A stretch of 64,000 bases of DNA, from NCBI RefSeq assembly GCF_000023125.1, contig NC_013037.1:682001-746000 (forward strand). Reading direction: 5' to 3'. Under the pieces are notes generated by a model that made no database searches, was not told the DNA's origin, and saw only the letters and a program-made list of their open reading frames with translations. The stretch's first letter is position 1. Each line of letters starts with the position of its first letter. The position numbers and the translations under genes are program-made. Shown here in pieces: positions 1 to 64,000 of this stretch. The DNA is from Dyadobacter fermentans DSM 18053. Lineage in GTDB: Bacteria > Bacteroidota > Bacteroidia > Cytophagales > Spirosomataceae.

Positions 1-547
1 GTGTGTTAAAAAAGAAATGCGGGTTGATTTGCGCTTTCAGGAGTGCCAGCTCGGAGGTAATGTTCTGTTTTTCAACCGAATCGCGCAGGCGGGCGTCGGC
101 TTGCCATCGCTGGATTACCGCCATGCTCGTGCTCACGCCGATTACGAGCAAGGTCGTCATCAGCAATATCCCGTCGATCATGTGCCTCGGCTTCGGGCCG
201 CCGTGGTGGCGCGGACGGGGCATAATGCGCTCCATATGCCGCCGGACTTCGAGTTGCTGGTCGGCCAGTTTGCTCACGATCAGCATCAGTGCGGCCAGCG
301 CGATCACCCACAGGATGAAAACCAGGATGCGGTTTTTGAGCAGATACCGCGGCACCAGGTAGCGGGCATTGAAATAGAAAAGCGCCACCAGCAATGCAAA
401 ATTGAGTATTTGTTTTACCCAAAACACCGCAGGAAGGCTCACGCCCCACGATAGCGGCTGGTAAAACACCAGCACGAACCCGAGCAAAGCCCAGGCCAGC
501 AAATGCATGGCGGCCACTACGCCGCCTTTTGTGTTTTCGAAGGTCAT
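1..547 (-). CDS. LytS/YehU-type sensor histidine kinase, C-terminus outside window
   Basis: Reading the minus strand from ATG at 547 gives an open frame running off the left edge (182 codons seen). It starts MTFENTKGGVVAAMHLLAW, has four hydrophobic segments (about residues 12-32, 43-60, 68-90 and 125-145), then a short charged linker and ALLKAQINPHFFFNT, the phosphoacceptor motif of the His_kinase (LytS) family. Members autophosphorylate on this His and pass the phosphate to a LytTR response regulator. The ATPase domain lies beyond the window, so its activity cannot be judged. A second in-frame ATG at 508 (MHLLAW) is a possible start but would cut into the first membrane segment. FFF replaces the more usual FLF after NPH, a conservative change. 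Confidence 0.85.
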   Translation of the reverse strand, partial: MTFENTKGGVVAAMHLLAWALLGFVLVFYQPLSWGVSLPAVFWVKQILNFALLVALFYFNARYLVPRYLLKNRILVFILWVIALAALMLIVSKLADQQLEVRRHMERIMPRPRHHGGPKPRHMIDGILLMTTLLVIGVSTSMAVIQRWQADARLRDSVEKQNITSELALLKAQINPHFFFNT

Positions 548-838
548 CGCCACAAAAATAGCAGTCGCGGGCGTGTATTGCACCGTCGCGCGCCGGGTGT
601 TTCGGCGTATCGGGGTTTTTGCCGGTTATAGGGCCGATCTTTGCCGACAGGCCGCCATACTGTGAAAATGAGCACCCTGGCCGCGCGTTTTATCGGGTAA
701 AATAGGCTGTTCAGCTATACAATCCGCCTCTCCGTCCAGGCAGCTTTTATTCGCGGGTTTCATGCATTCACTTTGTATCGGGCAATCCCCGAAAAAGTAC
801 GGTAAACCCGCCGAATCGATCCATTGAAAATCAAGACC
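548..838. other. Divergent intergenic region between kinase and ECF sigma gene
   Basis: About 290 bases lie between the start of the truncated kinase on the minus strand and the sigma factor on the plus strand, so both promoters must lie here. I see no exact TAnnTTTG element, no convincing terminator and no small ORF with coding character. Confidence 0.5.
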
Positions 839-1438
839 ATGCTCAAATTCCTGAATAAGATCATTTTTGACCCGAACGACTTCCGTTCGGTGATCGCTGC
901 GTGCATTGCAGGAAACAGTCAGGCCCAGCATATTTTATTCAAAAAGTATTTCGGCTATGCCAAAAGCATTTGCCTGCGCTACACCTATTCGCCCGAGGAG
1001 GCGGAGGAAGTACTCAATGAAGGGTTTTTCAAGGTGTTCAACAACCTCGAACGGTACGATCCCGCGCAGCCGTTCAAAGCCTGGCTGCGCACGGTGATGG
1101 TGAATAATGCGATCAGCTATTTCAGGAGAAACAAAAAGCATTACACCGCGCGTACGGCCTTTGACGAAATCCCCGAGCCCGGCGTCGCCGACGACGTCGT
1201 GTCGGACATGACCGCAGGAGAAATCATGCAGCTCATTCACGAACTGAAACCGATCTATAAAACGGTTTTCCTGCTCTATGCTGTGGACGGTTACTGCCAC
1301 AAGGAGATTGCGGCGATGCTGGAAATTAATGAAGCCACCGTGCGCTCGCAATATGCAAGGGCGCGGGCGCAGTTGCAGGAGACCATCGCCGCTCGCTATC
1401 CCGATCTGGCCGGTCAGTACGCAATGCTTTCACTTTAA
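839..1438 (+). CDS. ECF-type RNA polymerase sigma-70 factor
   Basis: A 199-residue protein with the two-domain ECF layout. Sigma region 2 is at about residues 20-95 (AQHILFKKYFGYAKSICLRY, EEAEEVLNEGFFKVFNNLERYD reading on, PFKAWLRTVMVNNAISYFRR). Region 4 is at about 130-185 (ELKPIYKTVFLLYAVDGYCHKEIA, helix-turn-helix with EATVRSQYARARAQL). It directs core RNA polymerase to a dedicated set of promoters. An upstream in-frame TTG at 824 would add five residues; ATG 839 is preferred. No FecR or other anti-sigma gene is adjacent, unlike the sigma factor at the right end of the window, so its control is unknown. It ends 3 bp before the convergent LytTR regulator. Confidence 0.9.
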   Translation: MLKFLNKIIFDPNDFRSVIAACIAGNSQAQHILFKKYFGYAKSICLRYTYSPEEAEEVLNEGFFKVFNNLERYDPAQPFKAWLRTVMVNNAISYFRRNKKHYTARTAFDEIPEPGVADDVVSDMTAGEIMQLIHELKPIYKTVFLLYAVDGYCHKEIAAMLEINEATVRSQYARARAQLQETIAARYPDLAGQYAMLSL

Positions 1439-1441
1439 TCC

Positions 1442-2239
1442 TCATTTCCCCATCCACACTTTGAAATCGTTGGCCCGCTCGCGGCTGACGATCGTTTCCT
1501 TGTCCAGCGACGGATGCAATGTGAGTGCGATCCGGTGATTGTAATAGGGCTGCATTTGCGCCACGGCCTGGTGCGTGACCATTAGCCCGCGATTAACGCG
1601 GAAAAAGCGTGCCGGATCGAGGAATTCGTCGAGTTCGTCCATTTTATAGTCCACCACGAATTTCTGTCCCTGATGATTTTTGAAGAACGTCAGCCCGCCG
1701 TCGACAAAGAAGTAGGCGATTTCAGACGTTTCTACGGACAGCAGCCGGGCGCCCTGCTTCACCAGGAACCGTTTGCGGTATTCGGGTGCGGGTGTGTGCA
1801 AATGCAGGCTTTTCAGAATCGTTTCGAGGTGGAGCTGGGCCGAGGGGGCCGTTCCGACTTTGCCGGGGGCAGTGAGGTCGTAGTATTTCCGGATGGCGCG
1901 TTGCAGGTCGTCCTGCTGCACGGGTTTTAGCAAATAATCAATGCTGTTGACCTTGAAGGCCTGCAATGCATATTCATCATAAGAAGTGGTGAAAATGACC
2001 GTGCTCCTGACTTCCACGCGGTTGAAAATCTCGAAACTCTGCCCGTCGGCCAGCTCAATGTCCAGGAAAATAATGTCCGGCTCCGGCTTTCCGTTCTGCC
2101 GGTTTTCGGTAATCCAGTCCACGGTGGCGGCAATGCTCGGCGTAATGCCGCGTATCTCGAACTCGGGCGCCGTTTCTTCCAGCAGTTTGGTCAGCTTGCG
2201 TACGGCCAGTTTTTCGTCTTCAACAATTAAAACATTCAT
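1442..2239 (-). CDS. LytTR-family response regulator
   Basis: A 265-residue protein with an N-terminal receiver domain (acidic pocket near residues 7-9, phosphoacceptor D60 in IIFLDIEL, conserved Lys in YLLKPVQQDDL) and a C-terminal LytTR DNA-binding domain from about residue 155 (FLVKQGARLLSVETSEIAYF, FFRVNRGLMV). Its ATG overlaps the stop of the upstream kinase gene by 4 bp (ATGA), so the two are translationally coupled. It is the only receiver protein in this operon and presumably serves both upstream kinases. LytTR proteins bind paired direct repeats; candidates lie in the divergent region at 4516-4588. Confidence 0.93.
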   Translation of the reverse strand: MNVLIVEDEKLAVRKLTKLLEETAPEFEIRGITPSIAATVDWITENRQNGKPEPDIIFLDIELADGQSFEIFNRVEVRSTVIFTTSYDEYALQAFKVNSIDYLLKPVQQDDLQRAIRKYYDLTAPGKVGTAPSAQLHLETILKSLHLHTPAPEYRKRFLVKQGARLLSVETSEIAYFFVDGGLTFFKNHQGQKFVVDYKMDELDEFLDPARFFRVNRGLMVTHQAVAQMQPYYNHRIALTLHPSLDKETIVSRERANDFKVWMGK

Positions 2240-3315
2240 GCATTTGCAGTTTTTAGCGGTATTAGCGGCAGGGTTACTTTAAAAATACCTTCACCGTCTT
2301 CGATAGCCGGCATGCGGTCGGACAGCAGCTCGTACTTCGCGGTGATATTGGCAAGCCCCAGCCGGGTGGACTTCACGGGAGTAGACTTTATAAGGCGGTT
2401 ATTACTGATTTCGAGCAGGTCGTCACCCATCGAACGGATGCTGACTTTCAATGGGTTGGATTCCAGGATGCTGTTGTGCTTCACGGCGTTTTCCAGCAGC
2501 AGTTGGAGCGTGAGCGGCGGTATGTTCTTTTCCAGATCGGCCTCGCTCACGTCGATCATCAGTTCAAAGCCGGTGTCGTACCGTGTGCGCAAAAGGTGAT
2601 AATAGGAGCGGATAAACCGGAGCTCGGCCGATAGCGGCGTGAGTTCGTTCTGGTTTGTTTGAAGCAAATAGCGGTAAACTTTTGCCATCTCATCCACAAA
2701 CTGCTCGGCGCGCTTCGGCTCGTCGGCAATGAGGGCGGATAGCGTATTGAGGCTATTAAACAGAAAATGCGGGTTAACCTGGCTTTTCAGGCTTTGCAGC
2801 TGGCCCTGCATGCCGGCGCGTTTGAGTAGTTCTTTATTGATTTTCAATGTTTTCCATTCATTCAGCGAATAGTTGATCTCGTAAAGGACCGTCAGCAGGA
2901 GCACCGCCACGAATTCGAAAAGGTATACGTTGATGATCATCCGGCCATCAAGCTCCGCTTCGAAAGGGCGGAAGCGGATGATGAAGAGCATGTAGGCAGT
3001 CACGAAAACGAAGGTCAGTATCCAGAATGCGGCCGCTGTGAGCGCGCTTCGCCGGAATGTAGAATCGAGCGACGGGTACCTGCGGGCAATGTACCGCGCG
3101 GCCCAGTCGTGCGGGACGAATGCGACGATCGTCATCAGGAAGATCATCAGCGTGCCGCCGATGAAATTATAAAGGCTTTCCAGGTACGGCTGGCCGATGA
3201 GCAAATAGCTGATCGTGGGCACGAACCACGGCACCAGCAATGCGAAAATCCACCTGCCGAACAGGCTCAGCCAAATTTCCCGGCCGATTTGGTTGTATGA
3301 TAGTGTAGGGTTCAT
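2236..3315 (-). CDS. LytS/YehU-type sensor histidine kinase
   Basis: A 359-residue membrane kinase. Four hydrophobic segments lie in residues 15-150. A short coiled-coil linker precedes the His_kinase motif SQVNPHFLFNSLNTLSALI with phosphoacceptor H183. The HATPase domain follows, with an intact N-box (LQLLLENAVKHN) and a G2-type glycine motif (TRLGLANITAKYELL). This looks like the catalytically competent kinase of the operon. It overlaps the upstream kinase gene by 4 bp and the downstream response regulator by 4 bp. The membrane part has no recognisable ligand-binding domain, so the stimulus is unknown. Confidence 0.92.
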   Translation of the reverse strand: MNPTLSYNQIGREIWLSLFGRWIFALLVPWFVPTISYLLIGQPYLESLYNFIGGTLMIFLMTIVAFVPHDWAARYIARRYPSLDSTFRRSALTAAAFWILTFVFVTAYMLFIIRFRPFEAELDGRMIINVYLFEFVAVLLLTVLYEINYSLNEWKTLKINKELLKRAGMQGQLQSLKSQVNPHFLFNSLNTLSALIADEPKRAEQFVDEMAKVYRYLLQTNQNELTPLSAELRFIRSYYHLLRTRYDTGFELMIDVSEADLEKNIPPLTLQLLLENAVKHNSILESNPLKVSIRSMGDDLLEISNNRLIKSTPVKSTRLGLANITAKYELLSDRMPAIEDGEGIFKVTLPLIPLKTANA

Positions 3316-4382
3316 GTAAATATCAGGGGCACGATGATCGCAAACTGTTGGTCGTCCTCTTTGTACTGAACCGCTCCCGCGCGGTTAAAAAGCAGCTTGT
3401 ACCGCGAGGTGAGCACGCTGATGCCCGGTGTTTCGAGGGGCATGCTGAGCATTTTCGGCTGGCGGTTGTGGGCAAATTCCAGCTGGCCTGTTTCGGTGGT
3501 CGAAATGCGGATATGCAGCGGCCTGGCCGCCGACACGACGTTGTAGTGGATCGCGTGGTCGATAAGGATCTGGAAGGTGAGCGGCACCATCTGGCCGCAT
3601 AAAAACACTTCGCGCACGTCCAGGTCAACGCTTATCCCGGCCTCAAACCGCGTTTCGAGCAGGTAAATGTAGGATCGGATAAACCGCAGCTCCGAATCGA
3701 GCGAAACGAGCATGTCTTCCTTGTCGGGGCCGTTGACGCTCAGCTGGTAGCGGTACACCTTCGACATTTCATCCACGAATTTCTCGGCAGTGGCGGGCGC
3801 ATCGGCAATGAGAACGGAGAGCGAATTGAGGCAATTGAACAAAAAATGCGGGTTCACCTGCTGCTTGACGGCATCGAGCTCGGTTTGCAGCTGTTTTTCC
3901 TGCATCACTTCCAGCTCATCCTGGTTGGACCGCCATTGACGAAACGCGTAGGTAAGTTCAGTAAGTCCCGCCCCGATCAGCGATGCGCTGAGAATAAAAA
4001 AACTCACGCGCATTGCCCACTGCAAGTCCGCTCCCTGCCCGCCCAGCCCGGCCAGCCGGTACACCGGCAATGCCGCCCAGAACAGGGCCACATTCACTGC
4101 CGCATACGCCCCGAACCAGGATGCCACACGGGAAATGGATTGTTCCGTTTCGGGAAAAAAGCGCGTTACGCGCACCGATAGCAAAGTGTCGATCCGGTAG
4201 GCGGCCCAGATCGCGGCCAGGTTGATGCAGCTTCCGATGAGAAAATGCCGGCTGTCGGAGAAATACCTTTCCTGCCACAGCCCGAAGCCGGCGAGCAGTG
4301 CGGTTCCGCCGAGCAGCAGCACCGACGCCGTGGCACTCAGTTGCTTGCGGCCGAATTTCGCCAGGTAATGTTCAATGATCAT
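3312..4382 (-). CDS. LytS-like kinase with degenerate ATP-binding domain
   Basis: A 356-residue paralogue of the next gene, first in a three-gene operon. It has four hydrophobic stretches (about 18-34, 46-63, 88-112 and 124-142) and an intact phosphoacceptor motif, QQVNPHFLFNCLNSLSVLI with H179. The ATPase domain is altered: the N-box reads FQILIDHAIHYN (D275, H276 in place of E-N), and the glycine motif reads TPGISVLTSRYKLL where the neighbour has TRLGLANITAKYELL. Loss of the Mg-binding Asn and the glycines suggests it no longer binds ATP normally. It may act as a sensor or phosphorylation partner in a heterodimer with the neighbouring kinase. That role is inference. Confidence 0.88.
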   Translation of the reverse strand: MIIEHYLAKFGRKQLSATASVLLLGGTALLAGFGLWQERYFSDSRHFLIGSCINLAAIWAAYRIDTLLSVRVTRFFPETEQSISRVASWFGAYAAVNVALFWAALPVYRLAGLGGQGADLQWAMRVSFFILSASLIGAGLTELTYAFRQWRSNQDELEVMQEKQLQTELDAVKQQVNPHFLFNCLNSLSVLIADAPATAEKFVDEMSKVYRYQLSVNGPDKEDMLVSLDSELRFIRSYIYLLETRFEAGISVDLDVREVFLCGQMVPLTFQILIDHAIHYNVVSAARPLHIRISTTETGQLEFAHNRQPKMLSMPLETPGISVLTSRYKLLFNRAGAVQYKEDDQQFAIIVPLIFT

Positions 4383-4732
4383 GCACGGTAATTTTCATTT
4401 CGTCAAAAATAGGAGGGGCGTACCGCAATCGGAAGTTCGGAGCTGCTTAACCGTCGTATTTGTGCGGTTAATCATCGCAAAAGACCATTGGGTACGGATT
4501 GCACCAGCTTGGGGCAGTTACAATTGATCAACCGGCTATTTCAGTTTACCCTGCGAATTAGCCTTTTCATAAGGTGAAAGTTACAATTCACCCACCTTAC
4601 TGTTTCCGGCGGCTAATGGATATAGCAATTTTGTATCGCAGCCAAACGGAAGGCCGCCGGTCGAAAGCCCTGTTTTCGGAACCGGTTTGCTCCGAGGGGG
4701 CTGTTAGCCATGAAAGTCAATTAATAATAGCC
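4383..4732. other. Divergent regulatory region with AGTTACAATT direct repeats
   Basis: 350 bases separate the kinase operon (minus) from the orphan LytTR gene (plus). They contain two exact copies of AGTTACAATT (4516-4525 and 4579-4588), with starts 63 bp apart, close to six helical turns. A related CAGTTTACC lies between them at 4542. AGTT-centred direct repeats resemble the kind of site LytTR domains recognise. No gene is apparent. A GTG at 4574 could extend the plus-strand gene leftward, but that extension has no family resemblance. Confidence 0.4.
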
Positions 4733-5167
4733 ATGAAAGTAACCAACGCAATGCCAGATCAATCCATGAAAAATCAATCGGCCCTGTCACCCATGAAAAA
4801 CCTGTCCATTATCACAACCGGAGCTGCCGGCGAAGTTATGAGTGTTCCCGCGATCACCGTTTACAAGTTCGGGAAAGCGATTACCGTGAAGTCCAGCGAC
4901 ATTACTTGCCTGGAAGGTGTAGGAAACTACACATTTGTATACACCCGGCACGAGAAGCACCTGGTTTCGAAATGTTTGAAAGAAGTGCAGGATGAGCTGA
5001 GCAGCGATTTCCTGCGAATCCACAAATCATATAGCATTAATGCCCGCCATATCAAGTCGCGCTGGCCGGATTACATTCACCTGAGCTGCGGCAAGGTAAT
5101 CCCGATCGCCCGCCGCCGCATCCGCGAAACCCACGAAATACTGGGCAGAATGGCACTCTCGGCGTAA
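4733..5167 (+). CDS. Stand-alone LytTR DNA-binding protein
   Basis: A 144-residue protein (from ATG 4733) without a receiver domain. The last ~105 residues form a LytTR domain: KSSDITCLEGVGNYTFVY, then KCLKEVQDELSSDFLRIHKS, YSINARHI, and CGKVIPIARRRIRETHEIL. The first 35-40 residues are polar and methionine-rich, with later ATGs at 4766 and 4793 that could be the true start. It is probably a transcription regulator not controlled by phosphorylation, divergent from the LytS/LytTR operon. Whether it competes for the same sites is not known. A strong terminator follows. Confidence 0.85.
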   Translation: MKVTNAMPDQSMKNQSALSPMKNLSIITTGAAGEVMSVPAITVYKFGKAITVKSSDITCLEGVGNYTFVYTRHEKHLVSKCLKEVQDELSSDFLRIHKSYSINARHIKSRWPDYIHLSCGKVIPIARRRIRETHEILGRMALSA

Positions 5168-5188
5168 CAGCCACGCGCAGAAAGCATT

Positions 5189-5234
5189 AGCCGGCAGGAC
5201 AGGTGATCATCCACTTATCCTGCCGGCTTTTTTT
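5189..5234 (+). terminator. Rho-independent terminator after LytTR gene
   Basis: An 11-bp perfect stem (AGCCGGCAGGA at 5189-5199 with TCCTGCCGGCT at 5218-5228), followed on the plus strand by seven Ts. It sits between convergent genes and its T-run reaches the stop codon of fabH, so it may also slow transcription from the other side. Confidence 0.9.
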
Positions 5235-6223
5235 CAGTATGCCCATTTGATATAGGCCGAGCCCCAGGTAAACCCTGCTCCGAATGCCGAAAATATGAGA
5301 TTATCTCCCTTTTTTAGCTGCTTTTCATAATCCCAAAGGCAGAGCGGGATGGTAGCGGCGGTGGTGTTGCCGTACCGTTCGATGTTCATCATTACTTTGT
5401 CCATGCCCACGCCCATGCGGCTGGCGGTGGCTTCGATAATGCGCCTGTTGGCCTGGTGCGGCACGAGCCAGGCCACATCGTCATGGCTGAGCCGGTTGCG
5501 TTCCATCATTTCCGCGGAAACGTCCGCCATGTTCCGCACCGCCGATTTAAACACCTGCTGGCCATCCTGGTACAGGTAATGCATGCGCGCGTCCACGGTT
5601 TCGTGCGTGGCTGGGTACCGGCTGCCGCCCCCGCGTTGCAAGAGGTTGTTGTAGCCCGCGCCATCGGCGCGGATCAGCGTGTCGATCACGCCATAGCCTT
5701 CGTAATTCGGTTCGAGCAGCACCGCGCCCGCGCCGTCGCCGAACAGGATGCAGGTACGGCGGTCGGTATAGTCCATTACGGCCGACATTTTATCGGTTCC
5801 CACCACAACCACCTTCTTGTATTTGCCTGTTTCGATAAACTGCGCGCCGAGTTCCAGGCCGTAAACGAAGCCCGAGCAGGCCGCATTCACATCGAAACTA
5901 CCGATGTTGCGGATGCCGAGCTGGTCGCAGATCAGGTTGGCTGTGCTGGGGAAAACGAAGTCGGGCGTAATGGTAGCGCAAATGAGGAGGTCTATTTCGG
6001 CGGGATCAGTATTGGTTTTTTCGAGGAGGCCCTGCACGGCCCTGGCACCCATGTGGGAACTGCCGAGCCCGGGATCTTTCAGGATACGGCGTTCACGAAT
6101 GCCCGTCCGGCTTACGATCCATTCGTCGTTGGTATCCACGAGTGTCTCCAATTCGGCATTTGTAAGAATGTAGTCGGGGACATATCCTTCAATGCCTGAG
6201 ATGGAGGCTGTAACTTGTCTCAT
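5234..6223 (-). CDS. fabH: Beta-ketoacyl-ACP synthase III (FabH/KASIII family)
   Basis: A 329-residue thiolase-fold enzyme of normal family length. It condenses an acyl-CoA with malonyl-ACP to start fatty-acid synthesis in the cytoplasm. All catalytic residues are visible: Cys116 in VNAACSGFVYG, His256 in LVPHQANRRII and Asn286 in ERYGNTTAA. The C-terminal glycine motif SAFGAGFTWGSAYIKW is also typical. It stands alone, not next to plsX, accB or other fab genes. It could therefore be a secondary KASIII, for example with branched-chain primer preference; the sequence alone cannot decide. The start at 6223 gives the expected N-terminus. Confidence 0.95.
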   Translation of the reverse strand: MRQVTASISGIEGYVPDYILTNAELETLVDTNDEWIVSRTGIRERRILKDPGLGSSHMGARAVQGLLEKTNTDPAEIDLLICATITPDFVFPSTANLICDQLGIRNIGSFDVNAACSGFVYGLELGAQFIETGKYKKVVVVGTDKMSAVMDYTDRRTCILFGDGAGAVLLEPNYEGYGVIDTLIRADGAGYNNLLQRGGGSRYPATHETVDARMHYLYQDGQQVFKSAVRNMADVSAEMMERNRLSHDDVAWLVPHQANRRIIEATASRMGVGMDKVMMNIERYGNTTAATIPLCLWDYEKQLKKGDNLIFSAFGAGFTWGSAYIKWAY

Positions 6224-6355
6224 ATTTGATTTTAGTACTGGTAAATGTCGCTGTCAGGGTAACGTTTCGCCCTAAACAACAAATATGCACCACAAAAGTG
6301 CTCATTTCGCCACCTTTTGCGCGATTTTTTGGGAAGTTAATATGGAATGCAAAGG

Positions 6356-7102
6356 CTAGGGTACGATCCGGATCTCGACGCGCCGGTTGAGCCGCCGGTT
6401 CGCTTCGCAATCGTTCGGCGCAACCGGGAGATCGCTGCCGAAACCTTTTCCGCGTATCCGGGTGGTTTCTATGTGCTTCGAAACCAGGTATTTCCGGACT
6501 TCATCCACCCGGTCGAACGAAAGCAGCAGATTCTTGAACGGGTCGCCCACGTCGTCGGTATGGCCCATAAGTTCAATGCGCGATCCGGCGTTGCGTACCA
6601 GGTAGCCGGCCAGGATTTCCAGCTCGTAACCGCTCTCGGGTAATATGTCGGATTCGCTCTGCGGAAAATGCAGCGTCGCGCGGATATCGTCTTCAAGTAC
6701 CGGGATGTTTTGTTCGATAACCGGCTCCCGGGCGCGTTCGGTGCTGTTTTCTATCGGTGTTAAATAAAAAATCTTTGTTGCATGCAAGTCCCGGCCTGCC
6801 ACGGCTTCCGACAGCATTTCGTACCCGCTGGCGTGGATGGAAATCACGCTCGTGTCGCCGGCCGACATCCTGAACTGGTAAATGCCGTTTTCAAACCGTG
6901 GCGCAACCTGTCTGCCGGGATGATTCCCGACCAGCATGATCGTTGCCCGAACGGGCCTGAGGCTGAATTTGTCGAGCACGCGAATCGACACGCGGCTGCG
7001 CTGGCGGAGACTGCCCGCGGCTTTGGAATTCGCCTGCACCGGCTGGCTGAACGCCGGGCTACCCAGCAGGCATAGTACGACAATGGCTGTAAACGTTTTC
7101 AT
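6356..7102 (-). CDS. OmpA-family outer-membrane/peptidoglycan-binding protein
   Basis: A 248-residue exported protein with signal peptide MKTFTAIVVLCLLGSPAFSQ. A middle region of about 100 residues (RVSIRVLDKFSLRPVRATIM and onward) looks like a small beta-sandwich carrying a PEGA or carboxypeptidase-like regulatory motif. Residues ~135-248 form an OmpA C-terminal domain (LMGHTDDVGDPFKNLLLSFD, RVDEVRKYLVSKHIETTRI, ANRRLNRRVEIRI) that binds diaminopimelate peptidoglycan. There is no N-terminal beta-barrel, so it is probably periplasmic or peripherally attached to the outer membrane. It lies 51 bp downstream of the TonB-domain gene and is probably co-transcribed with it. Confidence 0.88.
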   Translation of the reverse strand: MKTFTAIVVLCLLGSPAFSQPVQANSKAAGSLRQRSRVSIRVLDKFSLRPVRATIMLVGNHPGRQVAPRFENGIYQFRMSAGDTSVISIHASGYEMLSEAVAGRDLHATKIFYLTPIENSTERAREPVIEQNIPVLEDDIRATLHFPQSESDILPESGYELEILAGYLVRNAGSRIELMGHTDDVGDPFKNLLLSFDRVDEVRKYLVSKHIETTRIRGKGFGSDLPVAPNDCEANRRLNRRVEIRIVP

Positions 7103-7153
7103 TCAAGCATTTTTCAGGTTGAACAACGTATTGCACTTTAATGCCGCCTTTAA

Positions 7154-8131
7154 TTACGGCTGGAATTTGAATGGCACGTAGAATGGCCTCGTCGCATATC
7201 CGCCGCCGTAATTGCGGAGGCGCGTTTGCGGAGGTTCATGCGCCGAAAGGTCTACTGCACCGGAATTGAACAGCCTTTTAAACTCCGCTTTAACGGGCAG
7301 CGGCGCTTTCACGGGGTCCATCTTCATTTTGCGGCTGAACAGTTTGGGAATTTCTTCCTTGATCTTCAAAGGCAGGTTATCCACCTGCGGATCAAAATGA
7401 ATGCTGATGGTGTACCAGACGGCGATCGGCTTCCCGTCTTTCTGTGCAGGCGTCCATTTGGGCATCATGCCCACGAGCCGAAGCGCCTCTTCATCCAGCT
7501 CCGTACCGGGGCTTTTCACAATGCGGCCGCTGCTAACATTCCCGTCCTCGTCCAGCAGGAATGAAACCTGCACCGGGCCTTCTACGCCGTTTTCGCGTGC
7601 CTGCCTGGGATATTTGAGGTTGTTGGCCAAAAATTTGTTCAAAGCCTTGTAGCCGCCCTGGAAATAGGGCCAGCGGTCGAGGCGCAGCGGGGAGCTGCTT
7701 TCGGTAGCGGCTTCCGATTCTTTTTTGGAAGCCTTCGCCTGGCTTCGGAGCGCCGTTCTGGGCATCGGTTTCAGAACGATCGCGTATTCGATTACGGATT
7801 GGAGGATCGGCTGCTGCCTGGTCTCAAAATCGGGATGTTTGATCACGAGCATCCCGCTCAACGGCGCATCGGGGATCTCAAAACTGCCCGACAGATTGGA
7901 AATCGTGCCCCGCTCGGACCCTGCGATCAGCACCGCCGCATTGGCGACCGGCCGCGATGCACCGTCGGTAATGCGGCCTGCAATGCGCGTAGTTTGCAGG
8001 AATGCGGGCCTGGCGTCCAGGCTGTCGTTGCGGTAGTGCCGGTTTGTCGCCAGTGCGGGGGTTACCGCGGCGGCGATCAGCAAAAGAGTGAGGTAGTTCA
8101 GGAGAAGCGGTTCAGGTATTCTTGGCTGCAT
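7154..8131 (-). CDS. TonB C-terminal domain protein with carboxypeptidase-like regulatory domain
   Basis: A 325-residue protein. The N-terminal hydrophobic segment (about residues 10-29) acts as a signal or membrane anchor. Residues ~50-120 form a carboxypeptidase-regulatory-like domain (AGRITDGASRPVANAAVLIA, GTISNLSGSFEIPDAPLSG), common at the front of SusC proteins. Residues ~160-255 form a TonB_C domain (LKYPRQARENGVEGPVQVSF, LLDEDGNVSSGRIVKSPG, MPKWTPAQKDGKPIAVWYTI). About 70 further residues follow that I do not recognise. It may be one of the many Bacteroidota TonB homologues that couple the inner-membrane motor to outer-membrane receptors. ExbB/ExbD genes are not nearby, so the pairing is open. 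Confidence 0.82.
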   Translation of the reverse strand: MQPRIPEPLLLNYLTLLLIAAAVTPALATNRHYRNDSLDARPAFLQTTRIAGRITDGASRPVANAAVLIAGSERGTISNLSGSFEIPDAPLSGMLVIKHPDFETRQQPILQSVIEYAIVLKPMPRTALRSQAKASKKESEAATESSSPLRLDRWPYFQGGYKALNKFLANNLKYPRQARENGVEGPVQVSFLLDEDGNVSSGRIVKSPGTELDEEALRLVGMMPKWTPAQKDGKPIAVWYTISIHFDPQVDNLPLKIKEEIPKLFSRKMKMDPVKAPLPVKAEFKRLFNSGAVDLSAHEPPQTRLRNYGGGYATRPFYVPFKFQP

Positions 8132-8299
8132 GATTTTCCCGGTATTTGATTTGGCAGATATCCGTACAACTATCCTTTTTCCATAAACGATTGTAATTCA
8201 ATTATAGGATACGCAATTCCCGGCAAAATGTGGAAGAAATTTTTAATGCCGATGGTGCTTGTATGGAAAGAGGTTTGCAGGAATTGCCGAAGCCGGGTT

Positions 8300-8449
8300 T
8301 TACCGGTACCGCTTCATCAGCAACGACAGCGGCCAGAACAGCGCTGTTACGATGGCCTTGCTCCAATTTGGGCGTTCGGGGTTTTTGTGGTAGGCTTTGA
8401 TGCAGTACCAAGCCAGAATGACGAGTGAAATGAAGATAGCAGCTCCCAT
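8300..8449 (-). CDS. Small membrane protein, 49 residues
   Basis: An ATG at 8449 opens a 49-codon frame ending TAA at 8300-8302. The product starts MGAAIFISLVILAWYCIKAY, continues HKNPERPNWSKAIVTALFWP and ends LSLLMKRYR. One N-terminal transmembrane helix is followed by a polar turn with NPERPNW and a second hydrophobic stretch ending in basic residues, a typical small two-helix inner-membrane protein. I do not recognise a named family. Third-position composition matches neighbouring genes, and two GTACCAAC direct repeats lie upstream. No function is proposed. Confidence 0.65.
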   Translation of the reverse strand: MGAAIFISLVILAWYCIKAYHKNPERPNWSKAIVTALFWPLSLLMKRYR

Positions 8450-8492
8450 GACTTACGATTTAGTGATTAATGCATTGTAAATTAATCTATTA

Positions 8493-8522
8493 GTACCAAC
8501 TGCATAAAATATTTGTACCAAC
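8493..8522 (-). promoter_or_regulatory. Direct-repeat site upstream of small membrane protein
   Basis: GTACCAAC occurs at 8493-8500 and again at 8515-8522, start to start 22 bp, about two helical turns, in an AT-rich stretch 44-73 bp upstream of the 49-residue gene. The layout fits a tandem regulator site or an activated promoter. The bound protein is unknown. Confidence 0.35.
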
Positions 8523-8569
8523 GGCATCCAATGGCCTGCAAGCGGAATCATTTACTTCGAAAAAACGGC

Positions 8570-9199
8570 CTAAGTGATTTGATAGGCATCCGCAAGCTGC
8601 ACGAGCGCTTTCCGGTCGGAGATATTGAGTTTTTCAAAAATGCGCCGGCGGAATGTGCTCACGGACGTGTATTGCAGCTGCATCAGCTCGCTGATCTGCG
8701 TGATGCTGTAATCCTGCACGATGTACATCGCGACCTGGAACTCCCGCGGCGTAAGGCCGTCGAACGGGTTCATCGACTTCCGGTTTAGCGTGTCATTCAT
8801 GATAATGTCGGCCAGATCGGCGCTCATGTATTTTTTACCGGCCAGCACCACATTGATGGCCTTGATCAGGTCTTCGGGCGAGGCGTCTTTTTCCAGGTAG
8901 CCGTGCGCGCCCATTTGCAGCGCCCTTTTGCCAAATACCGCCTCGTTGTTCATCGATACGATGAGTACTTTCGTGTCCGGGTGCATATTCCTGATCCAGT
9001 GGATCACCTTGCTCGGATCGGTGTCGGGCATGCTCAGGTCGAGCAAAACCAGGTCGTAGGTGTTGATTTTCAGCTGGGTCATGATCGACTGGCCGTCCCA
9101 TGCCTCGTCAATCTGCAAGTCGGGAAAGTGGTTCAGTAATGCAACTCTCAGTCCGTAACGTACCAGCGAATGGTCGTCGGCAATCAATGTCTTTTTCAT
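8570..9199 (-). CDS. NarL/LuxR-type response regulator
   Basis: A 209-residue protein. The receiver domain (residues 1-120) has acidic residues D8-D9, phosphoacceptor D54 in VLLDLSMP, and a conserved Lys in GYLEKDAS. The C-terminal LuxR-type helix-turn-helix (about 145-205) reads LTPREFQVAMYIVQDYSITQ, then ISELMQLQYTSVSTFRRRIF and EKLNISDRKALVQLA. Its start overlaps the stop of the upstream propeller kinase by 4 bp (ATGA), so it is the cognate regulator. Target genes are not evident; the adjacent small membrane-protein gene and the divergent GH28 gene are candidates by position only. Confidence 0.93.
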   Translation of the reverse strand: MKKTLIADDHSLVRYGLRVALLNHFPDLQIDEAWDGQSIMTQLKINTYDLVLLDLSMPDTDPSKVIHWIRNMHPDTKVLIVSMNNEAVFGKRALQMGAHGYLEKDASPEDLIKAINVVLAGKKYMSADLADIIMNDTLNRKSMNPFDGLTPREFQVAMYIVQDYSITQISELMQLQYTSVSTFRRRIFEKLNISDRKALVQLADAYQIT

Positions 9200-12100
9200 A
9201 ACGTAGTGAAATTGGTCGGCACATCGTCCGTTAGCATGGCGTCTGTCGCGTCGGGCTGGCCGGGCATCAAGCCCGAAATGGTCACCCTAGTTCCCTGGCC
9301 GACGGAGCTTTGTACTTCCAGTTTGCATTCGAGCAGCGCCACGAAATCAATGATGATCTGGTAACCGAGGCGGCCGCTCTGTTCTATACCGGCCGTGGTT
9401 TGGACCTGGGTGATCCGGCGGTTAATCTTGCTCAGGTCTGCGGGGGACATGCCCCGGCCATTGTCGGTTACGGAAAGCTGCAAATGGTCGCCGGCTTGTT
9501 CGAGTTCAACCCGGATATGCCCGCCGGTTGTGTATTTGTTTGAATTGTCGATCAGGTTGCGGATCACCGCTTTCAGGATTTCGCGGTTGGTAAAAAGCGG
9601 CCATTGTCCCGGATTGACGAATTCCAGTGTATTGTTTTTAAACGGAAGCATTTCCTTGAAAAACTCCCTGAGCTCGCCGGCAAGGCCGTCGAACGCGAAG
9701 GGCCGCTTGCTGAGGAAGAATCCCGCCTGCTGCGATCTGGTCCACAGGTTGATCTCTCTCACAAAAGCGTGAATGTTGGTAGCGGCCTTTTTGATTTCCC
9801 ACATCCCGTTCCGCACGTCGTCGAGGCGTTCTTTGTCGAGCGCGGCGGAAACGTGGTCCGATAGCAGGTTGAGAAAATGGAGCGGCGATTGCAGGTCGTG
9901 CGCCAGCAGCAAGGTGATCTTCTCTTTCAGCCGGTTACTGTATTCAAGTTCCTGCGTGCGCTCGTGAACCTGCGCTTCCAGCTGCTTTTTGCGCAGCGTA
10001 AGATAGTGGTAGCGCAGCTTCACCACGAGGTAGAACGAGAATATCAGCAGGCAGAACGCAAAAACCGCGAAGTACCAGGTCTGGTACCAGAAGGGTTTCA
10101 CAACGAAAGGCATGCTCAGCAGGCTGACATTATCCCGCCCGAAACCCGCTTTTTTGCGCACTTGAAGCACATATTTGCCATGTTCGAGGCGGTTGAGGAT
10201 GATTGTCAGGTTACTGTTCAGTTCGTACCATTCGTGGTCAAGGCCTTTGATATTGTATTCCAGAAACTGATTTTCGGGCAGTCCGAAATAGGGCGACGCC
10301 AGCATGACCCCGATCCGGTTGAAAGACGGCGCGAGTTCCAGGCTGGTGCTGAATGGCTGCTCTTTGCCGTCGACGGTGAATTTGTCGATCAGGATGCGGG
10401 AATTGGGCAAAATGTCGGTGACACTGTCGGGATGAGCCTGTACCAGGCCGTCCATTGAGGGGAACGAAAACCGGCCGTCGGGCAGGACAATGGACGACGG
10501 ATAGCAGCCGCCATTGAACTCGTTGTTCGCAAAGCCATTGCTTTTATCGTAATAATAGTAAAACACATGGCGGGTTTTCTGGTCGAGGTAATCGTAAAGG
10601 TCCTGGGTTTTACATTTAAAAAGTCCGTGGTTTGTGCTCATCCACATAAAGCCCTTTTTGTCTTCCAGAAAAGTGTGCACCACGAGCAGATAGCCGTTCC
10701 TATCGAGCGGCAATGCGGTGGCCTTCCCGTTCCGGATGGCATAGAAGCCCTGTCCGTAAGTGCCAGCCCACAGCGTGCCTTCCGGGTCGGAGTGGAATGC
10801 CCGCACCTCCCTGCCTTCGAGGCCCGCAACCTCTTTGAAGCTGTTTTTCCGTACATCCAGCAAATACACACCACGGCCATCGGCCGTCCAGAACTGCGAA
10901 TTGTTGACAGGCATGAACGTCTTCACATCCTTTTCGAGACTCAGCCAGCGAATGGAATCGCTCTCGATTCGCCCGAATTTGCCCGACATGGCATTGAGCC
11001 AGATCGTTCCGTCGGGTGTTTGGGTGATGTGCGCAATCTCGCGATCGGCATGAAACCGGCGGATGGGTTTCAAATCGGACGTTCGTTGCTCTAAACTTTT
11101 GTAGCCCCGGTTCATCCATACATTCCCGTCCCGGTCGATCAGCGTCCCGCTCCGTGGGATAAGTGGAAACGGCTCACCGGTCATTTGCCCACCTTTTCCG
11201 ACAGCTCCATGCTCCGTGAGGATGACATTTCCCGCAAATACGCGTTGGCTGTAAAAGTTGTTGCCCGTGCCCGGTATACGAACCGTTTTGAACTGCTTCT
11301 TCCTGAAAATATACAAGCCGCCCGTTTTGGTACCCAGCAAATGCACGCCCGATTCGGGAATATGGAGATAGCTATCCAGCCCGCCCAGGTCTGCGGTTTT
11401 CAGCACTGGCTTGCAAATCAGCGCGTCACCTGCGGCCGGTCCGAGCTGGTAAAACGTATTGGAATTGTGCAGAAACAGCCGCTCGCCCTGCTGGTAAAAA
11501 TGGGTAGCCCCGCGGAGTGCATAGCCGCCAGGCAATTGCGGCGAAACAACCTGCTCCCGGCCCGACATATCGACACTTGCCAGTTGCTGCTGTTTGTTGA
11601 AATAATAAACTTTCTTATTCAAAAATCCGGCGTGCTCGAAAGACAGCGGCGTGCCATGATCGTAGGTTTTGAAGAATACGACCCTTTTCCGGTAAATGCC
11701 GATCAGCGCGGCGTCGCCGATTCTTAGAAACCCGTCGCCGCGCGCGCCTACCTGATGATAAATCACCTGTGACGCATACTGGTTGAAAAGTGAATCTACG
11801 CGCTGGCGGTCCTGTGGATGGAGATTGGCGAATACATCGAACTGGTCTGTACGGGAGCGCAGGATCACGGCCCGGTTCCGAACGTGCTGGTTGAGGACGA
11901 ATGGCTGGTTGTTTTCGTCAAAAGAGAATACTTTGAAGCCCGTATCCTTGAAATAAATGGTGCTGTCGCCGGTGAGGCCAAGCTCGATAATGCGGTTCGA
12001 AGCAAGCTGCGGCACATTGCTGAGGTTGTACGTCACAAAGCGCGTGCCGTCGAAGCGCACCACGCCACCCTGTGTCGACATCCATATAAAGCCGTTTTTA

Positions 12101-12246
12101 TCACGTTGAAGCTGCATCACGCTGTTCTGCGGCAGTCCGTTGTCGCTGGTATAATGCTGCTCCGTGAAGTCGGAAATTTCCTGGCCAGATGCTTGTGAAG
12201 CGGCCGCAAGAAGGGTGAGAAGGATGGCGATCCTTACAATATTCAT
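9196..12246 (-). CDS. Beta-propeller (reg_prop/Y_Y_Y) sensor histidine kinase
   Basis: A 1016-residue kinase from ATG 12246, chosen because MNIVRIAILLTLLAAASQAS is a signal peptide; an upstream in-frame start at 12300 would bury it. The periplasmic part contains two-component-regulator propeller repeats (TSDNGLPQNSVMQLQRDKNG, FIWMSTQGGVVRFDG; later GFMWMSTNHGLFK) and a Y_Y_Y-like domain (LEYNIKGLDHEWYEL). One membrane helix (YFAVFAFCLLIFSFYLVVKL) follows. The cytoplasmic part has a HisKA domain with HDLQSPLHFL as H-box, then HATPase motifs NLIDNSNKYT, VTDNGRGMSP and GRLGYQIIID. No receiver or AraC domain is fused, unlike the classical hybrid sensors of Bacteroides polysaccharide loci; the regulator is the separate NarL-type gene immediately downstream. 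Confidence 0.92.
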   Translation of the reverse strand: MNIVRIAILLTLLAAASQASGQEISDFTEQHYTSDNGLPQNSVMQLQRDKNGFIWMSTQGGVVRFDGTRFVTYNLSNVPQLASNRIIELGLTGDSTIYFKDTGFKVFSFDENNQPFVLNQHVRNRAVILRSRTDQFDVFANLHPQDRQRVDSLFNQYASQVIYHQVGARGDGFLRIGDAALIGIYRKRVVFFKTYDHGTPLSFEHAGFLNKKVYYFNKQQQLASVDMSGREQVVSPQLPGGYALRGATHFYQQGERLFLHNSNTFYQLGPAAGDALICKPVLKTADLGGLDSYLHIPESGVHLLGTKTGGLYIFRKKQFKTVRIPGTGNNFYSQRVFAGNVILTEHGAVGKGGQMTGEPFPLIPRSGTLIDRDGNVWMNRGYKSLEQRTSDLKPIRRFHADREIAHITQTPDGTIWLNAMSGKFGRIESDSIRWLSLEKDVKTFMPVNNSQFWTADGRGVYLLDVRKNSFKEVAGLEGREVRAFHSDPEGTLWAGTYGQGFYAIRNGKATALPLDRNGYLLVVHTFLEDKKGFMWMSTNHGLFKCKTQDLYDYLDQKTRHVFYYYYDKSNGFANNEFNGGCYPSSIVLPDGRFSFPSMDGLVQAHPDSVTDILPNSRILIDKFTVDGKEQPFSTSLELAPSFNRIGVMLASPYFGLPENQFLEYNIKGLDHEWYELNSNLTIILNRLEHGKYVLQVRKKAGFGRDNVSLLSMPFVVKPFWYQTWYFAVFAFCLLIFSFYLVVKLRYHYLTLRKKQLEAQVHERTQELEYSNRLKEKITLLLAHDLQSPLHFLNLLSDHVSAALDKERLDDVRNGMWEIKKAATNIHAFVREINLWTRSQQAGFFLSKRPFAFDGLAGELREFFKEMLPFKNNTLEFVNPGQWPLFTNREILKAVIRNLIDNSNKYTTGGHIRVELEQAGDHLQLSVTDNGRGMSPADLSKINRRITQVQTTAGIEQSGRLGYQIIIDFVALLECKLEVQSSVGQGTRVTISGLMPGQPDATDAMLTDDVPTNFTTL

Positions 12247-12471
12247 AGCCGGGTTAAGAAAAGGTTTCGTCCCCGGACGACGGCGAGGCGTCCGAATCAA
12301 GGATACAATAATAGCTTAGTTTTGTAATAATTCTATGCGATGTAAAAACATTTCTAGGCGAAGCAGATGACTGCCGCTCCGTTAAGATAAAACGGACGCG
12401 TTTTAAGAGTAGTTGCGCGCCATGCTCGTCTTCCGGGTGTTGAACAGGTTTTTGGCGTTGGCATTATAAAT

Positions 12472-14058
12472 ATGAAGCATTCAGGACATTCCTTTTTTCT
12501 CTTTTTGATACTTACTTTTTGCGGCAGCACATTTTCTAACGGGCAGCCGCTGGACGCAGCGAGCCTTTCGTCGGTGCCCCGGGTGGCGGACGTGGGTGCT
12601 GCCAGGCTCCCGGCCGCTATTGCTCCGGTGAAGGCGCCATTCCCGATGCCCGCGTTTGCAAAGCCCGTTTTTCCCAAACTTACCATTCGCATTACCGATA
12701 AAGGCGCCCGCGCGGGTGCAATGGCGACAAAGGCGATCCAGTCGGCCATCGACGAGGTGAGTAAAAAGAAGGGCGGGACCGTGATAGTGCCCGCCGGGAC
12801 CTGGAGAACCGGGCGAATCAGCCTGAAAAGCAATGTGAACCTGCATATCAGCGAAGGTGCCGAGCTGCGTTTCAGTCCTGAAATCGAGGATTACCTGCCG
12901 GCCGTGTTCACCCGGAACGAGGGCGTGGAACTGATGTCACTCGGCGCCTTGATATATGCGAACGGCCAGGAGAACATCGCCGTGACGGGCAAAGGGAAGC
13001 TGGTTGGCCCGCCCGACGGACCGGTGAGACAGCGTTATATGAATGTGAACGTGATCGAGAAAGTGGTGCCGGCCGACAAGCCCGTGAGCGAGCGGGTGTA
13101 CGAAGGCAAAGACGGCGGCTTTATATTCCCGCCGATGTTTATTTCGCCCATTAATTGTAAGAAGGTTTATATCGAAGGCATTACGCTACATAATACGCCA
13201 TTCTGGAACGTGGTGCCCGTTTACTGCGACAACGTGATTATCAGGGGCATTACCGTGCAATCTGTGGGTATTCCGCGTGGCGACGGCATCGATATCGAAT
13301 CGTCGAGAAATGTCCTGATCGAATACTGCACGCTCAGCAGCGGCGACGACTGCTTCACGATCAAGGCGGGCAGGGGCGAGGACGGCATTCGGGTGAACAA
13401 GCCCACCGAGAATGTCGTGATCCGGCATTGCCTTGCGCGCGAGGGCCACGGAGGCATTACCTGCGGCAGCGAAACCGCCGGGATGATCCGCAACGTGTAC
13501 GTGCGCGACTGCGTGTTCGACGATACCGATACCGGGCTGCGTTTCAAAACGCGGCGTTCGCGTGCGGGCGGCGGCGAAAACATCGTGTACGAAAACATCC
13601 GCATGAATCTCCGCGGCGACGCCGTGAAGTTCGATATGCTGGGAAGCCGGCAATATGTGGGCGAGCTCGCCGACCGCCTGCCGCCCCGCCCCGTGAATGA
13701 CCTCACACCGGCCTACCGCAACATCACAGCCCGCAACATTGTCGTGGACAAAGCGCGCACATTCATCGACATTACCGGCATTCCCGAATCGCCGGCCGCC
13801 AACCTGCTGATCGAAAACGCCATCGTCAATGCCCGCACGGCATTCAAGGCGAGTGATGCAGAGCGGGTAACCGTTCGCGGTGCGACGCTCACCGTCACGG
13901 ACACGCTCCTGCGTGCGCTGGATGTTCGGAATGTGCTGTTTGAAAAAGTGGAATTCAATACGCCGGGAAAAAAGCTGGCGATTGCGGTAGAAGGTGAAAA
14001 TTCAAGTAATGTCCGGTTTGTGGATTGCACACCGGCGAAACCAGAAGGGCTCGACTAA
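12472..14058 (+). CDS. Glycoside hydrolase family 28 (polygalacturonase-like), exported
   Basis: A 528-residue protein with signal peptide (FFLFLILTFCGSTFSNG). After a ~65-residue Ala/Pro-rich linker comes a right-handed beta-helix, opening AIQSAIDEVSKKKGGTVIVP. The GH28 active-site blocks are visible: RGDGIDIESS (about 269-278), SSGDDCFTIKAG (289-300), EGHGGITCGSE (324-334) and LRFKTRRSRAGGG (356-368), corresponding to the family's NTD, DD, GHG and RxK signatures. It would hydrolyse galacturonic-acid or related linkages in pectin in the periplasm or outside the cell. It is convergent with a SusC/SusD pair and may feed it, but the pair is on the other strand, so this link is inference. Confidence 0.9.
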   Translation: MKHSGHSFFLFLILTFCGSTFSNGQPLDAASLSSVPRVADVGAARLPAAIAPVKAPFPMPAFAKPVFPKLTIRITDKGARAGAMATKAIQSAIDEVSKKKGGTVIVPAGTWRTGRISLKSNVNLHISEGAELRFSPEIEDYLPAVFTRNEGVELMSLGALIYANGQENIAVTGKGKLVGPPDGPVRQRYMNVNVIEKVVPADKPVSERVYEGKDGGFIFPPMFISPINCKKVYIEGITLHNTPFWNVVPVYCDNVIIRGITVQSVGIPRGDGIDIESSRNVLIEYCTLSSGDDCFTIKAGRGEDGIRVNKPTENVVIRHCLAREGHGGITCGSETAGMIRNVYVRDCVFDDTDTGLRFKTRRSRAGGGENIVYENIRMNLRGDAVKFDMLGSRQYVGELADRLPPRPVNDLTPAYRNITARNIVVDKARTFIDITGIPESPAANLLIENAIVNARTAFKASDAERVTVRGATLTVTDTLLRALDVRNVLFEKVEFNTPGKKLAIAVEGENSSNVRFVDCTPAKPEGLD

Positions 14059-14146
14059 GCCGCTCAGGTACATAGCGTTGGGGAGTATTCGCCACGGAAT
14101 CGTTCGCGGTTGCGGCGCGCGCCGGAAGCCCGTTCTGCGCCGCCGG

Positions 14147-14269
14147 TCAATCCTGAAATTCGAGCAACGCCTTCAACGCCTTGAAACAGGCATAAGCGAG
14201 GTAGATCGGCACCAGCACTGGCAGAAAAACAGCCATTTTCAGGATATCGTCGTTTGTAAAATTTTTCAT
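14147..14269 (-). CDS. Small membrane protein, 40 residues
   Basis: ATG at 14269 to TGA at 14147-14149 encodes 40 residues: MKNFTNDDILKMAVFLPVLV, then PIYLAYACFKALKALLEFQD. It is a single hydrophobic helix flanked by an acidic N-terminus and an amphipathic, Lys-containing C-terminus, typical of small inner-membrane proteins. It stands alone between the GH28 gene and the SusD terminator with an AT-rich leader upstream. No family is recognised. Confidence 0.55.
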   Translation of the reverse strand: MKNFTNDDILKMAVFLPVLVPIYLAYACFKALKALLEFQD

Positions 14270-14352
14270 AGGAGACCTTATTGAATACAACTTATTCTAC
14301 AAATAGATAAAAGTTGTACCACGAATATAAGGCAAGGAAATTTATCATCCGG

Positions 14353-14390
14353 CAAAAAAATAGCTGCTCCTTGTTAAGTGAGCAGCTATT
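14353..14390 (-). terminator. Rho-independent terminator after SusD
   Basis: On the minus strand an 11-bp perfect stem (AATAGCTGCTC with GAGCAGCTATT on the plus strand, 14359-14369 and 14380-14390) with a 10-nt loop is followed by a run of seven Ts. It lies 20 bp beyond the stop of the SusD gene and ends that operon. Confidence 0.93.
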
Positions 14391-14409
14391 CCAATATCCT
14401 TCGAAATTT

Positions 14410-15957
14410 TTACTTATTCCACCAAAGCGGCGTCGTAATATCGTCGTTGCCCTGGGCTTTTACGGCGTTCTGGTAATTGGCCAGGTTTACGCTCTGCTCT
14501 TTCGGCGGGTAGTACAAGCGCTCAGGGACGCCTTCGCCGAACAGCGGCTGGAACTTGTAGTCGGTCGTTTTGCCGTCCACGGTGCGGCTCCAAACGGTGT
14601 CGCCGGGCTTCACAAGGAAAGTCGGGTAGCCGGTGCGGCGGATCTCCGCCCAGGCTTCATCGCCCTGCGTGTATAGCGCCAGGTATTTCTGGTTCAGTAC
14701 ATTGGCTTTGTCGGCTTTGGGCAATGCGGCCAGGTAGGTAGTAATGTCGGCCTGGGCCACTCCCCATTTTTGCAATGAGGCGGTTACGCCATTAATGTAT
14801 TCCTGCTGGTCCCAGTTTTTGTATTCCGAAATCAGGAACGCCACTTCGGCATATTCTTGCAAAACCTCCCCAAAGTTGGCGGCATTCACCGCTGTGCCCG
14901 GAAGGCTCACGTCGGTGGCGGTGAGCAAGCCGGCGGCTGCCACGGGCAATCCGTAGGGCTGGCCTACATAGTTACCGGCCGCATTTTTGGTGGCATAAAT
15001 CGGCAGACGGGGGTCTTGCACTTTTACAGTTCCCAATTCTCCTTTCAACACATTGATAATCACATGCGAAACGGCGAAATCCTTGCGGTTGGCCGTCACC
15101 GTGGCGCGGTACAGCGGCGCCTCGTTCGGGGCCAGCAGCTGGTATTTAAACACCGCATTGTCCGCATTGGAAGTGAAAACGCCTTTGGTCAATGCGTCCT
15201 CGAAATGCGTGTTCGACTCGGCCGGCAGCTGTTTGCGGATGCGCGTCGCGATACGGAGGCGGAGCGAGTTGGCGAACTTAGCCCAGAGCTCGTTTTTGCC
15301 CTTATAAATTACATCGTAGTTGCCGAAAGTGGTGGCGCTTTTGTACTTGATCAGCGTGTCACCGGCAGCTTTCAGTTCATTGAGGATGTCGAGATAGATC
15401 TTCTGCTGACTTGCATAGGCCGGGCTCAGATTTTCCGGTTCTTGCTGTAATGCCTGGAACTCGGGGTCCTGGTTGCCGTACGACTGGTAAGGAATGTTCC
15501 CGAAAACGTCGGTCAGGTTCTGAAACGTGTAGGCTTTCAGAATGCGGGCGATCGCGATCTGGTTCGCATTGGTACCGGCCGTTCCGGCAGTAGCGATGTT
15601 CCTGGTCGCCGGGTCGGTATTGAGCTTGATGATCTCGTTCAGGTTGTTCAACGCCTTGTAAGCATTGCTCCAATACGTATCCGAATAAGAGCGCGGAATG
15701 TCGTAGCGTGATTGGTCGCTGTAAATATTCTGGCTGTAATACTGCGAAAAGAGCTGCGAGCCGCGCAGGGAGCTGTTTTCGTTGCGGATGTTGTCCATTA
15801 CCTGCTTTTCGGCGGAGAGCAGGATGGTGGTCGTCGTTACATTGTCAGGACGGTTCGGGTCCTTGTTGATTTCCTCGAAATGACTGTCGGAGCAGGAGGC
15901 GAGCAATGCGCCGATGCCGAGGGCCAGAATGCTTTTGGGATATATGGACTTTTGCAT
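14410..15957 (-). CDS. SusD/RagB-family outer-membrane lipoprotein
   Basis: A 515-residue protein from ATG 15957 (a TTG three codons earlier is less likely). The lipoprotein signal ends LGIGALLASC, with the acylated Cys followed by SDSHFEEINKDPNRP, the usual start of SusD-like_2 proteins. Helical tetratricopeptide-like repeats follow (WSNAYKALNNLNEIIKLN, AIARILKAYTFQNLTDVFGN). The C-terminal YYPPKEQSVN block is also typical. SusD proteins sit on the cell surface, bind the substrate and cap the SusC transporter. It is 22 bp downstream of its SusC and ends at a strong terminator, so the operon is just these two genes. Confidence 0.93.
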   Translation of the reverse strand: MQKSIYPKSILALGIGALLASCSDSHFEEINKDPNRPDNVTTTTILLSAEKQVMDNIRNENSSLRGSQLFSQYYSQNIYSDQSRYDIPRSYSDTYWSNAYKALNNLNEIIKLNTDPATRNIATAGTAGTNANQIAIARILKAYTFQNLTDVFGNIPYQSYGNQDPEFQALQQEPENLSPAYASQQKIYLDILNELKAAGDTLIKYKSATTFGNYDVIYKGKNELWAKFANSLRLRIATRIRKQLPAESNTHFEDALTKGVFTSNADNAVFKYQLLAPNEAPLYRATVTANRKDFAVSHVIINVLKGELGTVKVQDPRLPIYATKNAAGNYVGQPYGLPVAAAGLLTATDVSLPGTAVNAANFGEVLQEYAEVAFLISEYKNWDQQEYINGVTASLQKWGVAQADITTYLAALPKADKANVLNQKYLALYTQGDEAWAEIRRTGYPTFLVKPGDTVWSRTVDGKTTDYKFQPLFGEGVPERLYYPPKEQSVNLANYQNAVKAQGNDDITTPLWWNK

Positions 15958-15979
15958 GATATTCAATATTAATGTCTGC

Positions 15980-18900
15980 TTAGAACTTCACGTTTACATT
16001 CAGGCCGTAGGTCGCAGGAACCGGAATGTTACCGCCTTCGATACCCTGGATGTTGCCGCCGCTGTTGGCGAATTCGGGGTCGATGTATTTGCTGGCGGTG
16101 TAAATATTGGCCAGGTTACGTCCGTATACCCCGAAATAAACCTGCTTCACGGCCTTGCTGTTCAGCGCCAGGTTGTACCCGAATGTGATTTCACGCAGTT
16201 TCACGAACGTTGCGTCGAAGATCGTTTGCGGGGTAGGGCCGCTGTACTCGCCGCGGGCCCATGCCTGGGCGGTAATGCGCGTGTCGTTCGGAGTGGTGTT
16301 GGCCACCGAGTAAGTTCCGTCGGCATTGTAGGTAACGTTTCCTTTCACACCGTCGAGCACCACCCCGGTTTCGCGGATGTTGTTGGCGGCCGTTTTGTCC
16401 AGTACACCTGCGTACATCGCCACTTTGTAGGTTTGCGAGAAGAACTTGCCGCCTACGCGTCCGTCTACGAGGAAGCCCAGGTTGAAGTTTTTGTACGTGA
16501 AGTTGTTCTGGAAACCGAAGAGGTATTTCGGCAGCACGCTGCCCAGCGGGGTGAGCTGCTGCGAGCGCTCATAAGTTCCGTCGGCTTTGATCACCTTCTG
16601 TCCGTCGGCAGCATACACGAAGTCGTTGCCGAGGATTTGTCCGTAAGGCTGGCCTTCGCGTGCCACCAGGGTCACGAGGCTGTTGGCAAGCTGGAATGTG
16701 TTGATGCCCGGCGCGAGCTCGATCACCTTGTTGCGGTTTCTCGACCAATTGAGGCTCGAATTCCACTCAAATCCGTTGGAACGGACCGGCGTGCCGCTCA
16801 ATGTCAGTTCAATACCCTTGTTATTAATCTTTCCTGCATTGATCACCTTCGAATCATATCCGAATGCCGACGATACCGGGATGTTGATGATCTGGTTGCG
16901 GCTCACGTTGTCATAATAGGTAATGTCGAGGCCCACGCGGTTTTTCAATGCCTGGATGTTCAACCCCGCTTCCCAGGAGCTGGTAATCTCCGGTTTGAGG
17001 AACTGGTTGTTCAGCTGCGCAGGCAGTTTGTAGGACGGCAGGCCGTCGAACGATTGGCTCGCTTCGTAGGCACGTTGCAGCTGGTAAGGGTCGGTGTCGT
17101 TACCCACCTGCGCCCAGCCGAGGCGTACTTTCGCAAAATCGAGCCAGCCGATGTCTTTCACGCCATTGAGTTCGCTGAGGATCAAACTCGTTGTTAGTGA
17201 AGGGTATGCGAATGAGTTGCGGTTCAATGGCAGGGTGGACGACCAGTCGTTACGCAGCGTACCATCGAGGAACAACAGGCTCTTCCAGCCCAGCGAGAAG
17301 CTACCAAAGATCGAGCTGATCTGCTTACGGTACGCATTCGAGTTCACAAGTACCGAGCTCGCATTCTTTAAGTTGTAATACTCCGGAATGATCAATCCGC
17401 CTTGGGTTACGGCGTCACTGATCCGGCGGCGCTGACTCATGATGTTACCACCCGCATTCACGTTCAAGGAAATGTCGCCCCAGCTCTTATTGGCTGATGC
17501 AAGCAATTCGTAGTTGAACTCGCTGAAATTGTTGTTATACTCCTGGTATTGCGATTGTGTCCGCGAATACACGGCAATGCGGTCCTGGTATTGGTATTGA
17601 TAAACATCCGCATTCACTTTTCCGCTCACTTTCAGCCAGCTGTTCACATCGTAAACCACGCCTACGTTGCCGTAAAAGCGGTCGCGGTTCTCTTCGAGGT
17701 AGCTTTGGTACGCCGACCAGTACGGGTTATCGATGAACTTCGCCGCTTCACCCGCCGGGTTGTCCTGGTAGCCGCTGCGGTTCCAGAGGATCTGGCTGCC
17801 GTCGGCGCGCTTATAGTTTTTCAGCTTATCGTAATCCACCTGCACCTGTCCCCACTGGAATGCTTCGAGGATGATGTTCCGGTTGGTAGCACCCGTCCAC
17901 GGCCGGCCGGTCGATTGGTTTTTGATATAATTAAAGTTGTTGTAAAACTTAAACTTGCCCGCCTGCGTCGAACCGGAAAAGTTGATCGAGTTACGTTTCA
18001 GGGATGAATTCGGGACCGTACCTTTTACATTTTTATTGGTAAATGAAATGCGGTAGGTCGAGTTGGCATTACCGCCGCTCACGGCCAGGCTGTTTGTATT
18101 CGCCACGCCTGTTTCAAAGAACGTGTGGACGTCGTTTTTAGGGTAAATCCACGGCTGCGGTTTCAGGTACTCCGCAGTATTTTCAGGATCGAGGTTATAC
18201 CAATGCAATACCGGCGTACCGTCGAGCTTGGGCCCCCAGCTTTCATCCACTGCATATTCTACAATATTGTAATCGTTTCCGCCGATGTTGGCTTTCTGGA
18301 AAGTGCTCGAAAAGCCGCCTCCGTAGAGTTTCTGGCGTTTCGGCAGACGTACAATGTTCTCAAACTCCACGCCGGTATTCAGCGTCACGTTCACTTTGCT
18401 GTTTTCCTTGCCTTTTTTGGTGGTGATCAGGATCACGCCGTTGGCGGCACGGGTACCGTAAAGCGCCGCTGCGGATGGTCCTTTGAGCACCGAAATGTTC
18501 TCAATATCGTCCGGGTTAAGGTCCTGGATCATGTTACCCACGTCCTTGCCGCCGCTTCCCGCGCTCGTAGCCGCGCTGTTGAGGTCGGCATTGTCGATCG
18601 GCGTGCCGTCGATCACGTACAAAGGCTGGTTATTGCCCGAAATGGAGTTGATACCACGGAGGAGCACGCGCGACGATCCGCCCATGTTACCACCGGACGA
18701 CACCACCTGCATACCCGCAACCCGGCCCGATAATGCGCTCAGCGCGTTGGTAGGGCGTGTTTGCAATGCTTCACCTTTTACTTCCTGCACGGCATAACCG
18801 AGCGCGCGCTTCTCGCGGGAAATGCCGAGGGCCGTTACCACCACTTCGTTCAGGATCTTGGCGTCTTGCTTCAAGGCCACATTGATTTTATCGCTGTTGC

Positions 18901-19159
18901 CTACTGCTATTTCCTGGTTGATGTAGCCAATGAAGGAAACCACCAGCACGGGCGATTCGCCGCTGACGTCCAGGCTGAAACCGCCGTTGGCGTCGGTGAG
19001 GGTGCCTGTGGAAGTCCCTTTAATGGTAACCGAGGCGCCGGGAAGTCCGCTCGCGTCGTTGGCGTCGGTAACCGTACCGGTAATGGTCCGCTGCTGTGCA
19101 TGCACGAGCCCGGTCGCAAGTAAGGTCACCAGAATGAGGTACATAAATCTCGTTTTCAT
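15980..19159 (-). CDS. SusC/RagA-family TonB-dependent transporter
   Basis: A 1059-residue outer-membrane protein. Signal peptide MKTRFMYLILVTLLATGLVH is followed by a carboxypeptidase-regulatory-like domain (ITGTVTDANDASGLPGASVT, GGFSLDVSGESPVLVVSFIG). The plug domain (VVTALGISREKRALGYAVQE; VLLRGINSISGNNQPLYVID; VLKGPSAAALYGTRAANGV) and a ~22-strand beta-barrel follow, ending GLNVNVKF. It imports the glycan or peptide ligand captured by SusD using TonB energy. It lacks an N-terminal STN domain, so it is not directly wired to a FecR anti-sigma. The substrate is unknown; the convergent GH28 enzyme hints at a pectic sugar. Confidence 0.95.
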   Translation of the reverse strand: MKTRFMYLILVTLLATGLVHAQQRTITGTVTDANDASGLPGASVTIKGTSTGTLTDANGGFSLDVSGESPVLVVSFIGYINQEIAVGNSDKINVALKQDAKILNEVVVTALGISREKRALGYAVQEVKGEALQTRPTNALSALSGRVAGMQVVSSGGNMGGSSRVLLRGINSISGNNQPLYVIDGTPIDNADLNSAATSAGSGGKDVGNMIQDLNPDDIENISVLKGPSAAALYGTRAANGVILITTKKGKENSKVNVTLNTGVEFENIVRLPKRQKLYGGGFSSTFQKANIGGNDYNIVEYAVDESWGPKLDGTPVLHWYNLDPENTAEYLKPQPWIYPKNDVHTFFETGVANTNSLAVSGGNANSTYRISFTNKNVKGTVPNSSLKRNSINFSGSTQAGKFKFYNNFNYIKNQSTGRPWTGATNRNIILEAFQWGQVQVDYDKLKNYKRADGSQILWNRSGYQDNPAGEAAKFIDNPYWSAYQSYLEENRDRFYGNVGVVYDVNSWLKVSGKVNADVYQYQYQDRIAVYSRTQSQYQEYNNNFSEFNYELLASANKSWGDISLNVNAGGNIMSQRRRISDAVTQGGLIIPEYYNLKNASSVLVNSNAYRKQISSIFGSFSLGWKSLLFLDGTLRNDWSSTLPLNRNSFAYPSLTTSLILSELNGVKDIGWLDFAKVRLGWAQVGNDTDPYQLQRAYEASQSFDGLPSYKLPAQLNNQFLKPEITSSWEAGLNIQALKNRVGLDITYYDNVSRNQIINIPVSSAFGYDSKVINAGKINNKGIELTLSGTPVRSNGFEWNSSLNWSRNRNKVIELAPGINTFQLANSLVTLVAREGQPYGQILGNDFVYAADGQKVIKADGTYERSQQLTPLGSVLPKYLFGFQNNFTYKNFNLGFLVDGRVGGKFFSQTYKVAMYAGVLDKTAANNIRETGVVLDGVKGNVTYNADGTYSVANTTPNDTRITAQAWARGEYSGPTPQTIFDATFVKLREITFGYNLALNSKAVKQVYFGVYGRNLANIYTASKYIDPEFANSGGNIQGIEGGNIPVPATYGLNVNVKF

Positions 19160-19636
19160 GAAATTGTATTTTGGTGAGGATTGAGTTGGATTGTTTTTGG
19201 AGGTTTTCTTTTGTTTATGAATTGATCGATGTGAAAATGGTTTCCTGTAAACTCGTTTTGTTGAAATTAAATTCCGCTAAACCCACTTAAAATGAACTTA
19301 TTGTAAAGATTGTGTTAAAAAATATTTTGTAAATGTATTAAAATAAAATTAAGACTCTTATTATCTATCGGATTAATAGATTAAAAAGTTCAAAAAATCC
19401 AGAATAGGATTGTTCCAAGTTGAGCGGTTCCCTGTGTGTGAGCGGGTTGTGCTTGTCGGTCCGGTGTCATCGCGACTGACGGTTCGTGTCCGTGGGAGGG
19501 AAGCGAAAGGAGGGAGCGCGGCGGATTCTGCATTGGAGGCCAGTGGTAACATTAATTTAACAGAAAAGATCGGTTTTGCGATAGCCCGTTCGGTAAGTGG
19601 TAACGTATCCAGTACGTATCGAGCGAGTCACGCAGC
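19160..19636. other. Divergent intergenic region between two SusC/SusD operons
   Basis: About 480 bases. The left half (19160-19400) is very AT-rich and must hold the promoter of the minus-strand SusC/SusD operon; no exact TAnnTTTG element is seen there. The right half returns to high GC. It contains AGTGGTAAC twice (19542-19550 and 19596-19604) and ACGTATC twice with 11-bp spacing (19603-19609 and 19614-19620), the latter ending 16 bp before a small ORF. I see no further gene. Confidence 0.5.
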
Positions 19637-19828
19637 ATGTCGGTTCCAAGAGCTAAAATATTGATCGAAAAGCTGATCAGCAACCGCCTGTCGGCGGAGG
19701 AGCTGTCCGAACTGCTGGCCGGCGCCCACGACGAGGCCGTACAGCAGGCATATTCGGATGCGCTGGAAGTTTATTTCAATCAATTGTTGGCCGAAGAGTT
19801 CGATAAACGGCGAAAGCTGCTCGACTAG
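19637..19828 (+). CDS. 63-residue FecR-N-terminus-like small protein
   Basis: The product begins MSVPRAKILIEKLISNRLSA, continues EELSELLAGAHDEAVQQAYS and ends FDKRRKLLD. It is fully helical and acidic. The pattern (I-E-K-hydrophobic-N-x-L-S-A-E-E-L-x-E-L-L) resembles the N-terminal sigma-binding region of FecR anti-sigma factors and nothing downstream of it. No membrane helix or FecR domain follows; the frame stops 49 bp before the SusC gene. It is either a truncated anti-sigma relic or a free sigma-binding peptide expressed with the SusC/SusD pair. The resemblance is weak because the sequence is short. Confidence 0.5.
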   Translation: MSVPRAKILIEKLISNRLSAEELSELLAGAHDEAVQQAYSDALEVYFNQLLAEEFDKRRKLLD

Positions 19829-19877
19829 CCCGATACAGGAACTGTATTTAATCACCTACTCGCCTAATACTAATACT

Positions 19878-22800
19878 ATGAGACCAAAAGCTACCCTGAA
19901 AATGGCGGCGCGATGTATGTTGGCCGCAATCTGTCTTTCCGGCCCGGATATATCCGCCCGGGCTGCCGGGCCGAACAACAGCCAGCTGCTCCCTGTGGCC
20001 GACAGGATTAAAGGAAAAGTAACTTCCGCCGTCGACGGAGCGCCGATCCCGGGCGTAAACGTGCTCGTGAAAGGCACGCAGCTGGGTACCACCACCGATG
20101 CCGACGGCGCTTACACGCTCGACGTGGATTCCAAAAACGCCGTGCTCGTATTTTCCTACATCGGCTTCAATACCGCTGAAATGACGGTAGGCGGCAAAAG
20201 CGTTGTGGATGTAGTGCTCGAAGAAAGCGTGGCAACCTTGCAGGAAGCGGTTGTGACCGCACTCGGTATCAAACGCGAAACGCGTTCGCTGGGTTATAAT
20301 GTAGGCAAAGTGGAAGGCCGCGATGTGGCTAATGTCGCGAACGAAAACGTGCTTACCTCCCTCTCCGGTCGCGTATCGGGGGTTTCGATCAACCAAACGA
20401 GCGGCGTCGGCTCTTCCATCAGCATCGTGATCCGCGGTGCGGCTTCGCTGAAAAACAACCAGCCGCTGTTCGTCGTGGACGGTGTGCCGCTGGCCAACAG
20501 CCTTGCCAACGTGAGCGAAAAAGGAAGCGGCAACAAGGTCGATTACGGTAATGCGATTTCCGATATCAACCCGGACGACATCGAAAGTATGTCGGTCCTG
20601 AAAGGCCCTTCGGCGGCTGCATTGTACGGCTCGCGCGCGGGTAATGGCGTGATCCTGATCACGACCAAGTCGGGCAAGAAAGGTAAAGGCCTCGGGGTAT
20701 CGTTCTCGACATCCAATGTTTTCGAAAAGCCTTACCGCTACCTCGATTTCCATTACAAATATGCGAACGGCGAGCGTCCGTTCCAGCTCGATGAGGCCTC
20801 GGCTTACTGGGGCGGTCTGCCGCTCGATGCAGGCAACAAGGCCGTGCAATGGAACTCGCCCCTCGATGCGAACGGGCAGCCTGTTGAGACGGAGTTGAAG
20901 TCGTATAAGAATAATATGAAGAACTTCCTGCAAACGGGGATCACTTCGACCAATAACCTGACTGTCTCAGGCTCAACCGACAAGGCTACTTACCGGGTTT
21001 CGTATAACAATATGAGTAACCGCGGTTTGATTCCCAATTCGGACCTGTACCGCAACTCGCTTAGCTCGGCGCTGACATTCGATATGTCGAAAAACGTGAA
21101 ACTGAGCACCAACATCAACTTCGTTCGTTCGAACTCGAACAGCCGCCCGCAGACGTCGGAGCGCGACGGTAACCCGTTGCAGGCCGTTTACTACTCGCCG
21201 AGCTACGATGTGCGTGACCTGAAAGGCGTTTGGAAGCCGGGCTTGGAAGAAATCGAGCAGCTCACCGTGGCGCCCGGCGAAACAGATAACCCTTATTTTC
21301 TGGCCAAACACCTTACCAACGCCTACGTCCGCGACCGCCTGTACGGAAACCTGAAACTCGACTGGACCATCGCACCAGGTCTGACGGCATTCATCCGCTA
21401 TTCGCATGATATGTACGATGAAGACCGCGAAACCAAAATTCCATGGAGCTACAAAAGCATGGCCAAAGGCGGTTATTACCTCGAAAACGTAGGCCGCAAC
21501 GAAGGTAACGCCGACTTCCTCGTGACGAAAAGCATCAAAGCAGGGGCATTCGATATCAATATCTCCGGTGGTGGTAACATCATGAGACAAAAAGGCAACA
21601 GCTCCAACCTGGGCGGACGTGACCTTTCGGTGCCGGGTTTGTACAACATCTCCAACATCCCCGTTGCCAACCGCGTAGTGGGCAACGGCAGCTACAAAAA
21701 AGCGATTTACAGCTTGTACGCATTGGGTTCTTTTGGTTTCAAAAATCAGCTTTACCTCGATGTGACGGCCCGCAACGACTGGTCGAGTACCTTGCCGGAA
21801 GCGAACCGCTCGTATTTCTATCCATCGGCGTCGCTGAGCTGGCTGGCCAGTACTACATTCAATATGCCTACGAGTATCTCCCTCCTGAAATTCCGCGGAG
21901 GCTGGGCGCAGGTGGGTAACGACACCGACCCTTATCAGCTCTATCCCAACCTGGGAACCGGCAACTGGGGTAACCTCGTAACCGCCAACCTGGGCGAAAC
22001 ATTGCTTAACCCGACCCTGCTTCCTGAAATCGCAACTTCTACCGAAGGAGGTGTGGATCTGAATATGTTCAACAACCGCCTGCGTTTTGACCTGACTTAT
22101 TACGACCGCACGAACACCAACCAGATTTTCAACGTGCCCATGGCGCCTTCCACCGGGTATGCGAGCAAGAACATCAATGCCGGTAAGCTCGTGAGCCGCG
22201 GCTGGGAAATAGGGATCGGGGGTACGCCTATCGACAACCGCAACGGCTGGACGTTGGATGTGAATGCGAATTTCAGCCGCAACCGTGTGACGGTGAAAGA
22301 GCTGGCCCCCAATTTCCCTTATTTCGAACAATGGAGTGAAAACGGCGCGGGTGCCTACACGTTTGTAGGCGAGCAGATCGGTAATATTTACAGCCGCGGA
22401 TTCGCCACCGTAACCGACCCGAATTCTCCTTACTATCGCTGGCCGATTATCGCTTACGATGGCGAAACCGGTGATATGGACTGGCAGCAGCTCGGTGGCC
22501 GCGACAATAACGTGAAGGTAGGTAACTATAATCCCGACTTCATGGTAGGTGGCCAGGTGAACCTCTCTTACAAACGCTTCTCGCTCGGATTGAGCCTCGA
22601 CTGGCGCCAGGGCGGTGAGTTCATGTCGTTCACTTACCGTTACGGCGAGTCGGACTGGAAATCGCAGCGCCAGCTGGATAACCTGATCCCGGGAAGCCTC
22701 TACTCGCCTGACGAGCTGGTGGCATTGCTGAAATCGGACCCTGAAAAATACATTATCCCTAAAAACGGCAACTTCCCACGCGTAGGCGGCCACACGGCGG

Positions 22801-23213
22801 CGACGGGCGGTTTCGGAGCCGATGGTGACGGTGCATTCATCCCGGGCGTTTGGGAAGATAAGGACGGAAACTACCACGAATGGCTGGGCGGCCCTGGAAC
22901 CAAGTATCTGCCTATTACAGCTATGTATCCTTGGAGTTACAACCAGCAGGTTACTTTCGATGCGTCGTTCGTGAAGTTGCGCGAGATCACATTGACCTAC
23001 AAAATTCCCGTGCTGTTCAACTCGGTGCGTAACGCGAGCCTGTCGGTCTATACCCGTAACATCATGCTCTGGAACGCGGCGAAAATCGGGATCGATCCTG
23101 AGCGTGCATTCTGGGCAGATCCGGGCAGAGGCGGTTTCCGCCAGGGTATCGAGCGTCAGAACGTGATGCCGTGGACCATTCCATTCGGATTCAAGCTCAA
23201 CTTCGATTTCTGA
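19878..23213 (+). CDS. SusC/RagA-family TonB-dependent transporter
   Basis: A 1111-residue protein from ATG 19878. The signal sequence MRPKATLKMAARCMLAAICL fixes the start; the frame is open 40 codons further up but overlaps the preceding small gene without family similarity. It has a carboxypeptidase-like domain (KGKVTSAVDGAPIPGVNVLV), a plug (VVTALGIKRETRSLGYNVGK; VLKGPSAAALYGSRAGNGVI) and a barrel ending PFGFKLNFDF. No STN domain is present. It is paired with the SusD gene 24 bp downstream and is only distantly similar to the SusC on the other strand. The ligand is unknown. Confidence 0.95.
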   Translation: MRPKATLKMAARCMLAAICLSGPDISARAAGPNNSQLLPVADRIKGKVTSAVDGAPIPGVNVLVKGTQLGTTTDADGAYTLDVDSKNAVLVFSYIGFNTAEMTVGGKSVVDVVLEESVATLQEAVVTALGIKRETRSLGYNVGKVEGRDVANVANENVLTSLSGRVSGVSINQTSGVGSSISIVIRGAASLKNNQPLFVVDGVPLANSLANVSEKGSGNKVDYGNAISDINPDDIESMSVLKGPSAAALYGSRAGNGVILITTKSGKKGKGLGVSFSTSNVFEKPYRYLDFHYKYANGERPFQLDEASAYWGGLPLDAGNKAVQWNSPLDANGQPVETELKSYKNNMKNFLQTGITSTNNLTVSGSTDKATYRVSYNNMSNRGLIPNSDLYRNSLSSALTFDMSKNVKLSTNINFVRSNSNSRPQTSERDGNPLQAVYYSPSYDVRDLKGVWKPGLEEIEQLTVAPGETDNPYFLAKHLTNAYVRDRLYGNLKLDWTIAPGLTAFIRYSHDMYDEDRETKIPWSYKSMAKGGYYLENVGRNEGNADFLVTKSIKAGAFDINISGGGNIMRQKGNSSNLGGRDLSVPGLYNISNIPVANRVVGNGSYKKAIYSLYALGSFGFKNQLYLDVTARNDWSSTLPEANRSYFYPSASLSWLASTTFNMPTSISLLKFRGGWAQVGNDTDPYQLYPNLGTGNWGNLVTANLGETLLNPTLLPEIATSTEGGVDLNMFNNRLRFDLTYYDRTNTNQIFNVPMAPSTGYASKNINAGKLVSRGWEIGIGGTPIDNRNGWTLDVNANFSRNRVTVKELAPNFPYFEQWSENGAGAYTFVGEQIGNIYSRGFATVTDPNSPYYRWPIIAYDGETGDMDWQQLGGRDNNVKVGNYNPDFMVGGQVNLSYKRFSLGLSLDWRQGGEFMSFTYRYGESDWKSQRQLDNLIPGSLYSPDELVALLKSDPEKYIIPKNGNFPRVGGHTAATGGFGADGDGAFIPGVWEDKDGNYHEWLGGPGTKYLPITAMYPWSYNQQVTFDASFVKLREITLTYKIPVLFNSVRNASLSVYTRNIMLWNAAKIGIDPERAFWADPGRGGFRQGIERQNVMPWTIPFGFKLNFDF

Positions 23214-23237
23214 TCAACTTTTGCAAAATTCAAAGCG

Positions 23238-24950
23238 ATGAAAATTTTAAAACATATTCCCAAAATCGTTTTCGTATTTGCCGTGCTGATAGCGTCGTCC
23301 TGTAAGGATAACCTCACGGAAATCAATGAAAACCCGAATGGCGTCGATCCCAACAGCGCCAATCCGAACCTGCTCCTGCCGACCGTTATGACCGGCGTGG
23401 GTAACCAGTACCTCAAACTCGGCTACGGCCGCATTGCAGGCGTGATCCAGCATACGCAGGAAGACGCGTGGAAGAACGGCTTCAACGATTACGACTGGAC
23501 CGAGGAGGACGACGAATGGAAAGCATGGTACGGCTTCCTGCGTAACAACAACCTGCTTTACAACCGTTCCGTGGAAATGGGCTTTACATTCCACCAGGCT
23601 GTGGCGCTTACGATGAAGGCATTCATTTTCGGAACGATCACCGACCTCTGGGGCGACGCGCCATACACCAATGCGCTTAAAGGCGACGAGGGTGAATTGC
23701 TGCCCGTATTCGATAGCCAGGAGGTGATTTACAAAGGCATTATCGAAGACCTGAAACAGGCGTCGGCGCTCTTTGCCACCGCGGACGTTGCCACTTATGC
23801 GCCCGGTTATGATGTGTATTACAATGGCGACAAGCTGAAATGGCAGAAATTCACCAACTCACTGCTGCTGCGCTATTACATGCGGGTGTCGTCCAAGCTG
23901 CCCGACGTGGCGAAGGCGGGAATCGAGCAGATCTACACCTCGGGCATTTACCTGAAAGAAGCGTCCGACGACGCGGTGATGGAATACATCGGCGCTGCAT
24001 CCGGCGACTCGTGGCCAACTGCCATCGCATTCGACGTGAGCCAGTCGAACTGGCGGAGAAGACGTCCGGCCGCTACGCTGCTGAACAACCTGGTAGCGAA
24101 TAACGATCCGCGTCTGAAAGTATGGTTCCAGCCGGTGCACGTGCGCTGGGTATCCGACGCGACATTGAAAACGGGCGTGGACGAATTCATCCGCAAGGAC
24201 GGTGTGATCCAGAACGGCGTGAAATCGCTGACGGAGCAGGAGCTGCGTGAGGAGATCGCGGCCGGGCACAAATTTACCCGCCATTTCAACCCGGCAATGT
24301 ACAAGCCGGAACGTCCGGACCTTTTCAACGGACCACTGAACACCGGTGAATATGTAGGTATCCCCGCCGGGATGATCGACCCTACCTATTATAATGAGAA
24401 CCCTACCACCGGCCAGCAAGTGCAGAACCAGCACGCATCGCAGCTGAGCTACGAGTACCAGGGTTCAAAAGGCGGCTTGCTGAAAGCACGTCTGGCATCC
24501 GCTGCCGAAACTTCCTTCATTCTGGCGGAAGCCGCCCAGAAAGGATGGGCAACGGGCGGCGCCGAGGTTAATTACAACAACGGCATTAAGCAATCGCTCC
24601 AAACCTGGGGTGTGGCTGACAAATATGATGCTTACGTGAAAACGGTTGCCTACAAAGGCACATTGGCGCAGATCATCGAGCAGAAATGGATCGCCAGCTG
24701 GACAGCTTCTACCGAAGCTTGGTTCGACTATCGCCGCACCGGTCTGCCTGTACTGGTGGCAGGCCAGGCGCCGGCTTCACGCGCGCTGCCGCTGCGTTTC
24801 ATTTACAGCAATAACGAGCTGAACAACAATGGCGCTAATGTACGCGGTGCGATCGACAAGCTGGAAGAGACCAATTTCTCCGGTCCACGCAAGAAAAACA
24901 GCCAATGGTCGAAGCCGTGGCTGGTGCAGGGAACGGGCAAGCCGTGGTAG
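23238..24950 (+). CDS. SusD/RagB-family outer-membrane lipoprotein
   Basis: A 570-residue lipoprotein with signal MKILKHIPKIVFVFAVLIAS followed by SC and KDNLTEINENPNGVDPN. It belongs to the SusD-like_2 group: an early YLKLGYGRIAGVIQHTQED block, a helical bundle with FIFGTITDLWGDAPYTNALK, and the C-terminal IIEQKWIASWTASTEAWFDY with RRTGLP characteristic of the family. It partners the SusC gene 24 bp upstream, and the operon ends at the terminator at 25113. Co-localisation with a large secreted protease downstream suggests, but does not show, a peptide-type ligand. Confidence 0.94.
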   Translation: MKILKHIPKIVFVFAVLIASSCKDNLTEINENPNGVDPNSANPNLLLPTVMTGVGNQYLKLGYGRIAGVIQHTQEDAWKNGFNDYDWTEEDDEWKAWYGFLRNNNLLYNRSVEMGFTFHQAVALTMKAFIFGTITDLWGDAPYTNALKGDEGELLPVFDSQEVIYKGIIEDLKQASALFATADVATYAPGYDVYYNGDKLKWQKFTNSLLLRYYMRVSSKLPDVAKAGIEQIYTSGIYLKEASDDAVMEYIGAASGDSWPTAIAFDVSQSNWRRRRPAATLLNNLVANNDPRLKVWFQPVHVRWVSDATLKTGVDEFIRKDGVIQNGVKSLTEQELREEIAAGHKFTRHFNPAMYKPERPDLFNGPLNTGEYVGIPAGMIDPTYYNENPTTGQQVQNQHASQLSYEYQGSKGGLLKARLASAAETSFILAEAAQKGWATGGAEVNYNNGIKQSLQTWGVADKYDAYVKTVAYKGTLAQIIEQKWIASWTASTEAWFDYRRTGLPVLVAGQAPASRALPLRFIYSNNELNNNGANVRGAIDKLEETNFSGPRKKNSQWSKPWLVQGTGKPW

Positions 24951-25112
24951 AATGAATTCCGGCCCCGGTAAAAAGGCTTTTGTCCCAGGTTTCCGGATGT
25001 TTGCCCCATGGTTAATCGGCTTTGCCACATACCATCGAATTAATTGTGGCGAATTGCCGGAGTTTAGCGTACTTGCCGGGGACAATGAATAATCCAGCAC
25101 CCGTTTTTGAGA

Positions 25113-25147
25113 GCGGCCCTTTTCGGAGGGTCGCTTTCTTTTTTTTG
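25113..25147 (+). terminator. Rho-independent terminator after SusD
   Basis: An 8-bp stem with one G-T pair (GCGGCCCT at 25113-25120, AGGGTCGC at 25127-25134) and a 6-nt loop, followed by TTTCTTTTTTTT on the plus strand. It lies about 160 bp after the SusD stop codon. Confidence 0.8.
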
Positions 25148-25472
25148 TATAAAACTAAGAATTGTGCTCGCGGGATTATCTTCCGATGGGGCTTCGATAT
25201 GCAGATGGGAGCAGGGACGGATCGCCATTATTCGACCTTCATTGTGGCGATATTTCGCCTGTTAAAAAGACCAATCTGAACCGATATTCCTGCCCATGAC
25301 TGGTTCTGTCAACCGGATACTTCGCTACGCTTTTTGCAGGCAAAATTTCCCTTAAATGGCCCTGGAATACCGTCTGGTGCAGCTTATCGGTGAAGGTCGT
25401 TGTCAGTGGCCATTCTTAATAATTTTTAGCGCTTTACAAACTGTTTTTAATTGTAAAACAAATAGTTACAAA

Positions 25473-25504
25473 TTGTTAGGAATTTATTGAAAACAGTTAC
25501 TTTG
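25473..25504 (+). promoter_or_regulatory. Candidate Bacteroidota-type promoter of the S8 protease
   Basis: TTG at 25473-25475 and TTACTTTG at 25497-25504, with 21 bases between, match the Bacteroidota pattern (TTG at -33, TAnnTTTG at -7) except for one base. They sit in the AT-rich stretch and would give a leader of roughly 38 nt before ATG 25548. Confidence 0.5.
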
Positions 25505-25547
25505 GACGTTAGAAAGCGGATAATATCCTTTTTAACCTCCTCTATTT

Positions 25548-28500
25548 ATGAACCTGTGGAAGTATCGCTGTGCCCTCGTAGTAATATTACTGGCATCGCA
25601 ACCAAGTAAAGTTACGGCCCAAACAAACGGGTCTTACAACGTATATCTCAGAACTGGTACAGTCGTTCCGGAGCCCTCGTTAAAGCCCGGTCTGGACAAG
25701 ACTATGTCCACTCCTTTTGCCCGAAAAAACGCAGGCGAGCAATTTGTAATAATCCAATTTTTCGGCATTCCGGACGAAGCGGCGATTTCATCATTGAAGA
25801 GCGCCGGCATCACCCTGCTCGACTACATTCCTGAAAACGCCTATACCGCCGTCGCTACAAGCGGGCTCGATGAGCTTGCCCTGCAAATGGCCGGTGCCCG
25901 GGCGGTACTCGAATTGCAGCCGGAACAGAAAATCCAGCCCGGGCTGCCGGAGGGTAACATCCCGGCCCACGCGCTGAAAGAGCACGGAAAGGTGGACGTC
26001 CGGATCAGCTATGTGAAAACGGCGTCGTACGACGACATTGTGAACGAGCTGGACGCCCGGCGCATCCAGCTGCTATCCGGCGATTTGCGTGATTACCAGG
26101 TCGTGGAAGCGCGGGTAGATGTGGGTGGGCTGCTCGCACTGGCTGCAATGCCCTGGGTGCAATATATCGAAGCAGTACCGCCGCCCCGCGACCTGCTGAA
26201 CGACAAAAGCGAAGCCGCCACACGTGCGAATGTGCTGGCATCGGGCCTGCCCGGCCAACGCCAGCTGACCGGCGACGGAGTAGTGATCGGCATTGGCGAC
26301 ATTGGCAGCCTGCTGGACCATGCCGATGTCCGCAGCAAGCTCATCAATATGGACGACCAGGGCACCTACTGGCACGCTTTGCACGTGGCCGGCACCGCAG
26401 CCGGAGCGGGCATTATCAATGAAAAATACCGGGGATACGCGCCCGCGGCACGGCTGCTGATGCGCGCGACGTCCGACATTTGGCGACAAGCCCCCGCGCT
26501 CGTGACGAACTACGGGATGGTGGTGACCAACAACTCCTATGGCGGAAGCGTGTGCCAGGACTTTGGAGCCTATAATTCCGATTCTTACATCCTCGACCGG
26601 CAGGCATCGGAGCTTCCGCATTTGCAGCACGTGTTTGCGGCGGGGAACAGCGGCCAGGAGCCGCCGTGCGGCGGCCTGCCAGCCGGGTTCGGGACTGTGC
26701 TGGGAGGAAGTGCTTCTTCCAAAAGCGTTATCACTACGGGGCGGACCATTCCCAGCGGGGCCATTTCCAGCGCGTCAAGCCGCGGTCCGGTAAAGGACGG
26801 GCGCATCAAGCCGGAGATCATCGCGCCGGGCGGAAGTATTTTCTCAACCATGCCCGGAAATGCCTACCAGGCAGCGTCGGGTACCAGCATGGCAGCCCCG
26901 GCCGTGACCGGTGCGGCGGCATTGCTTTACCAGCGTTACAGGCAGTTGAACAACGGCGCCAATCCGAAGAATATGCTCGTGAAGGCGCTCCTCTGCAACG
27001 GCGCCACCGACAGAGGACTTGACGGCCCGGATTTTACCTTCGGGTTCGGAGTGATGAACCTGCTGCGTTCGGTTACGATGATGGAAAAAGGGCATTATTT
27101 CAATGGCACGGTGGCACATGAGGGGCTCAACGGGTTTGAAATTCAGGTTCCTTCCAATACGGCATTGGTCAAAATTATGCTCTATTGGAACGATCCGGCG
27201 CCTTCGATGCTCACGGGTGCCAAAGCGCTCGTCAACGACCTCGATTTGAAATTGGTCAGGTCTGGCGGGGATTTGCTGCCTTCGTTCCCCAGGAAAAGCA
27301 ACCCGCAGGCAGCCGCGGTAGCTGGCGTGGACACGGTCAACAATGTGGAACAGATTGTCTTGAAAAGCCCGGCTGCGGGTACCTACGTCGTGAATGTGTC
27401 AGGGACGAAGGTGCCCAGCGGGCCGCAGGAGTTTTTTCTGGTGTACGACATTATCGAAAACTCGACGGTGCTCACGCACCCCGTCGGCGGCGAGCGCTTC
27501 ACAAAAGGCGATGCGATAGACATTGGGTGGGATAGCTACGGAGCCGATGAAAGCACTTTTTCAGTGGCCTATTCGCTCAATGATGGTGCTTCGTGGACTA
27601 ATCTCAGCACCGCCGTGCCGGCGGGGACAAATCAGCTCACCTGGAACATTCCCGACGCATCCACTGCCACCGCGAAGGTCCGCATTACGCAAAATAGCAC
27701 CGGGATAGTGAAGGAAAGTGCCCCGTTCACCATTATGGGCGTGCCGGTGATCACGCTGTCGGCAAACCAATGCGAGAGCTATGCTGCCGTGCAATGGACG
27801 GCCGTGCCCGGTGCCACCGACTACGAGGTCATGCGGATGCAGGGCAGTGAAATGTGCCCTGTGGCGGTGACGAGCGCATTGACCTACGTGATGAGCGGCC
27901 TCTCGCGCGACTCTACCTATTATATTTCCGTGCGGGCGCGAAAAAACGGCACGCCGGGGCGCAGGGCCGTGGCGATCAGCCATCAACCGAACTTCGGGAC
28001 GTGCCAGGGCATTATTTCCGATGGCGACCTGGCCGTGGATGCTATTTTGTCGCCCACGCGCTCGGGCAGGCTACACACTTCGACCAGCCTGAACGACCCC
28101 CAGATCGTAAAAGTAAGGCTCAGGAATCTGGACGATCAGCCGGTTGTTCAATCCTTCCAGGTCGGCTATGCGGTAGGGGCCGATGCGGCGGTGCATTGGG
28201 AAACGGTCCATTCGGATATCGATGCGAATGGCTCTTTGGATTACACCTTTACCCAGCCGGTAGATATGCGCAATGCGGGAAGCTATTCGCTCACGGTAAC
28301 GGTGAAGCTCGAAGGAGACCAGGTTGCTTCCAATAATCAGAAGTCTTTGGTTATAAAACAATTGAACAATACGCCCATAAGCCTGCCATTCACCGATGAC
28401 CTCGAATCGGCTGTGGCGCAGGAAGCGTCTGCCAATACCATGGGAGTGGGAGGGACAGACCGCTGTGATTTCTCGCAGGAGCTCAACCTCGGCCGCCTCC

Positions 28501-30869
28501 GGACTTCCACCGACCCCGTGCTCGCTTATTCCGGTTCCAAGGGATTGACGGTCGACGCAAACAGCCTCGGCAATACGCCCTATCCGACATTCCTGGACGC
28601 AACCTTCAATTTAGCCGCCTATCATGCCGACCGGGACGAAGTCCGCCTAGCATTCCGCTACCGGCATTACCAGCCGCCCGGCAAGGACTGGCCGCTGCGC
28701 ATGTACGTGCGTGCCCAGGACACCGACGCCTGGATTCCGGCGCTGGAAAGCAGCCTCGTTCCGTATTTTACCCGTGACAGACAGTACATGCAGATCGTGG
28801 TCGATGTGAGCGACCTGCTCAGGCGGAACAACAAGGAATTTACGACCAGTTTTCAGGTAAGATGGGAGCAAAGTTTCAGGAATGCAGCTCAAACGGATGG
28901 CGCTACCATCGACGATATCCGTTTGTTCACAACGCGCAGCGACGTGGAAATGGTGAGGATCAATGCCTCCGAAACCCAATACTGCGGGAGCGACGGTTAT
29001 CAGGAATTTACTTTTCTGGTCAAAAACAATGGCTCCGAGGATTGCTACGGTGTGCCTTTTGAAACATCTTTGAATGGTGAGGTGATTCACACAGGCCAGG
29101 TGCCGGTGGTGCGTGCGGGGCGTGATACGCTTTTTGCCTTCCATTTCGCGTCCGCCCGTTTGCTCGGCACCGATCAAACCGTAAAGTTTCAGCTCAAAAA
29201 ACCGTATGATCAGAACACAGGCAACGATTTTGGCACAACACTTGCCAGAGCGGCCCGCGTGATTTCCAGCTTCCCTTATCTGGAAGATTTTGAAAACGGG
29301 CAGGGCGGCTGGTACACGACCGAAAGCAATCCGCTCTGGACATTCGGCACACCCGGCAATGCTAAATTGCAGCAGGCAGCCAGCGGCACGCAGGCCTGGA
29401 CGACCAATCTGAGCACCCCGTTTTCGAAAGAAACCACTTCCTATCTCTACTCACCTTGCTTTGCGGTGACCGGCATGGCGCGGCCGGCGCTCAGTTTCAG
29501 CACTTCGCTCGATCTGTCGGCTTGCGCGGGCGGCGCGTGTGATGCGGCGTACATTGAATACAGCGTCAGCGGAAATACGTGGATGCGGCTGGGCGAAGTG
29601 AATAGCGGCACCAACTGGTACAATGCCCGGCATAGCAATGCGGATGTATGGAACGTGCAGGATTACACCCGGTGGCACGTGGCTACGGTTTCCATTCCCA
29701 ACTATTTTCCCGGCGGCTATGTCCGTTTCCGCTTTGTGATCAAAGCCAAATCGGCTAGCGGCAGGGTGGGATTCGGGGTGGACGATATTCACATGTACGA
29801 CGCGCAGTCGATGGTGTATTTCAATGCATTACCCGACAATTCCGCTGCTAATGCACAGGTGAGCGGCAATGAATGGGTGCCATTGAAGCTCCACAATTCA
29901 CTGGTGGCGGCGATCAATCCCAACGGTCAATCGCTGGGGCAGGTGTCGGTGAAAAGTTATTTCGACCACGGAGCAATGCGGATCCGGAATGCGCAGTATT
30001 ATCTGGGAAGAAGTTTTACGATCGATGCCGACGGTCCGGGGTTTTCGAAGCCGGTTAGCGTAAGGCTTTATATAACGGATGAAGAGACGGAAAGGCTTAT
30101 CCAGTCGCCCAGAAAAGCCGGCATTTCGCAGCCTTCCTCCGCTTATGAACTTGCCATTACCCAGTATACGGGAAGCAATGAGGACGGCGATATTTCCAAC
30201 AATGGCAATGCTACCTGGGCTTTTCACCCGGGTACGACTGTGCGTAAAGTACCATATGCGCAGGGCTATTACCTCGAATTTTCAGTGCGAACCTTCTCCG
30301 AATTCTGGTTTGCCAAAGAATTCATTGGTACGGGCACACCGTTGCCCGTGAAGCTCGCGGTATTTTCGGCCACGGCCGCCGAGCAGGCCACGCGCCTCGA
30401 ATGGCTCACGGAATTGGAAGAGAACGCAAGCCATTTTGAAGTACAGCGAAGTGCCGACGCCCGCACATGGACTGCGCTTGCCGCCCGCATTCCCGCGCAA
30501 GGCGAGGGAGGGCACCGCTACGAGGCCACAGACCCATCGCCGCTGCCGGGCCTGAACTATTACCGGCTGAAAATGGTGGACCTTGACGAAAGTTATGCAT
30601 TCAGTCAAATCGTTTCCGTGGATTTTGCCGCTGGTGATACGCAGGTGACCGTTTTTCCGAATCCGGTTTCCGGTAAACTGTTCGTCAGGGCGGGGAGAAA
30701 GCGATTGGCGAGCATGGAGGTGCACGCCGTTTCGGGAACGCGGCTGCTCGTGTCCAACTCGGACCAGCCGGTAGTGGATGTTTCGCATGTGGTACCCGGC
30801 ATGCATTGGCTCACGGTCCATTATACCGATGGCTCCCGCAGCCATCACAAAATCGTGGTGGTGCATTGA
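25548..30869 (+). CDS. Giant subtilisin-like (S8) protease with T9SS type A sorting domain
   Basis: A 1773-residue secreted protein. A signal peptide (about 1-24) and a ~200-residue prodomain-like region precede the S8 domain. The catalytic triad is complete: D251 in VIGIGDIGS, H279 in WHALHVAGTAAG and S447 in ASGTSMAAPAVTG, with oxyanion N367 in AAGNSG. Downstream come a beta-sandwich P-domain-like region (about 520-640), Ig/fibronectin-III-like modules, CARDB-like repeats and MAM/jelly-roll-like segments (SFPYLEDFENGQGGWYTTES). The last ~75 residues (VTVFPNPVSGKLFVRAG to KIVVVH) are a T9SS type A sorting domain. It should be exported by the type IX system and attached to or released from the cell surface, degrading proteins. 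The linker-module assignments are less certain than the ends. Confidence 0.9.
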   Translation: MNLWKYRCALVVILLASQPSKVTAQTNGSYNVYLRTGTVVPEPSLKPGLDKTMSTPFARKNAGEQFVIIQFFGIPDEAAISSLKSAGITLLDYIPENAYTAVATSGLDELALQMAGARAVLELQPEQKIQPGLPEGNIPAHALKEHGKVDVRISYVKTASYDDIVNELDARRIQLLSGDLRDYQVVEARVDVGGLLALAAMPWVQYIEAVPPPRDLLNDKSEAATRANVLASGLPGQRQLTGDGVVIGIGDIGSLLDHADVRSKLINMDDQGTYWHALHVAGTAAGAGIINEKYRGYAPAARLLMRATSDIWRQAPALVTNYGMVVTNNSYGGSVCQDFGAYNSDSYILDRQASELPHLQHVFAAGNSGQEPPCGGLPAGFGTVLGGSASSKSVITTGRTIPSGAISSASSRGPVKDGRIKPEIIAPGGSIFSTMPGNAYQAASGTSMAAPAVTGAAALLYQRYRQLNNGANPKNMLVKALLCNGATDRGLDGPDFTFGFGVMNLLRSVTMMEKGHYFNGTVAHEGLNGFEIQVPSNTALVKIMLYWNDPAPSMLTGAKALVNDLDLKLVRSGGDLLPSFPRKSNPQAAAVAGVDTVNNVEQIVLKSPAAGTYVVNVSGTKVPSGPQEFFLVYDIIENSTVLTHPVGGERFTKGDAIDIGWDSYGADESTFSVAYSLNDGASWTNLSTAVPAGTNQLTWNIPDASTATAKVRITQNSTGIVKESAPFTIMGVPVITLSANQCESYAAVQWTAVPGATDYEVMRMQGSEMCPVAVTSALTYVMSGLSRDSTYYISVRARKNGTPGRRAVAISHQPNFGTCQGIISDGDLAVDAILSPTRSGRLHTSTSLNDPQIVKVRLRNLDDQPVVQSFQVGYAVGADAAVHWETVHSDIDANGSLDYTFTQPVDMRNAGSYSLTVTVKLEGDQVASNNQKSLVIKQLNNTPISLPFTDDLESAVAQEASANTMGVGGTDRCDFSQELNLGRLRTSTDPVLAYSGSKGLTVDANSLGNTPYPTFLDATFNLAAYHADRDEVRLAFRYRHYQPPGKDWPLRMYVRAQDTDAWIPALESSLVPYFTRDRQYMQIVVDVSDLLRRNNKEFTTSFQVRWEQSFRNAAQTDGATIDDIRLFTTRSDVEMVRINASETQYCGSDGYQEFTFLVKNNGSEDCYGVPFETSLNGEVIHTGQVPVVRAGRDTLFAFHFASARLLGTDQTVKFQLKKPYDQNTGNDFGTTLARAARVISSFPYLEDFENGQGGWYTTESNPLWTFGTPGNAKLQQAASGTQAWTTNLSTPFSKETTSYLYSPCFAVTGMARPALSFSTSLDLSACAGGACDAAYIEYSVSGNTWMRLGEVNSGTNWYNARHSNADVWNVQDYTRWHVATVSIPNYFPGGYVRFRFVIKAKSASGRVGFGVDDIHMYDAQSMVYFNALPDNSAANAQVSGNEWVPLKLHNSLVAAINPNGQSLGQVSVKSYFDHGAMRIRNAQYYLGRSFTIDADGPGFSKPVSVRLYITDEETERLIQSPRKAGISQPSSAYELAITQYTGSNEDGDISNNGNATWAFHPGTTVRKVPYAQGYYLEFSVRTFSEFWFAKEFIGTGTPLPVKLAVFSATAAEQATRLEWLTELEENASHFEVQRSADARTWTALAARIPAQGEGGHRYEATDPSPLPGLNYYRLKMVDLDESYAFSQIVSVDFAAGDTQVTVFPNPVSGKLFVRAGRKRLASMEVHAVSGTRLLVSNSDQPVVDVSHVVPGMHWLTVHYTDGSRSHHKIVVVH

Positions 30870-30949
30870 TGGAAATAGAAAAAATGTGACGATCGGTTAC
30901 GTTCGATTCGGGTTATATGGCTTACTTGCAGAAAAAGACCATATCCTCC

Positions 30950-32269
30950 ATGAAACGCCTTTTATCGCTGATCGTCGCATTATTTTCCGTTTTTTCCGTA
31001 GCTGCCCAGCAGATCAATACAGCCGATCTCGACCGGCTCCTGGATTCACTCACGGTCCACAATCAGTCGATGGCCAGCGTGGCGATGCTGCACAAGGGCG
31101 TGAAGATCTACGAGCGGGCCATTGGCTATGCCGTGATCGACAGTACGCAACAGGTGAAAGCGACCCCCGCGACCAAATACCGCATCGGTTCCATTACCAA
31201 GACTTTCACGGCTACGATGATCATGCAGCTGGTGGAGGAGCAGAAACTCACGCTGGACACCCGTTTGGACAAATATTTCCCTTCAATACCCGAAGCGTCG
31301 CAAATTACGATCGAGATGATGCTCCGGCATCGCAGCGGCATCCACAATTTTACCGACGACGCGGCATATTGGGAAACGATGACCCAACCGAAGACGAGAG
31401 CTCAGATGCTCGCCGCTTTTGAGAAAAGCAAATCCGATTTCACGCCCGGAACGACGGCCCAGTACAGCAATACCGGCTATGTTCTGCTTGGCTACGTGAT
31501 TGAGGACATTACCCAGAAATCTTACGAGAAGAATTTGCAGGAACGCATTCTTTCACCTTTGGGCCTGAAAAACACGCGGTTCGGTGGCAAAATCGACCCG
31601 GCCGCCGGCGATGCGCATTCCTATACATTCTCAAAACAATGGGACAAGCGTGAGGAGACCAGCCTGACCCAGCCATTGGCGGCCGGTGCCATCGTATCAA
31701 CCGCCGCGGATGTGGCGACGTTTTATGAAGGGCTGTTTTCAGGTAAGTTGGTATCAAAAGAAAGCCTCACTAAAATGACCACCCTGACGGACATGCAAGG
31801 GCTGGGCCTTGCGCGCACGCCTTTTTATCAGCGCATGGGCTACGGGCATTCGGGCGGTTTGGATGGTTTCCATTCCGTTGCCGCTTATTATCCCGCCGAT
31901 AGCCTTTCCGCGGTGGTTCTTTCCAACGGCGTCGATTACGGGTCGAACGACATTCTCATTGCAACGCTAAGCACCTTTTACAAGGCGCCTGTCACCATCC
32001 CCGATTTCAGGGCGATGGATTTGAAACCGGAGGAGCTGGATGCCTATGTGGGCGAGTATGCAAGTCAGCAGATTCCTCAAAAAGTAACCATCTCGCGCGA
32101 AAACAGACGGTTGTTTATGCATGTTGCCGGTCAGCCCGCATTACGCCTCACACCGGTCAAAAAGGACGTTTTCAAATTCGATTCCGCCGCGCTTACCATC
32201 GAATTCCGGTCGAAGGATGGGGAATTTACGCTTACGCAGGGCGGCGCGGTGTACGTCTTCAAAAAGTAA
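30950..32269 (+). CDS. Serine beta-lactamase-like hydrolase (class C / esterase family), exported
   Basis: A 439-residue protein from ATG 30950 (MKRLLSLIVALFSVFSVAAQ is a signal peptide, so the in-frame ATG at 30917 is not used). The penicillin-binding fold carries S81-I-T-K84 in YRIGSITKTF, Y172-S-N174 in AQYSNTGY, and HSGG in MGYGHSGGLDG. The residues after ~370 form a small C-terminal lipocalin-like extension common in this family. Members hydrolyse esters, D-amino-acid peptides or beta-lactams; the sequence does not say which. It follows the protease gene by 80 bp and could be read through from it. Confidence 0.88.
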   Translation: MKRLLSLIVALFSVFSVAAQQINTADLDRLLDSLTVHNQSMASVAMLHKGVKIYERAIGYAVIDSTQQVKATPATKYRIGSITKTFTATMIMQLVEEQKLTLDTRLDKYFPSIPEASQITIEMMLRHRSGIHNFTDDAAYWETMTQPKTRAQMLAAFEKSKSDFTPGTTAQYSNTGYVLLGYVIEDITQKSYEKNLQERILSPLGLKNTRFGGKIDPAAGDAHSYTFSKQWDKREETSLTQPLAAGAIVSTAADVATFYEGLFSGKLVSKESLTKMTTLTDMQGLGLARTPFYQRMGYGHSGGLDGFHSVAAYYPADSLSAVVLSNGVDYGSNDILIATLSTFYKAPVTIPDFRAMDLKPEELDAYVGEYASQQIPQKVTISRENRRLFMHVAGQPALRLTPVKKDVFKFDSAALTIEFRSKDGEFTLTQGGAVYVFKK

Positions 32270-32294
32270 TTCAGGCCCGCACTGCATTAAAGAA

Positions 32295-32319
32295 GCCGAC
32301 CCGGATTACCCGGGCCGGC
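32295..32319. terminator. Hairpin between convergent genes
   Basis: GCCGACCCGG (32295-32304) pairs with CCGGGCCGGC (32310-32319) with one mismatch and a 5-nt loop. Neither side carries a clean T-run (TTCTTTAATG on the minus strand), so it is a weaker, possibly bidirectional terminator between the hydrolase and katG. Confidence 0.5.
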
Positions 32320-32349
32320 CATTATCATAGGTGAATAATTAGCAGCTTA

Positions 32350-34641
<2,292 letters not shown>

Positions 34642-34694
34642 CTACTTCGCTGCATCTGGTATTTGTGCAGCGGGATAAAGGTATAATACCGAAT

Positions 34695-34711
34695 TTGATT
34701 GTCAAAATCAA
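34695..34711 (-). promoter_or_regulatory. Inverted repeat upstream of katG
   Basis: TTGATT (34695-34700) and AATCAA (34706-34711) with a 5-bp centre form a 6-bp-arm palindrome in AT-rich DNA upstream of katG. It is a possible binding site for a peroxide-responsive or other regulator. Such short AT-rich palindromes are also common by chance. Confidence 0.25.
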
Positions 34712-34802
34712 TTAATTCTATGATTCGATAACAAAAATCTATTTCGCCAATAACCCAGTGCGTTATCGTCGGTGTGGTGGTTGCACCAGGCTGCAAACAA
34801 AC

Positions 34803-34834
34803 AAAACCCCGGGCGCTGCATGCACCGGGGTTTT
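34803..34834. terminator. Terminator hairpin after the hydrophilic exported protein
   Basis: A 10-bp perfect stem (AAAACCCCGG at 34803-34812 with CCGGGGTTTT at 34825-34834). Read on the minus strand it follows the stop at 34857 and runs into TTTTGTTTGTTTG; the plus side also has a T-run. It therefore separates the exported-protein gene from katG. Confidence 0.85.
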
Positions 34835-34856
34835 TACATATTGCGTTTGCCGCGTC

Positions 34857-35366
34857 CTATTCGCTGGATGGAATCCGGCTGGTTTGCGTCGCCAGATTGC
34901 GGTAGTTGCCGGTTGTGCCGGTATGGTTTTTCGTATTTCTGGGCGCCGAGCCGCTGCCTTCCTTCACTACCGTGTCCGGCTCGGTGAGGTTTTTGCGGCG
35001 GGTGGCTATCGCTTCTTTGGAGAACAGCATGGACTTGTTGTCTTCGTTATCCGAATACCGTCCCACGTCATTCGCATTCTCATTGGTAGCGGCGCCGGGG
35101 CGGTTGCTGCCGTCGTTTTCATTGCTTTTCTGCGCAACCTGGTCGGTTGGGTTAGGCTTGCTGGTGCTGGTTTGCTGCGCCTGCTTGTTCTGGTCCTTCA
35201 CCTCGTCGGCCTGCTGCTTCTCGTTTTTAGGTGAAGGTGTTTGCACGCCTTGGCCGCTGGCCTTGGTAGTCCGTTCTTTATTGGTCGAGCTCGTATTGGT
35301 TTGCGCGTAGGATGCTGTTGTTAGGCAGAGCATCGCCATCACTGCGGTGATCATGAGTTTTTTCAT
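34857..35366 (-). CDS. Exported low-complexity hydrophilic protein
   Basis: A 169-residue protein with signal peptide MKKLMITAVMAMLCLTTASYA. The mature part is almost entirely Asn, Gln, Ser, Thr, Lys, Glu and Pro with hardly any hydrophobic residues, so it is predicted to be disordered and periplasmic. One segment (DNKSMLFSKEAIATRRKNLT) is less biased. I recognise no family. Its position beside katG and other small hydrophilic proteins suggests a stress-related role, which is inference only. Confidence 0.65.
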   Translation of the reverse strand: MKKLMITAVMAMLCLTTASYAQTNTSSTNKERTTKASGQGVQTPSPKNEKQQADEVKDQNKQAQQTSTSKPNPTDQVAQKSNENDGSNRPGAATNENANDVGRYSDNEDNKSMLFSKEAIATRRKNLTEPDTVVKEGSGSAPRNTKNHTGTTGNYRNLATQTSRIPSSE

Positions 35367-35454
35367 AACACTTCAATTATTCGTTGGTCCTGATAGCATT
35401 TTATGGTTAAAAACTATGCCAGCGATGCAGGAACAGGCATTCGCCGGGTGCCTC

Positions 35455-35847
35455 TCACGGGGTTTGACCAATGAATCGCGTTTTCGCCTTCATATCGGTC
35501 CGAAGGACGCTCTGCTGACGGAAAGTGCGCCGGTAGCTTTGGGCAATGGTGTCGAGTGCGGCGTTTCGCTGCCTGGTTTTTTTACCTAAAAAAGTGACGA
35601 CTTTGGTCGGTTCGGTGATCGTTTCCCTCGTCTTCGTGTCTTTCCAGCGGCCGCTGGCGTCCCATTCGGTGTAACCTTCGGGGAAATAGGCGCTGATGAC
35701 GCTGTCGCTGAATTGCTTCCATTGCTGCTCGCTCACAGTGCCGCCGTCGGGAATATTGCGGCCAAAATACAGATCGCTGCGCTGGTAGGAGGCACAGGAT
35801 GTCAGGCAGAGGCAGGTCACTGCGGCCAGGCTAAGCAGTTGTTTCAT
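35455..35847 (-). CDS. DUF3574 lipoprotein
   Basis: A 130-residue lipoprotein with signal MKQLLSLAAVTCLCLTSCAS and acylated Cys18. The mature protein matches the DUF3574 pattern: SDLYFGRNIPDGGTVSEQQW, then YFPEGYTEWDASGRWKD and EPTKVVTFLGKKTRQRNAAL. DUF3574 proteins are small periplasmic or secreted proteins of unknown function found in many Gram-negatives. It is followed after about 90 bp by the hydrophilic exported protein on the same strand, with which it could be co-transcribed. Confidence 0.8.
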   Translation of the reverse strand: MKQLLSLAAVTCLCLTSCASYQRSDLYFGRNIPDGGTVSEQQWKQFSDSVISAYFPEGYTEWDASGRWKDTKTRETITEPTKVVTFLGKKTRQRNAALDTIAQSYRRTFRQQSVLRTDMKAKTRFIGQTP

Positions 35848-35968
35848 CGGTCAGGTTGGTTTGGCAAAAGGAAGTGTTCGCATGCCTATGTAAACTTAAT
35901 GGAAGTTACCATATATTTATCACCCCTTCCCTCAGTGCATTCATGAGAAATTGTTCACCAAAATCGAA

Positions 35969-36912
35969 ATGATCATGCAAAAAGTAGTTCCACATTTATG
36001 GTTTGACAAGGAAGCCGGCGAAGCGGCGGAGTTCTACACCGCTATATTCCCCGAATCCAGCATTACCGGCGACAGCACGATGCCAGGCTCGCCGTCAGGC
36101 GACGGACGGATGCTCACTTTCGAGCTTTGGAACCAGAAGTTCTGGGCGGTTAACGCCGGGCCGCTGTTCAAAATCAACCCATCCATATGTTTATGGTGAA
36201 TTTCGACCCGCTTTTCTTCGGTGCGTCGGACGATCCCGCTGCGGCCGCCCGCGAAAAGCTCGATGAAGTGTGGAACAAGCTGGTCGAAGGAGGCTCGGTG
36301 CTGATGCCGATTGATCAGTATCCATTTAGCCAGCGGTATGGATGGGTGATGGACAGGTTTAGTGTTTCCTGGCAGCTCATTCTCACCAATCCCGAAGGTG
36401 AACCCCGGCCGTCCATTCTGCCGTCGCTCATGTTTGTCGGCGATCAGTGCGGTAATGCGGAGGAAGCAATCCGCTTCTACTGCTCGGTCTTCCCGGATTC
36501 GCGGATCGGCGGCATACACCATTACCCCGAAACCCCCGGTCCCGACAAGGAGGGTACGGTCATGTTTGCCGATTTTCAATTGTCCGACTCATGGTTTGCC
36601 GCAATGGACAGCGCACAGGCGCATCAGTTTGGGTTTAATGAGGCAGTTTCCCTGCTGATCAACTGCGAGGATCAGGCCGAAATGGATTATTTTACCCAAC
36701 AAATGTCGGCCGTTCCCGAGGCCGAGCAATGCGGGTGGATCAAGGACAAATTCGGCGTATCGTGGCAGATTTCGCCCATTGCATTGGAAGAAATGCTGAT
36801 CCGCGGCTCGCGCGGGCAGATCGACCGCGTATCCCAGGCATTGTTTCCGATGAAGCGTATCGATCTGGCTGCTTTGGAAGAGGTTTTCAACTCAGCAAAG
36901 GCAGGGGATTGA
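35969..36912 (+). pseudogene. PhnB-like VOC protein, two 3-dmu-9_3-mt domains, frameshifted
   Basis: The family's N-terminus (MQKVVPHLWFDKEAGEAAEF from about 35975, YTAIFPES) runs in one frame to ...FKINPSI and then stops at 36199. The rest, starting FMVNFDPLFFGASDDP and including a second VOC repeat (ILPSLMFVGDQCGNAEEAIR; WIKDKFGVSWQISPIALEEM), runs in another frame to 36912. A single base missing near 36188-36189 (ATATGTTTATG where ATATCGTTTATG would be expected) restores I-S-F-M-V and a 312-residue protein of normal family length. Everything else looks under selection, so this is a recent mutation or a sequencing error. The intact family is related to glyoxalase and PhnB proteins; its substrate is unknown. 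Confidence 0.82.
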
Positions 36913-36984
36913 CATTCAGAAATGCCCCGCAGGCACTGGCATAGTTTTCGCCTTTTGAGAAAAAAAATTTAAATACGGTCAGCC

Positions 36985-37653
36985 ATGTCCAGGTCAAAAC
37001 ACAGCTATTTTTATCGGAACAGTTTATCCATTGTTTTTATCACACTATTCCTTGTGGCGCTTGTAGCCCAGGCAGTTTTCGGGTGGCACCTGCACAACGA
37101 CGAGCTCACCAAGCTGGGCGCCGCCGCCATTGGTTTCACGGAATACCTGTCGAGCGGGCACTTCTTTTCGGCCACATTCGAGAATTTTCAGAGTGAATTC
37201 CTGCAAATGGCTATGTATGTGATGCTTACCATCTCGCTCAGGCAGATCGGCTCGGCGGAATCCAAAGACCTGGAAAAGCCCGAGGTGGTGGACCGCGAGC
37301 CCGATCCGTCGAAGGAAGATGCGCCCGGCCCCGTCAAACGCGGCGGATGGCGGCTGACGCTTTACAAAAATTCCCTTTCACTCAGCTTCCTTATCCTGTT
37401 TCTCGTGAGCTGGGTAGGGCATCTCTACGGCAGTTTTATCGATCACAACGAGCAGCAGGTGCTGCAAGGCGAAGCCCCGCAAACCCTGGCCGCGTACCTG
37501 GGTGAACCGGATTTCTGGTTCGAAACTTTCCAGAACTGGCAGAGTGAGTTTTTGTCGGTGGCGTCAATCGTCATTCTCTCCATATTTCTGCGGCAGCAGG
37601 GGTCGCCGGAATCCAAGCCGGTGGACGCGGCGCATATGGAAACGGGCAAATAG
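36985..37653 (+). CDS. DUF6766-type membrane protein with internal duplication
   Basis: A 222-residue integral membrane protein made of two similar halves. The first (about residues 8-95) has YFYRNSLSIVFITLFLVALV, GFTEYLSSGHFFSATFENFQ, SEFLQMAMYVMLTISLRQIG. The second (about 128-215) has LYKNSLSLSFLILFLVSWVG, YLGEPDFWFETFQNWQ, SEFLSVASIVILSIFLRQQG. Each half has two transmembrane helices joined by an aromatic-rich F-E-x-F-Q-x-x-x-SEFL loop; both end in GS(A/P)ESK. A charged Pro/Glu linker joins them. The family has no known function. The neighbours are a GH13 enzyme (convergent) and other stress-type genes. Confidence 0.8.
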   Translation: MSRSKHSYFYRNSLSIVFITLFLVALVAQAVFGWHLHNDELTKLGAAAIGFTEYLSSGHFFSATFENFQSEFLQMAMYVMLTISLRQIGSAESKDLEKPEVVDREPDPSKEDAPGPVKRGGWRLTLYKNSLSLSFLILFLVSWVGHLYGSFIDHNEQQVLQGEAPQTLAAYLGEPDFWFETFQNWQSEFLSVASIVILSIFLRQQGSPESKPVDAAHMETGK

Positions 37654-37657
37654 GCGG

Positions 37658-37691
37658 CCGGTCCGGTCAGGGGAGAACCTGGCCGGACCGG
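37658..37691. terminator. Hairpin spanning the ends of two convergent genes
   Basis: CCGGTCCGGTCAGG (37658-37671) pairs with CCTGGCCGGACCGG (37678-37691) with one mismatch and a 6-nt loop. It includes the stop codon of the GH13 gene and starts 4 bp after the stop of the DUF6766 gene. There is no T-run, so termination is plausible but not certain. Confidence 0.45.
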
Positions 37692-39379
37692 TACCAGCTG
37701 TAACCGTAAGCTGGCAATTCTACCGCCAGACGTCCGTTAGCTGCATCGTAATCGCCCGTGCTGTTCCAGAGATTGTACCATTTGGTTTTCCCCACCGTCA
37801 AATCGGCCTTTCGCGGTGCATTGGTGAAGTTGTGCAGCACTAGCATCGACCTGCCTTCATAGTCATAACGGATCGCAAGGATATCTTTCGAGCCGGCGTC
37901 GACGATCGTAGAAGTGCCCAGCCCGATTTCCGGGCATGCTTTCCGCATTTTCATAATGGCCGCCACCCGGTGGAGCAGCGAAGTGCTGTCGCGCCACTGG
38001 CTTTCGGCATTAATGGTCCGGAAACCGTATTCACCCTCATTGATCACCGGGCGGAATGCCGTGTCGGCCGTGGTGAAACCTGCGTTTTTAGCGGCGCTCC
38101 ATTGCATGGGCGTCCGTACCGAGAGGCGTTCTTTGAGCCGGAGATCGTCGCCCATCCCGATTTCTTCCCCGTAACGGATCACCGTTGCGCCGGGCAGTGA
38201 GAACAGCAGGCTGTAAGCCATTTCAAGCCGGCGGCGATCGTTGTTCATCATTGGGGCAAGGCGCCGGCGAATGCCGCGTTCGTACAATTGCATATTGGTG
38301 TCGGGGCCCATTGCGGCGTAAATGCGCTCGCGTTGGCGGTCGGTGAGCCGCCCGAGGTCTATTTCGTCATGATTTCGCAGGAAATAGGCCCATTGCGAGC
38401 TCTCGCTGATTTCGGAAGTGGCCTCCATCGCCGACCTGAACGGTGCCAGGTCGCCGGTAGCGAATGCATAAAACAAATGCTGGTTTGCAAAGAAATTGAA
38501 CATCAGCTGGATACCCTCGCCGTTTTCGCCGAAATAGTTGACGCTTTCTTTAGGTTCCACATTCGCTTCGCCGAGTATGGCGGCATCGGCTTGACGCGAC
38601 TGCGTGAACTGGCGGATGTCTTTCAGGAAATCGAAGTCGAGCTTAGGCTTTTCGGGGTTCGAATGCGGTACTTCGATAATGAATGGCACGGCGTCGAGCC
38701 GGAAGCCCGAAATGCCCTGATTGAGCCAGTACCCGATGATCCGCTGCGTCTCCTGCATCACTTCCGGGTTCATGAAATTGAGATCGGGCTGAAATTTGTA
38801 GAAACGATGATAGTAGTATTCGTTGCTGGCACTATCCAGCGTCCACACGCTTTTTTGAACACCCGGAAATACCATTCCCTTATCGGCATTGCGCGGCTTG
38901 GTGGGCGACCAAACGTACCAGTCGCGGTAGCGGGAGTTGCGTGCGCTGCGGGCGTTTTTGAACCACGGATGTTGGTCGGACGTGTGGTTGATCACCAGGT
39001 CCATGATGATCCGCATGCCCCGTTTTCGTGCCTGATGCATGAGCTCGGCGAAATCGCCGCTGGTGCCCAATTTGGGATCTACGCCGTAATAATCGGCCAC
39101 GTCGTAGCCGTCGTCGGCGCCGGGCGACGGCTGGAACGGCGCGAGCCAGATCACGTCCACGCCCAGCATTTTGAGGTAATCGAGCTGCTGGATCACGCCA
39201 TTGATATCGCCCCGGCCATCGCCGTCGCTGTCTTTGAATACCCCTATTTCGAGATTGTAGATAATGCTGTTTTTATACCAAAAATTCTCCTTGAACTTCC
39301 GTGGTGCCACTTTGTCCTGCGCACAGGCAAGCATAGGCACACACACGAGGAGCAGGAGGCGGATGAGCAATTTGTTCAT
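37667..39379 (-). CDS. Exported GH13 alpha-amylase-family enzyme, trehalose-synthase (TreS)-like
   Basis: A 570-residue protein with an N-terminal signal (MNKLLIRLLLLVCVPMLACA; a lipoprotein reading at C19 is possible). The TIM barrel follows the TreS/GH13_16 pattern closely: FWYKNSIIYNLEIGVFKDSD, GDGRGDINGVIQQLDYLKML, LVINHTSDQHPWF, GFRLDAVPF with nucleophile D229, ILGEANV with acid/base E271, and FLRNHDEIDL with D338; GIRRRLAPMMNNDRRRLEMA is also typical. TreS interconverts maltose and trehalose and is normally cytoplasmic, so a periplasmic relative may instead hydrolyse or transglycosylate alpha-glucans. It is last in an operon with two DUF421 genes. Confidence 0.88.
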   Translation of the reverse strand: MNKLLIRLLLLVCVPMLACAQDKVAPRKFKENFWYKNSIIYNLEIGVFKDSDGDGRGDINGVIQQLDYLKMLGVDVIWLAPFQPSPGADDGYDVADYYGVDPKLGTSGDFAELMHQARKRGMRIIMDLVINHTSDQHPWFKNARSARNSRYRDWYVWSPTKPRNADKGMVFPGVQKSVWTLDSASNEYYYHRFYKFQPDLNFMNPEVMQETQRIIGYWLNQGISGFRLDAVPFIIEVPHSNPEKPKLDFDFLKDIRQFTQSRQADAAILGEANVEPKESVNYFGENGEGIQLMFNFFANQHLFYAFATGDLAPFRSAMEATSEISESSQWAYFLRNHDEIDLGRLTDRQRERIYAAMGPDTNMQLYERGIRRRLAPMMNNDRRRLEMAYSLLFSLPGATVIRYGEEIGMGDDLRLKERLSVRTPMQWSAAKNAGFTTADTAFRPVINEGEYGFRTINAESQWRDSTSLLHRVAAIMKMRKACPEIGLGTSTIVDAGSKDILAIRYDYEGRSMLVLHNFTNAPRKADLTVGKTKWYNLWNSTGDYDAANGRLAVELPAYGYSWYRSGQVLP

Positions 39380-39403
39380 AGTTTGAGATACATTAACATC
39401 GTG

Positions 39404-40084
39404 TTACATAAAGGCATTGACCTGCTCGTCGCCGCCGCAATTATCACAGGGAGTAACGCCCTCCGCAAGCTCCCGGCCGCAGCGATTGCAGACGATCACT
39501 TCCGTAGGGCGGCAAACCTGCTTCACAAATTCGGCGTCGATGCCGGGAATAATGCTCAGGCCGGAGCGGATTTCGGCATGGCGGATCAGGGTGAACGACC
39601 CGTCGGCCTCGAAATACAGCCGCTTTACCTCGCCCAAATGCCGGATTCCGTGGTTTCTGAGCTGTGAATAGGCTTTTTCACGGGTAATGCCGCTCACTTT
39701 CATTTTTTGTAAATCGAGTGTGCCGTCACTGACCAGTATCGACATATCGCCCTGCGTGACGGACTCGAACCGCTGGTTGCGTGAGGCGAAGTAGGCCAGC
39801 GTTTGCTGAACGGCCACCACCACCACGCCAATCATGACCGCCGCCAGAATGCCCCGGTCGGGAGCCTGCAACGGCACCCCGATCGCCGCCGCGAGCGATA
39901 CCATCGCAAGCATTTCGTTCCGGCTCAGCTGCGACGCCATTCTTTTCCCCATAAGCCGCATGGACACCATGAGTACCAGGTAAATCACCGCGATCCGCAG
40001 CACCACCTCCCAATAAAACCCGCCCGGAACGTCGCCGATAAACATCCGCTGCCAGTCCCCGAAATGAATATCTTCCTTTTTCAT
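39404..40084 (-). CDS. DUF421/YetF membrane protein with C-terminal zinc-ribbon-like tail (second copy)
   Basis: A 226-residue protein from ATG 40084, which overlaps the stop of the upstream paralogue (ATGA). MKKEDIHFGDWQRMFIGDVP is followed by three transmembrane helices (about 22-120) with the family block RLMGKRMASQLSRNEMLAMV. The cytoplasmic DUF421 domain (SDGTLDLQKMKVSGITREKA, YSQLRNHGIRHLGEVKRLYF) comes next. The last ~30 residues carry two Cys pairs (CNRCGRELAEGVTPCDNCGG) that resemble a zinc ribbon, not part of the core DUF421 family. YetF-type proteins are widespread, membrane-bound and functionally obscure. Confidence 0.85.
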   Translation of the reverse strand: MKKEDIHFGDWQRMFIGDVPGGFYWEVVLRIAVIYLVLMVSMRLMGKRMASQLSRNEMLAMVSLAAAIGVPLQAPDRGILAAVMIGVVVVAVQQTLAYFASRNQRFESVTQGDMSILVSDGTLDLQKMKVSGITREKAYSQLRNHGIRHLGEVKRLYFEADGSFTLIRHAEIRSGLSIIPGIDAEFVKQVCRPTEVIVCNRCGRELAEGVTPCDNCGGDEQVNAFM

Positions 40085-40800
40085 GCGGCGTGGCTGGGTT
40101 GGTTGGAAATGGAAATGCTGGCCTGACCCCATTGCGTAGCGTTGCAAACGGGGCAATGCTGCTGCCGGTCTTGACTTTCAGGCACTTTTCCGCAGTTGGC
40201 GCAAACGAGCGTATTTTCCACGGATGTTTGTCCAAAACCGGAAATAGCCTCGTCGCCGGGTGGAAATAAGGGCAGGCCGGCACCTGCTTCGGGATGCCGG
40301 TAGATGGTGATCAGCCCGCAGGATTCCAGGTACACGCGGGCTACGTCGCCGAGATTATAGATTTGGTTGTTGCGCAGCGCCGAGAAAATCTGCTGGCGCG
40401 AGACCTTGGTACGGTGCATTTCTTCGAGCTGCATTACGCCGTTTTTGACGAGAACGCTTAGTTTCCCCTGCGTTGCCTGCTCGAAACGCTCACTTTTAAA
40501 TTCGAAAAAATTAAGTCCGCGTTGGAACAGGAGCGCACACACGAGGATCATCCCGCACAGCAGGAGGCCGGTTTGCGGCATTTGCATACCCGGCGACACA
40601 ATTGCCCCGAGGGTGATCATCACGGCCAGGTCCGAAATGGTGAGCTGGCCACCCATTCGCTTGCCCATCATCCGCACGATAATGAGAAGAATGGCGTACA
40701 TGAGAATGGTCCTGAGGAGAATTTCAACTAAAAATACGACCGGCGTTTCCCCGAACAGAATGCGGTACCAGTCGCCGGGAACTATGTCTTCCTTTTTCAT
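40081..40800 (-). CDS. DUF421/YetF membrane protein with C-terminal zinc-ribbon-like tail (first copy)
   Basis: A 239-residue paralogue of the next gene: MKKEDIVPGDWYRILFGETP, three helices with IVRMMGKRMGGQLTISDLAV, then the cytoplasmic domain (VKNGVMQLEEMHRTKVSRQQ, IFSALRNNQIYNLGDVARVY). Its tail also holds two Cys pairs (LVCANCGKVPESQDRQQHCP, VCNATQWG) followed by a disordered Ser/Pro end. It is first of the three-gene operon leading to the exported GH13 enzyme. A LacI-type palindrome lies in the 34 bp upstream. The two copies have diverged substantially, implying separate roles or a heteromer. Confidence 0.86.
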   Translation of the reverse strand: MKKEDIVPGDWYRILFGETPVVFLVEILLRTILMYAILLIIVRMMGKRMGGQLTISDLAVMITLGAIVSPGMQMPQTGLLLCGMILVCALLFQRGLNFFEFKSERFEQATQGKLSVLVKNGVMQLEEMHRTKVSRQQIFSALRNNQIYNLGDVARVYLESCGLITIYRHPEAGAGLPLFPPGDEAISGFGQTSVENTLVCANCGKVPESQDRQQHCPVCNATQWGQASISISNQPSHAA

Positions 40801-40818
40801 TCAGATGTGGGATAGGAG

Positions 40819-40832
40819 TGTAAACGGTTACA
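40819..40832 (-). promoter_or_regulatory. LacI-type operator-like palindrome
   Basis: TGTAAACGGTTACA has 5-bp inverted arms around an ACGG centre with the CG core typical of LacI-family operators (cre-like pattern). It lies 19 bp upstream of the DUF421-DUF421-GH13 operon, where a regulator could block or activate transcription. No LacI gene is in the window. Confidence 0.45.
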
Positions 40833-40834
40833 GA

Positions 40835-42070
40835 TCAAGGATGAGAAACCCGGTACACCACGCCATTGGTATCATCCGAAAAGAGCAGTGAGCCATCGCT
40901 ATGAACGGCCAGCCCCACCAGTCGCCCGAAATGCGCTTTGTTGTTGTTCACAATGAAGCCCGTTACGAAATCTTCGAAGCGCACCGGCTTTCCGTTTTCA
41001 AAATGCATCCGCACGATCTTATAGCCTACGGGCGAACTCCGGTTCCACGAGCCGCGCATCGCCACGAAGGCATCGTTGCGGTAATCCTCGGGAAACTGTG
41101 CGCCGGAGTAGAAGGTCATCGCCATCGGTGCCGAATGCGCCTGGTAGGTGAGCGACGGCAGCTTGGTTTTTTGGAGATATTGCTGGTAAGTGGTATCGCC
41201 TTTGGGACGGTCGCCCGGGTTGTATTTGCCCTCGCCGTAAATGTAAGGCCAGCCGTAGTCCGCTCCCTGGCTGATCTGGTTCAGCTCTTCTTTTTGCTCG
41301 TCGTCACCAAGCCAGTCGATCCCGTGGTCCATTCCCCAAAGCTCCTTCGTTTCGGGATGCCAGCCGAAGCCGATCGTGTTGCGCAGGCCTTTGGCGAAGA
41401 TCTTGCGGTTTGAGCCGTCCTCTTCTGCGCGGAGCAATGTCGCATTTTCGGGATTGGATTCCGGGCATGCATTGCAGGTGCTACCCACGCTGATGTACAT
41501 TTTCTGATCCGGCCCGAATGCCAGCGTGCGGTTGGGGTGCTGGCCGCCGTCGGGCAGGTCGCTGATGAGCATGCGTGGTTGGCCGAGCGTGCCATCCGGG
41601 TTGATATCCGCCACAAATACCTCTTTCACGGCAGCCATATACATTTTGCCATTGTAAATATGCAGGCCGTGCACCTGCTTGATATTTGCAACCGTCTTTT
41701 TGTCGTCGGCCATGCCGTCGCCGTCTGTGTCGGTGAGCATCATTACAATGCCTGCCTCGCGGTCCGACGCGTACACGTGGCCTTTTTCGCTCGTGGCAAG
41801 CATACGCGGTTTGCCGAGGCCTTCCGCGAATTTGTTCACTTGAAACCCGGCCGGGACTTTCAGCTGTCCCACGTTTTGGTCGGAGGCTGGTTGCAGGGCC
41901 GGATAAAAAACATATCCCTGGATTTGCGCCGAGGTCGCTTCTTTGTCTGTTTCTGGAATGAATGCGTCCCAGAAGTCGTCGTCATCGTCGCAGCTGACCG
42001 CCACGCCCGCCAGCAGCGCACATGCCATCACGGCCGAAGCCGGTTTTCGGAAATAAGAAGGTAGTTTCAT
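40835..42070 (-). CDS. PQQ-type soluble sugar (sorbosone/glucose) dehydrogenase-like lipoprotein
   Basis: A 411-residue protein. Its signal ends LLAGVAVSCDDDDD, a lipoprotein-type cleavage followed by an Asp run. The body is a six-bladed beta-propeller of the GSDH/sorbosone dehydrogenase family: FAEGLGKPRMLATSEKGHVY, MLTDTDGDGMADDKKTVANI, KQVHGLHIYNGKMYMAA, DLPDGGQHPNRTLAFGPDQK and IFAKGLRNTIGFGWHPETKE. It would oxidise a sugar or sugar-like alcohol in the periplasm if PQQ is available. A pair of Cys residues (STCNACPES) could form a disulfide. It is preceded by a small acidic-protein gene 24 bp upstream, probably in the same operon. Confidence 0.85.
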   Translation of the reverse strand: MKLPSYFRKPASAVMACALLAGVAVSCDDDDDFWDAFIPETDKEATSAQIQGYVFYPALQPASDQNVGQLKVPAGFQVNKFAEGLGKPRMLATSEKGHVYASDREAGIVMMLTDTDGDGMADDKKTVANIKQVHGLHIYNGKMYMAAVKEVFVADINPDGTLGQPRMLISDLPDGGQHPNRTLAFGPDQKMYISVGSTCNACPESNPENATLLRAEEDGSNRKIFAKGLRNTIGFGWHPETKELWGMDHGIDWLGDDEQKEELNQISQGADYGWPYIYGEGKYNPGDRPKGDTTYQQYLQKTKLPSLTYQAHSAPMAMTFYSGAQFPEDYRNDAFVAMRGSWNRSSPVGYKIVRMHFENGKPVRFEDFVTGFIVNNNKAHFGRLVGLAVHSDGSLLFSDDTNGVVYRVSHP

Positions 42071-42094
42071 GTTGATGATTTGCGTTTTTAGAAA

Positions 42095-42295
42095 TTACTC
42101 CGACTGGCTTTCTGGTTCATACTCCCAATGCGCGATGTCGTCTTCCGGGAAGAAAAACTCCTCTTTCTTTGGTAATTCGGTCTCGGCGATCTCCTGAAAG
42201 CCTTGGTCCCTGCGGTAAATACCCCTGCGCCTGATGCCTTGCAGGTCGGTGAAAATGACGTGTGATTCGTCGTCGGGAAATGTGCCGTTGCTCAT
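42095..42295 (-). CDS. Small acidic hypothetical protein, 66 residues
   Basis: The product begins MSNGTFPDDESHVIFTDLQG, continues IRRRGIYRRDQGFQEIAETE and ends with an acidic tail (FFFPEDDIAHWEYEPESQSE). No signal or membrane helix is present. It is in line with the sugar-dehydrogenase gene downstream (24 bp) and the 75-residue hydrophilic gene upstream (48 bp), so it is likely translated from the same message. No family is recognised. Confidence 0.6.
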   Translation of the reverse strand: MSNGTFPDDESHVIFTDLQGIRRRGIYRRDQGFQEIAETELPKKEEFFFPEDDIAHWEYEPESQSE

Positions 42296-42343
42296 GGGAT
42301 TTGTGGTTTAAATGTTTGTAATATTCCACAGGATGGCCGCCGC

Positions 42344-42571
42344 TTACGGGCGTTCATCTGCGGTATTTTCATTGAAATCGTCGTTGCGGTTTCGTTCCTT
42401 GCCGTGCTGGCCTGCGCCGCCTTTGATTTCATCGCGTTCGATAACCTCTTCCGCGCCTTCGGTGCCGTAGTCGTCCACTTCCCCTTCCTGAAAATTGTCG
42501 TTGGCATTTCGTCCGCTTTCCAGGGCCTTTTTTACAGCCTCATCCGGGGTTTTGTCCTCTTTGTTTTCCAT
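42344..42571 (-). CDS. Small very hydrophilic protein, 75 residues
   Basis: The start is taken at ATG 42571 (MENKEDKTPDEAVKKALESG); the frame is open further upstream but that part is Arg/Pro-rich with no coding look. The rest (RNANDNFQEGEVDDYGTEGA, EEVIERDEIKGGAGQHGKER, NRNDDFNENTADERP) is rich in Asp, Glu, Asn and Gly and predicted to be disordered. Such proteins often accompany stress or desiccation genes in Bacteroidota; that role is inference here. Confidence 0.6.
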   Translation of the reverse strand: MENKEDKTPDEAVKKALESGRNANDNFQEGEVDDYGTEGAEEVIERDEIKGGAGQHGKERNRNDDFNENTADERP

Positions 42572-42871
42572 GATTTCCTGATTTTTTGACGGGCGGGCTA
42601 TACAAAATCCGTTCCCAGCCCCCAACCGGCCCATCGGCCCCGGCCAGGGCAGGGGTAGCCTGGTGTGCGGCCTACCCATTCGCGCATATCGGGAAGGGGC
42701 TTTAAGAAAAATTATCAGCAGCCGCCGGGGCAAAGCGTTTTGGCATGGTTTTAACATTTAACCCGCCTTTCATTTCAAGGCACCGGGCCGTCGGGACGCA
42801 TTCCAGTCCATGCACAGCAGCTTGCTTACGGCGGCAGGTGTGGGTTTTATTTATTTCAAAAACAGGTTATT
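42572..42871. other. Divergent intergenic region
   Basis: About 300 bases between the small hydrophilic gene (minus) and the oxidoreductase (plus). Promoters for both must lie here. I see no exact TAnnTTTG element, no terminator and no small coding frame. Confidence 0.5.
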
Positions 42872-43996
42872 ATGGAAAACATCCTTCAAAGAAGACGGTT
42901 TCTGCAACAGGCGGCACTGGCTGTTCCTGCACTCGGGCTGGTGAGCCTCGACGACGTGGCGGCTCCATATGCGCCGGAAAACGGGCAACCCTGGGCGCAG
43001 GATAAAAAGTTAGGAATCGCTTTGCTGGGATTGGGCAAATACAGCGAGGAGCAACTCGCACCGGCGCTGGAAAAAACGCAGCGGTGCAGGCTGGCGGGTA
43101 TTATCACCGGAACACCCGAGAAGGTCGGGAAGTGGAAAGAACGGTACAAAATCCCCGACAAGAATATCTACAACTACCAGAACATGGATTCGATACGCGA
43201 CAATCCCGACATCGACATTGTGTACGTGGTTACGCCCAATGCGCTGCACGCCGAGCACACGATCCGCGCCGCGAAAGCCGGTAAGCATGTGATCTGCGAA
43301 AAGCCGATGGCTACGAGCGTGGAGGACTGCGAAGCGATGATCGCCGCTTGTAAGAATGCCGGCAAAATGCTTTCCATTGGTTACCGGCTGCATTTCGAGC
43401 CGCACCACCAGACATTTATGCAGTTTGGAAAAAAGAAATTGTACGGCGACGTGCAAAAGATCGTGGCCGAGAACAGCCAGGAAATGGAAAAAGGCGTGTG
43501 GCGCCTGGACCGCGAGCGCTCAGGCGGCGGGCCGCTGATGGACCTCGGCATTTACTGCGTGCAGGGCGCCCTTTACTCGGCTGGCGCAAATCCCGTGAAA
43601 GTGGCAGCCAAAGAAGGCCCGAAAACCGACGTCGAAAAATTTGCCGAAGTCGAACAATCAATTGATTTCCAGCTGGAATTTCCCGGCGGCGCCGTGGCGA
43701 ACTGCCGGACGGCCTACGTGGGCAGCGGCAACCGGCTGCGCGTGGAAGGGAAAAAAGGCTGGTACGAGCTCGAACCTGCCTACGAATACAAGGGCATTAA
43801 AGGTAAAACTTCCCAGGGGCCGATGGGTTTGGAGAATGTAAACCAGCAGGCACTTCAGATGGACGATTTTGCGAACTGTGTTCTCAACAACAAACCCACC
43901 CGCGTGCCGGGCGAAATGGGCCTCCGCGATGTGAAAATCCTGATGGCGATTTACGAAGCGGCCCGCACGGCCCAGCCCGTGACCCTGAAATGGTAA
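42872..43996 (+). CDS. Gfo/Idh/MocA-family oxidoreductase, probably exported (Tat-like signal)
   Basis: A 374-residue protein. The N-terminus has RRRFLQQAALAVPALGLVSL, a twin-arginine-like leader. A Rossmann domain follows (KLGIALLGLGKYSEEQLAPA, VYVVTPNALHAEHTIRAAKA, with the family's EKP at 143-145 in HVICEKPMA), then a C-terminal alpha/beta domain (RSGGGPLMDLGIYCVQGALY). It resembles periplasmic glucose-fructose-oxidoreductase-type enzymes that keep NAD(P) bound. The substrate is probably a sugar or sugar acid but is not shown by sequence. It is monocistronic or followed only by a 25-residue ORF. Confidence 0.87.
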   Translation: MENILQRRRFLQQAALAVPALGLVSLDDVAAPYAPENGQPWAQDKKLGIALLGLGKYSEEQLAPALEKTQRCRLAGIITGTPEKVGKWKERYKIPDKNIYNYQNMDSIRDNPDIDIVYVVTPNALHAEHTIRAAKAGKHVICEKPMATSVEDCEAMIAACKNAGKMLSIGYRLHFEPHHQTFMQFGKKKLYGDVQKIVAENSQEMEKGVWRLDRERSGGGPLMDLGIYCVQGALYSAGANPVKVAAKEGPKTDVEKFAEVEQSIDFQLEFPGGAVANCRTAYVGSGNRLRVEGKKGWYELEPAYEYKGIKGKTSQGPMGLENVNQQALQMDDFANCVLNNKPTRVPGEMGLRDVKILMAIYEAARTAQPVTLKW

Positions 43997-44029
43997 CGGA
44001 ATGCTTCATCCACCAAAATTCATGAAATC

Positions 44030-44107
44030 ATGTATGTACCCATCATCGTCGCTGCGGTAGTGATTATCATTATCGCAGTCATGTACTACCGTAAAAAGGC
44101 CGAATAA
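44030..44107 (+). CDS. Possible 25-residue single-pass membrane peptide
   Basis: ATG 44030 to TAA 44105-44107 encodes MYVPIIVAAVVIIIIAVMYY followed by RKKAE, one strongly hydrophobic helix with a basic, positive-inside C-terminus. It lies 33 bp after the oxidoreductase and directly before a strong terminator, which supports its being expressed. At this length coding status cannot be proved from sequence alone. Confidence 0.45.
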   Translation: MYVPIIVAAVVIIIIAVMYYRKKAE

Positions 44108-44126
44108 AGGGCGTAGCGGTACAAAT

Positions 44127-44153
44127 AGGGCGGGAATGGTCTGTTCCCGCCCT
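44127..44153. terminator. Bidirectional terminator hairpin
   Basis: A perfect 10-bp GC-rich stem (AGGGCGGGAA at 44127-44136 with TTCCCGCCCT at 44144-44153) and 7-nt loop sit between the convergent 25-residue ORF and the ferritin-like gene. T-runs on both sides are short. Confidence 0.8.
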
Positions 44154-44181
44154 GTTATTTCCTTAGCCGGCCGGTATCGGC

Positions 44182-45213
44182 CTAAACGACAAACTCGAAC
44201 GACGGACCGATCGTGTAGCCGTCTTTCCCTGGGAATGGCGTGGCGCAGAGTTTCTGAGCGGTCAGTTTCAGGTCGTACATCACGCCGATTGTATTGTTGA
44301 GCATTTCCGGGTGCCCGTTGAAAGTGTGATGGAGCCCTGCCAGCAGCGAATAGTAGCTCGCATTGAACTCGTTCATCTGCTTCAATTCCTCGCTGCCTGA
44401 CGGCAGCATGGCGGTTTTCGTGTTCGGGAACAATGGGTACACGTCGTTCGGGTCAAACGGGATGGCCGGGCCGGTGTAGGAAACGCCATATTGGGCGCTT
44501 TCGTCCTTGACCAGCTCCCTACCGAGATACAATTCCTGAAACCGATAGTAATGCGCCGCTTCACCTTCTTCGTCCAGCGGCGACGATGAGGTCCCTTCGC
44601 CTTGCTCGATGATGATATTGATGGCGTCGTGGGCGTTTTGTTTGGTATAAATCGGGAAAAGCTCGTCGGCACCGAAAAATGGCGATGTTACCTGCCTGTT
44701 TTTGTCTCCGGGCAGTTCGTCGGGTGCGAGCTCGTCGATCTTGTGCTGAACGGCCAGGTAAAACTGCCCGATCGTGCTGAATGCAGGCATGGCCGCCAGG
44801 CTTAGCTTTTTGATGTCCAGCGGATGTTCCGGTTCTTCGATTTCCATAAAAACGTCCTTAACGAGCTGTACCGAGTATTTTTCCAATCCCACGATCAGTC
44901 CGTGGCCGATCCCCATCGGCAGCGGGCCGGGGTATTCGGGTACGAACCGGCTGTTGTCGATGGCCGGGCTGCCGCCGAGGGCATTCAGGATGTTGGCCGC
45001 AATGGTCATATGCAGCATTTCCTCGATCACGATCGAATGGATGATCTGCCGTTGCGCCTGGCTGGTGCCGGGTTTGAGGGAAAACATGGCCGTGAGGTAG
45101 GGTGGGATCGTGGAATGTTCCAGTTCGATGGCCCGTTGCACCAGCGGGTAAAGTTCCGACAACGAGTTGGCTGATAATGCCTTGTGGATGTATGTTGAAT
45201 CTATTTTTAACAT
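44182..45213 (-). CDS. Ferritin-like protein resembling the C-terminal half of VioB/RebD
   Basis: A 343-residue protein whose first ~85 residues (LVQRAIELEHSTIPPYLTAM, RQIIHSIVIEEMLHMTIAAN, ILNALGGSPAID) match the ferritin-like domain of VioB, the iminophenylpyruvate dimer synthase of violacein synthesis (KAVDLELSVMLQYLYAAYSI, EIAHEEMIHYLVVNNLL, LMALG). Candidate metal ligands are E30/E32/H33 and E64-E65-x-x-H68. It also has the later VioB-like block SSSPLDEEGEAAHYYRFQEL and a C-terminal helical part. It is 24 bp downstream of the gene for a VioB-like N-terminal half, so the pair equals one VioB cut in two. No amino-acid oxidase (VioA/RebO) lies nearby, so the substrate is unknown. Confidence 0.85.
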   Translation of the reverse strand: MLKIDSTYIHKALSANSLSELYPLVQRAIELEHSTIPPYLTAMFSLKPGTSQAQRQIIHSIVIEEMLHMTIAANILNALGGSPAIDNSRFVPEYPGPLPMGIGHGLIVGLEKYSVQLVKDVFMEIEEPEHPLDIKKLSLAAMPAFSTIGQFYLAVQHKIDELAPDELPGDKNRQVTSPFFGADELFPIYTKQNAHDAINIIIEQGEGTSSSPLDEEGEAAHYYRFQELYLGRELVKDESAQYGVSYTGPAIPFDPNDVYPLFPNTKTAMLPSGSEELKQMNEFNASYYSLLAGLHHTFNGHPEMLNNTIGVMYDLKLTAQKLCATPFPGKDGYTIGPSFEFVV

Positions 45214-45237
45214 TACAGGGGAAATTTTAGCCTTGGA

Positions 45238-47169
45238 TCAAAGATTTTCAAACAAATTCTCGGTAGCCGTGAAGCCTGTGAAAGAGCCGTTCTTGGCCTT
45301 TACCGCCTCGCGGTATCTGATCTGCCGTTCGGTTAATTCAGTCCCCGGCGATACCGGGTTTTCCGCGCGTGCAAGCCTTGCCTGGCTTTTCAAAACGGCT
45401 TTCGGGCCGGTGCGGGGATTTTTCAGCCAGTTCAGGATGGTTTTCCGCTTGGTGTCCGAAAGGTCGCGCGTGACGGGCATGTGCATCGTGTCGTTGATGT
45501 CGAGCGAGAATGCGAAAATGAGGATATTGCGTTTCTCCGCCAGCGCCGCGGGATCGGCCAGGTCGACCACATATTTGCTCATGATCGGGTATAAATTGCT
45601 GTACTGGATCATCATTTCCGAAATATCATCCCAAACCGGTTCGGCGATTTCTTCGAAATAGTCGCGCAGGTGCACGACCAGCTGTTCCGGGCCGAATGCC
45701 GGGTCAATTGTGTCGGATTGGTAGGTGAGGGTGTAAATCTGCCCGTCGATGTACACGCGGGGGCTGTGAATGGCGTTTCCGGTCAGCCGCATTTGCGCTT
45801 TGCCTTCCGCATTCGTTTGGAAGCTGCCATTGAAAGTGAGGCCCTCGGCGGGGTAATTGTTGCCGTACAGTTCCGAGATCGGATTTTGCGGTCCCACAGG
45901 CGTGTCGGGCGTCGGCGGATCGATGCTGATCGTCACGTTCGCATTCGGAAGCGGCTTGCCCCATTGATAGGCATAAAAGTCGACATCGACGGACTGCCCG
46001 TCGTCCAGGCGGAGTACAAAATTATCCGCCCTGGCCACGAGCCCGTCCACCGCCTCGCGCGCCAGGATGGCATATTGCCCGGGATTGGCGGCAGAGGGTG
46101 TGATAAGGATCAGCTGGTGGTTGCGCAGCGCGTCCACCGTTTCGTCGGACAGGTTTCCGAAACTCACGATCCCCCCCGTACGGAGCAGCCATTCGGGGTC
46201 CGATTGGTACGGTATCGCGCCGATTTCGATAAAATCACCGGGGGCGATGTACGACGTTGGCGTTTGAGCACTCGCGGCACCAGTCTGCGGGATTTTGCTC
46301 ACAGCAAGGCGCAAATCCTGCTGAAAATTGATCGTACCCATTGAGTTGGCAACAGGAAAACTCGCGCCAAAATCAGCGGTAACCCTTTTTTGAGCTTCTT
46401 CAAATATAAAATTCGTCGTAGAAAAATACATCCCGCGGACATTGGGCGTCACGCTGATGCCATACATTCGGCGCGCCGCCGCGAATGTAACCGGCTCGTT
46501 TTCAAAGTACGGTCCGATCGAGCCGATGATGCGCCCCAGCGAAAACCTGCCGTCGTTGTGCGAATAATAATATCCGAACGGGTTCATATTGATAGCCAGC
46601 GTATTCCGCTGGGTCGTGGCACGCAGCGTGCGCAGGAATGCGGAATCGTCCGCGTGCGGGCCCCATTCGATATTCGTGATGGTGGAAGTCCAGGTGGCGC
46701 CCAGGGGCTGGCCGTTGCTTTTGCCGCCGTCGAGCTGGCGGCGCTGAATGTCTCGGAAGCTGGTCGTGTTGATATCGCCTTTGAAAAGCAGTTTTCCTTC
46801 GGCATTGCAGATCCTGAGCTGGACACACCAGAGCGCGGAGAACATTTGCGCGTCCGGGTCCAGGTCGACCATCTTGCCGGTAGGCCTGCCTTCCGCGCCC
46901 ACAACCGCCTGGCCGATGATCATGTCGTCGGAAGGATTGTGCTGCATAGTGCCGTCGGGCAGGAAAATCTGCTGCACCGAGCAATTGCGGAAGTCGAAAA
47001 CCGCGCCTCCCTCGGGGTTCCACCAGCCGTTGGTCGAGCCCTGGCCGGGTTCCTGGAAGTTGGGTTTGAAAGTGGCGTTGTTGTAATGTGCCGTGTCGTT
47101 GTTTACTGTGCTGACATCGGAGAGGAAGTCGCCCGTAAACACGAGCCGGGGGGCATGTAGGTAAGACAT
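45238..47169 (-). CDS. Homologue of the N-terminal part of VioB/RebD-type proteins
   Basis: A 643-residue cytoplasmic protein without signal peptide. It opens MSYLHAPRLVFTGDFLSDVS, as VioB does (DFPRIHFRGWARVNAPTANR in the known protein). Near its end it has IQYSNLYPIMSKYVVDLADP, then MPVTRDLSDTKRKTILNWLK, matching VioB YYELVYPFMSDKVFSLADR and MPSTRELSAPKARLFLKYLA. In VioB this is followed directly by the ferritin-like domain; here it ends and a separate ferritin-like gene follows. Summed length (643+343) equals that of VioB/RebD, about 1000. VioB and RebD couple two indole-pyruvate imines; whether this pair does so is not known. A 14-bp palindrome lies 31 bp upstream of the start. Confidence 0.85.
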   Translation of the reverse strand: MSYLHAPRLVFTGDFLSDVSTVNNDTAHYNNATFKPNFQEPGQGSTNGWWNPEGGAVFDFRNCSVQQIFLPDGTMQHNPSDDMIIGQAVVGAEGRPTGKMVDLDPDAQMFSALWCVQLRICNAEGKLLFKGDINTTSFRDIQRRQLDGGKSNGQPLGATWTSTITNIEWGPHADDSAFLRTLRATTQRNTLAINMNPFGYYYSHNDGRFSLGRIIGSIGPYFENEPVTFAAARRMYGISVTPNVRGMYFSTTNFIFEEAQKRVTADFGASFPVANSMGTINFQQDLRLAVSKIPQTGAASAQTPTSYIAPGDFIEIGAIPYQSDPEWLLRTGGIVSFGNLSDETVDALRNHQLILITPSAANPGQYAILAREAVDGLVARADNFVLRLDDGQSVDVDFYAYQWGKPLPNANVTISIDPPTPDTPVGPQNPISELYGNNYPAEGLTFNGSFQTNAEGKAQMRLTGNAIHSPRVYIDGQIYTLTYQSDTIDPAFGPEQLVVHLRDYFEEIAEPVWDDISEMMIQYSNLYPIMSKYVVDLADPAALAEKRNILIFAFSLDINDTMHMPVTRDLSDTKRKTILNWLKNPRTGPKAVLKSQARLARAENPVSPGTELTERQIRYREAVKAKNGSFTGFTATENLFENL

Positions 47170-47199
47170 GGTGAAAATTGGTTGTTTGGGGAGAGAGAG

Positions 47200-47213
47200 T
47201 AACCAATTGGTTA
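47200..47213 (-). promoter_or_regulatory. 14-bp perfect palindrome upstream of the VioB-like operon
   Basis: TAACCAATTGGTTA is a perfect 14-bp palindrome centred about 38 bp upstream of the VioB-like start codon, in an otherwise GA- and AT-rich segment. It is a good candidate operator for a dimeric regulator; the divergent AraC-type gene is the obvious candidate, though AraC proteins more often use direct repeats. Confidence 0.5.
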
Positions 47214-47225
47214 TTTTTTACTTAC

Positions 47226-47249
47226 TAATTCTATATTCTTGTAGAATTA
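47226..47249. promoter_or_regulatory. Second inverted repeat in the AraC/VioB-like divergent region
   Basis: TAATTCTA (47226-47233) and TAGAATTA (47242-47249), 8 bp arms around an 8-bp centre, lie 13 bp beyond the palindrome at 47200-47213. The two together suggest a regulated promoter region. Confidence 0.4.
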
Positions 47250-47366
47250 ATTATTAAACGGTCGTAAGTGCTTTCAGTCAAAGCCAAAATGAATAGCGGA
47301 CAGCCACTAGGAAGCTGCCGCGAAAACCATTTATTTCGCTTCGGCAAGTAACCTCTCTTCGATGTG

Positions 47367-48455
47367 ATGGATAACTGGAAAGCAATTGCGTATCTTCTGG
47401 CGTTCGGGCAGGGGTTTGTCCTCTGTTTGTCGCTCATTGCACGCAGCTTCGGCGGGCGGCGCGCCGGCTTGTTCCTGGGGCTGATATTGCTCGTGCTGTG
47501 CCAGGAACTGCTGAATGCCTGGGGCATGCAGGTGCATTATCACAGCCGGCCCGACGCCATTCCGTTCTGGAATTGGCAAAGCTATCTCGTACTTCCGCTT
47601 GCCACCTGGTTTTTCATGCGGCTCACCACGGAGCCGGGCTACGTTTTTAAGCCGAAGTACGGCTCGTTTTTCCTGCCTGTGGCCGTGGAAATCGCCATTC
47701 GGTGTGCGTGGAGTTTTTACAGGAACACGCTGGGTGTGGAAATACCGTCGCTGCTCGACAATGCTCCGTGGTTTTTCGTGACCGAAATCCTGCCCATTAT
47801 GGGAATGGTAGCGGTTTTGGGCATTTACGGTCGACGGTTATCCCGCATTCATTCCGGCTTAAAAACGCATGGCGGTGAACGGAGCGCCCGTACCTGGTTC
47901 CGCTTCTACGGCCTTTTCTCGTTCCTAAGCCTGCTCACAATTTTATGGATCGCCGGGGTGATTTTCGAATGGCCTGTATTTTCGGGTATAGAACTGTTGC
48001 TCGCCCTGTGCCTTTCAGGCCTCGGGTACATCGGCTACATTTCCCCTGACTTCTTCACGTTGCCCGCATTGCCCAAACCCAAACAACCCGAAAAGCCGGA
48101 TTTCGCCCGGTTCGACGATCGGGCGGAGTTTCAGCGGCTGCGCGACGTCTTCCTGCGCGACCAGCTGCACACGCGTTCGGGCCTTACGCTGGACGAGGTG
48201 GCCGGGCACCTGCAACTACCGCCCCGCTACATTTCCTATCTGATCAACGCACATTCCAACACGAATTTCAATGGTTTCGTGAACGGTTTCAGGGTAGAAG
48301 AGGTGATACGCAAGCTGGCCGACCCCGGCGAGCAGCATAAAACAATCCTCGCGCTCGCATTCGAATCGGGGTTCAATTCCAAATCCACATTCAACCAGGT
48401 TTTTAAGCAGCATACGGGCAAGTCGCCGTCGGAGTTTATGCTGGTTCAAAAATGA
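47367..48455 (+). CDS. Membrane-anchored AraC-family transcription regulator
   Basis: A 362-residue protein from ATG 47367. Seven hydrophobic segments fill residues 1-235 (for example WKAIAYLLAFGQGFVLCLSL, FFLPVAVEIAIRCAWSFYRN). A charged linker (PKPKQPEKPDFARFDD) leads to a C-terminal AraC helix-turn-helix domain (about 265-360: SGLTLDEVAGHLQLPPRYIS, KTILALAFESGFNSKSTFNQ, VFKQHTGKSPSEFML). This 7TM-AraC layout is common in Bacteroidota; the membrane part is thought to sense a signal directly. It is divergent from the VioB-like pair, and shared palindromes lie between them, so it probably regulates that operon. Confidence 0.9.
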   Translation: MDNWKAIAYLLAFGQGFVLCLSLIARSFGGRRAGLFLGLILLVLCQELLNAWGMQVHYHSRPDAIPFWNWQSYLVLPLATWFFMRLTTEPGYVFKPKYGSFFLPVAVEIAIRCAWSFYRNTLGVEIPSLLDNAPWFFVTEILPIMGMVAVLGIYGRRLSRIHSGLKTHGGERSARTWFRFYGLFSFLSLLTILWIAGVIFEWPVFSGIELLLALCLSGLGYIGYISPDFFTLPALPKPKQPEKPDFARFDDRAEFQRLRDVFLRDQLHTRSGLTLDEVAGHLQLPPRYISYLINAHSNTNFNGFVNGFRVEEVIRKLADPGEQHKTILALAFESGFNSKSTFNQVFKQHTGKSPSEFMLVQK

Positions 48456-48587
48456 CGTGTACGGAGGCCGAAATGGCCGGAAGTAAGTCCGGAATCGTGA
48501 TTCCGGACGTCCGGGAAAGTGTTCCGGGGCGACGGGTATGCGTTTCAGGGCTTGTTTTGGGATAAAATCATTAAACCTGTCCGTTGT

Positions 48588-49748
48588 ATGTTCAAACCAC
48601 TTTTGCTTCTGTTAGCCATTTGTTTCCCGCCATTAGTATCAATCGCAAACCCGTTCCATCGCCATGTACATGTCGCCTTTGCAGATTCCACTGATGGTCA
48701 GTTTGTGGTAAAGGTTAATGCCAATATAGAGTTGCTGGGGTTCGTCTATTTTCTGGGCTACGAGGGCGCGCAATCGGAAACGCCTTCCTATCCCGACAAA
48801 GACCGCAAACGCTACGCGTACGGGCTTAGCCTTTACCAGCAGTACAAATCTTTTGCAGGCAGTCAAAACCTGGCCGTCGCCATCGGCTTCGCGCAGGACA
48901 TCTGGCTCGATTACTTCATTAACCTGCTCATCCAGCTGGAAGATTTCCCGAATGCGAAGCTGACCGAAGACATCGATCCGGCCTACTACCTGCGTTTTTC
49001 ACCAAAAGGAGATCTGGAAGAGGCGAAAAAGAATGCTGCGGCGTTCATCCGCGCGATGAACGGCCTGTACACGGAAGTAGATTTCAGTTTCTATTTATCC
49101 AAAAGCAAAACCCTGTACGCCAATGCACTCGCCCAGGTGCAGGCCGGGCTGCCGGACAAGCGCATCCTGCCCGCCATGGAGGGCTTTTACCAGGGGCATT
49201 TCGATAGCTACAATCTCATTCCCAGCCTCACGATACCGGCCGGAATGGGTTTCGGAGCAAAGTATCAGAAGGCAAACCGGCACCACGCATTCCACGTTTT
49301 CGGCACATTCGCCATCCAGCAATGGACCGATCCCGCCCGGCTCGACATGGGTTTTGCCGACAAAAAGCATTTGCTCGAACTGAGCACCCACGAATTCGGG
49401 CATTCATTTGCCAATCCTGCCGTAGACCGCCTGCCCGAAACCCTCATTCAGGAAACCCAGCCGCTTTTTGAGCCGATCAAAGAGGCCATGAGCCCGCAGG
49501 GGTACCCCGTTTGGAAAACCTGCCTTTACGAACATTTCGTGCGCGCCGGCGAGGTGGTCATCGCCCGCAAAATGGGCAACCCGGAAGACGCCAAACGTCT
49601 CCGGGATCACTACGTTTTCAACCGGAAATTCATTTACCTCGACACGCTGGTCACTGTACTCGACCAGTACAGCGCATCCGGCAACGGCACTTACCAGCAA
49701 GCAGTTACCAACGCCATGCTGCGGCTGAGGGGGCAGGTAACCAGGTAG
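48588..49748 (+). CDS. DUF4932 protein with zincin-like HExxH motif, exported
   Basis: A 386-residue protein from ATG 48588 (MFKPLLLLLAICFPPLVSIA is a signal peptide; an in-frame upstream start at 48519 lies in leader DNA). The DUF4932 body contains LLELSTHEFGHSFANPAVDR, whose HEFGH fits HExxH of zinc metallopeptidases. A Glu ligand may lie further on, for example in KTCLYEHFVRAGEVVIARKM. Function is not established for the family; a metallopeptidase role is inferred from the motif. It follows the AraC gene by 132 bp on the same strand and is convergent with the GH127 gene at a 13-bp gap. Confidence 0.8.
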   Translation: MFKPLLLLLAICFPPLVSIANPFHRHVHVAFADSTDGQFVVKVNANIELLGFVYFLGYEGAQSETPSYPDKDRKRYAYGLSLYQQYKSFAGSQNLAVAIGFAQDIWLDYFINLLIQLEDFPNAKLTEDIDPAYYLRFSPKGDLEEAKKNAAAFIRAMNGLYTEVDFSFYLSKSKTLYANALAQVQAGLPDKRILPAMEGFYQGHFDSYNLIPSLTIPAGMGFGAKYQKANRHHAFHVFGTFAIQQWTDPARLDMGFADKKHLLELSTHEFGHSFANPAVDRLPETLIQETQPLFEPIKEAMSPQGYPVWKTCLYEHFVRAGEVVIARKMGNPEDAKRLRDHYVFNRKFIYLDTLVTVLDQYSASGNGTYQQAVTNAMLRLRGQVTR

Positions 49749-49761
49749 AATGGCAAGGCCG

Positions 49762-51732
49762 CTATTCCGCTAACCTGATATTCTTAATCTTCACCGGCAG
49801 CCACACCTGCATCGGCCCGCGGCCGCGGTTCGCCCAGGTGTAGTAGGGAATAGCGGTCACCGTTTGCGGTTCCGTGCGGATGTTCAGGCCGTCGGGTGCT
49901 GCTTTTACGACTTGCAGGCCAGCCTGAATAGCCACAATCGGCTCGTCGAGCAGGTTGCTTTTCTGAATGGTGTACGCAGCGTTTGCAGGCACGAGCAGGT
50001 TCCATACCTCGCCGGCATTGTCGGCGCCTTCCACGCAGTACACAATGGGCCCGCGCTGGATGGCAATGCGGCCTTCGTCCGCCTTCACTTCGGCGCGGGC
50101 TTTCACCTGCCGCACGTCCATCGGCAGCCGCACCTCGATTTCGTCGCCGTTCTGCCAGGTCCGGTCGATTACGGCGTAGCCTTTGTCGCTCTGATAGTTA
50201 ACCGATTTGCCATTAAGCAACACTTCAACACGGCCGTTGCCAGCGGCCGCGAAATTGTACAGGCCGCCGGGAACGGGCGTGCCGGCAGCCCAGCCCGGAA
50301 TGCGGACATTCAATGCATATTTCACCTTCTGCGGCGGTGTTACCTTAATTCTGATGCTGCCATTCCACGGGTAATCCGTGCTCATTTGCAGCGGCACTGC
50401 CGTTTTTCCGACCTGGAACGTGGTGTTGCTCCCCACGAAAAGGTTCACCCAGATCTTCCCATCAGCCTTGCCGTAAATGTAATCGCCCACGGACGCCACC
50501 AGCCGGGCAATGTTGGAAGGGCAGCAAGCCGTGCCGAACCATGCGCTGCGGGCATTGTTGCCGATAGAGGAAAGCGGGTTGCCGTAGAAAAAGCGGTCGC
50601 CGGTGAGGCTGAGGCCGTCGAGCGCACCATTGTACAAGCTGCGTTCGAGCACGTCAATGTACTTGGCGTCGCCGGTGAGCGCGTTCATGCGCTGGTTCCA
50701 GAATACCATCCCTACCGATGCGCATGTTTCGCTGTACGCGGCGCCATTGGGCAGGTCGTAGTCGTCGGTGAAGCCCTCGTTGTGGCCCGAAGAGCCTATT
50801 CCGCCCGTCAGGTACATATTCCGGTACACCACATCTTCCCACACGGCGGTCATGGCATTCATATAGCCAGGGTCGCCGGTTACCGATGCCACGTCGGCCG
50901 CGCCCGTGTACTGGTACATGGCGCGCACGGCATGGCCGGTGATTTCCTTTTGCTGCTTTACGGGCACGTCGTCCTGGCAGTATTTCGGGTCTTTCCATTC
51001 ATCCCAGATTTTGCCCTTTCCATATCCGCGGCCGCGTTGTTCCAAAAACCAGTCGGCGAGTTTCAGGTAACGGTCCTCGTGCGTGAGGTGATACAGTTTC
51101 ATCAGTGCCAGCTCTATTTCCTGGTGGCCCGATACCCACGGCCGGTTGGCCACGCGGAAAGTGGCGTCGATATGGTCGGCGAAGCGAATGGCCACGTCGA
51201 GCAGCTTGCGTTTGCCGGTCGTATTGTAATAGGCTACCGCGGCTTCCATCAAATGCCCTGCGCAGTAATCCTCGTGGCGCTCCATGTCGGTCCAGCGCTG
51301 TTGGAGGTCGGTGAGGGTGTAGTAGGTGTTCAAATAGCCGTCGGGGAGCTGGGCGGCGGCTATCTTGTCGATCCATTCGTCGGCTTTTCGTTCCAATGCG
51401 GCATCGGGCCGGTTTTTGAGCGAATAGGCCATGGCTTCGATGGCCTTGTACACGTCGCTGTCGTCGTAGTAAATGCCCTCGTGCTTCTCGCCCTGCTTGC
51501 GGGCTGCTTTTTCGAAGTTCCGGATGCGCCCCGATTTTTCTTCGGTTTGAATGATACACGCATTCAGCGTGGCCGTCGCCACCTTTTCCTGCTTGGGCTT
51601 CCAGAACTGATCGGTAATATTGACTTCCGAAAACCGGACAGGCTGAATGCGCTGGGCTCTGGCCTGAAATGGCGCAGCGTGCAGACTGCAGAGGACAGCC
51701 GAGGTCAGGTAAATTTTGGTGCTTAAATGCAT
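49762..51732 (-). CDS. GH127 beta-L-arabinofuranosidase-family enzyme, exported
   Basis: A 656-residue protein with signal peptide (TSAVLCSLHAAPFQARA). The (alpha/alpha)6 barrel has all the catalytic features known from Bifidobacterium HypBA1: acid/base E319 (GHNEGFTDDY), zinc ligands E335 and C337 (YSETCASVG) and C403/C404 (GTACCPSNIAR), one of which is the nucleophile in this Cys-based mechanism. A C-terminal beta-sandwich follows. It releases terminal L-arabinofuranose, or a related sugar in family relatives such as the aceric-acid hydrolase of RG-II degradation. It is the last gene of the polysaccharide locus. Confidence 0.9.
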   Translation of the reverse strand: MHLSTKIYLTSAVLCSLHAAPFQARAQRIQPVRFSEVNITDQFWKPKQEKVATATLNACIIQTEEKSGRIRNFEKAARKQGEKHEGIYYDDSDVYKAIEAMAYSLKNRPDAALERKADEWIDKIAAAQLPDGYLNTYYTLTDLQQRWTDMERHEDYCAGHLMEAAVAYYNTTGKRKLLDVAIRFADHIDATFRVANRPWVSGHQEIELALMKLYHLTHEDRYLKLADWFLEQRGRGYGKGKIWDEWKDPKYCQDDVPVKQQKEITGHAVRAMYQYTGAADVASVTGDPGYMNAMTAVWEDVVYRNMYLTGGIGSSGHNEGFTDDYDLPNGAAYSETCASVGMVFWNQRMNALTGDAKYIDVLERSLYNGALDGLSLTGDRFFYGNPLSSIGNNARSAWFGTACCPSNIARLVASVGDYIYGKADGKIWVNLFVGSNTTFQVGKTAVPLQMSTDYPWNGSIRIKVTPPQKVKYALNVRIPGWAAGTPVPGGLYNFAAAGNGRVEVLLNGKSVNYQSDKGYAVIDRTWQNGDEIEVRLPMDVRQVKARAEVKADEGRIAIQRGPIVYCVEGADNAGEVWNLLVPANAAYTIQKSNLLDEPIVAIQAGLQVVKAAPDGLNIRTEPQTVTAIPYYTWANRGRGPMQVWLPVKIKNIRLAE

Positions 51733-51758
51733 TGAAATTTCAGTTAAAATCTTGAATC

Positions 51759-53762
51759 CTACTTTTTGCGGATAACCGGGAATTGCGAAATGCGCAGATT
51801 GGTGCAGCCATAGGGGATGAGCACGATGTCTTCTTCCTGGTCCGCCGTTTCGAGCTGATAAGTGAGGCTGTACGGCACCGGGCCGGCCATTTCGTTGTAC
51901 AAGCCCCAGGATGGAATGCGGCGTGCTTTCGTTTTGATCTGCAACGGGGCATTCTCGGGGTTCCAGGGGTAATTACCGACCGGTTTCACTGTTTCCCATT
52001 TGTACTGCTCTTCCAGCTTGCTGTCCGGTGTGAGGATCAGCCCGTAGTTCCAGGGAGTGGTGGGCCGCACTTCGGTGTAGCTGGCGCCATAGTCGATCGG
52101 ATCTTTGTCGTTTTTAACCAGTTTGGAAGTTTCGCCGATCTTCAACGCGTAGGTAAGCGGTCCGCGCTCGACCGATATTGAATTTTCCACCCACGTATTT
52201 TTGAAAATATGCATCGGCAGGCGCAATTCCACTATATCGCCCTTTTCCCATTCCCGCACCAGCTTCACGACCTGGTTCCCGTCAGCTTCGAGCCACGGTT
52301 TGCCGTTTACCCGGATCACCCCTTTTTTGCACCAGGCCGGAATCCGCAAATGAAACGGAAAAATGGCCTTGGCTGAGGGATTTACAGTGAATTTGATAGT
52401 TTCTTCAAACGGGTAGGAGGTTTCTTCTTTCACCGCTACCTGCACGCCGCCGGGCAGCTTAATCGTCGCTTCGCTGGCGGCGTAGGTTAATGCCGCAATG
52501 CCTTTGTCGGCGGTGGCGTACCACAGGTTCTGGACAAATTTCGGCCAGCCCTGGTGCATATTGGACGTGCAGCAAGGATAACCCGTGAGCAGGCCCATGC
52601 AAAGGTCGGTGCCGCCGTGGTTCACGTCGAAATTGCGCTGGTGGCGGGTCAGCATCACCTGGTTGGCCTGCTGGAAATATTGGCGGGTCATGTAATCGTC
52701 GGAAGCCTGCGTCGGCAAGGCATTGAACGCCACTTTTTCGAGCATATCGGCATAGGCCACATCACCGGTGATTTCGAGAATGCTTTCCAGCGAAAACATC
52801 ATTTCCACGGCCGAGCAGAGCTCGGAGCCCTGCGTGGGATCGTTGCCGTGCAGGGCTTCGTCGCCGCCATACAGGCCGTGGGCCATGCCGTTGAACTTCC
52901 GGATATCGGCGAAGCCTTTCTTCGTCGCGTCGAGGTATTTCTGCTCCGGATGGTGCTGGAAATAGATCAGCGGGGCTTTCATGCCCTGCGCCAGGTTTAC
53001 GCAATGGATGCTGCCGCGTGTCGAGAGCAGATCGGTTTGAAGGAATGCGTTCGTGTAATCGAAGGTTTGCCGGTGGATAACGTCACCCAGTTCGAGCAGG
53101 AATTTATCGCCGGTAATGTTATAGAGCCAGTACACGACCGCCAGGTTGTCGGCCCCGCGGTACCGCGCCCAAAACGTCCAGTTGTCGAGTGGCTTGGAAG
53201 GAAGTTCTTTAAGTTGATATTTAAAATAATCGGTCATCAGCGTGATCACGCGCTTGTCGCCGGTGGCTGAGTAGTACTGTTTCAATATTTTGAGCATCAC
53301 CATTTTAGGCCACCAGTCGCGGCTGTTGTCACGCTGCACGCCCGGTTCGTGAGCATAATCTTTCGACGGCCCGAAATATCCATCGGCCTGCTGGCTGGCA
53401 ATGGCCCATTCCACCCACGGTTTGGTTTTGGCGATCAGCTCCTTGTCGTCGAGGATGTAGGCGAGCGGGAGCAGTCCGTCGATCCAGTACGGGCCGCGTT
53501 CCCATTGGTCGCCATCGCCGCCGAGCCAGCCGTTCCGTTTACCCATCACGAGCGGGTACAGCTCGTCGAGCTTGCCGGTGGAGCCGTCCTTCTGGCGGAC
53601 AAGCATTTCCCTGAGCCAGCCCTGCGGCTTAATCGCCCCCAGCGGCAGCTCCGCGTACGGGTTGGCGCGCAGCGGGGCACGGCTGCCGGTATAGGTGCCG
53701 TCGGTTTGGGCATTGGCTTGCAGGCAAAGGGCGAGGGAAAGGGAGCAAAGAAGCTTTTTCAT
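51759..53762 (-). CDS. GH127-like (DUF1680) glycosidase, exported
   Basis: A 667-residue protein with signal peptide MKKLLCSLSLALCLQANAQT. The barrel domain keeps the GH127-type residues in altered context: E302 (GGDEALHG), E314 and C316 (GSELCSAVEMMFS) and C397/C398 (GYPCCTSNMHQGWPK), so it should use a similar zinc-cysteine mechanism on another linkage. C-terminal beta-sandwich segments (PLTYALKIGE, VPYSLTYQLE) end the protein. It is divergent from the GH127 downstream, so the pair probably acts on different arabinose-like residues of one glycan. The precise family (GH127, GH146 or an unnumbered DUF1680 clade) is uncertain. Confidence 0.82.
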   Translation of the reverse strand: MKKLLCSLSLALCLQANAQTDGTYTGSRAPLRANPYAELPLGAIKPQGWLREMLVRQKDGSTGKLDELYPLVMGKRNGWLGGDGDQWERGPYWIDGLLPLAYILDDKELIAKTKPWVEWAIASQQADGYFGPSKDYAHEPGVQRDNSRDWWPKMVMLKILKQYYSATGDKRVITLMTDYFKYQLKELPSKPLDNWTFWARYRGADNLAVVYWLYNITGDKFLLELGDVIHRQTFDYTNAFLQTDLLSTRGSIHCVNLAQGMKAPLIYFQHHPEQKYLDATKKGFADIRKFNGMAHGLYGGDEALHGNDPTQGSELCSAVEMMFSLESILEITGDVAYADMLEKVAFNALPTQASDDYMTRQYFQQANQVMLTRHQRNFDVNHGGTDLCMGLLTGYPCCTSNMHQGWPKFVQNLWYATADKGIAALTYAASEATIKLPGGVQVAVKEETSYPFEETIKFTVNPSAKAIFPFHLRIPAWCKKGVIRVNGKPWLEADGNQVVKLVREWEKGDIVELRLPMHIFKNTWVENSISVERGPLTYALKIGETSKLVKNDKDPIDYGASYTEVRPTTPWNYGLILTPDSKLEEQYKWETVKPVGNYPWNPENAPLQIKTKARRIPSWGLYNEMAGPVPYSLTYQLETADQEEDIVLIPYGCTNLRISQFPVIRKK

Positions 53763-53792
53763 GTGGTTTTAGTTTTAAATGCGCGCCGAGCG

Positions 53793-55394
53793 TTAAATGG
53801 TGATGGTGATTTTGCTTAAACCGGGCGCGGACGCCTTTTCCGTGCCGTCCACGAGAATGCGGAGCCCGGCGCCCTTGCCGTATTTCCGGCCCGTTTTGTC
53901 GTACACCACGGTAATGTTCCTGCCGTGGTAACGCACGCCGTCGAGGCAGAAGTAATCCCAGGTGTTATCAGGCAGTAATGGGTTGATCACGAGCCGGTTG
54001 CCAGCTTCGGGCCGTATGCCCACGAGCCCTGAAATCACGTGGTCGGCAAATGCCGAATGGTTGTAGTCCTTACCGCGCTCGCGGCCGCCCTTGGCTTTCG
54101 ACCACGTGCCGTTTTCCATCGTGGCCAGTCGGGTGCGGGAAATCCAGTCGCCGGTGTAGGGGTTCAGGTTTTCATCGATCCAGGGGACGAGTTTTCCGTC
54201 CTCGCGGATGCGCTGGTGCGAGCGGCTGTATGTGGTGAGCAGCTTCCAAAAATCATTTTTTGTCATCGCATATTGCTCATAATTATTGAGCAGGTTGGCA
54301 AGGGCGGTTAAGGTAATGGTGGTTGAAAACGGCCAGCTGGGGCCGTTCCACTGGCATTCGTGGCCTTCGTAGGCAATGCGAAAGCCCGGGTGCCGCTGCT
54401 CGGTGGTGGTAGGACCATAGGGCGCCAGGAAGCCCTGCGGATGGTGCAGCTGCCCCCATGCAGCGGCGTGCCTCGTGTCGGGAATTGAAAAATACCATGG
54501 CGTGAAGCCATGCAGTTCGCGCACATCGGCGCGTTGGAGGGAAGGCAGGCCCCGGGGGATTACCTTGAAAAACCGGGCCTTGTCGTCCCACAGCCTGCTG
54601 ATGATCCGGCTTTTGATCGTCGCGGCACGGCGGCTGAACTCCGTGGCCATGCCGGTGTTCCCGGCCAGTCCGGCAATGTCGGCAATGGCCTTTGCATTCC
54701 CGAACATATAACTGTTGATCGTGGCGCGGTAACCCTCGTCTTTCCGGCCGTAGGCGCCGGATACGGATATTTCCATTCCGTCGCGGTTGTCGGTTTGCCA
54801 GAACAGGCCGGTCGAGTCGAGGTGGGTTTTCTCCCATTCGCGGAAGTCGGCGACGAGGTCGGGCAGGAGATCGGTAAGGAACGCGTTGTCGGGGTGCACG
54901 AGCGTGTATGCGCGGATGGCGTCGGCCGCCCACGATGAATAAGCCCGCGGACTCGCGCCGCCCCGGAACCAGAACCGAGCGTATTGTTTCAAAAAAGTGG
55001 TATCCCGCAGCCAGCGACCTTCGTAAAAATGATGGCCAGCCGGACAGTTGATCGAGTTGTATTTGCCCGCCCAGGGAACATCCGGCAGGAATTCAGTAAC
55101 AATGTACCCCGCCGGCGTCTGTTTGAGGTGTTTCCGGTAGGTCCACCAGCGGAAGTAGTAGGTTTGTTCGAGTTGCTTGTCGGGACATTCGAACAGCGGT
55201 ATGTTTGCAGCCAAAAACTCCCAGGCTTTCGAATTGGGAATGAGTTGTTTATAAATCTCCTCATCCGAATCGTTGAATGCGGAAATGTAAGACTTGAAAC
55301 GGTCGGGTTGCAGCACGGCATGCTGGGCCCGGCCCTCGGTACCGGGGAGTAGTATTATTCCAAAAAGAATGCAGGCTAGTCTGGTTACCATCAT
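53793..55394 (-). CDS. MGH1-like (alpha/alpha)6 glycoside hydrolase, exported
   Basis: A 533-residue protein with signal peptide MMVTRLACILFGIILLPGTE. Its helical-barrel core resembles MGH1-like/GH63-type hydrolases: YYFRWWTYRKHLKQT, GRWLRDTTFLKQYARFW, ISVSGAYGRKDEGYRATINS, GFRIAYEGHECQWNGPSWPF, DYNHSAFADHVISGLVGIRP, then a short C-terminal beta domain. Candidate acids are in GMEISVSG and YEGHECQWNGPSW. Relatives cleave glucose-, mannose- or arabinose-containing oligosaccharides; the substrate here is likely the arabinose-bearing glycan handled by the rest of the locus. It starts 6 bp after the upstream gene, so they are co-translated. Confidence 0.75.
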   Translation of the reverse strand: MMVTRLACILFGIILLPGTEGRAQHAVLQPDRFKSYISAFNDSDEEIYKQLIPNSKAWEFLAANIPLFECPDKQLEQTYYFRWWTYRKHLKQTPAGYIVTEFLPDVPWAGKYNSINCPAGHHFYEGRWLRDTTFLKQYARFWFRGGASPRAYSSWAADAIRAYTLVHPDNAFLTDLLPDLVADFREWEKTHLDSTGLFWQTDNRDGMEISVSGAYGRKDEGYRATINSYMFGNAKAIADIAGLAGNTGMATEFSRRAATIKSRIISRLWDDKARFFKVIPRGLPSLQRADVRELHGFTPWYFSIPDTRHAAAWGQLHHPQGFLAPYGPTTTEQRHPGFRIAYEGHECQWNGPSWPFSTTITLTALANLLNNYEQYAMTKNDFWKLLTTYSRSHQRIREDGKLVPWIDENLNPYTGDWISRTRLATMENGTWSKAKGGRERGKDYNHSAFADHVISGLVGIRPEAGNRLVINPLLPDNTWDYFCLDGVRYHGRNITVVYDKTGRKYGKGAGLRILVDGTEKASAPGLSKITITI

Positions 55395-55400
55395 GATGTG

Positions 55401-56492
55401 CTATTTACCGGCGGCGGTGTTCCGCAGGTCTTTCGACGTGGCCAGGGCGATCACGCGGCCTTCACTGCCTACCGCATTGTAAAAATGGTAAACTACGCCG
55501 TTCCATTTGATCACCCACGGCTTGTGGGCATAGGTTTTATCGTAGGGCTCGCCGGGGGCGATGAGGTCCGTACCGGTCCAGTCGGTCCAGTTCACGAGGT
55601 CGTACGAGCAGGCGAACCGTTCGAATGCGCCCGGTTTCCAGAATGCCCCGAAATAGAACATCACGTACACATCTCCGATGCGTGCGATTTGGGCGTCGCC
55701 GCAAATACCCGTATTGCGCGTGACGAGCGGCTTTTGGCCGTGCCTTTTCCAGTGCAGCATATCATCCGATACGGCCATGGCAATGCTTTCGAACCCCTTG
55801 CCTTGCTGATCGCCTTGCTGGCCTTTCGCATTGTAGTACATCACAAACGGATGACCGGTATGGCGGGCTTTGTCGCGGATGACGAGGCTTTTGTAGATTG
55901 TCTGGTTGTCGTACCAGCACGCATCCGGGTCGATGGCCGAGAGGACGGGCTGGGGCAGGCGTTCCAGTTCGCCGGCCGCCGTGAGGTCGCCGGTCGTGGC
56001 CATGCCGATGCCCAGCCGGCCGGCTTCGTAGCCCTTCTCGGAGCCGCCGAGGTAGGATATCCAGTATTGGTCGCCAAACCGCTCGGGTTCGTAGCTGCCG
56101 CCCCATTCGGTGTCCACAAGCGCCACGTAGCCGGCTTTTTGCGTGGCGTCCCAGGTGTTGTCGGTGAACGACATGATCTTGCCCAGCGACGTCCATTGCA
56201 GCAGGTTTTCGCTTTTGGAAAGCCAGGTTTCATATCCCTTGCCATCGAAAATAATGTAGGTCATGTACCACACGCCGCCTTTGCGGAACACGGTAGGGCT
56301 GTCGACCATCCTGCCGCTTTCGGGCTGGGGGATCACCACGCCGTATTTGTACGGGGTTTTGACCTCCTCGAAAATGCCCTGCATCACCTGCTGCGGGACT
56401 TCCGTTCGGGCGGCGGAACGCTTGCCGCCCGTTTGAGCAAAACCAAAGCCCGCGAAAAGCATCAGCACACCGCCAATCAGCACTTGTCTCAT
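55401..56492 (-). CDS. Five-bladed beta-propeller glycosidase (GH43/GH117/GH130-like), exported
   Basis: A 363-residue protein with signal peptide MRQVLIGGVLMLFAGFGFAQ. The propeller shows repeated blade motifs: MVDSPTVFRKGGVWYMTYII, TWLSKSENLLQW, IAMAVSDDMLHWKRHG, ICGDAQIARIGDVYVMFYFG, FERFACSYDLVNW and HKPWVIKWNGVVYHFYNAVG. Asp and Glu at blade entrances (D in VDSP, E in YEPERFG) are likely catalytic. Blade sequence alone does not place it in a numbered family. It lies 6 bp downstream of the SusD gene and is the first enzyme of the locus. Confidence 0.75.
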   Translation of the reverse strand: MRQVLIGGVLMLFAGFGFAQTGGKRSAARTEVPQQVMQGIFEEVKTPYKYGVVIPQPESGRMVDSPTVFRKGGVWYMTYIIFDGKGYETWLSKSENLLQWTSLGKIMSFTDNTWDATQKAGYVALVDTEWGGSYEPERFGDQYWISYLGGSEKGYEAGRLGIGMATTGDLTAAGELERLPQPVLSAIDPDACWYDNQTIYKSLVIRDKARHTGHPFVMYYNAKGQQGDQQGKGFESIAMAVSDDMLHWKRHGQKPLVTRNTGICGDAQIARIGDVYVMFYFGAFWKPGAFERFACSYDLVNWTDWTGTDLIAPGEPYDKTYAHKPWVIKWNGVVYHFYNAVGSEGRVIALATSKDLRNTAAGK

Positions 56493-56498
56493 ATTAAG

Positions 56499-58112
56499 CT
56501 AGTTGTAGTCAGGGTTTTGTTGAAGTTTGGGGTTTGAATTGATGGCGATCTGCGGGATCGGGAACACAGCGCGGTAATCTCCGTTCGGCTTGTGCGACAG
56601 CCAGCTTTTGGTCGTATAAACGCCGAACCGGATCATATCCCGCCGGCGGAAGCCTTCCCAGGCAAACTCCCAGCCCAGCTCGTCGAGCATGCGGCCATAC
56701 TGCACTGCAGCCGTATTGCCCGGGTCCACGACCTTGTAATTTTCGACATAACCATAACCGTACCCGCTGGTTTTGGCCAGATCCGCGCCGGATACCGTCG
56801 CCTTGGCGGGTTTGGCTGAAAAAGCCCGGGCCCGCACCTGCGACACCACCGTGGCGGCCTCATTGGCCTTGCCCGTGCGCAGCAGGCATTCGGCCTTCAT
56901 CATCAGCACCTGGGCATAGCGGAAAAGCGGGAAGTCGTTGCCGAGGCTGCCTTGTGCGCCGGTTTTTACCTCAAACTTATTCATCCGGTAACCTTCGGCT
57001 TCGCCGGTGTAGAGGCCGTCGGGGAGCTCGTTGGTGAGTACCACGTTTTTACCGGCCTGGTCGTAGGAGCCCTTCAGCGGCGTTACGCCGTCCGCAGCAA
57101 ACTGCGGTCCGGTCATCCAAGTCGCTTTCAGGCGCTGGTCGTCGGCATCGTAGGTATTGATAAACTGCGGAATGCCTTTCGCCGAGCCTGCGCCCCAGGG
57201 CGTTGCGAGCATATTGACCTTGTTTTTCAGCGAAGCATGCCACGAAAACATGTGCGCGCTGAATCCGCCCGCCAGGTTTTCTTCAAAAGGAATTGCAAAC
57301 ACGATCTCGGCCGAATTTTGGTTTTCGGTAACAAAAGGCGCCGGCAGACCGGTTTCTAACTGGTATTTGCCCGAAGCGATCACATCGTTGCATTGCGCAA
57401 GGCATTCTTCCCACCGGGTTTCGCCCGCGTAAATGCCGGCATTGAGGTACACATTCGCGAGCAGGGTTTTGGCTGCCCATTTGTTGAAACGCGCGTACGT
57501 CAGCGTGTTCCGCTCTTCACTCAGGTTAGGGATTGATTCCGTCAACTCCTTCACGATGAACTGGTATACTTCTTTCCTGCCCGTTTTTTCGAGCAGCTCG
57601 TCGGAGCGGTCGGTGATCAGCGGCACGTCGCCGAAATTGTCGCAAAGCATCCAGTAAAAGAATGCCCGCACGGCACGCATTTCGGAGATGAGCGATTCTT
57701 TCGTGGTGCCCGCCGGGATCGTGATCTTGTCGTTCGAAAGCTGGTCGATGAGCCGGTTGGCATTGATCACACCGGCATAAAACGTATTCCACATGCTGTT
57801 GATCTGCGGGTTTTCCGAATTCCACGTATGCAGGTGCATGCGCTTGTAAATCCCGCCGTCGTCCCAGCCGGATGCATTCGCCGGCATGACGATGCCATCC
57901 GCCGTGGATTCCTGCGCCATGTACCAATGCGTGTGCGAAATAAGCCCGCGCATGTTGGCATAGGCAATGCTGATCGCCTGGTAGGCATTGGAATAATTGT
58001 AAGTTTCCTCGGTCACCTCCGAATAGATCTTCTCGTCGAGGTCGTTATTGCAGCCGCTCGCCGCGATCATCAGCAGAAGGGCCGTTCCTATATATGGTTT
58101 CAATGGCTTCAT
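56499..58112 (-). CDS. SusD/RagB-family outer-membrane lipoprotein of the polysaccharide locus
   Basis: A 537-residue lipoprotein (signal MKPLKPYIGTALLLMIAASG, acylated Cys, then NNDLDEKIYSEVTEETYNYS). It has the classical SusD/RagB N-terminal region (AYQAISIAYANMRGLISHTH, FYAGVINANRLIDQL) and C-terminal RagB block (YGRMLDELGWEFAWEGFRRR DMIRFG in two parts), distinct from the SusD-like_2 type of the other two pairs. It binds the target glycan at the cell surface for the SusC 37 bp upstream. Confidence 0.95.
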   Translation of the reverse strand: MKPLKPYIGTALLLMIAASGCNNDLDEKIYSEVTEETYNYSNAYQAISIAYANMRGLISHTHWYMAQESTADGIVMPANASGWDDGGIYKRMHLHTWNSENPQINSMWNTFYAGVINANRLIDQLSNDKITIPAGTTKESLISEMRAVRAFFYWMLCDNFGDVPLITDRSDELLEKTGRKEVYQFIVKELTESIPNLSEERNTLTYARFNKWAAKTLLANVYLNAGIYAGETRWEECLAQCNDVIASGKYQLETGLPAPFVTENQNSAEIVFAIPFEENLAGGFSAHMFSWHASLKNKVNMLATPWGAGSAKGIPQFINTYDADDQRLKATWMTGPQFAADGVTPLKGSYDQAGKNVVLTNELPDGLYTGEAEGYRMNKFEVKTGAQGSLGNDFPLFRYAQVLMMKAECLLRTGKANEAATVVSQVRARAFSAKPAKATVSGADLAKTSGYGYGYVENYKVVDPGNTAAVQYGRMLDELGWEFAWEGFRRRDMIRFGVYTTKSWLSHKPNGDYRAVFPIPQIAINSNPKLQQNPDYN

Positions 58113-58149
58113 TGTGCTTTTCTTTGAAATGATAAACCTGGGTTAGAAA

Positions 58150-61100
58150 CTAGAATGTGAGCGATACGCCCGCTGTGAAGCTTGTGGTAGCCGGGTAGCG
58201 GTTCTTATCGTCGATGCCCGGCGCCAGTCCGGCGATCCCTACTTCGGGGTCGATGCCCTTGTAGCCGGTGATCGTGAACAGGTTGGCAACGGCCAGGTAA
58301 ACGCGCGCATGTCTGAGGTACTTGTTTTTCAGGCGTACATTGTAGCCGGCGGTGATGTTGTCGATCTTCCAGTAATTGCCGTTTTCGATGTAGTAGCTCA
58401 CGTAGTTCAGCGACTGGTCGTCGGCCAGCGGGCGTTTGCCGTAAATCGGGTCGTAGGCATTCGAGCGCAGGTTACCGCGGGTGAGCATCACCGGCGCGCT
58501 CCAGAACATTTCGGTCATGTTCAGGATCTGGAAGCCGAATGCGCCGCGCATGGTGATGTTCAGGTCAAAGTTTTTGTAATTCAATGTGTTGTTCCAGTTC
58601 AGATAGCGGCGGGGCAGTCCGTTACCGATAACCTGCTTATCGTCCGCCTGCTGCTGGGCAATGGGCTTCGGTTCGCCGTTTTTGCCCTCGATGATCCAAT
58701 GGCCGGTTTCGTCGATGTCGATTGTTTTGAAGCCCCAGAAGTTACCCAGCGGCTGGCCTACCTGCACGCGGTGGGTGTTTTGCTGAATGGGCTCGCCGGT
58801 ATTCCCAGTGTCGAAATAGCCGCTGGCTAATGCGAATTTGTCGTTGGATAGCGACAGGATCTTATTGGCATTGGTCGAAAAATTGACGGAGGTAGACCAG
58901 CGGAAAGCGGCGGTTTGCACCGGAATGGCATTCAGCTGGATTTCAATGCCTTTGTTTTCCATGGAAGCGGCATTCGCTGTGATGGTGCTGTACAAATAGG
59001 GCGGCGTGGGCACGGGGAAGTTGGCGATCAGGTCGCGGGTGGTGCGGCGGTAGAGGTCGATCGAGCCGGACAGGCGTTCGTTCAGGAAGCCGTAGTCGAT
59101 ACCTACGTTCACTTCCTCTTTGCGTTCCCAGCGCAGGTCGGGGTTGGCATTGTTCGATGGGTTGATCGCCTGCACCCACTGGCCGTTGATGAGCACATTG
59201 GTATTGAAATTGATTTTATTCAAAGAAATGTACGAGCTGCCGGGTTCAGTACCGGTTACGCCGTAACCTGCCCGGAGTTTGAGGTTCGAAATGGTGTTGG
59301 AACTTTCCAGAAATGCCTCCCTTTTCAGGTTCCAGCCCACCGAAAACGCCGGGAAGCTGCCCCATTTGTGATTCGCCCCGAAGCGCGACGAACCCTCGTG
59401 ACGGATACTGGCCGAAAGCAGGTATTTATTCATAAAACTATAATTGACCCTGAAAAAATAGCTGATCAGCTTGTTCTCCGACTGCACCGACGACTCGGGC
59501 GCCTGGCCGCGGCGGAGCGCCAGACCGGCCCCGATGTTGTTGTACGAGAAATTATCGGTCGGGAAGTCCCAGTTCTGCATCCAGTATTCCTCGGTGTTGT
59601 AGCGGCGCCAGGTGTGACCGGCCAGGATCACGAAGTTGTGGTCGTGAATGGATTTATTGTAATTGGCAGTAAATTCAAACAGGTCGTCCTGGGAGCGGGT
59701 TGTGCCGCGCGAGGCAAAGCCGTTCCGGCCGCTGCGGCTGGTGGAGTAGTGACTTTTAGTTTCGTAGTACCCCCGGGTGCTGTTGAACATATCCCGTGCA
59801 AATAAGGCCTTGATTTCCAGTCCTTCCACGGGTGCGAGGGAGATTGTGCCGTAGGTCCGCAGGTTGTTGTTCCGGTTATGTCCTTCCGATTCCTCGATGA
59901 GCGCGAGCGGGTTCATGTAGTCGGTTTTATCGGTGCGTTCTATCCACTTCCCGTTTTCATCCTTCAAAGGTTCGGTGGGGTTGAAAGTGAGCGCATTGCG
60001 GTAAACGAGGCCGGAGTAGGAGCCGCCGTCGATCGAAAAGTATTTCTGCTGGTAGCCGCTCAGGTTGGCATTGATTTTCAATAATCCGTTAAACATCGAA
60101 TGGTTTACCTCTATCCGCGGGAATACGGTTGTGTTGTCGGATTTTTTCATGATGCCGTTCAGGCGGCGGTACTCCATGCTCACGATGTAGTTGGTCGTGC
60201 GCGAGCCTCCGCGGAGGCTGATGTTGTGTACCTGCGAGAATGGCTTCTGGGTTACCTGACTGAGCCAGTCGGTGTTTTGCCCGTAGTCGATAGCACCCGG
60301 CTTACCTTGTGCCGCCAATGCGCGGTACTGGTTCACATCCATGAAATCCAGCTTGCGGGTTAGCCGCTGGGTGGTGAAATAGGAGTTTACTTCCAGCGTG
60401 GCCGGCGTTTCGCCTTTGACCTTCCGGGTGGTGATCAGGATTACGCCATTGGAACCGCGGGTGCCGTAAATGGCAGCGGCGGAGCCGTCTTTGAGCACGT
60501 CTATCGACTCAATATCCTCCGGGGCCACGGTGTTCAATGCGCCGGGCACGCCGTCTATCAGCACGAGCGGTTCCGCGCTGGCGTTGATCGTAGCACTGCC
60601 CCGGAGCGAGATCTGGGCAATGGCCGTAGGGTCGCCGCTGGGAGTGATCACGCTTAGGCCGGCCACTTTACCCCTGATCAGCTGTGCGGCATCCTGCACG
60701 GGGCCTTTTACAAAATCTTCGGCTTTCACACTCGCGATCGCGCTGGTGATCTGCTCGCGTTTTTGCGTTCCGTAACCCACCACCACCACTTCTTCCAGGC
60801 TTTTCAGGTCTGGGGCGAGGGCAATGTCGATCGTGGACCGCGTGCCTACCGTCGCCTCCTGGTTTTGGTAACCTACATAGGAGAATACCAGGATCACCTC
60901 CGTGCCGGGATTGTCGCTGACGGAAATGCTGTATTTGCCCTCGGCATCGGTGGTGCTGCCGCGGTTGGTACCTTTGATGAGCACGCTCACGCCGGGCAAC
61001 AATTCACCGGCATCGCCTTTCACGACGCCGCTCACGGTCCTCTCAGCCGCCGCGGCGACGGCCTCCACAGCGGGAGTATGGTGTTGCGTGGTGGTGGTGA

Positions 61101-61527
61101 GGGTAACCTGCGTTGCGGGCGCGGCTTCGCTTTCGGCCGGTTGTTCGCCCTGCTGCGCGCCCGGCTTGGCGGCGTCGGCGGTGTTGAGGATGAGGTATGT
61201 TTGCTTGCTTATCTTTTTGTACCGTAGTCCCGAGGGCGAAAGCATGCTGTTCAGCCGGGTCTCGATCGTCTGGCCGGATTGTGCCTGAGCCGGGGCGACG
61301 AAAATGCCTTCCAGCAGTTTTTCTTCAAACAGGATATCCACTTTGTATTGCTTTTTCACCTGCATCAATGCATCCCTGAGTGCGACGCGGCTTCCGGGGA
61401 TCGTTGTGGGAGCTGTTGTGTTTTTCGGACGGTTCTGGGCCATCAGCTGGGCTTTCAGCGGTGCGCCGTCCAACAGGCATCCCACCATTAAGGTTACCAG
61501 AACTTTAACGTGTAATAGTTTCGTCAT
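58150..61527 (-). CDS. SusC-family TonB-dependent transducer with STN domain
   Basis: A 1125-residue outer-membrane transporter. Unlike the other two SusC proteins here, it begins (after the signal sequence) with an STN domain at about 45-115 (VALRDALMQVKKQYKVDILF, EEKLLEGIFVAPAQAQSGQT, LSPSGLRYKKISKQTYLILN), which contacts a FecR anti-sigma. An unusual Ala/Glu/Thr-rich linker of about 50 residues follows, then a carboxypeptidase-like domain, plug (VVGYGTQKREQITSAIASVK; VLKDGSAAAIYGTRGSNGVI) and barrel. The FecR and sigma genes lie directly upstream, so ligand uptake should switch on the locus. Confidence 0.95.
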   Translation of the reverse strand: MTKLLHVKVLVTLMVGCLLDGAPLKAQLMAQNRPKNTTAPTTIPGSRVALRDALMQVKKQYKVDILFEEKLLEGIFVAPAQAQSGQTIETRLNSMLSPSGLRYKKISKQTYLILNTADAAKPGAQQGEQPAESEAAPATQVTLTTTTQHHTPAVEAVAAAAERTVSGVVKGDAGELLPGVSVLIKGTNRGSTTDAEGKYSISVSDNPGTEVILVFSYVGYQNQEATVGTRSTIDIALAPDLKSLEEVVVVGYGTQKREQITSAIASVKAEDFVKGPVQDAAQLIRGKVAGLSVITPSGDPTAIAQISLRGSATINASAEPLVLIDGVPGALNTVAPEDIESIDVLKDGSAAAIYGTRGSNGVILITTRKVKGETPATLEVNSYFTTQRLTRKLDFMDVNQYRALAAQGKPGAIDYGQNTDWLSQVTQKPFSQVHNISLRGGSRTTNYIVSMEYRRLNGIMKKSDNTTVFPRIEVNHSMFNGLLKINANLSGYQQKYFSIDGGSYSGLVYRNALTFNPTEPLKDENGKWIERTDKTDYMNPLALIEESEGHNRNNNLRTYGTISLAPVEGLEIKALFARDMFNSTRGYYETKSHYSTSRSGRNGFASRGTTRSQDDLFEFTANYNKSIHDHNFVILAGHTWRRYNTEEYWMQNWDFPTDNFSYNNIGAGLALRRGQAPESSVQSENKLISYFFRVNYSFMNKYLLSASIRHEGSSRFGANHKWGSFPAFSVGWNLKREAFLESSNTISNLKLRAGYGVTGTEPGSSYISLNKINFNTNVLINGQWVQAINPSNNANPDLRWERKEEVNVGIDYGFLNERLSGSIDLYRRTTRDLIANFPVPTPPYLYSTITANAASMENKGIEIQLNAIPVQTAAFRWSTSVNFSTNANKILSLSNDKFALASGYFDTGNTGEPIQQNTHRVQVGQPLGNFWGFKTIDIDETGHWIIEGKNGEPKPIAQQQADDKQVIGNGLPRRYLNWNNTLNYKNFDLNITMRGAFGFQILNMTEMFWSAPVMLTRGNLRSNAYDPIYGKRPLADDQSLNYVSYYIENGNYWKIDNITAGYNVRLKNKYLRHARVYLAVANLFTITGYKGIDPEVGIAGLAPGIDDKNRYPATTSFTAGVSLTF

Positions 61528-61550
61528 GATTATGAAAGATTAAGGAATTA

Positions 61551-62570
61551 CTACTGACTCGAATCGAGGACAAAAGTTTCGGCACCATCGTCGCCGTTGG
61601 CGGGGGAGCGGGTGATGCGGGCATTGAGGACGTCGGAAAGGGCTTTGAGCACATTGGCCGGGTCGCTGGCATTGAATGTGCCGCCGATCGTGCGCCGGGC
61701 CAGCGCGGAATCGGCCACCACGACGTTCACGCCGAAATGCTCGCTGACCTGGTAGGCGATTTCAGAAACGGACGTGTTTTCGAACATAAACCGGCGCTGC
61801 TTCCAGGCCTGGTGCGCCGACAGGCTTTCGCTATGGCGCAAAGTGAGCTTTCCCTGGGTGGACATGGTGGCCACGTCGCCCGGCTTCATGAGCATAGGCC
61901 GGGCTTCCAGCTCGTGCAACGAGCGGAGCTGCACGCTTCCCTGGCTCAGCACCACTTTGGAGCCTCGTTTGCGGCTGTACACGATGAACTCGGTGCCTAA
62001 TACCCTCACTTCCAGCTTGTCGGGCGTGCGGACGATAAACCGGCGGTGATCGGGCAGGTGCTTCACGGCAAATTCGGCCTCGCCTTCCAGCCGCACTTCG
62101 CGCGAGCCGCTTCCGAACCTGAAACGGGGGATGGTGAGCACGGAATTGGCATTGAGCGTAACCCTGCTGCTGTCCGGCAGCACCACCGTGCGTATTTCGC
62201 CGAACCCGGTTTCGTATTGTTTATAAAGCCAATAGTCCGACAGCAGGTAAGCGCCCAATATCAGCGCCACAGATGCCGCTGCGGCCCATTTGAACACCAA
62301 AAGGCGGTCCCGCAGCATAGTCCATTTCACCGGCCCGTTCGCTTGCGCGCTGCCGGATTCCTGAACGGTAAGCAATGAACGTTCGTAAGCCCGATCCACG
62401 TCCGGCGTGAATTGCGGGTTTTCGGTTTCCCATTCATCCAGCCATTGGAAATACAGCTCGCGGTTGGCGGGGTTTTCCAGCCATTCGCGGATCAGAATGT
62501 TCTGCATCCGGGTGGTTTTTCCTTCGAAGAAGTTCTGGATGACCTGTTTGGAGAGAAGTGATTTCTTCAT
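61551..62570 (-). CDS. FecR-family anti-sigma factor
   Basis: A 339-residue inner-membrane protein. The N-terminal helical sigma-binding domain (MKKSLLSKQVIQNFFEGKTT, REWLENPANRELYFQWLDEW) is followed by one membrane helix at about 94-114 (WAAAASVALILGAYLLSDYW). The periplasmic FecR domain (VVLPDSSRVTLNANSVLTIP, REVRLEGEAEFAVKHLPDHR, FIVRTPDKLEVRVLGTEFIV) comes next, then a C-terminal STN-binding part (FENTSVSEIAYQVSEHFGVN). It keeps the sigma factor inactive until the STN domain of the downstream SusC signals ligand binding. The gene lies 40 bp after the sigma gene and 23 bp before SusC. Confidence 0.95.
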   Translation of the reverse strand: MKKSLLSKQVIQNFFEGKTTRMQNILIREWLENPANRELYFQWLDEWETENPQFTPDVDRAYERSLLTVQESGSAQANGPVKWTMLRDRLLVFKWAAAASVALILGAYLLSDYWLYKQYETGFGEIRTVVLPDSSRVTLNANSVLTIPRFRFGSGSREVRLEGEAEFAVKHLPDHRRFIVRTPDKLEVRVLGTEFIVYSRKRGSKVVLSQGSVQLRSLHELEARPMLMKPGDVATMSTQGKLTLRHSESLSAHQAWKQRRFMFENTSVSEIAYQVSEHFGVNVVVADSALARRTIGGTFNASDPANVLKALSDVLNARITRSPANGDDGAETFVLDSSQ

Positions 62571-62610
62571 ACTTCGGAAAGTTCAGTGTGACATGTTGCG
62601 ACGGCGCCCG

Positions 62611-63294
62611 TCAGATAAACAGGAGTAAAATCTGGCTGAGAGAAAGCAGTCCGTGGTCCTGCAAGGCTTTTCGGAGAATGGATAAGCCTTTGGTAATGTG
62701 GCCTTCCACGGTTTTCACCGAAATCCCGAGCTCTTCCGCGATCGCCGTGTTGCGTTTCCCTTCGAACCGGCTCATGAGAAACACCTTCTGGTTCTGAGGC
62801 GACAGCGACCGGATCACCTGCTCGATTTTCAGTACCAGCTCCTGGAATTGCAGCTCCTGCTGGGGCGAGCTTTCCGGCGCAGCCACGGGCAGGTCGCCCA
62901 GGTCGTCGGTGAGGGCCTCTTTGCCGAAATTGCGCCGCATATAATGAAAAGCCGCGTGCCTTACAGTCGTGAACAGATAGGAGCGGTACGAGGTGTTGAC
63001 GGACGTGTGCAGCTGTTTGGACCAGAATTGGCTGAAAACTTCCACCACAATGTCCTCGGCAACATCCCGCGCATACACAAACCGGACCGCGTGGCTGCAC
63101 AGCTGCTTATAGTAGCGCTTGAACAGCAGTTCGTAGCCCCGCGCGGGATCGCTTTCAAATGCCTGCCTGATAAACAACTCCGAATCGACAAATGCCGCAG
63201 GCAATTTCCTGACATCCGGGAAATCGGACGGGAAACCTGTGGGTTGGCTTGTACCAGTTTTACTTGCTGCGGAATGCTTCTGGTTCATACACAT
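62611..63294 (-). CDS. ECF sigma factor of the polysaccharide locus
   Basis: A 227-residue sigma-70 factor of the Bacteroidota FecI-like group. Region 2: LLFKRYYKQLCSHAVRFVYA, RDVAEDIVVEVFSQFWSKQL, SYLFTTVRHAAFHYMRRN. Region 4: QVIRSLSPQNQKVFLMSRFE, NTAIAEELGISVKTVEGHIT, KGLSILRKAL. The first 35 residues (rich in Ser, Thr and Pro) are not conserved; ATG 63288 (MNQKHS) is an equally possible start. It begins the operon with FecR and SusC/SusD and should drive that operon when released. Confidence 0.93.
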   Translation of the reverse strand: MCMNQKHSAASKTGTSQPTGFPSDFPDVRKLPAAFVDSELFIRQAFESDPARGYELLFKRYYKQLCSHAVRFVYARDVAEDIVVEVFSQFWSKQLHTSVNTSYRSYLFTTVRHAAFHYMRRNFGKEALTDDLGDLPVAAPESSPQQELQFQELVLKIEQVIRSLSPQNQKVFLMSRFEGKRNTAIAEELGISVKTVEGHITKGLSILRKALQDHGLLSLSQILLLFI

Positions 63295-63468
63295 GATGTA
63301 AGTGAGTTATCCATAAGAGTATTTCCGCGTGCTCTTACCCTCGGCCGTTTTGTGAAGTTTTTGATGTTTTTTGTGATTTTCAAAAGTTAGGGTGCGTTTT
63401 CAGCCCCGATTCGGCCACTTAAACAAACCTTCAAATGGTATTTCCCAGAAAAATATCAGCGACGTGCA

Positions 63469-63499
63469 TTTGGATATCAAAGAGCAAAATTTATCTTTG
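63469..63499 (+). promoter_or_regulatory. Bacteroidota-type promoter of the MarR gene
   Basis: TTTG at 63469-63472, 19 bases, then TATCTTTG at 63492-63499: an exact fit to the Bacteroidota -33/-7 consensus (TTTG and TAnnTTTG). The start of transcription would be near 63505, about 24 nt before the start codon. Confidence 0.75.
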
Positions 63500-63527
63500 C
63501 AGCTAAGATATTTAGACAATAAGATAA
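63491..63527 (+). promoter_or_regulatory. Candidate MarR operator overlapping the promoter
   Basis: TATCTT (63492-63497) and AAGATA (63505-63510) form a 6-bp inverted repeat over the -7 element. TTATCTT (63491-63497) and AAGATAA (63521-63527) form a longer-spaced 7-bp one. Binding there by the encoded MarR protein would repress its own promoter. Confidence 0.45.
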
Positions 63528-63528
63528 T

Positions 63529-63984
63529 ATGAACCCCGAAGACGTTACCCGTGTAAGAAGACTCAGCCAGCGCTACGCATACGATTCCATTCAAATGCAT
63601 GAAGCCATCGGCCGCAAAGCCGGGCTTTCGGGCACGGACCACAAATACCTGGGATTTCTGTTGCAAAAAGGGGAGATGACTGCGGGCGAACTGTCCACGC
63701 TCACGGGCCTGACGACCGGCGCCGTTACCGGCCTGATCGACCGTTTTGAGAAAAAAAACCTCGTGAAACGGCGGTTTGCGGAAGGTGACCGCCGCAAAGT
63801 GCTGGTGGCGCCCGAAACTGAAAACATTATGGCGCTTTTGGAACCGCTCTACCGCGAATTCCGGCGGCGGTCGGAGGAGCTCATTGCTTCGTTTTCAAAA
63901 GAGGAAGCGGCTGTTATCGAGGCCTATTTCCAGCAAGCCATTGACATCATGAACGACACAACCAACAAACTGAACAATCCATGA
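63529..63984 (+). CDS. MarR-family transcription regulator
   Basis: A 151-residue winged-helix protein of usual length. The dimerisation helices flank the DNA-binding core KYLGFLLQKGEMTAGELSTL, TGLTTGAVTGLIDRFEKKNL and the wing VKRRFAEGDRRKVLVAP. MarR proteins usually repress their own operon and release DNA on binding a small aromatic molecule or on oxidation; no Cys is present here, so ligand sensing is more likely. Its stop overlaps the ATG of the next gene (ATGA), so both are one operon; that gene is presumably the regulated function, such as an efflux or redox protein. Confidence 0.93.
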   Translation: MNPEDVTRVRRLSQRYAYDSIQMHEAIGRKAGLSGTDHKYLGFLLQKGEMTAGELSTLTGLTTGAVTGLIDRFEKKNLVKRRFAEGDRRKVLVAPETENIMALLEPLYREFRRRSEELIASFSKEEAAVIEAYFQQAIDIMNDTTNKLNNP

Positions 63985-64000
63985 AAACGACAGCAGCGGA
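63981..64000 (+). CDS. Start of next gene in the MarR operon (truncated by window end)
   Basis: An ATG at 63981 overlaps the MarR stop codon (ATGA) and begins MKTTAA before the window ends. Only six codons are visible, so the product cannot be named; translational coupling to the MarR gene is the only support. Confidence 0.5.

Follow-up and report, generated by a model that had tools for sequence, protein, structure and literature searches.

A two-gene relative of VioB from Dyadobacter fermentans that adjoins ebo genes in many other bacteria

What is a VioB-like enzyme doing in two adjacent genes, with no vio pathway around them? The locus that raises this question belongs to Dyadobacter fermentans DSM 18053 and lies in a window of 64,000 nucleotides (the whole stretch of DNA that was analysed). 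A sequence-only reading had placed two open reading frames here on the minus strand, and both were confirmed: gene A (45238..47169, from the ORF list and profile comparison) encodes 643 residues and gene B (44182..45213) encodes 343. The gap of 24 bp from the stop codon of A to the start codon of B (45214..45237, minus strand) fits a single transcript. The neighbours named in that reading were found as described, namely an AraC-type regulator gene 194 bp upstream of A, divergent from it and followed by a DUF4932 gene, and a GFO/IDH/MocA oxidoreductase gene downstream of B and convergent with it. The accompanying remark that no VioA-type oxidase gene lies nearby is true of the entire 64-kb window, whose open reading frames matched none of the query proteins for VioA-like oxidases, ebo proteins, FMP-type heme proteins or GoxA/LodA at E ≤ 1e-8. 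The closest relatives of A come from Dyadobacter and share at most 79% identity with it.

The product of gene B belongs to PF12902 (E = 2.3e-73; 247.1 bits against a gathering cut-off of 22.3), which bears out the assignment of a ferritin-like half to the second gene. A had no Pfam match at E ≤ 1. The NCBIfam model of VioB (TIGR04492) aligned with residues 433–589 of A (45403..45873, minus strand), a segment that includes the YPIMS and MPVTRDLS blocks, at model positions 439–586 (E = 2.4e-4, 19 bits), and with residues 54–228 of B at model positions 666–831, the latter match not being significant alone (E = 0.12, 10.1 bits). The two matches are collinear on the model, and both scores lie far below its equivalog cut-off of 1250 bits. 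Profile–profile comparison with hhalign, in which 13 A and 13 B proteins were set against an alignment of four true VioB proteins from violacein-type genomes, placed the A family on VioB 1–581 (probability 95.8, E = 7.9e-9) and the B family on VioB 596–932 (probability 98.3, E = 2e-14). A and B together thus correspond to one VioB (the iminophenyl-pyruvate dimer synthase), collinear over 1–932 of 998 aligned positions, and the resemblance had been recognised correctly in the sequence-only reading. The opening of A and its MP(V/S)TR(D/E)LS block are shared with VioB, as had been pointed out, and the invariant residues of A common to VioB are Y527, P528, M530, M564, P565, T567, R568 and L570; R233, W327 and R471 of A are conserved as well. 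The RebD/StaD chromopyrrolic acid synthases are relatives of VioB that share its division into two parts and likewise work with an amino-acid oxidase.

Six residues of B (E32, E65, H68, E126, E206 and H221; codons within 44551..45120, minus strand) are identical in 83/83 B proteins and in 4/4 VioB proteins. We take them to be the usual ferritin-like ligand set, and to judge from their invariance B, the presumed catalytic subunit, would carry a four-helix di-iron site. The ELEH motif to which attention had been drawn survives only in part: these six putative ligands are common to VioB, but H33, a His in 82 of 83 family members, is replaced by Leu in all four VioB proteins, so ELEH as such is not a shared ligand motif. 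A is predicted to be rich in beta structure and to comprise several domains, two of them Ig-like (residues ~242–372 and ~373–504), and a helical C-terminal part; it would serve as the partner of B, its counterpart in VioB being the N-terminal portion of a chain that also contains the ferritin-like half. A pure di-iron reading fits poorly with passages of a 2021 review that report heme b and catalase activity for VioB (PMC9705886). The B half of a structure model of an A–B fusion fits PDB 3hl1, Caulobacter CC_0557, a PF12902 protein that is ferritin-like and apparently stands alone, unlike the paired B; a passage of the same review names 3hl1 as the best template for VioB too (PMC9705886).

The last part of A merits a separate remark. 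Its C-terminal tail (residues 590–643; 45241..45402, minus strand; delimited from family alignments), which reads KAKNGS...LFEN here and is GGKT-like elsewhere, recurs in relatives and is predicted to be disordered, with pLDDT below 50 over the final 16 residues (628–643). In alignments, the tail has no counterpart in two natural fusions of the genes (L109 and L111; loci carry L numbers). Docking onto B is perhaps a conceivable role for it.

The two genes keep close company. Among 222 genomes of the window's family, A matches were found in 22, of which 20 are strong (at least 261 bits) and two score 19–23 bits. The B profile gave 26 matches, and the genomes with strong B (at least 494 bits) are the same 20 as those with strong A. 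The remaining B matches are distant (at most 302 bits, eight of them at 213–302 bits), and A was absent from all six neighbourhoods examined among these eight; in four of them a GMC-type gene lies near the B-like gene, as judged by opening residues or, at L158, by a scan. Neither of the weak A matches (L043 and L044) had B beside it. A search across phyla confirmed 166 relatives, the best 80 of which are used for counts; with L039–L042, the window genome and G387 they make up 86 distinct loci. B follows A on the same strand in 81 of the 86 (the tandem locus L107 included). L083 alone has B before A. The two genes are fused in L109 and L111, and in L072 and L123 the contig ends after A. The median A–B gap, measured to the start of the B profile match, is 24 bp (range 0–175; n = 80 separate A-then-B pairs). 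With the same two-gene arrangement in 81 of 86 loci, a frameshift or assembly error splitting one gene was rejected.

Two-gene pairs occur in seven named phyla, which refutes the supposition that the split is peculiar to one Bacteroidota genome. Whereas VioB is a single polypeptide of ~1000 residues, two ORFs (643 and 343 residues in the window) are the rule in nearly all loci of what is a large family of two-subunit VioB relatives. The expectation that A and B always occur together was borne out by the 20 family genomes (of 222) that have both in strong form, and among the 86 loci A lacks B only at the two contig ends; solitary occurrence does apply to more distant A-like and B-like proteins, which stand alone. 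Natural fusions number three (L109, L111 and L170, the last from a sample of 321 genomes), and since L109 and L111 fall in the same clade of the A tree they may reflect one event. Four genomes carry a true VioB (L129–L132) as well as a separate split pair with ebo (L098, L101, L103 and L108), so VioB and the split pair are not alternatives. The pair was also found on eight plasmid records, and on the five of these that were examined the annotation calls A a "hypothetical protein" and B a "ferritin-like protein". Viral contigs and phages gave no match, leaving phage or viral carriage unsupported.

Clustering of ORFs around the pair (best 80 of 166 loci plus L040 and L041) revealed a recurring six-gene set. 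One member is EboE (448 bits against a cut-off of 250), and EboA was assigned by domain model; the representative of a UbiA/EboC-like protein scored below the EboC cut-off (106 against 250 bits). The AroB-like, TatD-like and phosphodiesterase-like members are presumably EboD, EboB and EboF, to judge from their position and the usual make-up of the cluster. By the families found, none of the six is homologous to A or B. At least three ebo genes adjoin A and B in 24 of the 80 loci (best 80 of 166). Of these 24, 21 have their closest ebo gene at a distance of 0–650 bp, and in 20 that gene is on the strand of A. The linked pairs belong to Bacteroidota, Pseudomonadota and Cyanobacteriota, and placing the link on the A tree takes 11 changes. 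Among the five plasmid records examined (of eight), those of Mycetohabitans endofungorum and Aureibacter tunicatorum carry A and B followed by six ebo genes, one from Gloeothece has the pair with a TatD gene and a dehydroquinate-synthase-like gene (a partial ebo set), and two from Azospirillum have A and B and no ebo. Passages on the ebo cluster, a set of genes (EboA–F) tied to metabolite traffic, implicate it in export of a scytonemin precursor, in Nostoc of the monomer into the periplasm, and report that the ebo-containing EDB cluster makes Pseudomonas fluorescens NZI7 unattractive to Caenorhabditis elegans (PMC6282210). In the passages searched from three papers on ebo, neither VioB nor violacein nor ferritin comes up. 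Because the pair adjoins ebo in many other bacteria, it may make a molecule that ebo carries.

We propose that A and B, presumably in contact, form a ferritin-like oxidase of two subunits that acts on imines derived from amino acids, either coupling or oxidising them, with Ebo proteins handling the product in many bacteria; we consider the chances of this reading to be about even. VioB dimerises the imine of indole-3-pyruvate, and RebD likewise acts on pairs of imines. By analogy with VioB and RebD, an amino-acid oxidase would make a reactive 2-imino acid, A and B would join two such molecules or oxidise one, and Ebo proteins would then take over the product in many bacteria. VioB and the six loci with a nearby oxidase are our grounds for the proposed substrate class, and the 24 of 80 loci (best 80 of 166) those for the ebo step.

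A different possibility, doubtful in our estimation and still deserving of weight, is that A and B are a ferritin-like oxygenase that works on a single molecule, for example by cleaving or hydroxylating an aromatic or amino-acid-derived precursor without dimerising it, Ebo again handling the product. The large sequence divergence of A and B from VioB would suit such an enzyme, as would its variable neighbours: among the best 80 of 166 loci, 16 have a VOC-fold gene immediately after B and 10 have a SnoaL/DUF4440-type gene before A, nine of these ten being from Dyadobacter and Arcicella (the window itself has no convincing match to the latter gene; best tblastn E 1.5). At L056, from Spirosoma fluviale, a gene for an indolepyruvate-decarboxylase-like ThDP enzyme (14404–16200) comes after A, B and an oxidase, and the scytonemin pathway likewise uses a ThDP enzyme. 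In P. fluorescens NZI7 the EDB cluster, comparable by its ebo content, gives monomeric indoles from tryptophan according to a passage in PMC9655573. However, A and B retain the full VioB architecture and its ligand set, and VioB is described in part of the review as acting on imine pairs (PMC9705886).

The imine-coupling proposal also includes a role for Ebo, and this link would be incidental if A and B were a general secondary-metabolism module that had moved beside ebo several times with no shared pathway, which we regard as unlikely. In favour of mere coincidence, 56 of the 80 loci (best 80 of 166) lack three ebo genes in the available stretch, some contigs being short, and ebo was beside the pair in none of 19 loci examined in the window's own family, where ebo is nearly universal. 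EboE is present in 204 of the 222 family genomes; for that reason genome-level co-presence was rejected as evidence, and the occurrence of both ebo and the pair in the window genome proves nothing. Coincidence does not sit well, however, with the short gaps in 21 of 24 linked loci, the mostly shared strand and the spread over three phyla, nor with the lack of ebo at all eight control loci, where distant A-like or B-like proteins are encoded.

Amino-acid oxidase genes, comprising the flavin type (VioA/RebO, L-lysine oxidase) and the CTQ type (LodA/GoxA), are neighbours of the pair at 6 of the 86 loci, a raw count that includes the best 80 of 166. VioA-like flavoproteins are encoded at L056, L039, L061 and L102, and LodA/GoxA-like proteins at L041, L083 and L102. 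FMP-type heme proteins accompany oxidase and pair at L056, L039 and L061. The last of these, from Flavobacterium salmonis, has on one strand genes for an FAD oxidase, a VioA-like protein, an FMP peroxidase, A, B, a VOC protein and EboA–F, the first oxidase being named from its sequence opening and from a 398-residue counterpart in the window genome. Part of a study of fungal lodA-like genes reports PF12902 genes near all five of them (PMC4417212). It is very unlikely that A and B have no biosynthetic role and handle hydrogen peroxide or iron for nearby oxidases as a catalase, peroxidase or iron store: the catalase activity ascribed to VioB in the review passages (PMC9705886) and the peroxide-making oxidases at six loci speak for it, but three of those six already have FMP-type heme peroxidases beside the pair, 80 of the 86 loci (best 80 of 166 included) lack such an oxidase in the available stretch, and stress genes are not among the common neighbours in the ORF clustering (best 80 of 166 plus L040 and L041).

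VioB is encoded with vioA, whereas the window has no VioA-like match, and there the absence of an oxidase partner stands. It does not extend to the rest of the genome, in which an L-lysine-oxidase-type flavoprotein of 587 residues is encoded 1.05 Mb away, the nearest VioA-like gene to A and B. It lies at C1:1778702–1782548 with genes for an N-methyl-tryptophan-oxidase-like flavoprotein and an FMP heme-binding protein, and is 73% identical to the relative that adjoins A and B in F. salmonis. Its score is 1028 bits against PDB 7eih and 44 bits against VioA, and 7eih is described in a passage of PMC8405998 as an ancestral L-lysine oxidase; an oxidase of this type does not imply tryptophan as the substrate. 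An orthologue is present in 18 of the 222 family genomes: in all 12 Dyadobacter with A and B against 4 of 36 other Dyadobacter (Fisher 2.6e-8, kinship ignored), and outside Dyadobacter in 2 of 8 genomes with the pair against 0 of 166 (Fisher 0.0019, kinship likewise ignored). The orthologue also occurs at L158, beside a distant B-like protein and a GMC oxidoreductase and without A, and may therefore be part of a different system. A full ebo operon is located at G000:C1:3547148–3553830, ~2.8 Mb from the pair and not adjoining it. In this Dyadobacter the pair stands alone, the oxidase, heme protein and ebo genes being encoded elsewhere; that pair, oxidase locus and ebo locus act together is a guess, and one we would sooner doubt than accept.

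Going further, and with less confidence than not, A and B could supply the biosynthesis that is missing from a widespread ebo pathway: beyond the cyanobacteria that make scytonemin, many ebo operons would export an oxidatively coupled amino-acid metabolite. Violacein, rebeccamycin and ebo products would then share one imine-coupling chemistry, based on an amino-acid oxidase and a two-subunit VioB-type enzyme. A VioB-type enzyme encoded beside the widespread ebo genes offers testable chemistry for ebo cargo other than scytonemin. The conserved ligands raise the question whether the reported heme b of VioB is the whole story. Two smaller proteins may ease the route to a first VioB-type structure and a metal assignment, the structure of VioB having been missing at the time of the 2021 review, as stated in a passage of it (PMC9705886).

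The suggestion that A and B are regulated by the neighbouring AraC gene found no support. AraC homologues adjoin DUF4932 homologues, ~3–4 kb from A, in 3 of 10 other Dyadobacter loci (L049, L051 and L054) and were not found in the other seven; a dedicated regulator was rejected on these grounds, and the AraC protein is probably not a regulator of A and B. The AraC and DUF4932 genes (47364–49748 in the window) travel together in the three loci and may form a unit of their own.

Several other arrangements were noted. Tandem double pairs, A-B-A'-B', occur at L084, L098, L101 and L107, with ebo at the first three, and possibly represent two coupled enzymes. Long A-like proteins of 692, 712 and 667 residues are encoded at L043 (8398–10473), L044 (7948–10083) and L165 (1902–3902) and score 43–61 bits against the A profile; the first two have a VioB-like opening and no B beside them, and the third lies near a normal A–B pair. 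Distant B-like ferritin proteins without A are found at L158–L163 (for example L158, 4965–6830, and L161, 4939–8056), several of them adjoining a GMC-type flavoprotein gene and a small gene of 138–143 codons, possibly a second PF12902 system. Extra PF12902-type proteins of 506 and 523 residues are encoded near A and B at L073 (12310–13827) and L111 (3337–4905), each followed by a gene for a protein of ~300 residues with a similar opening sequence.
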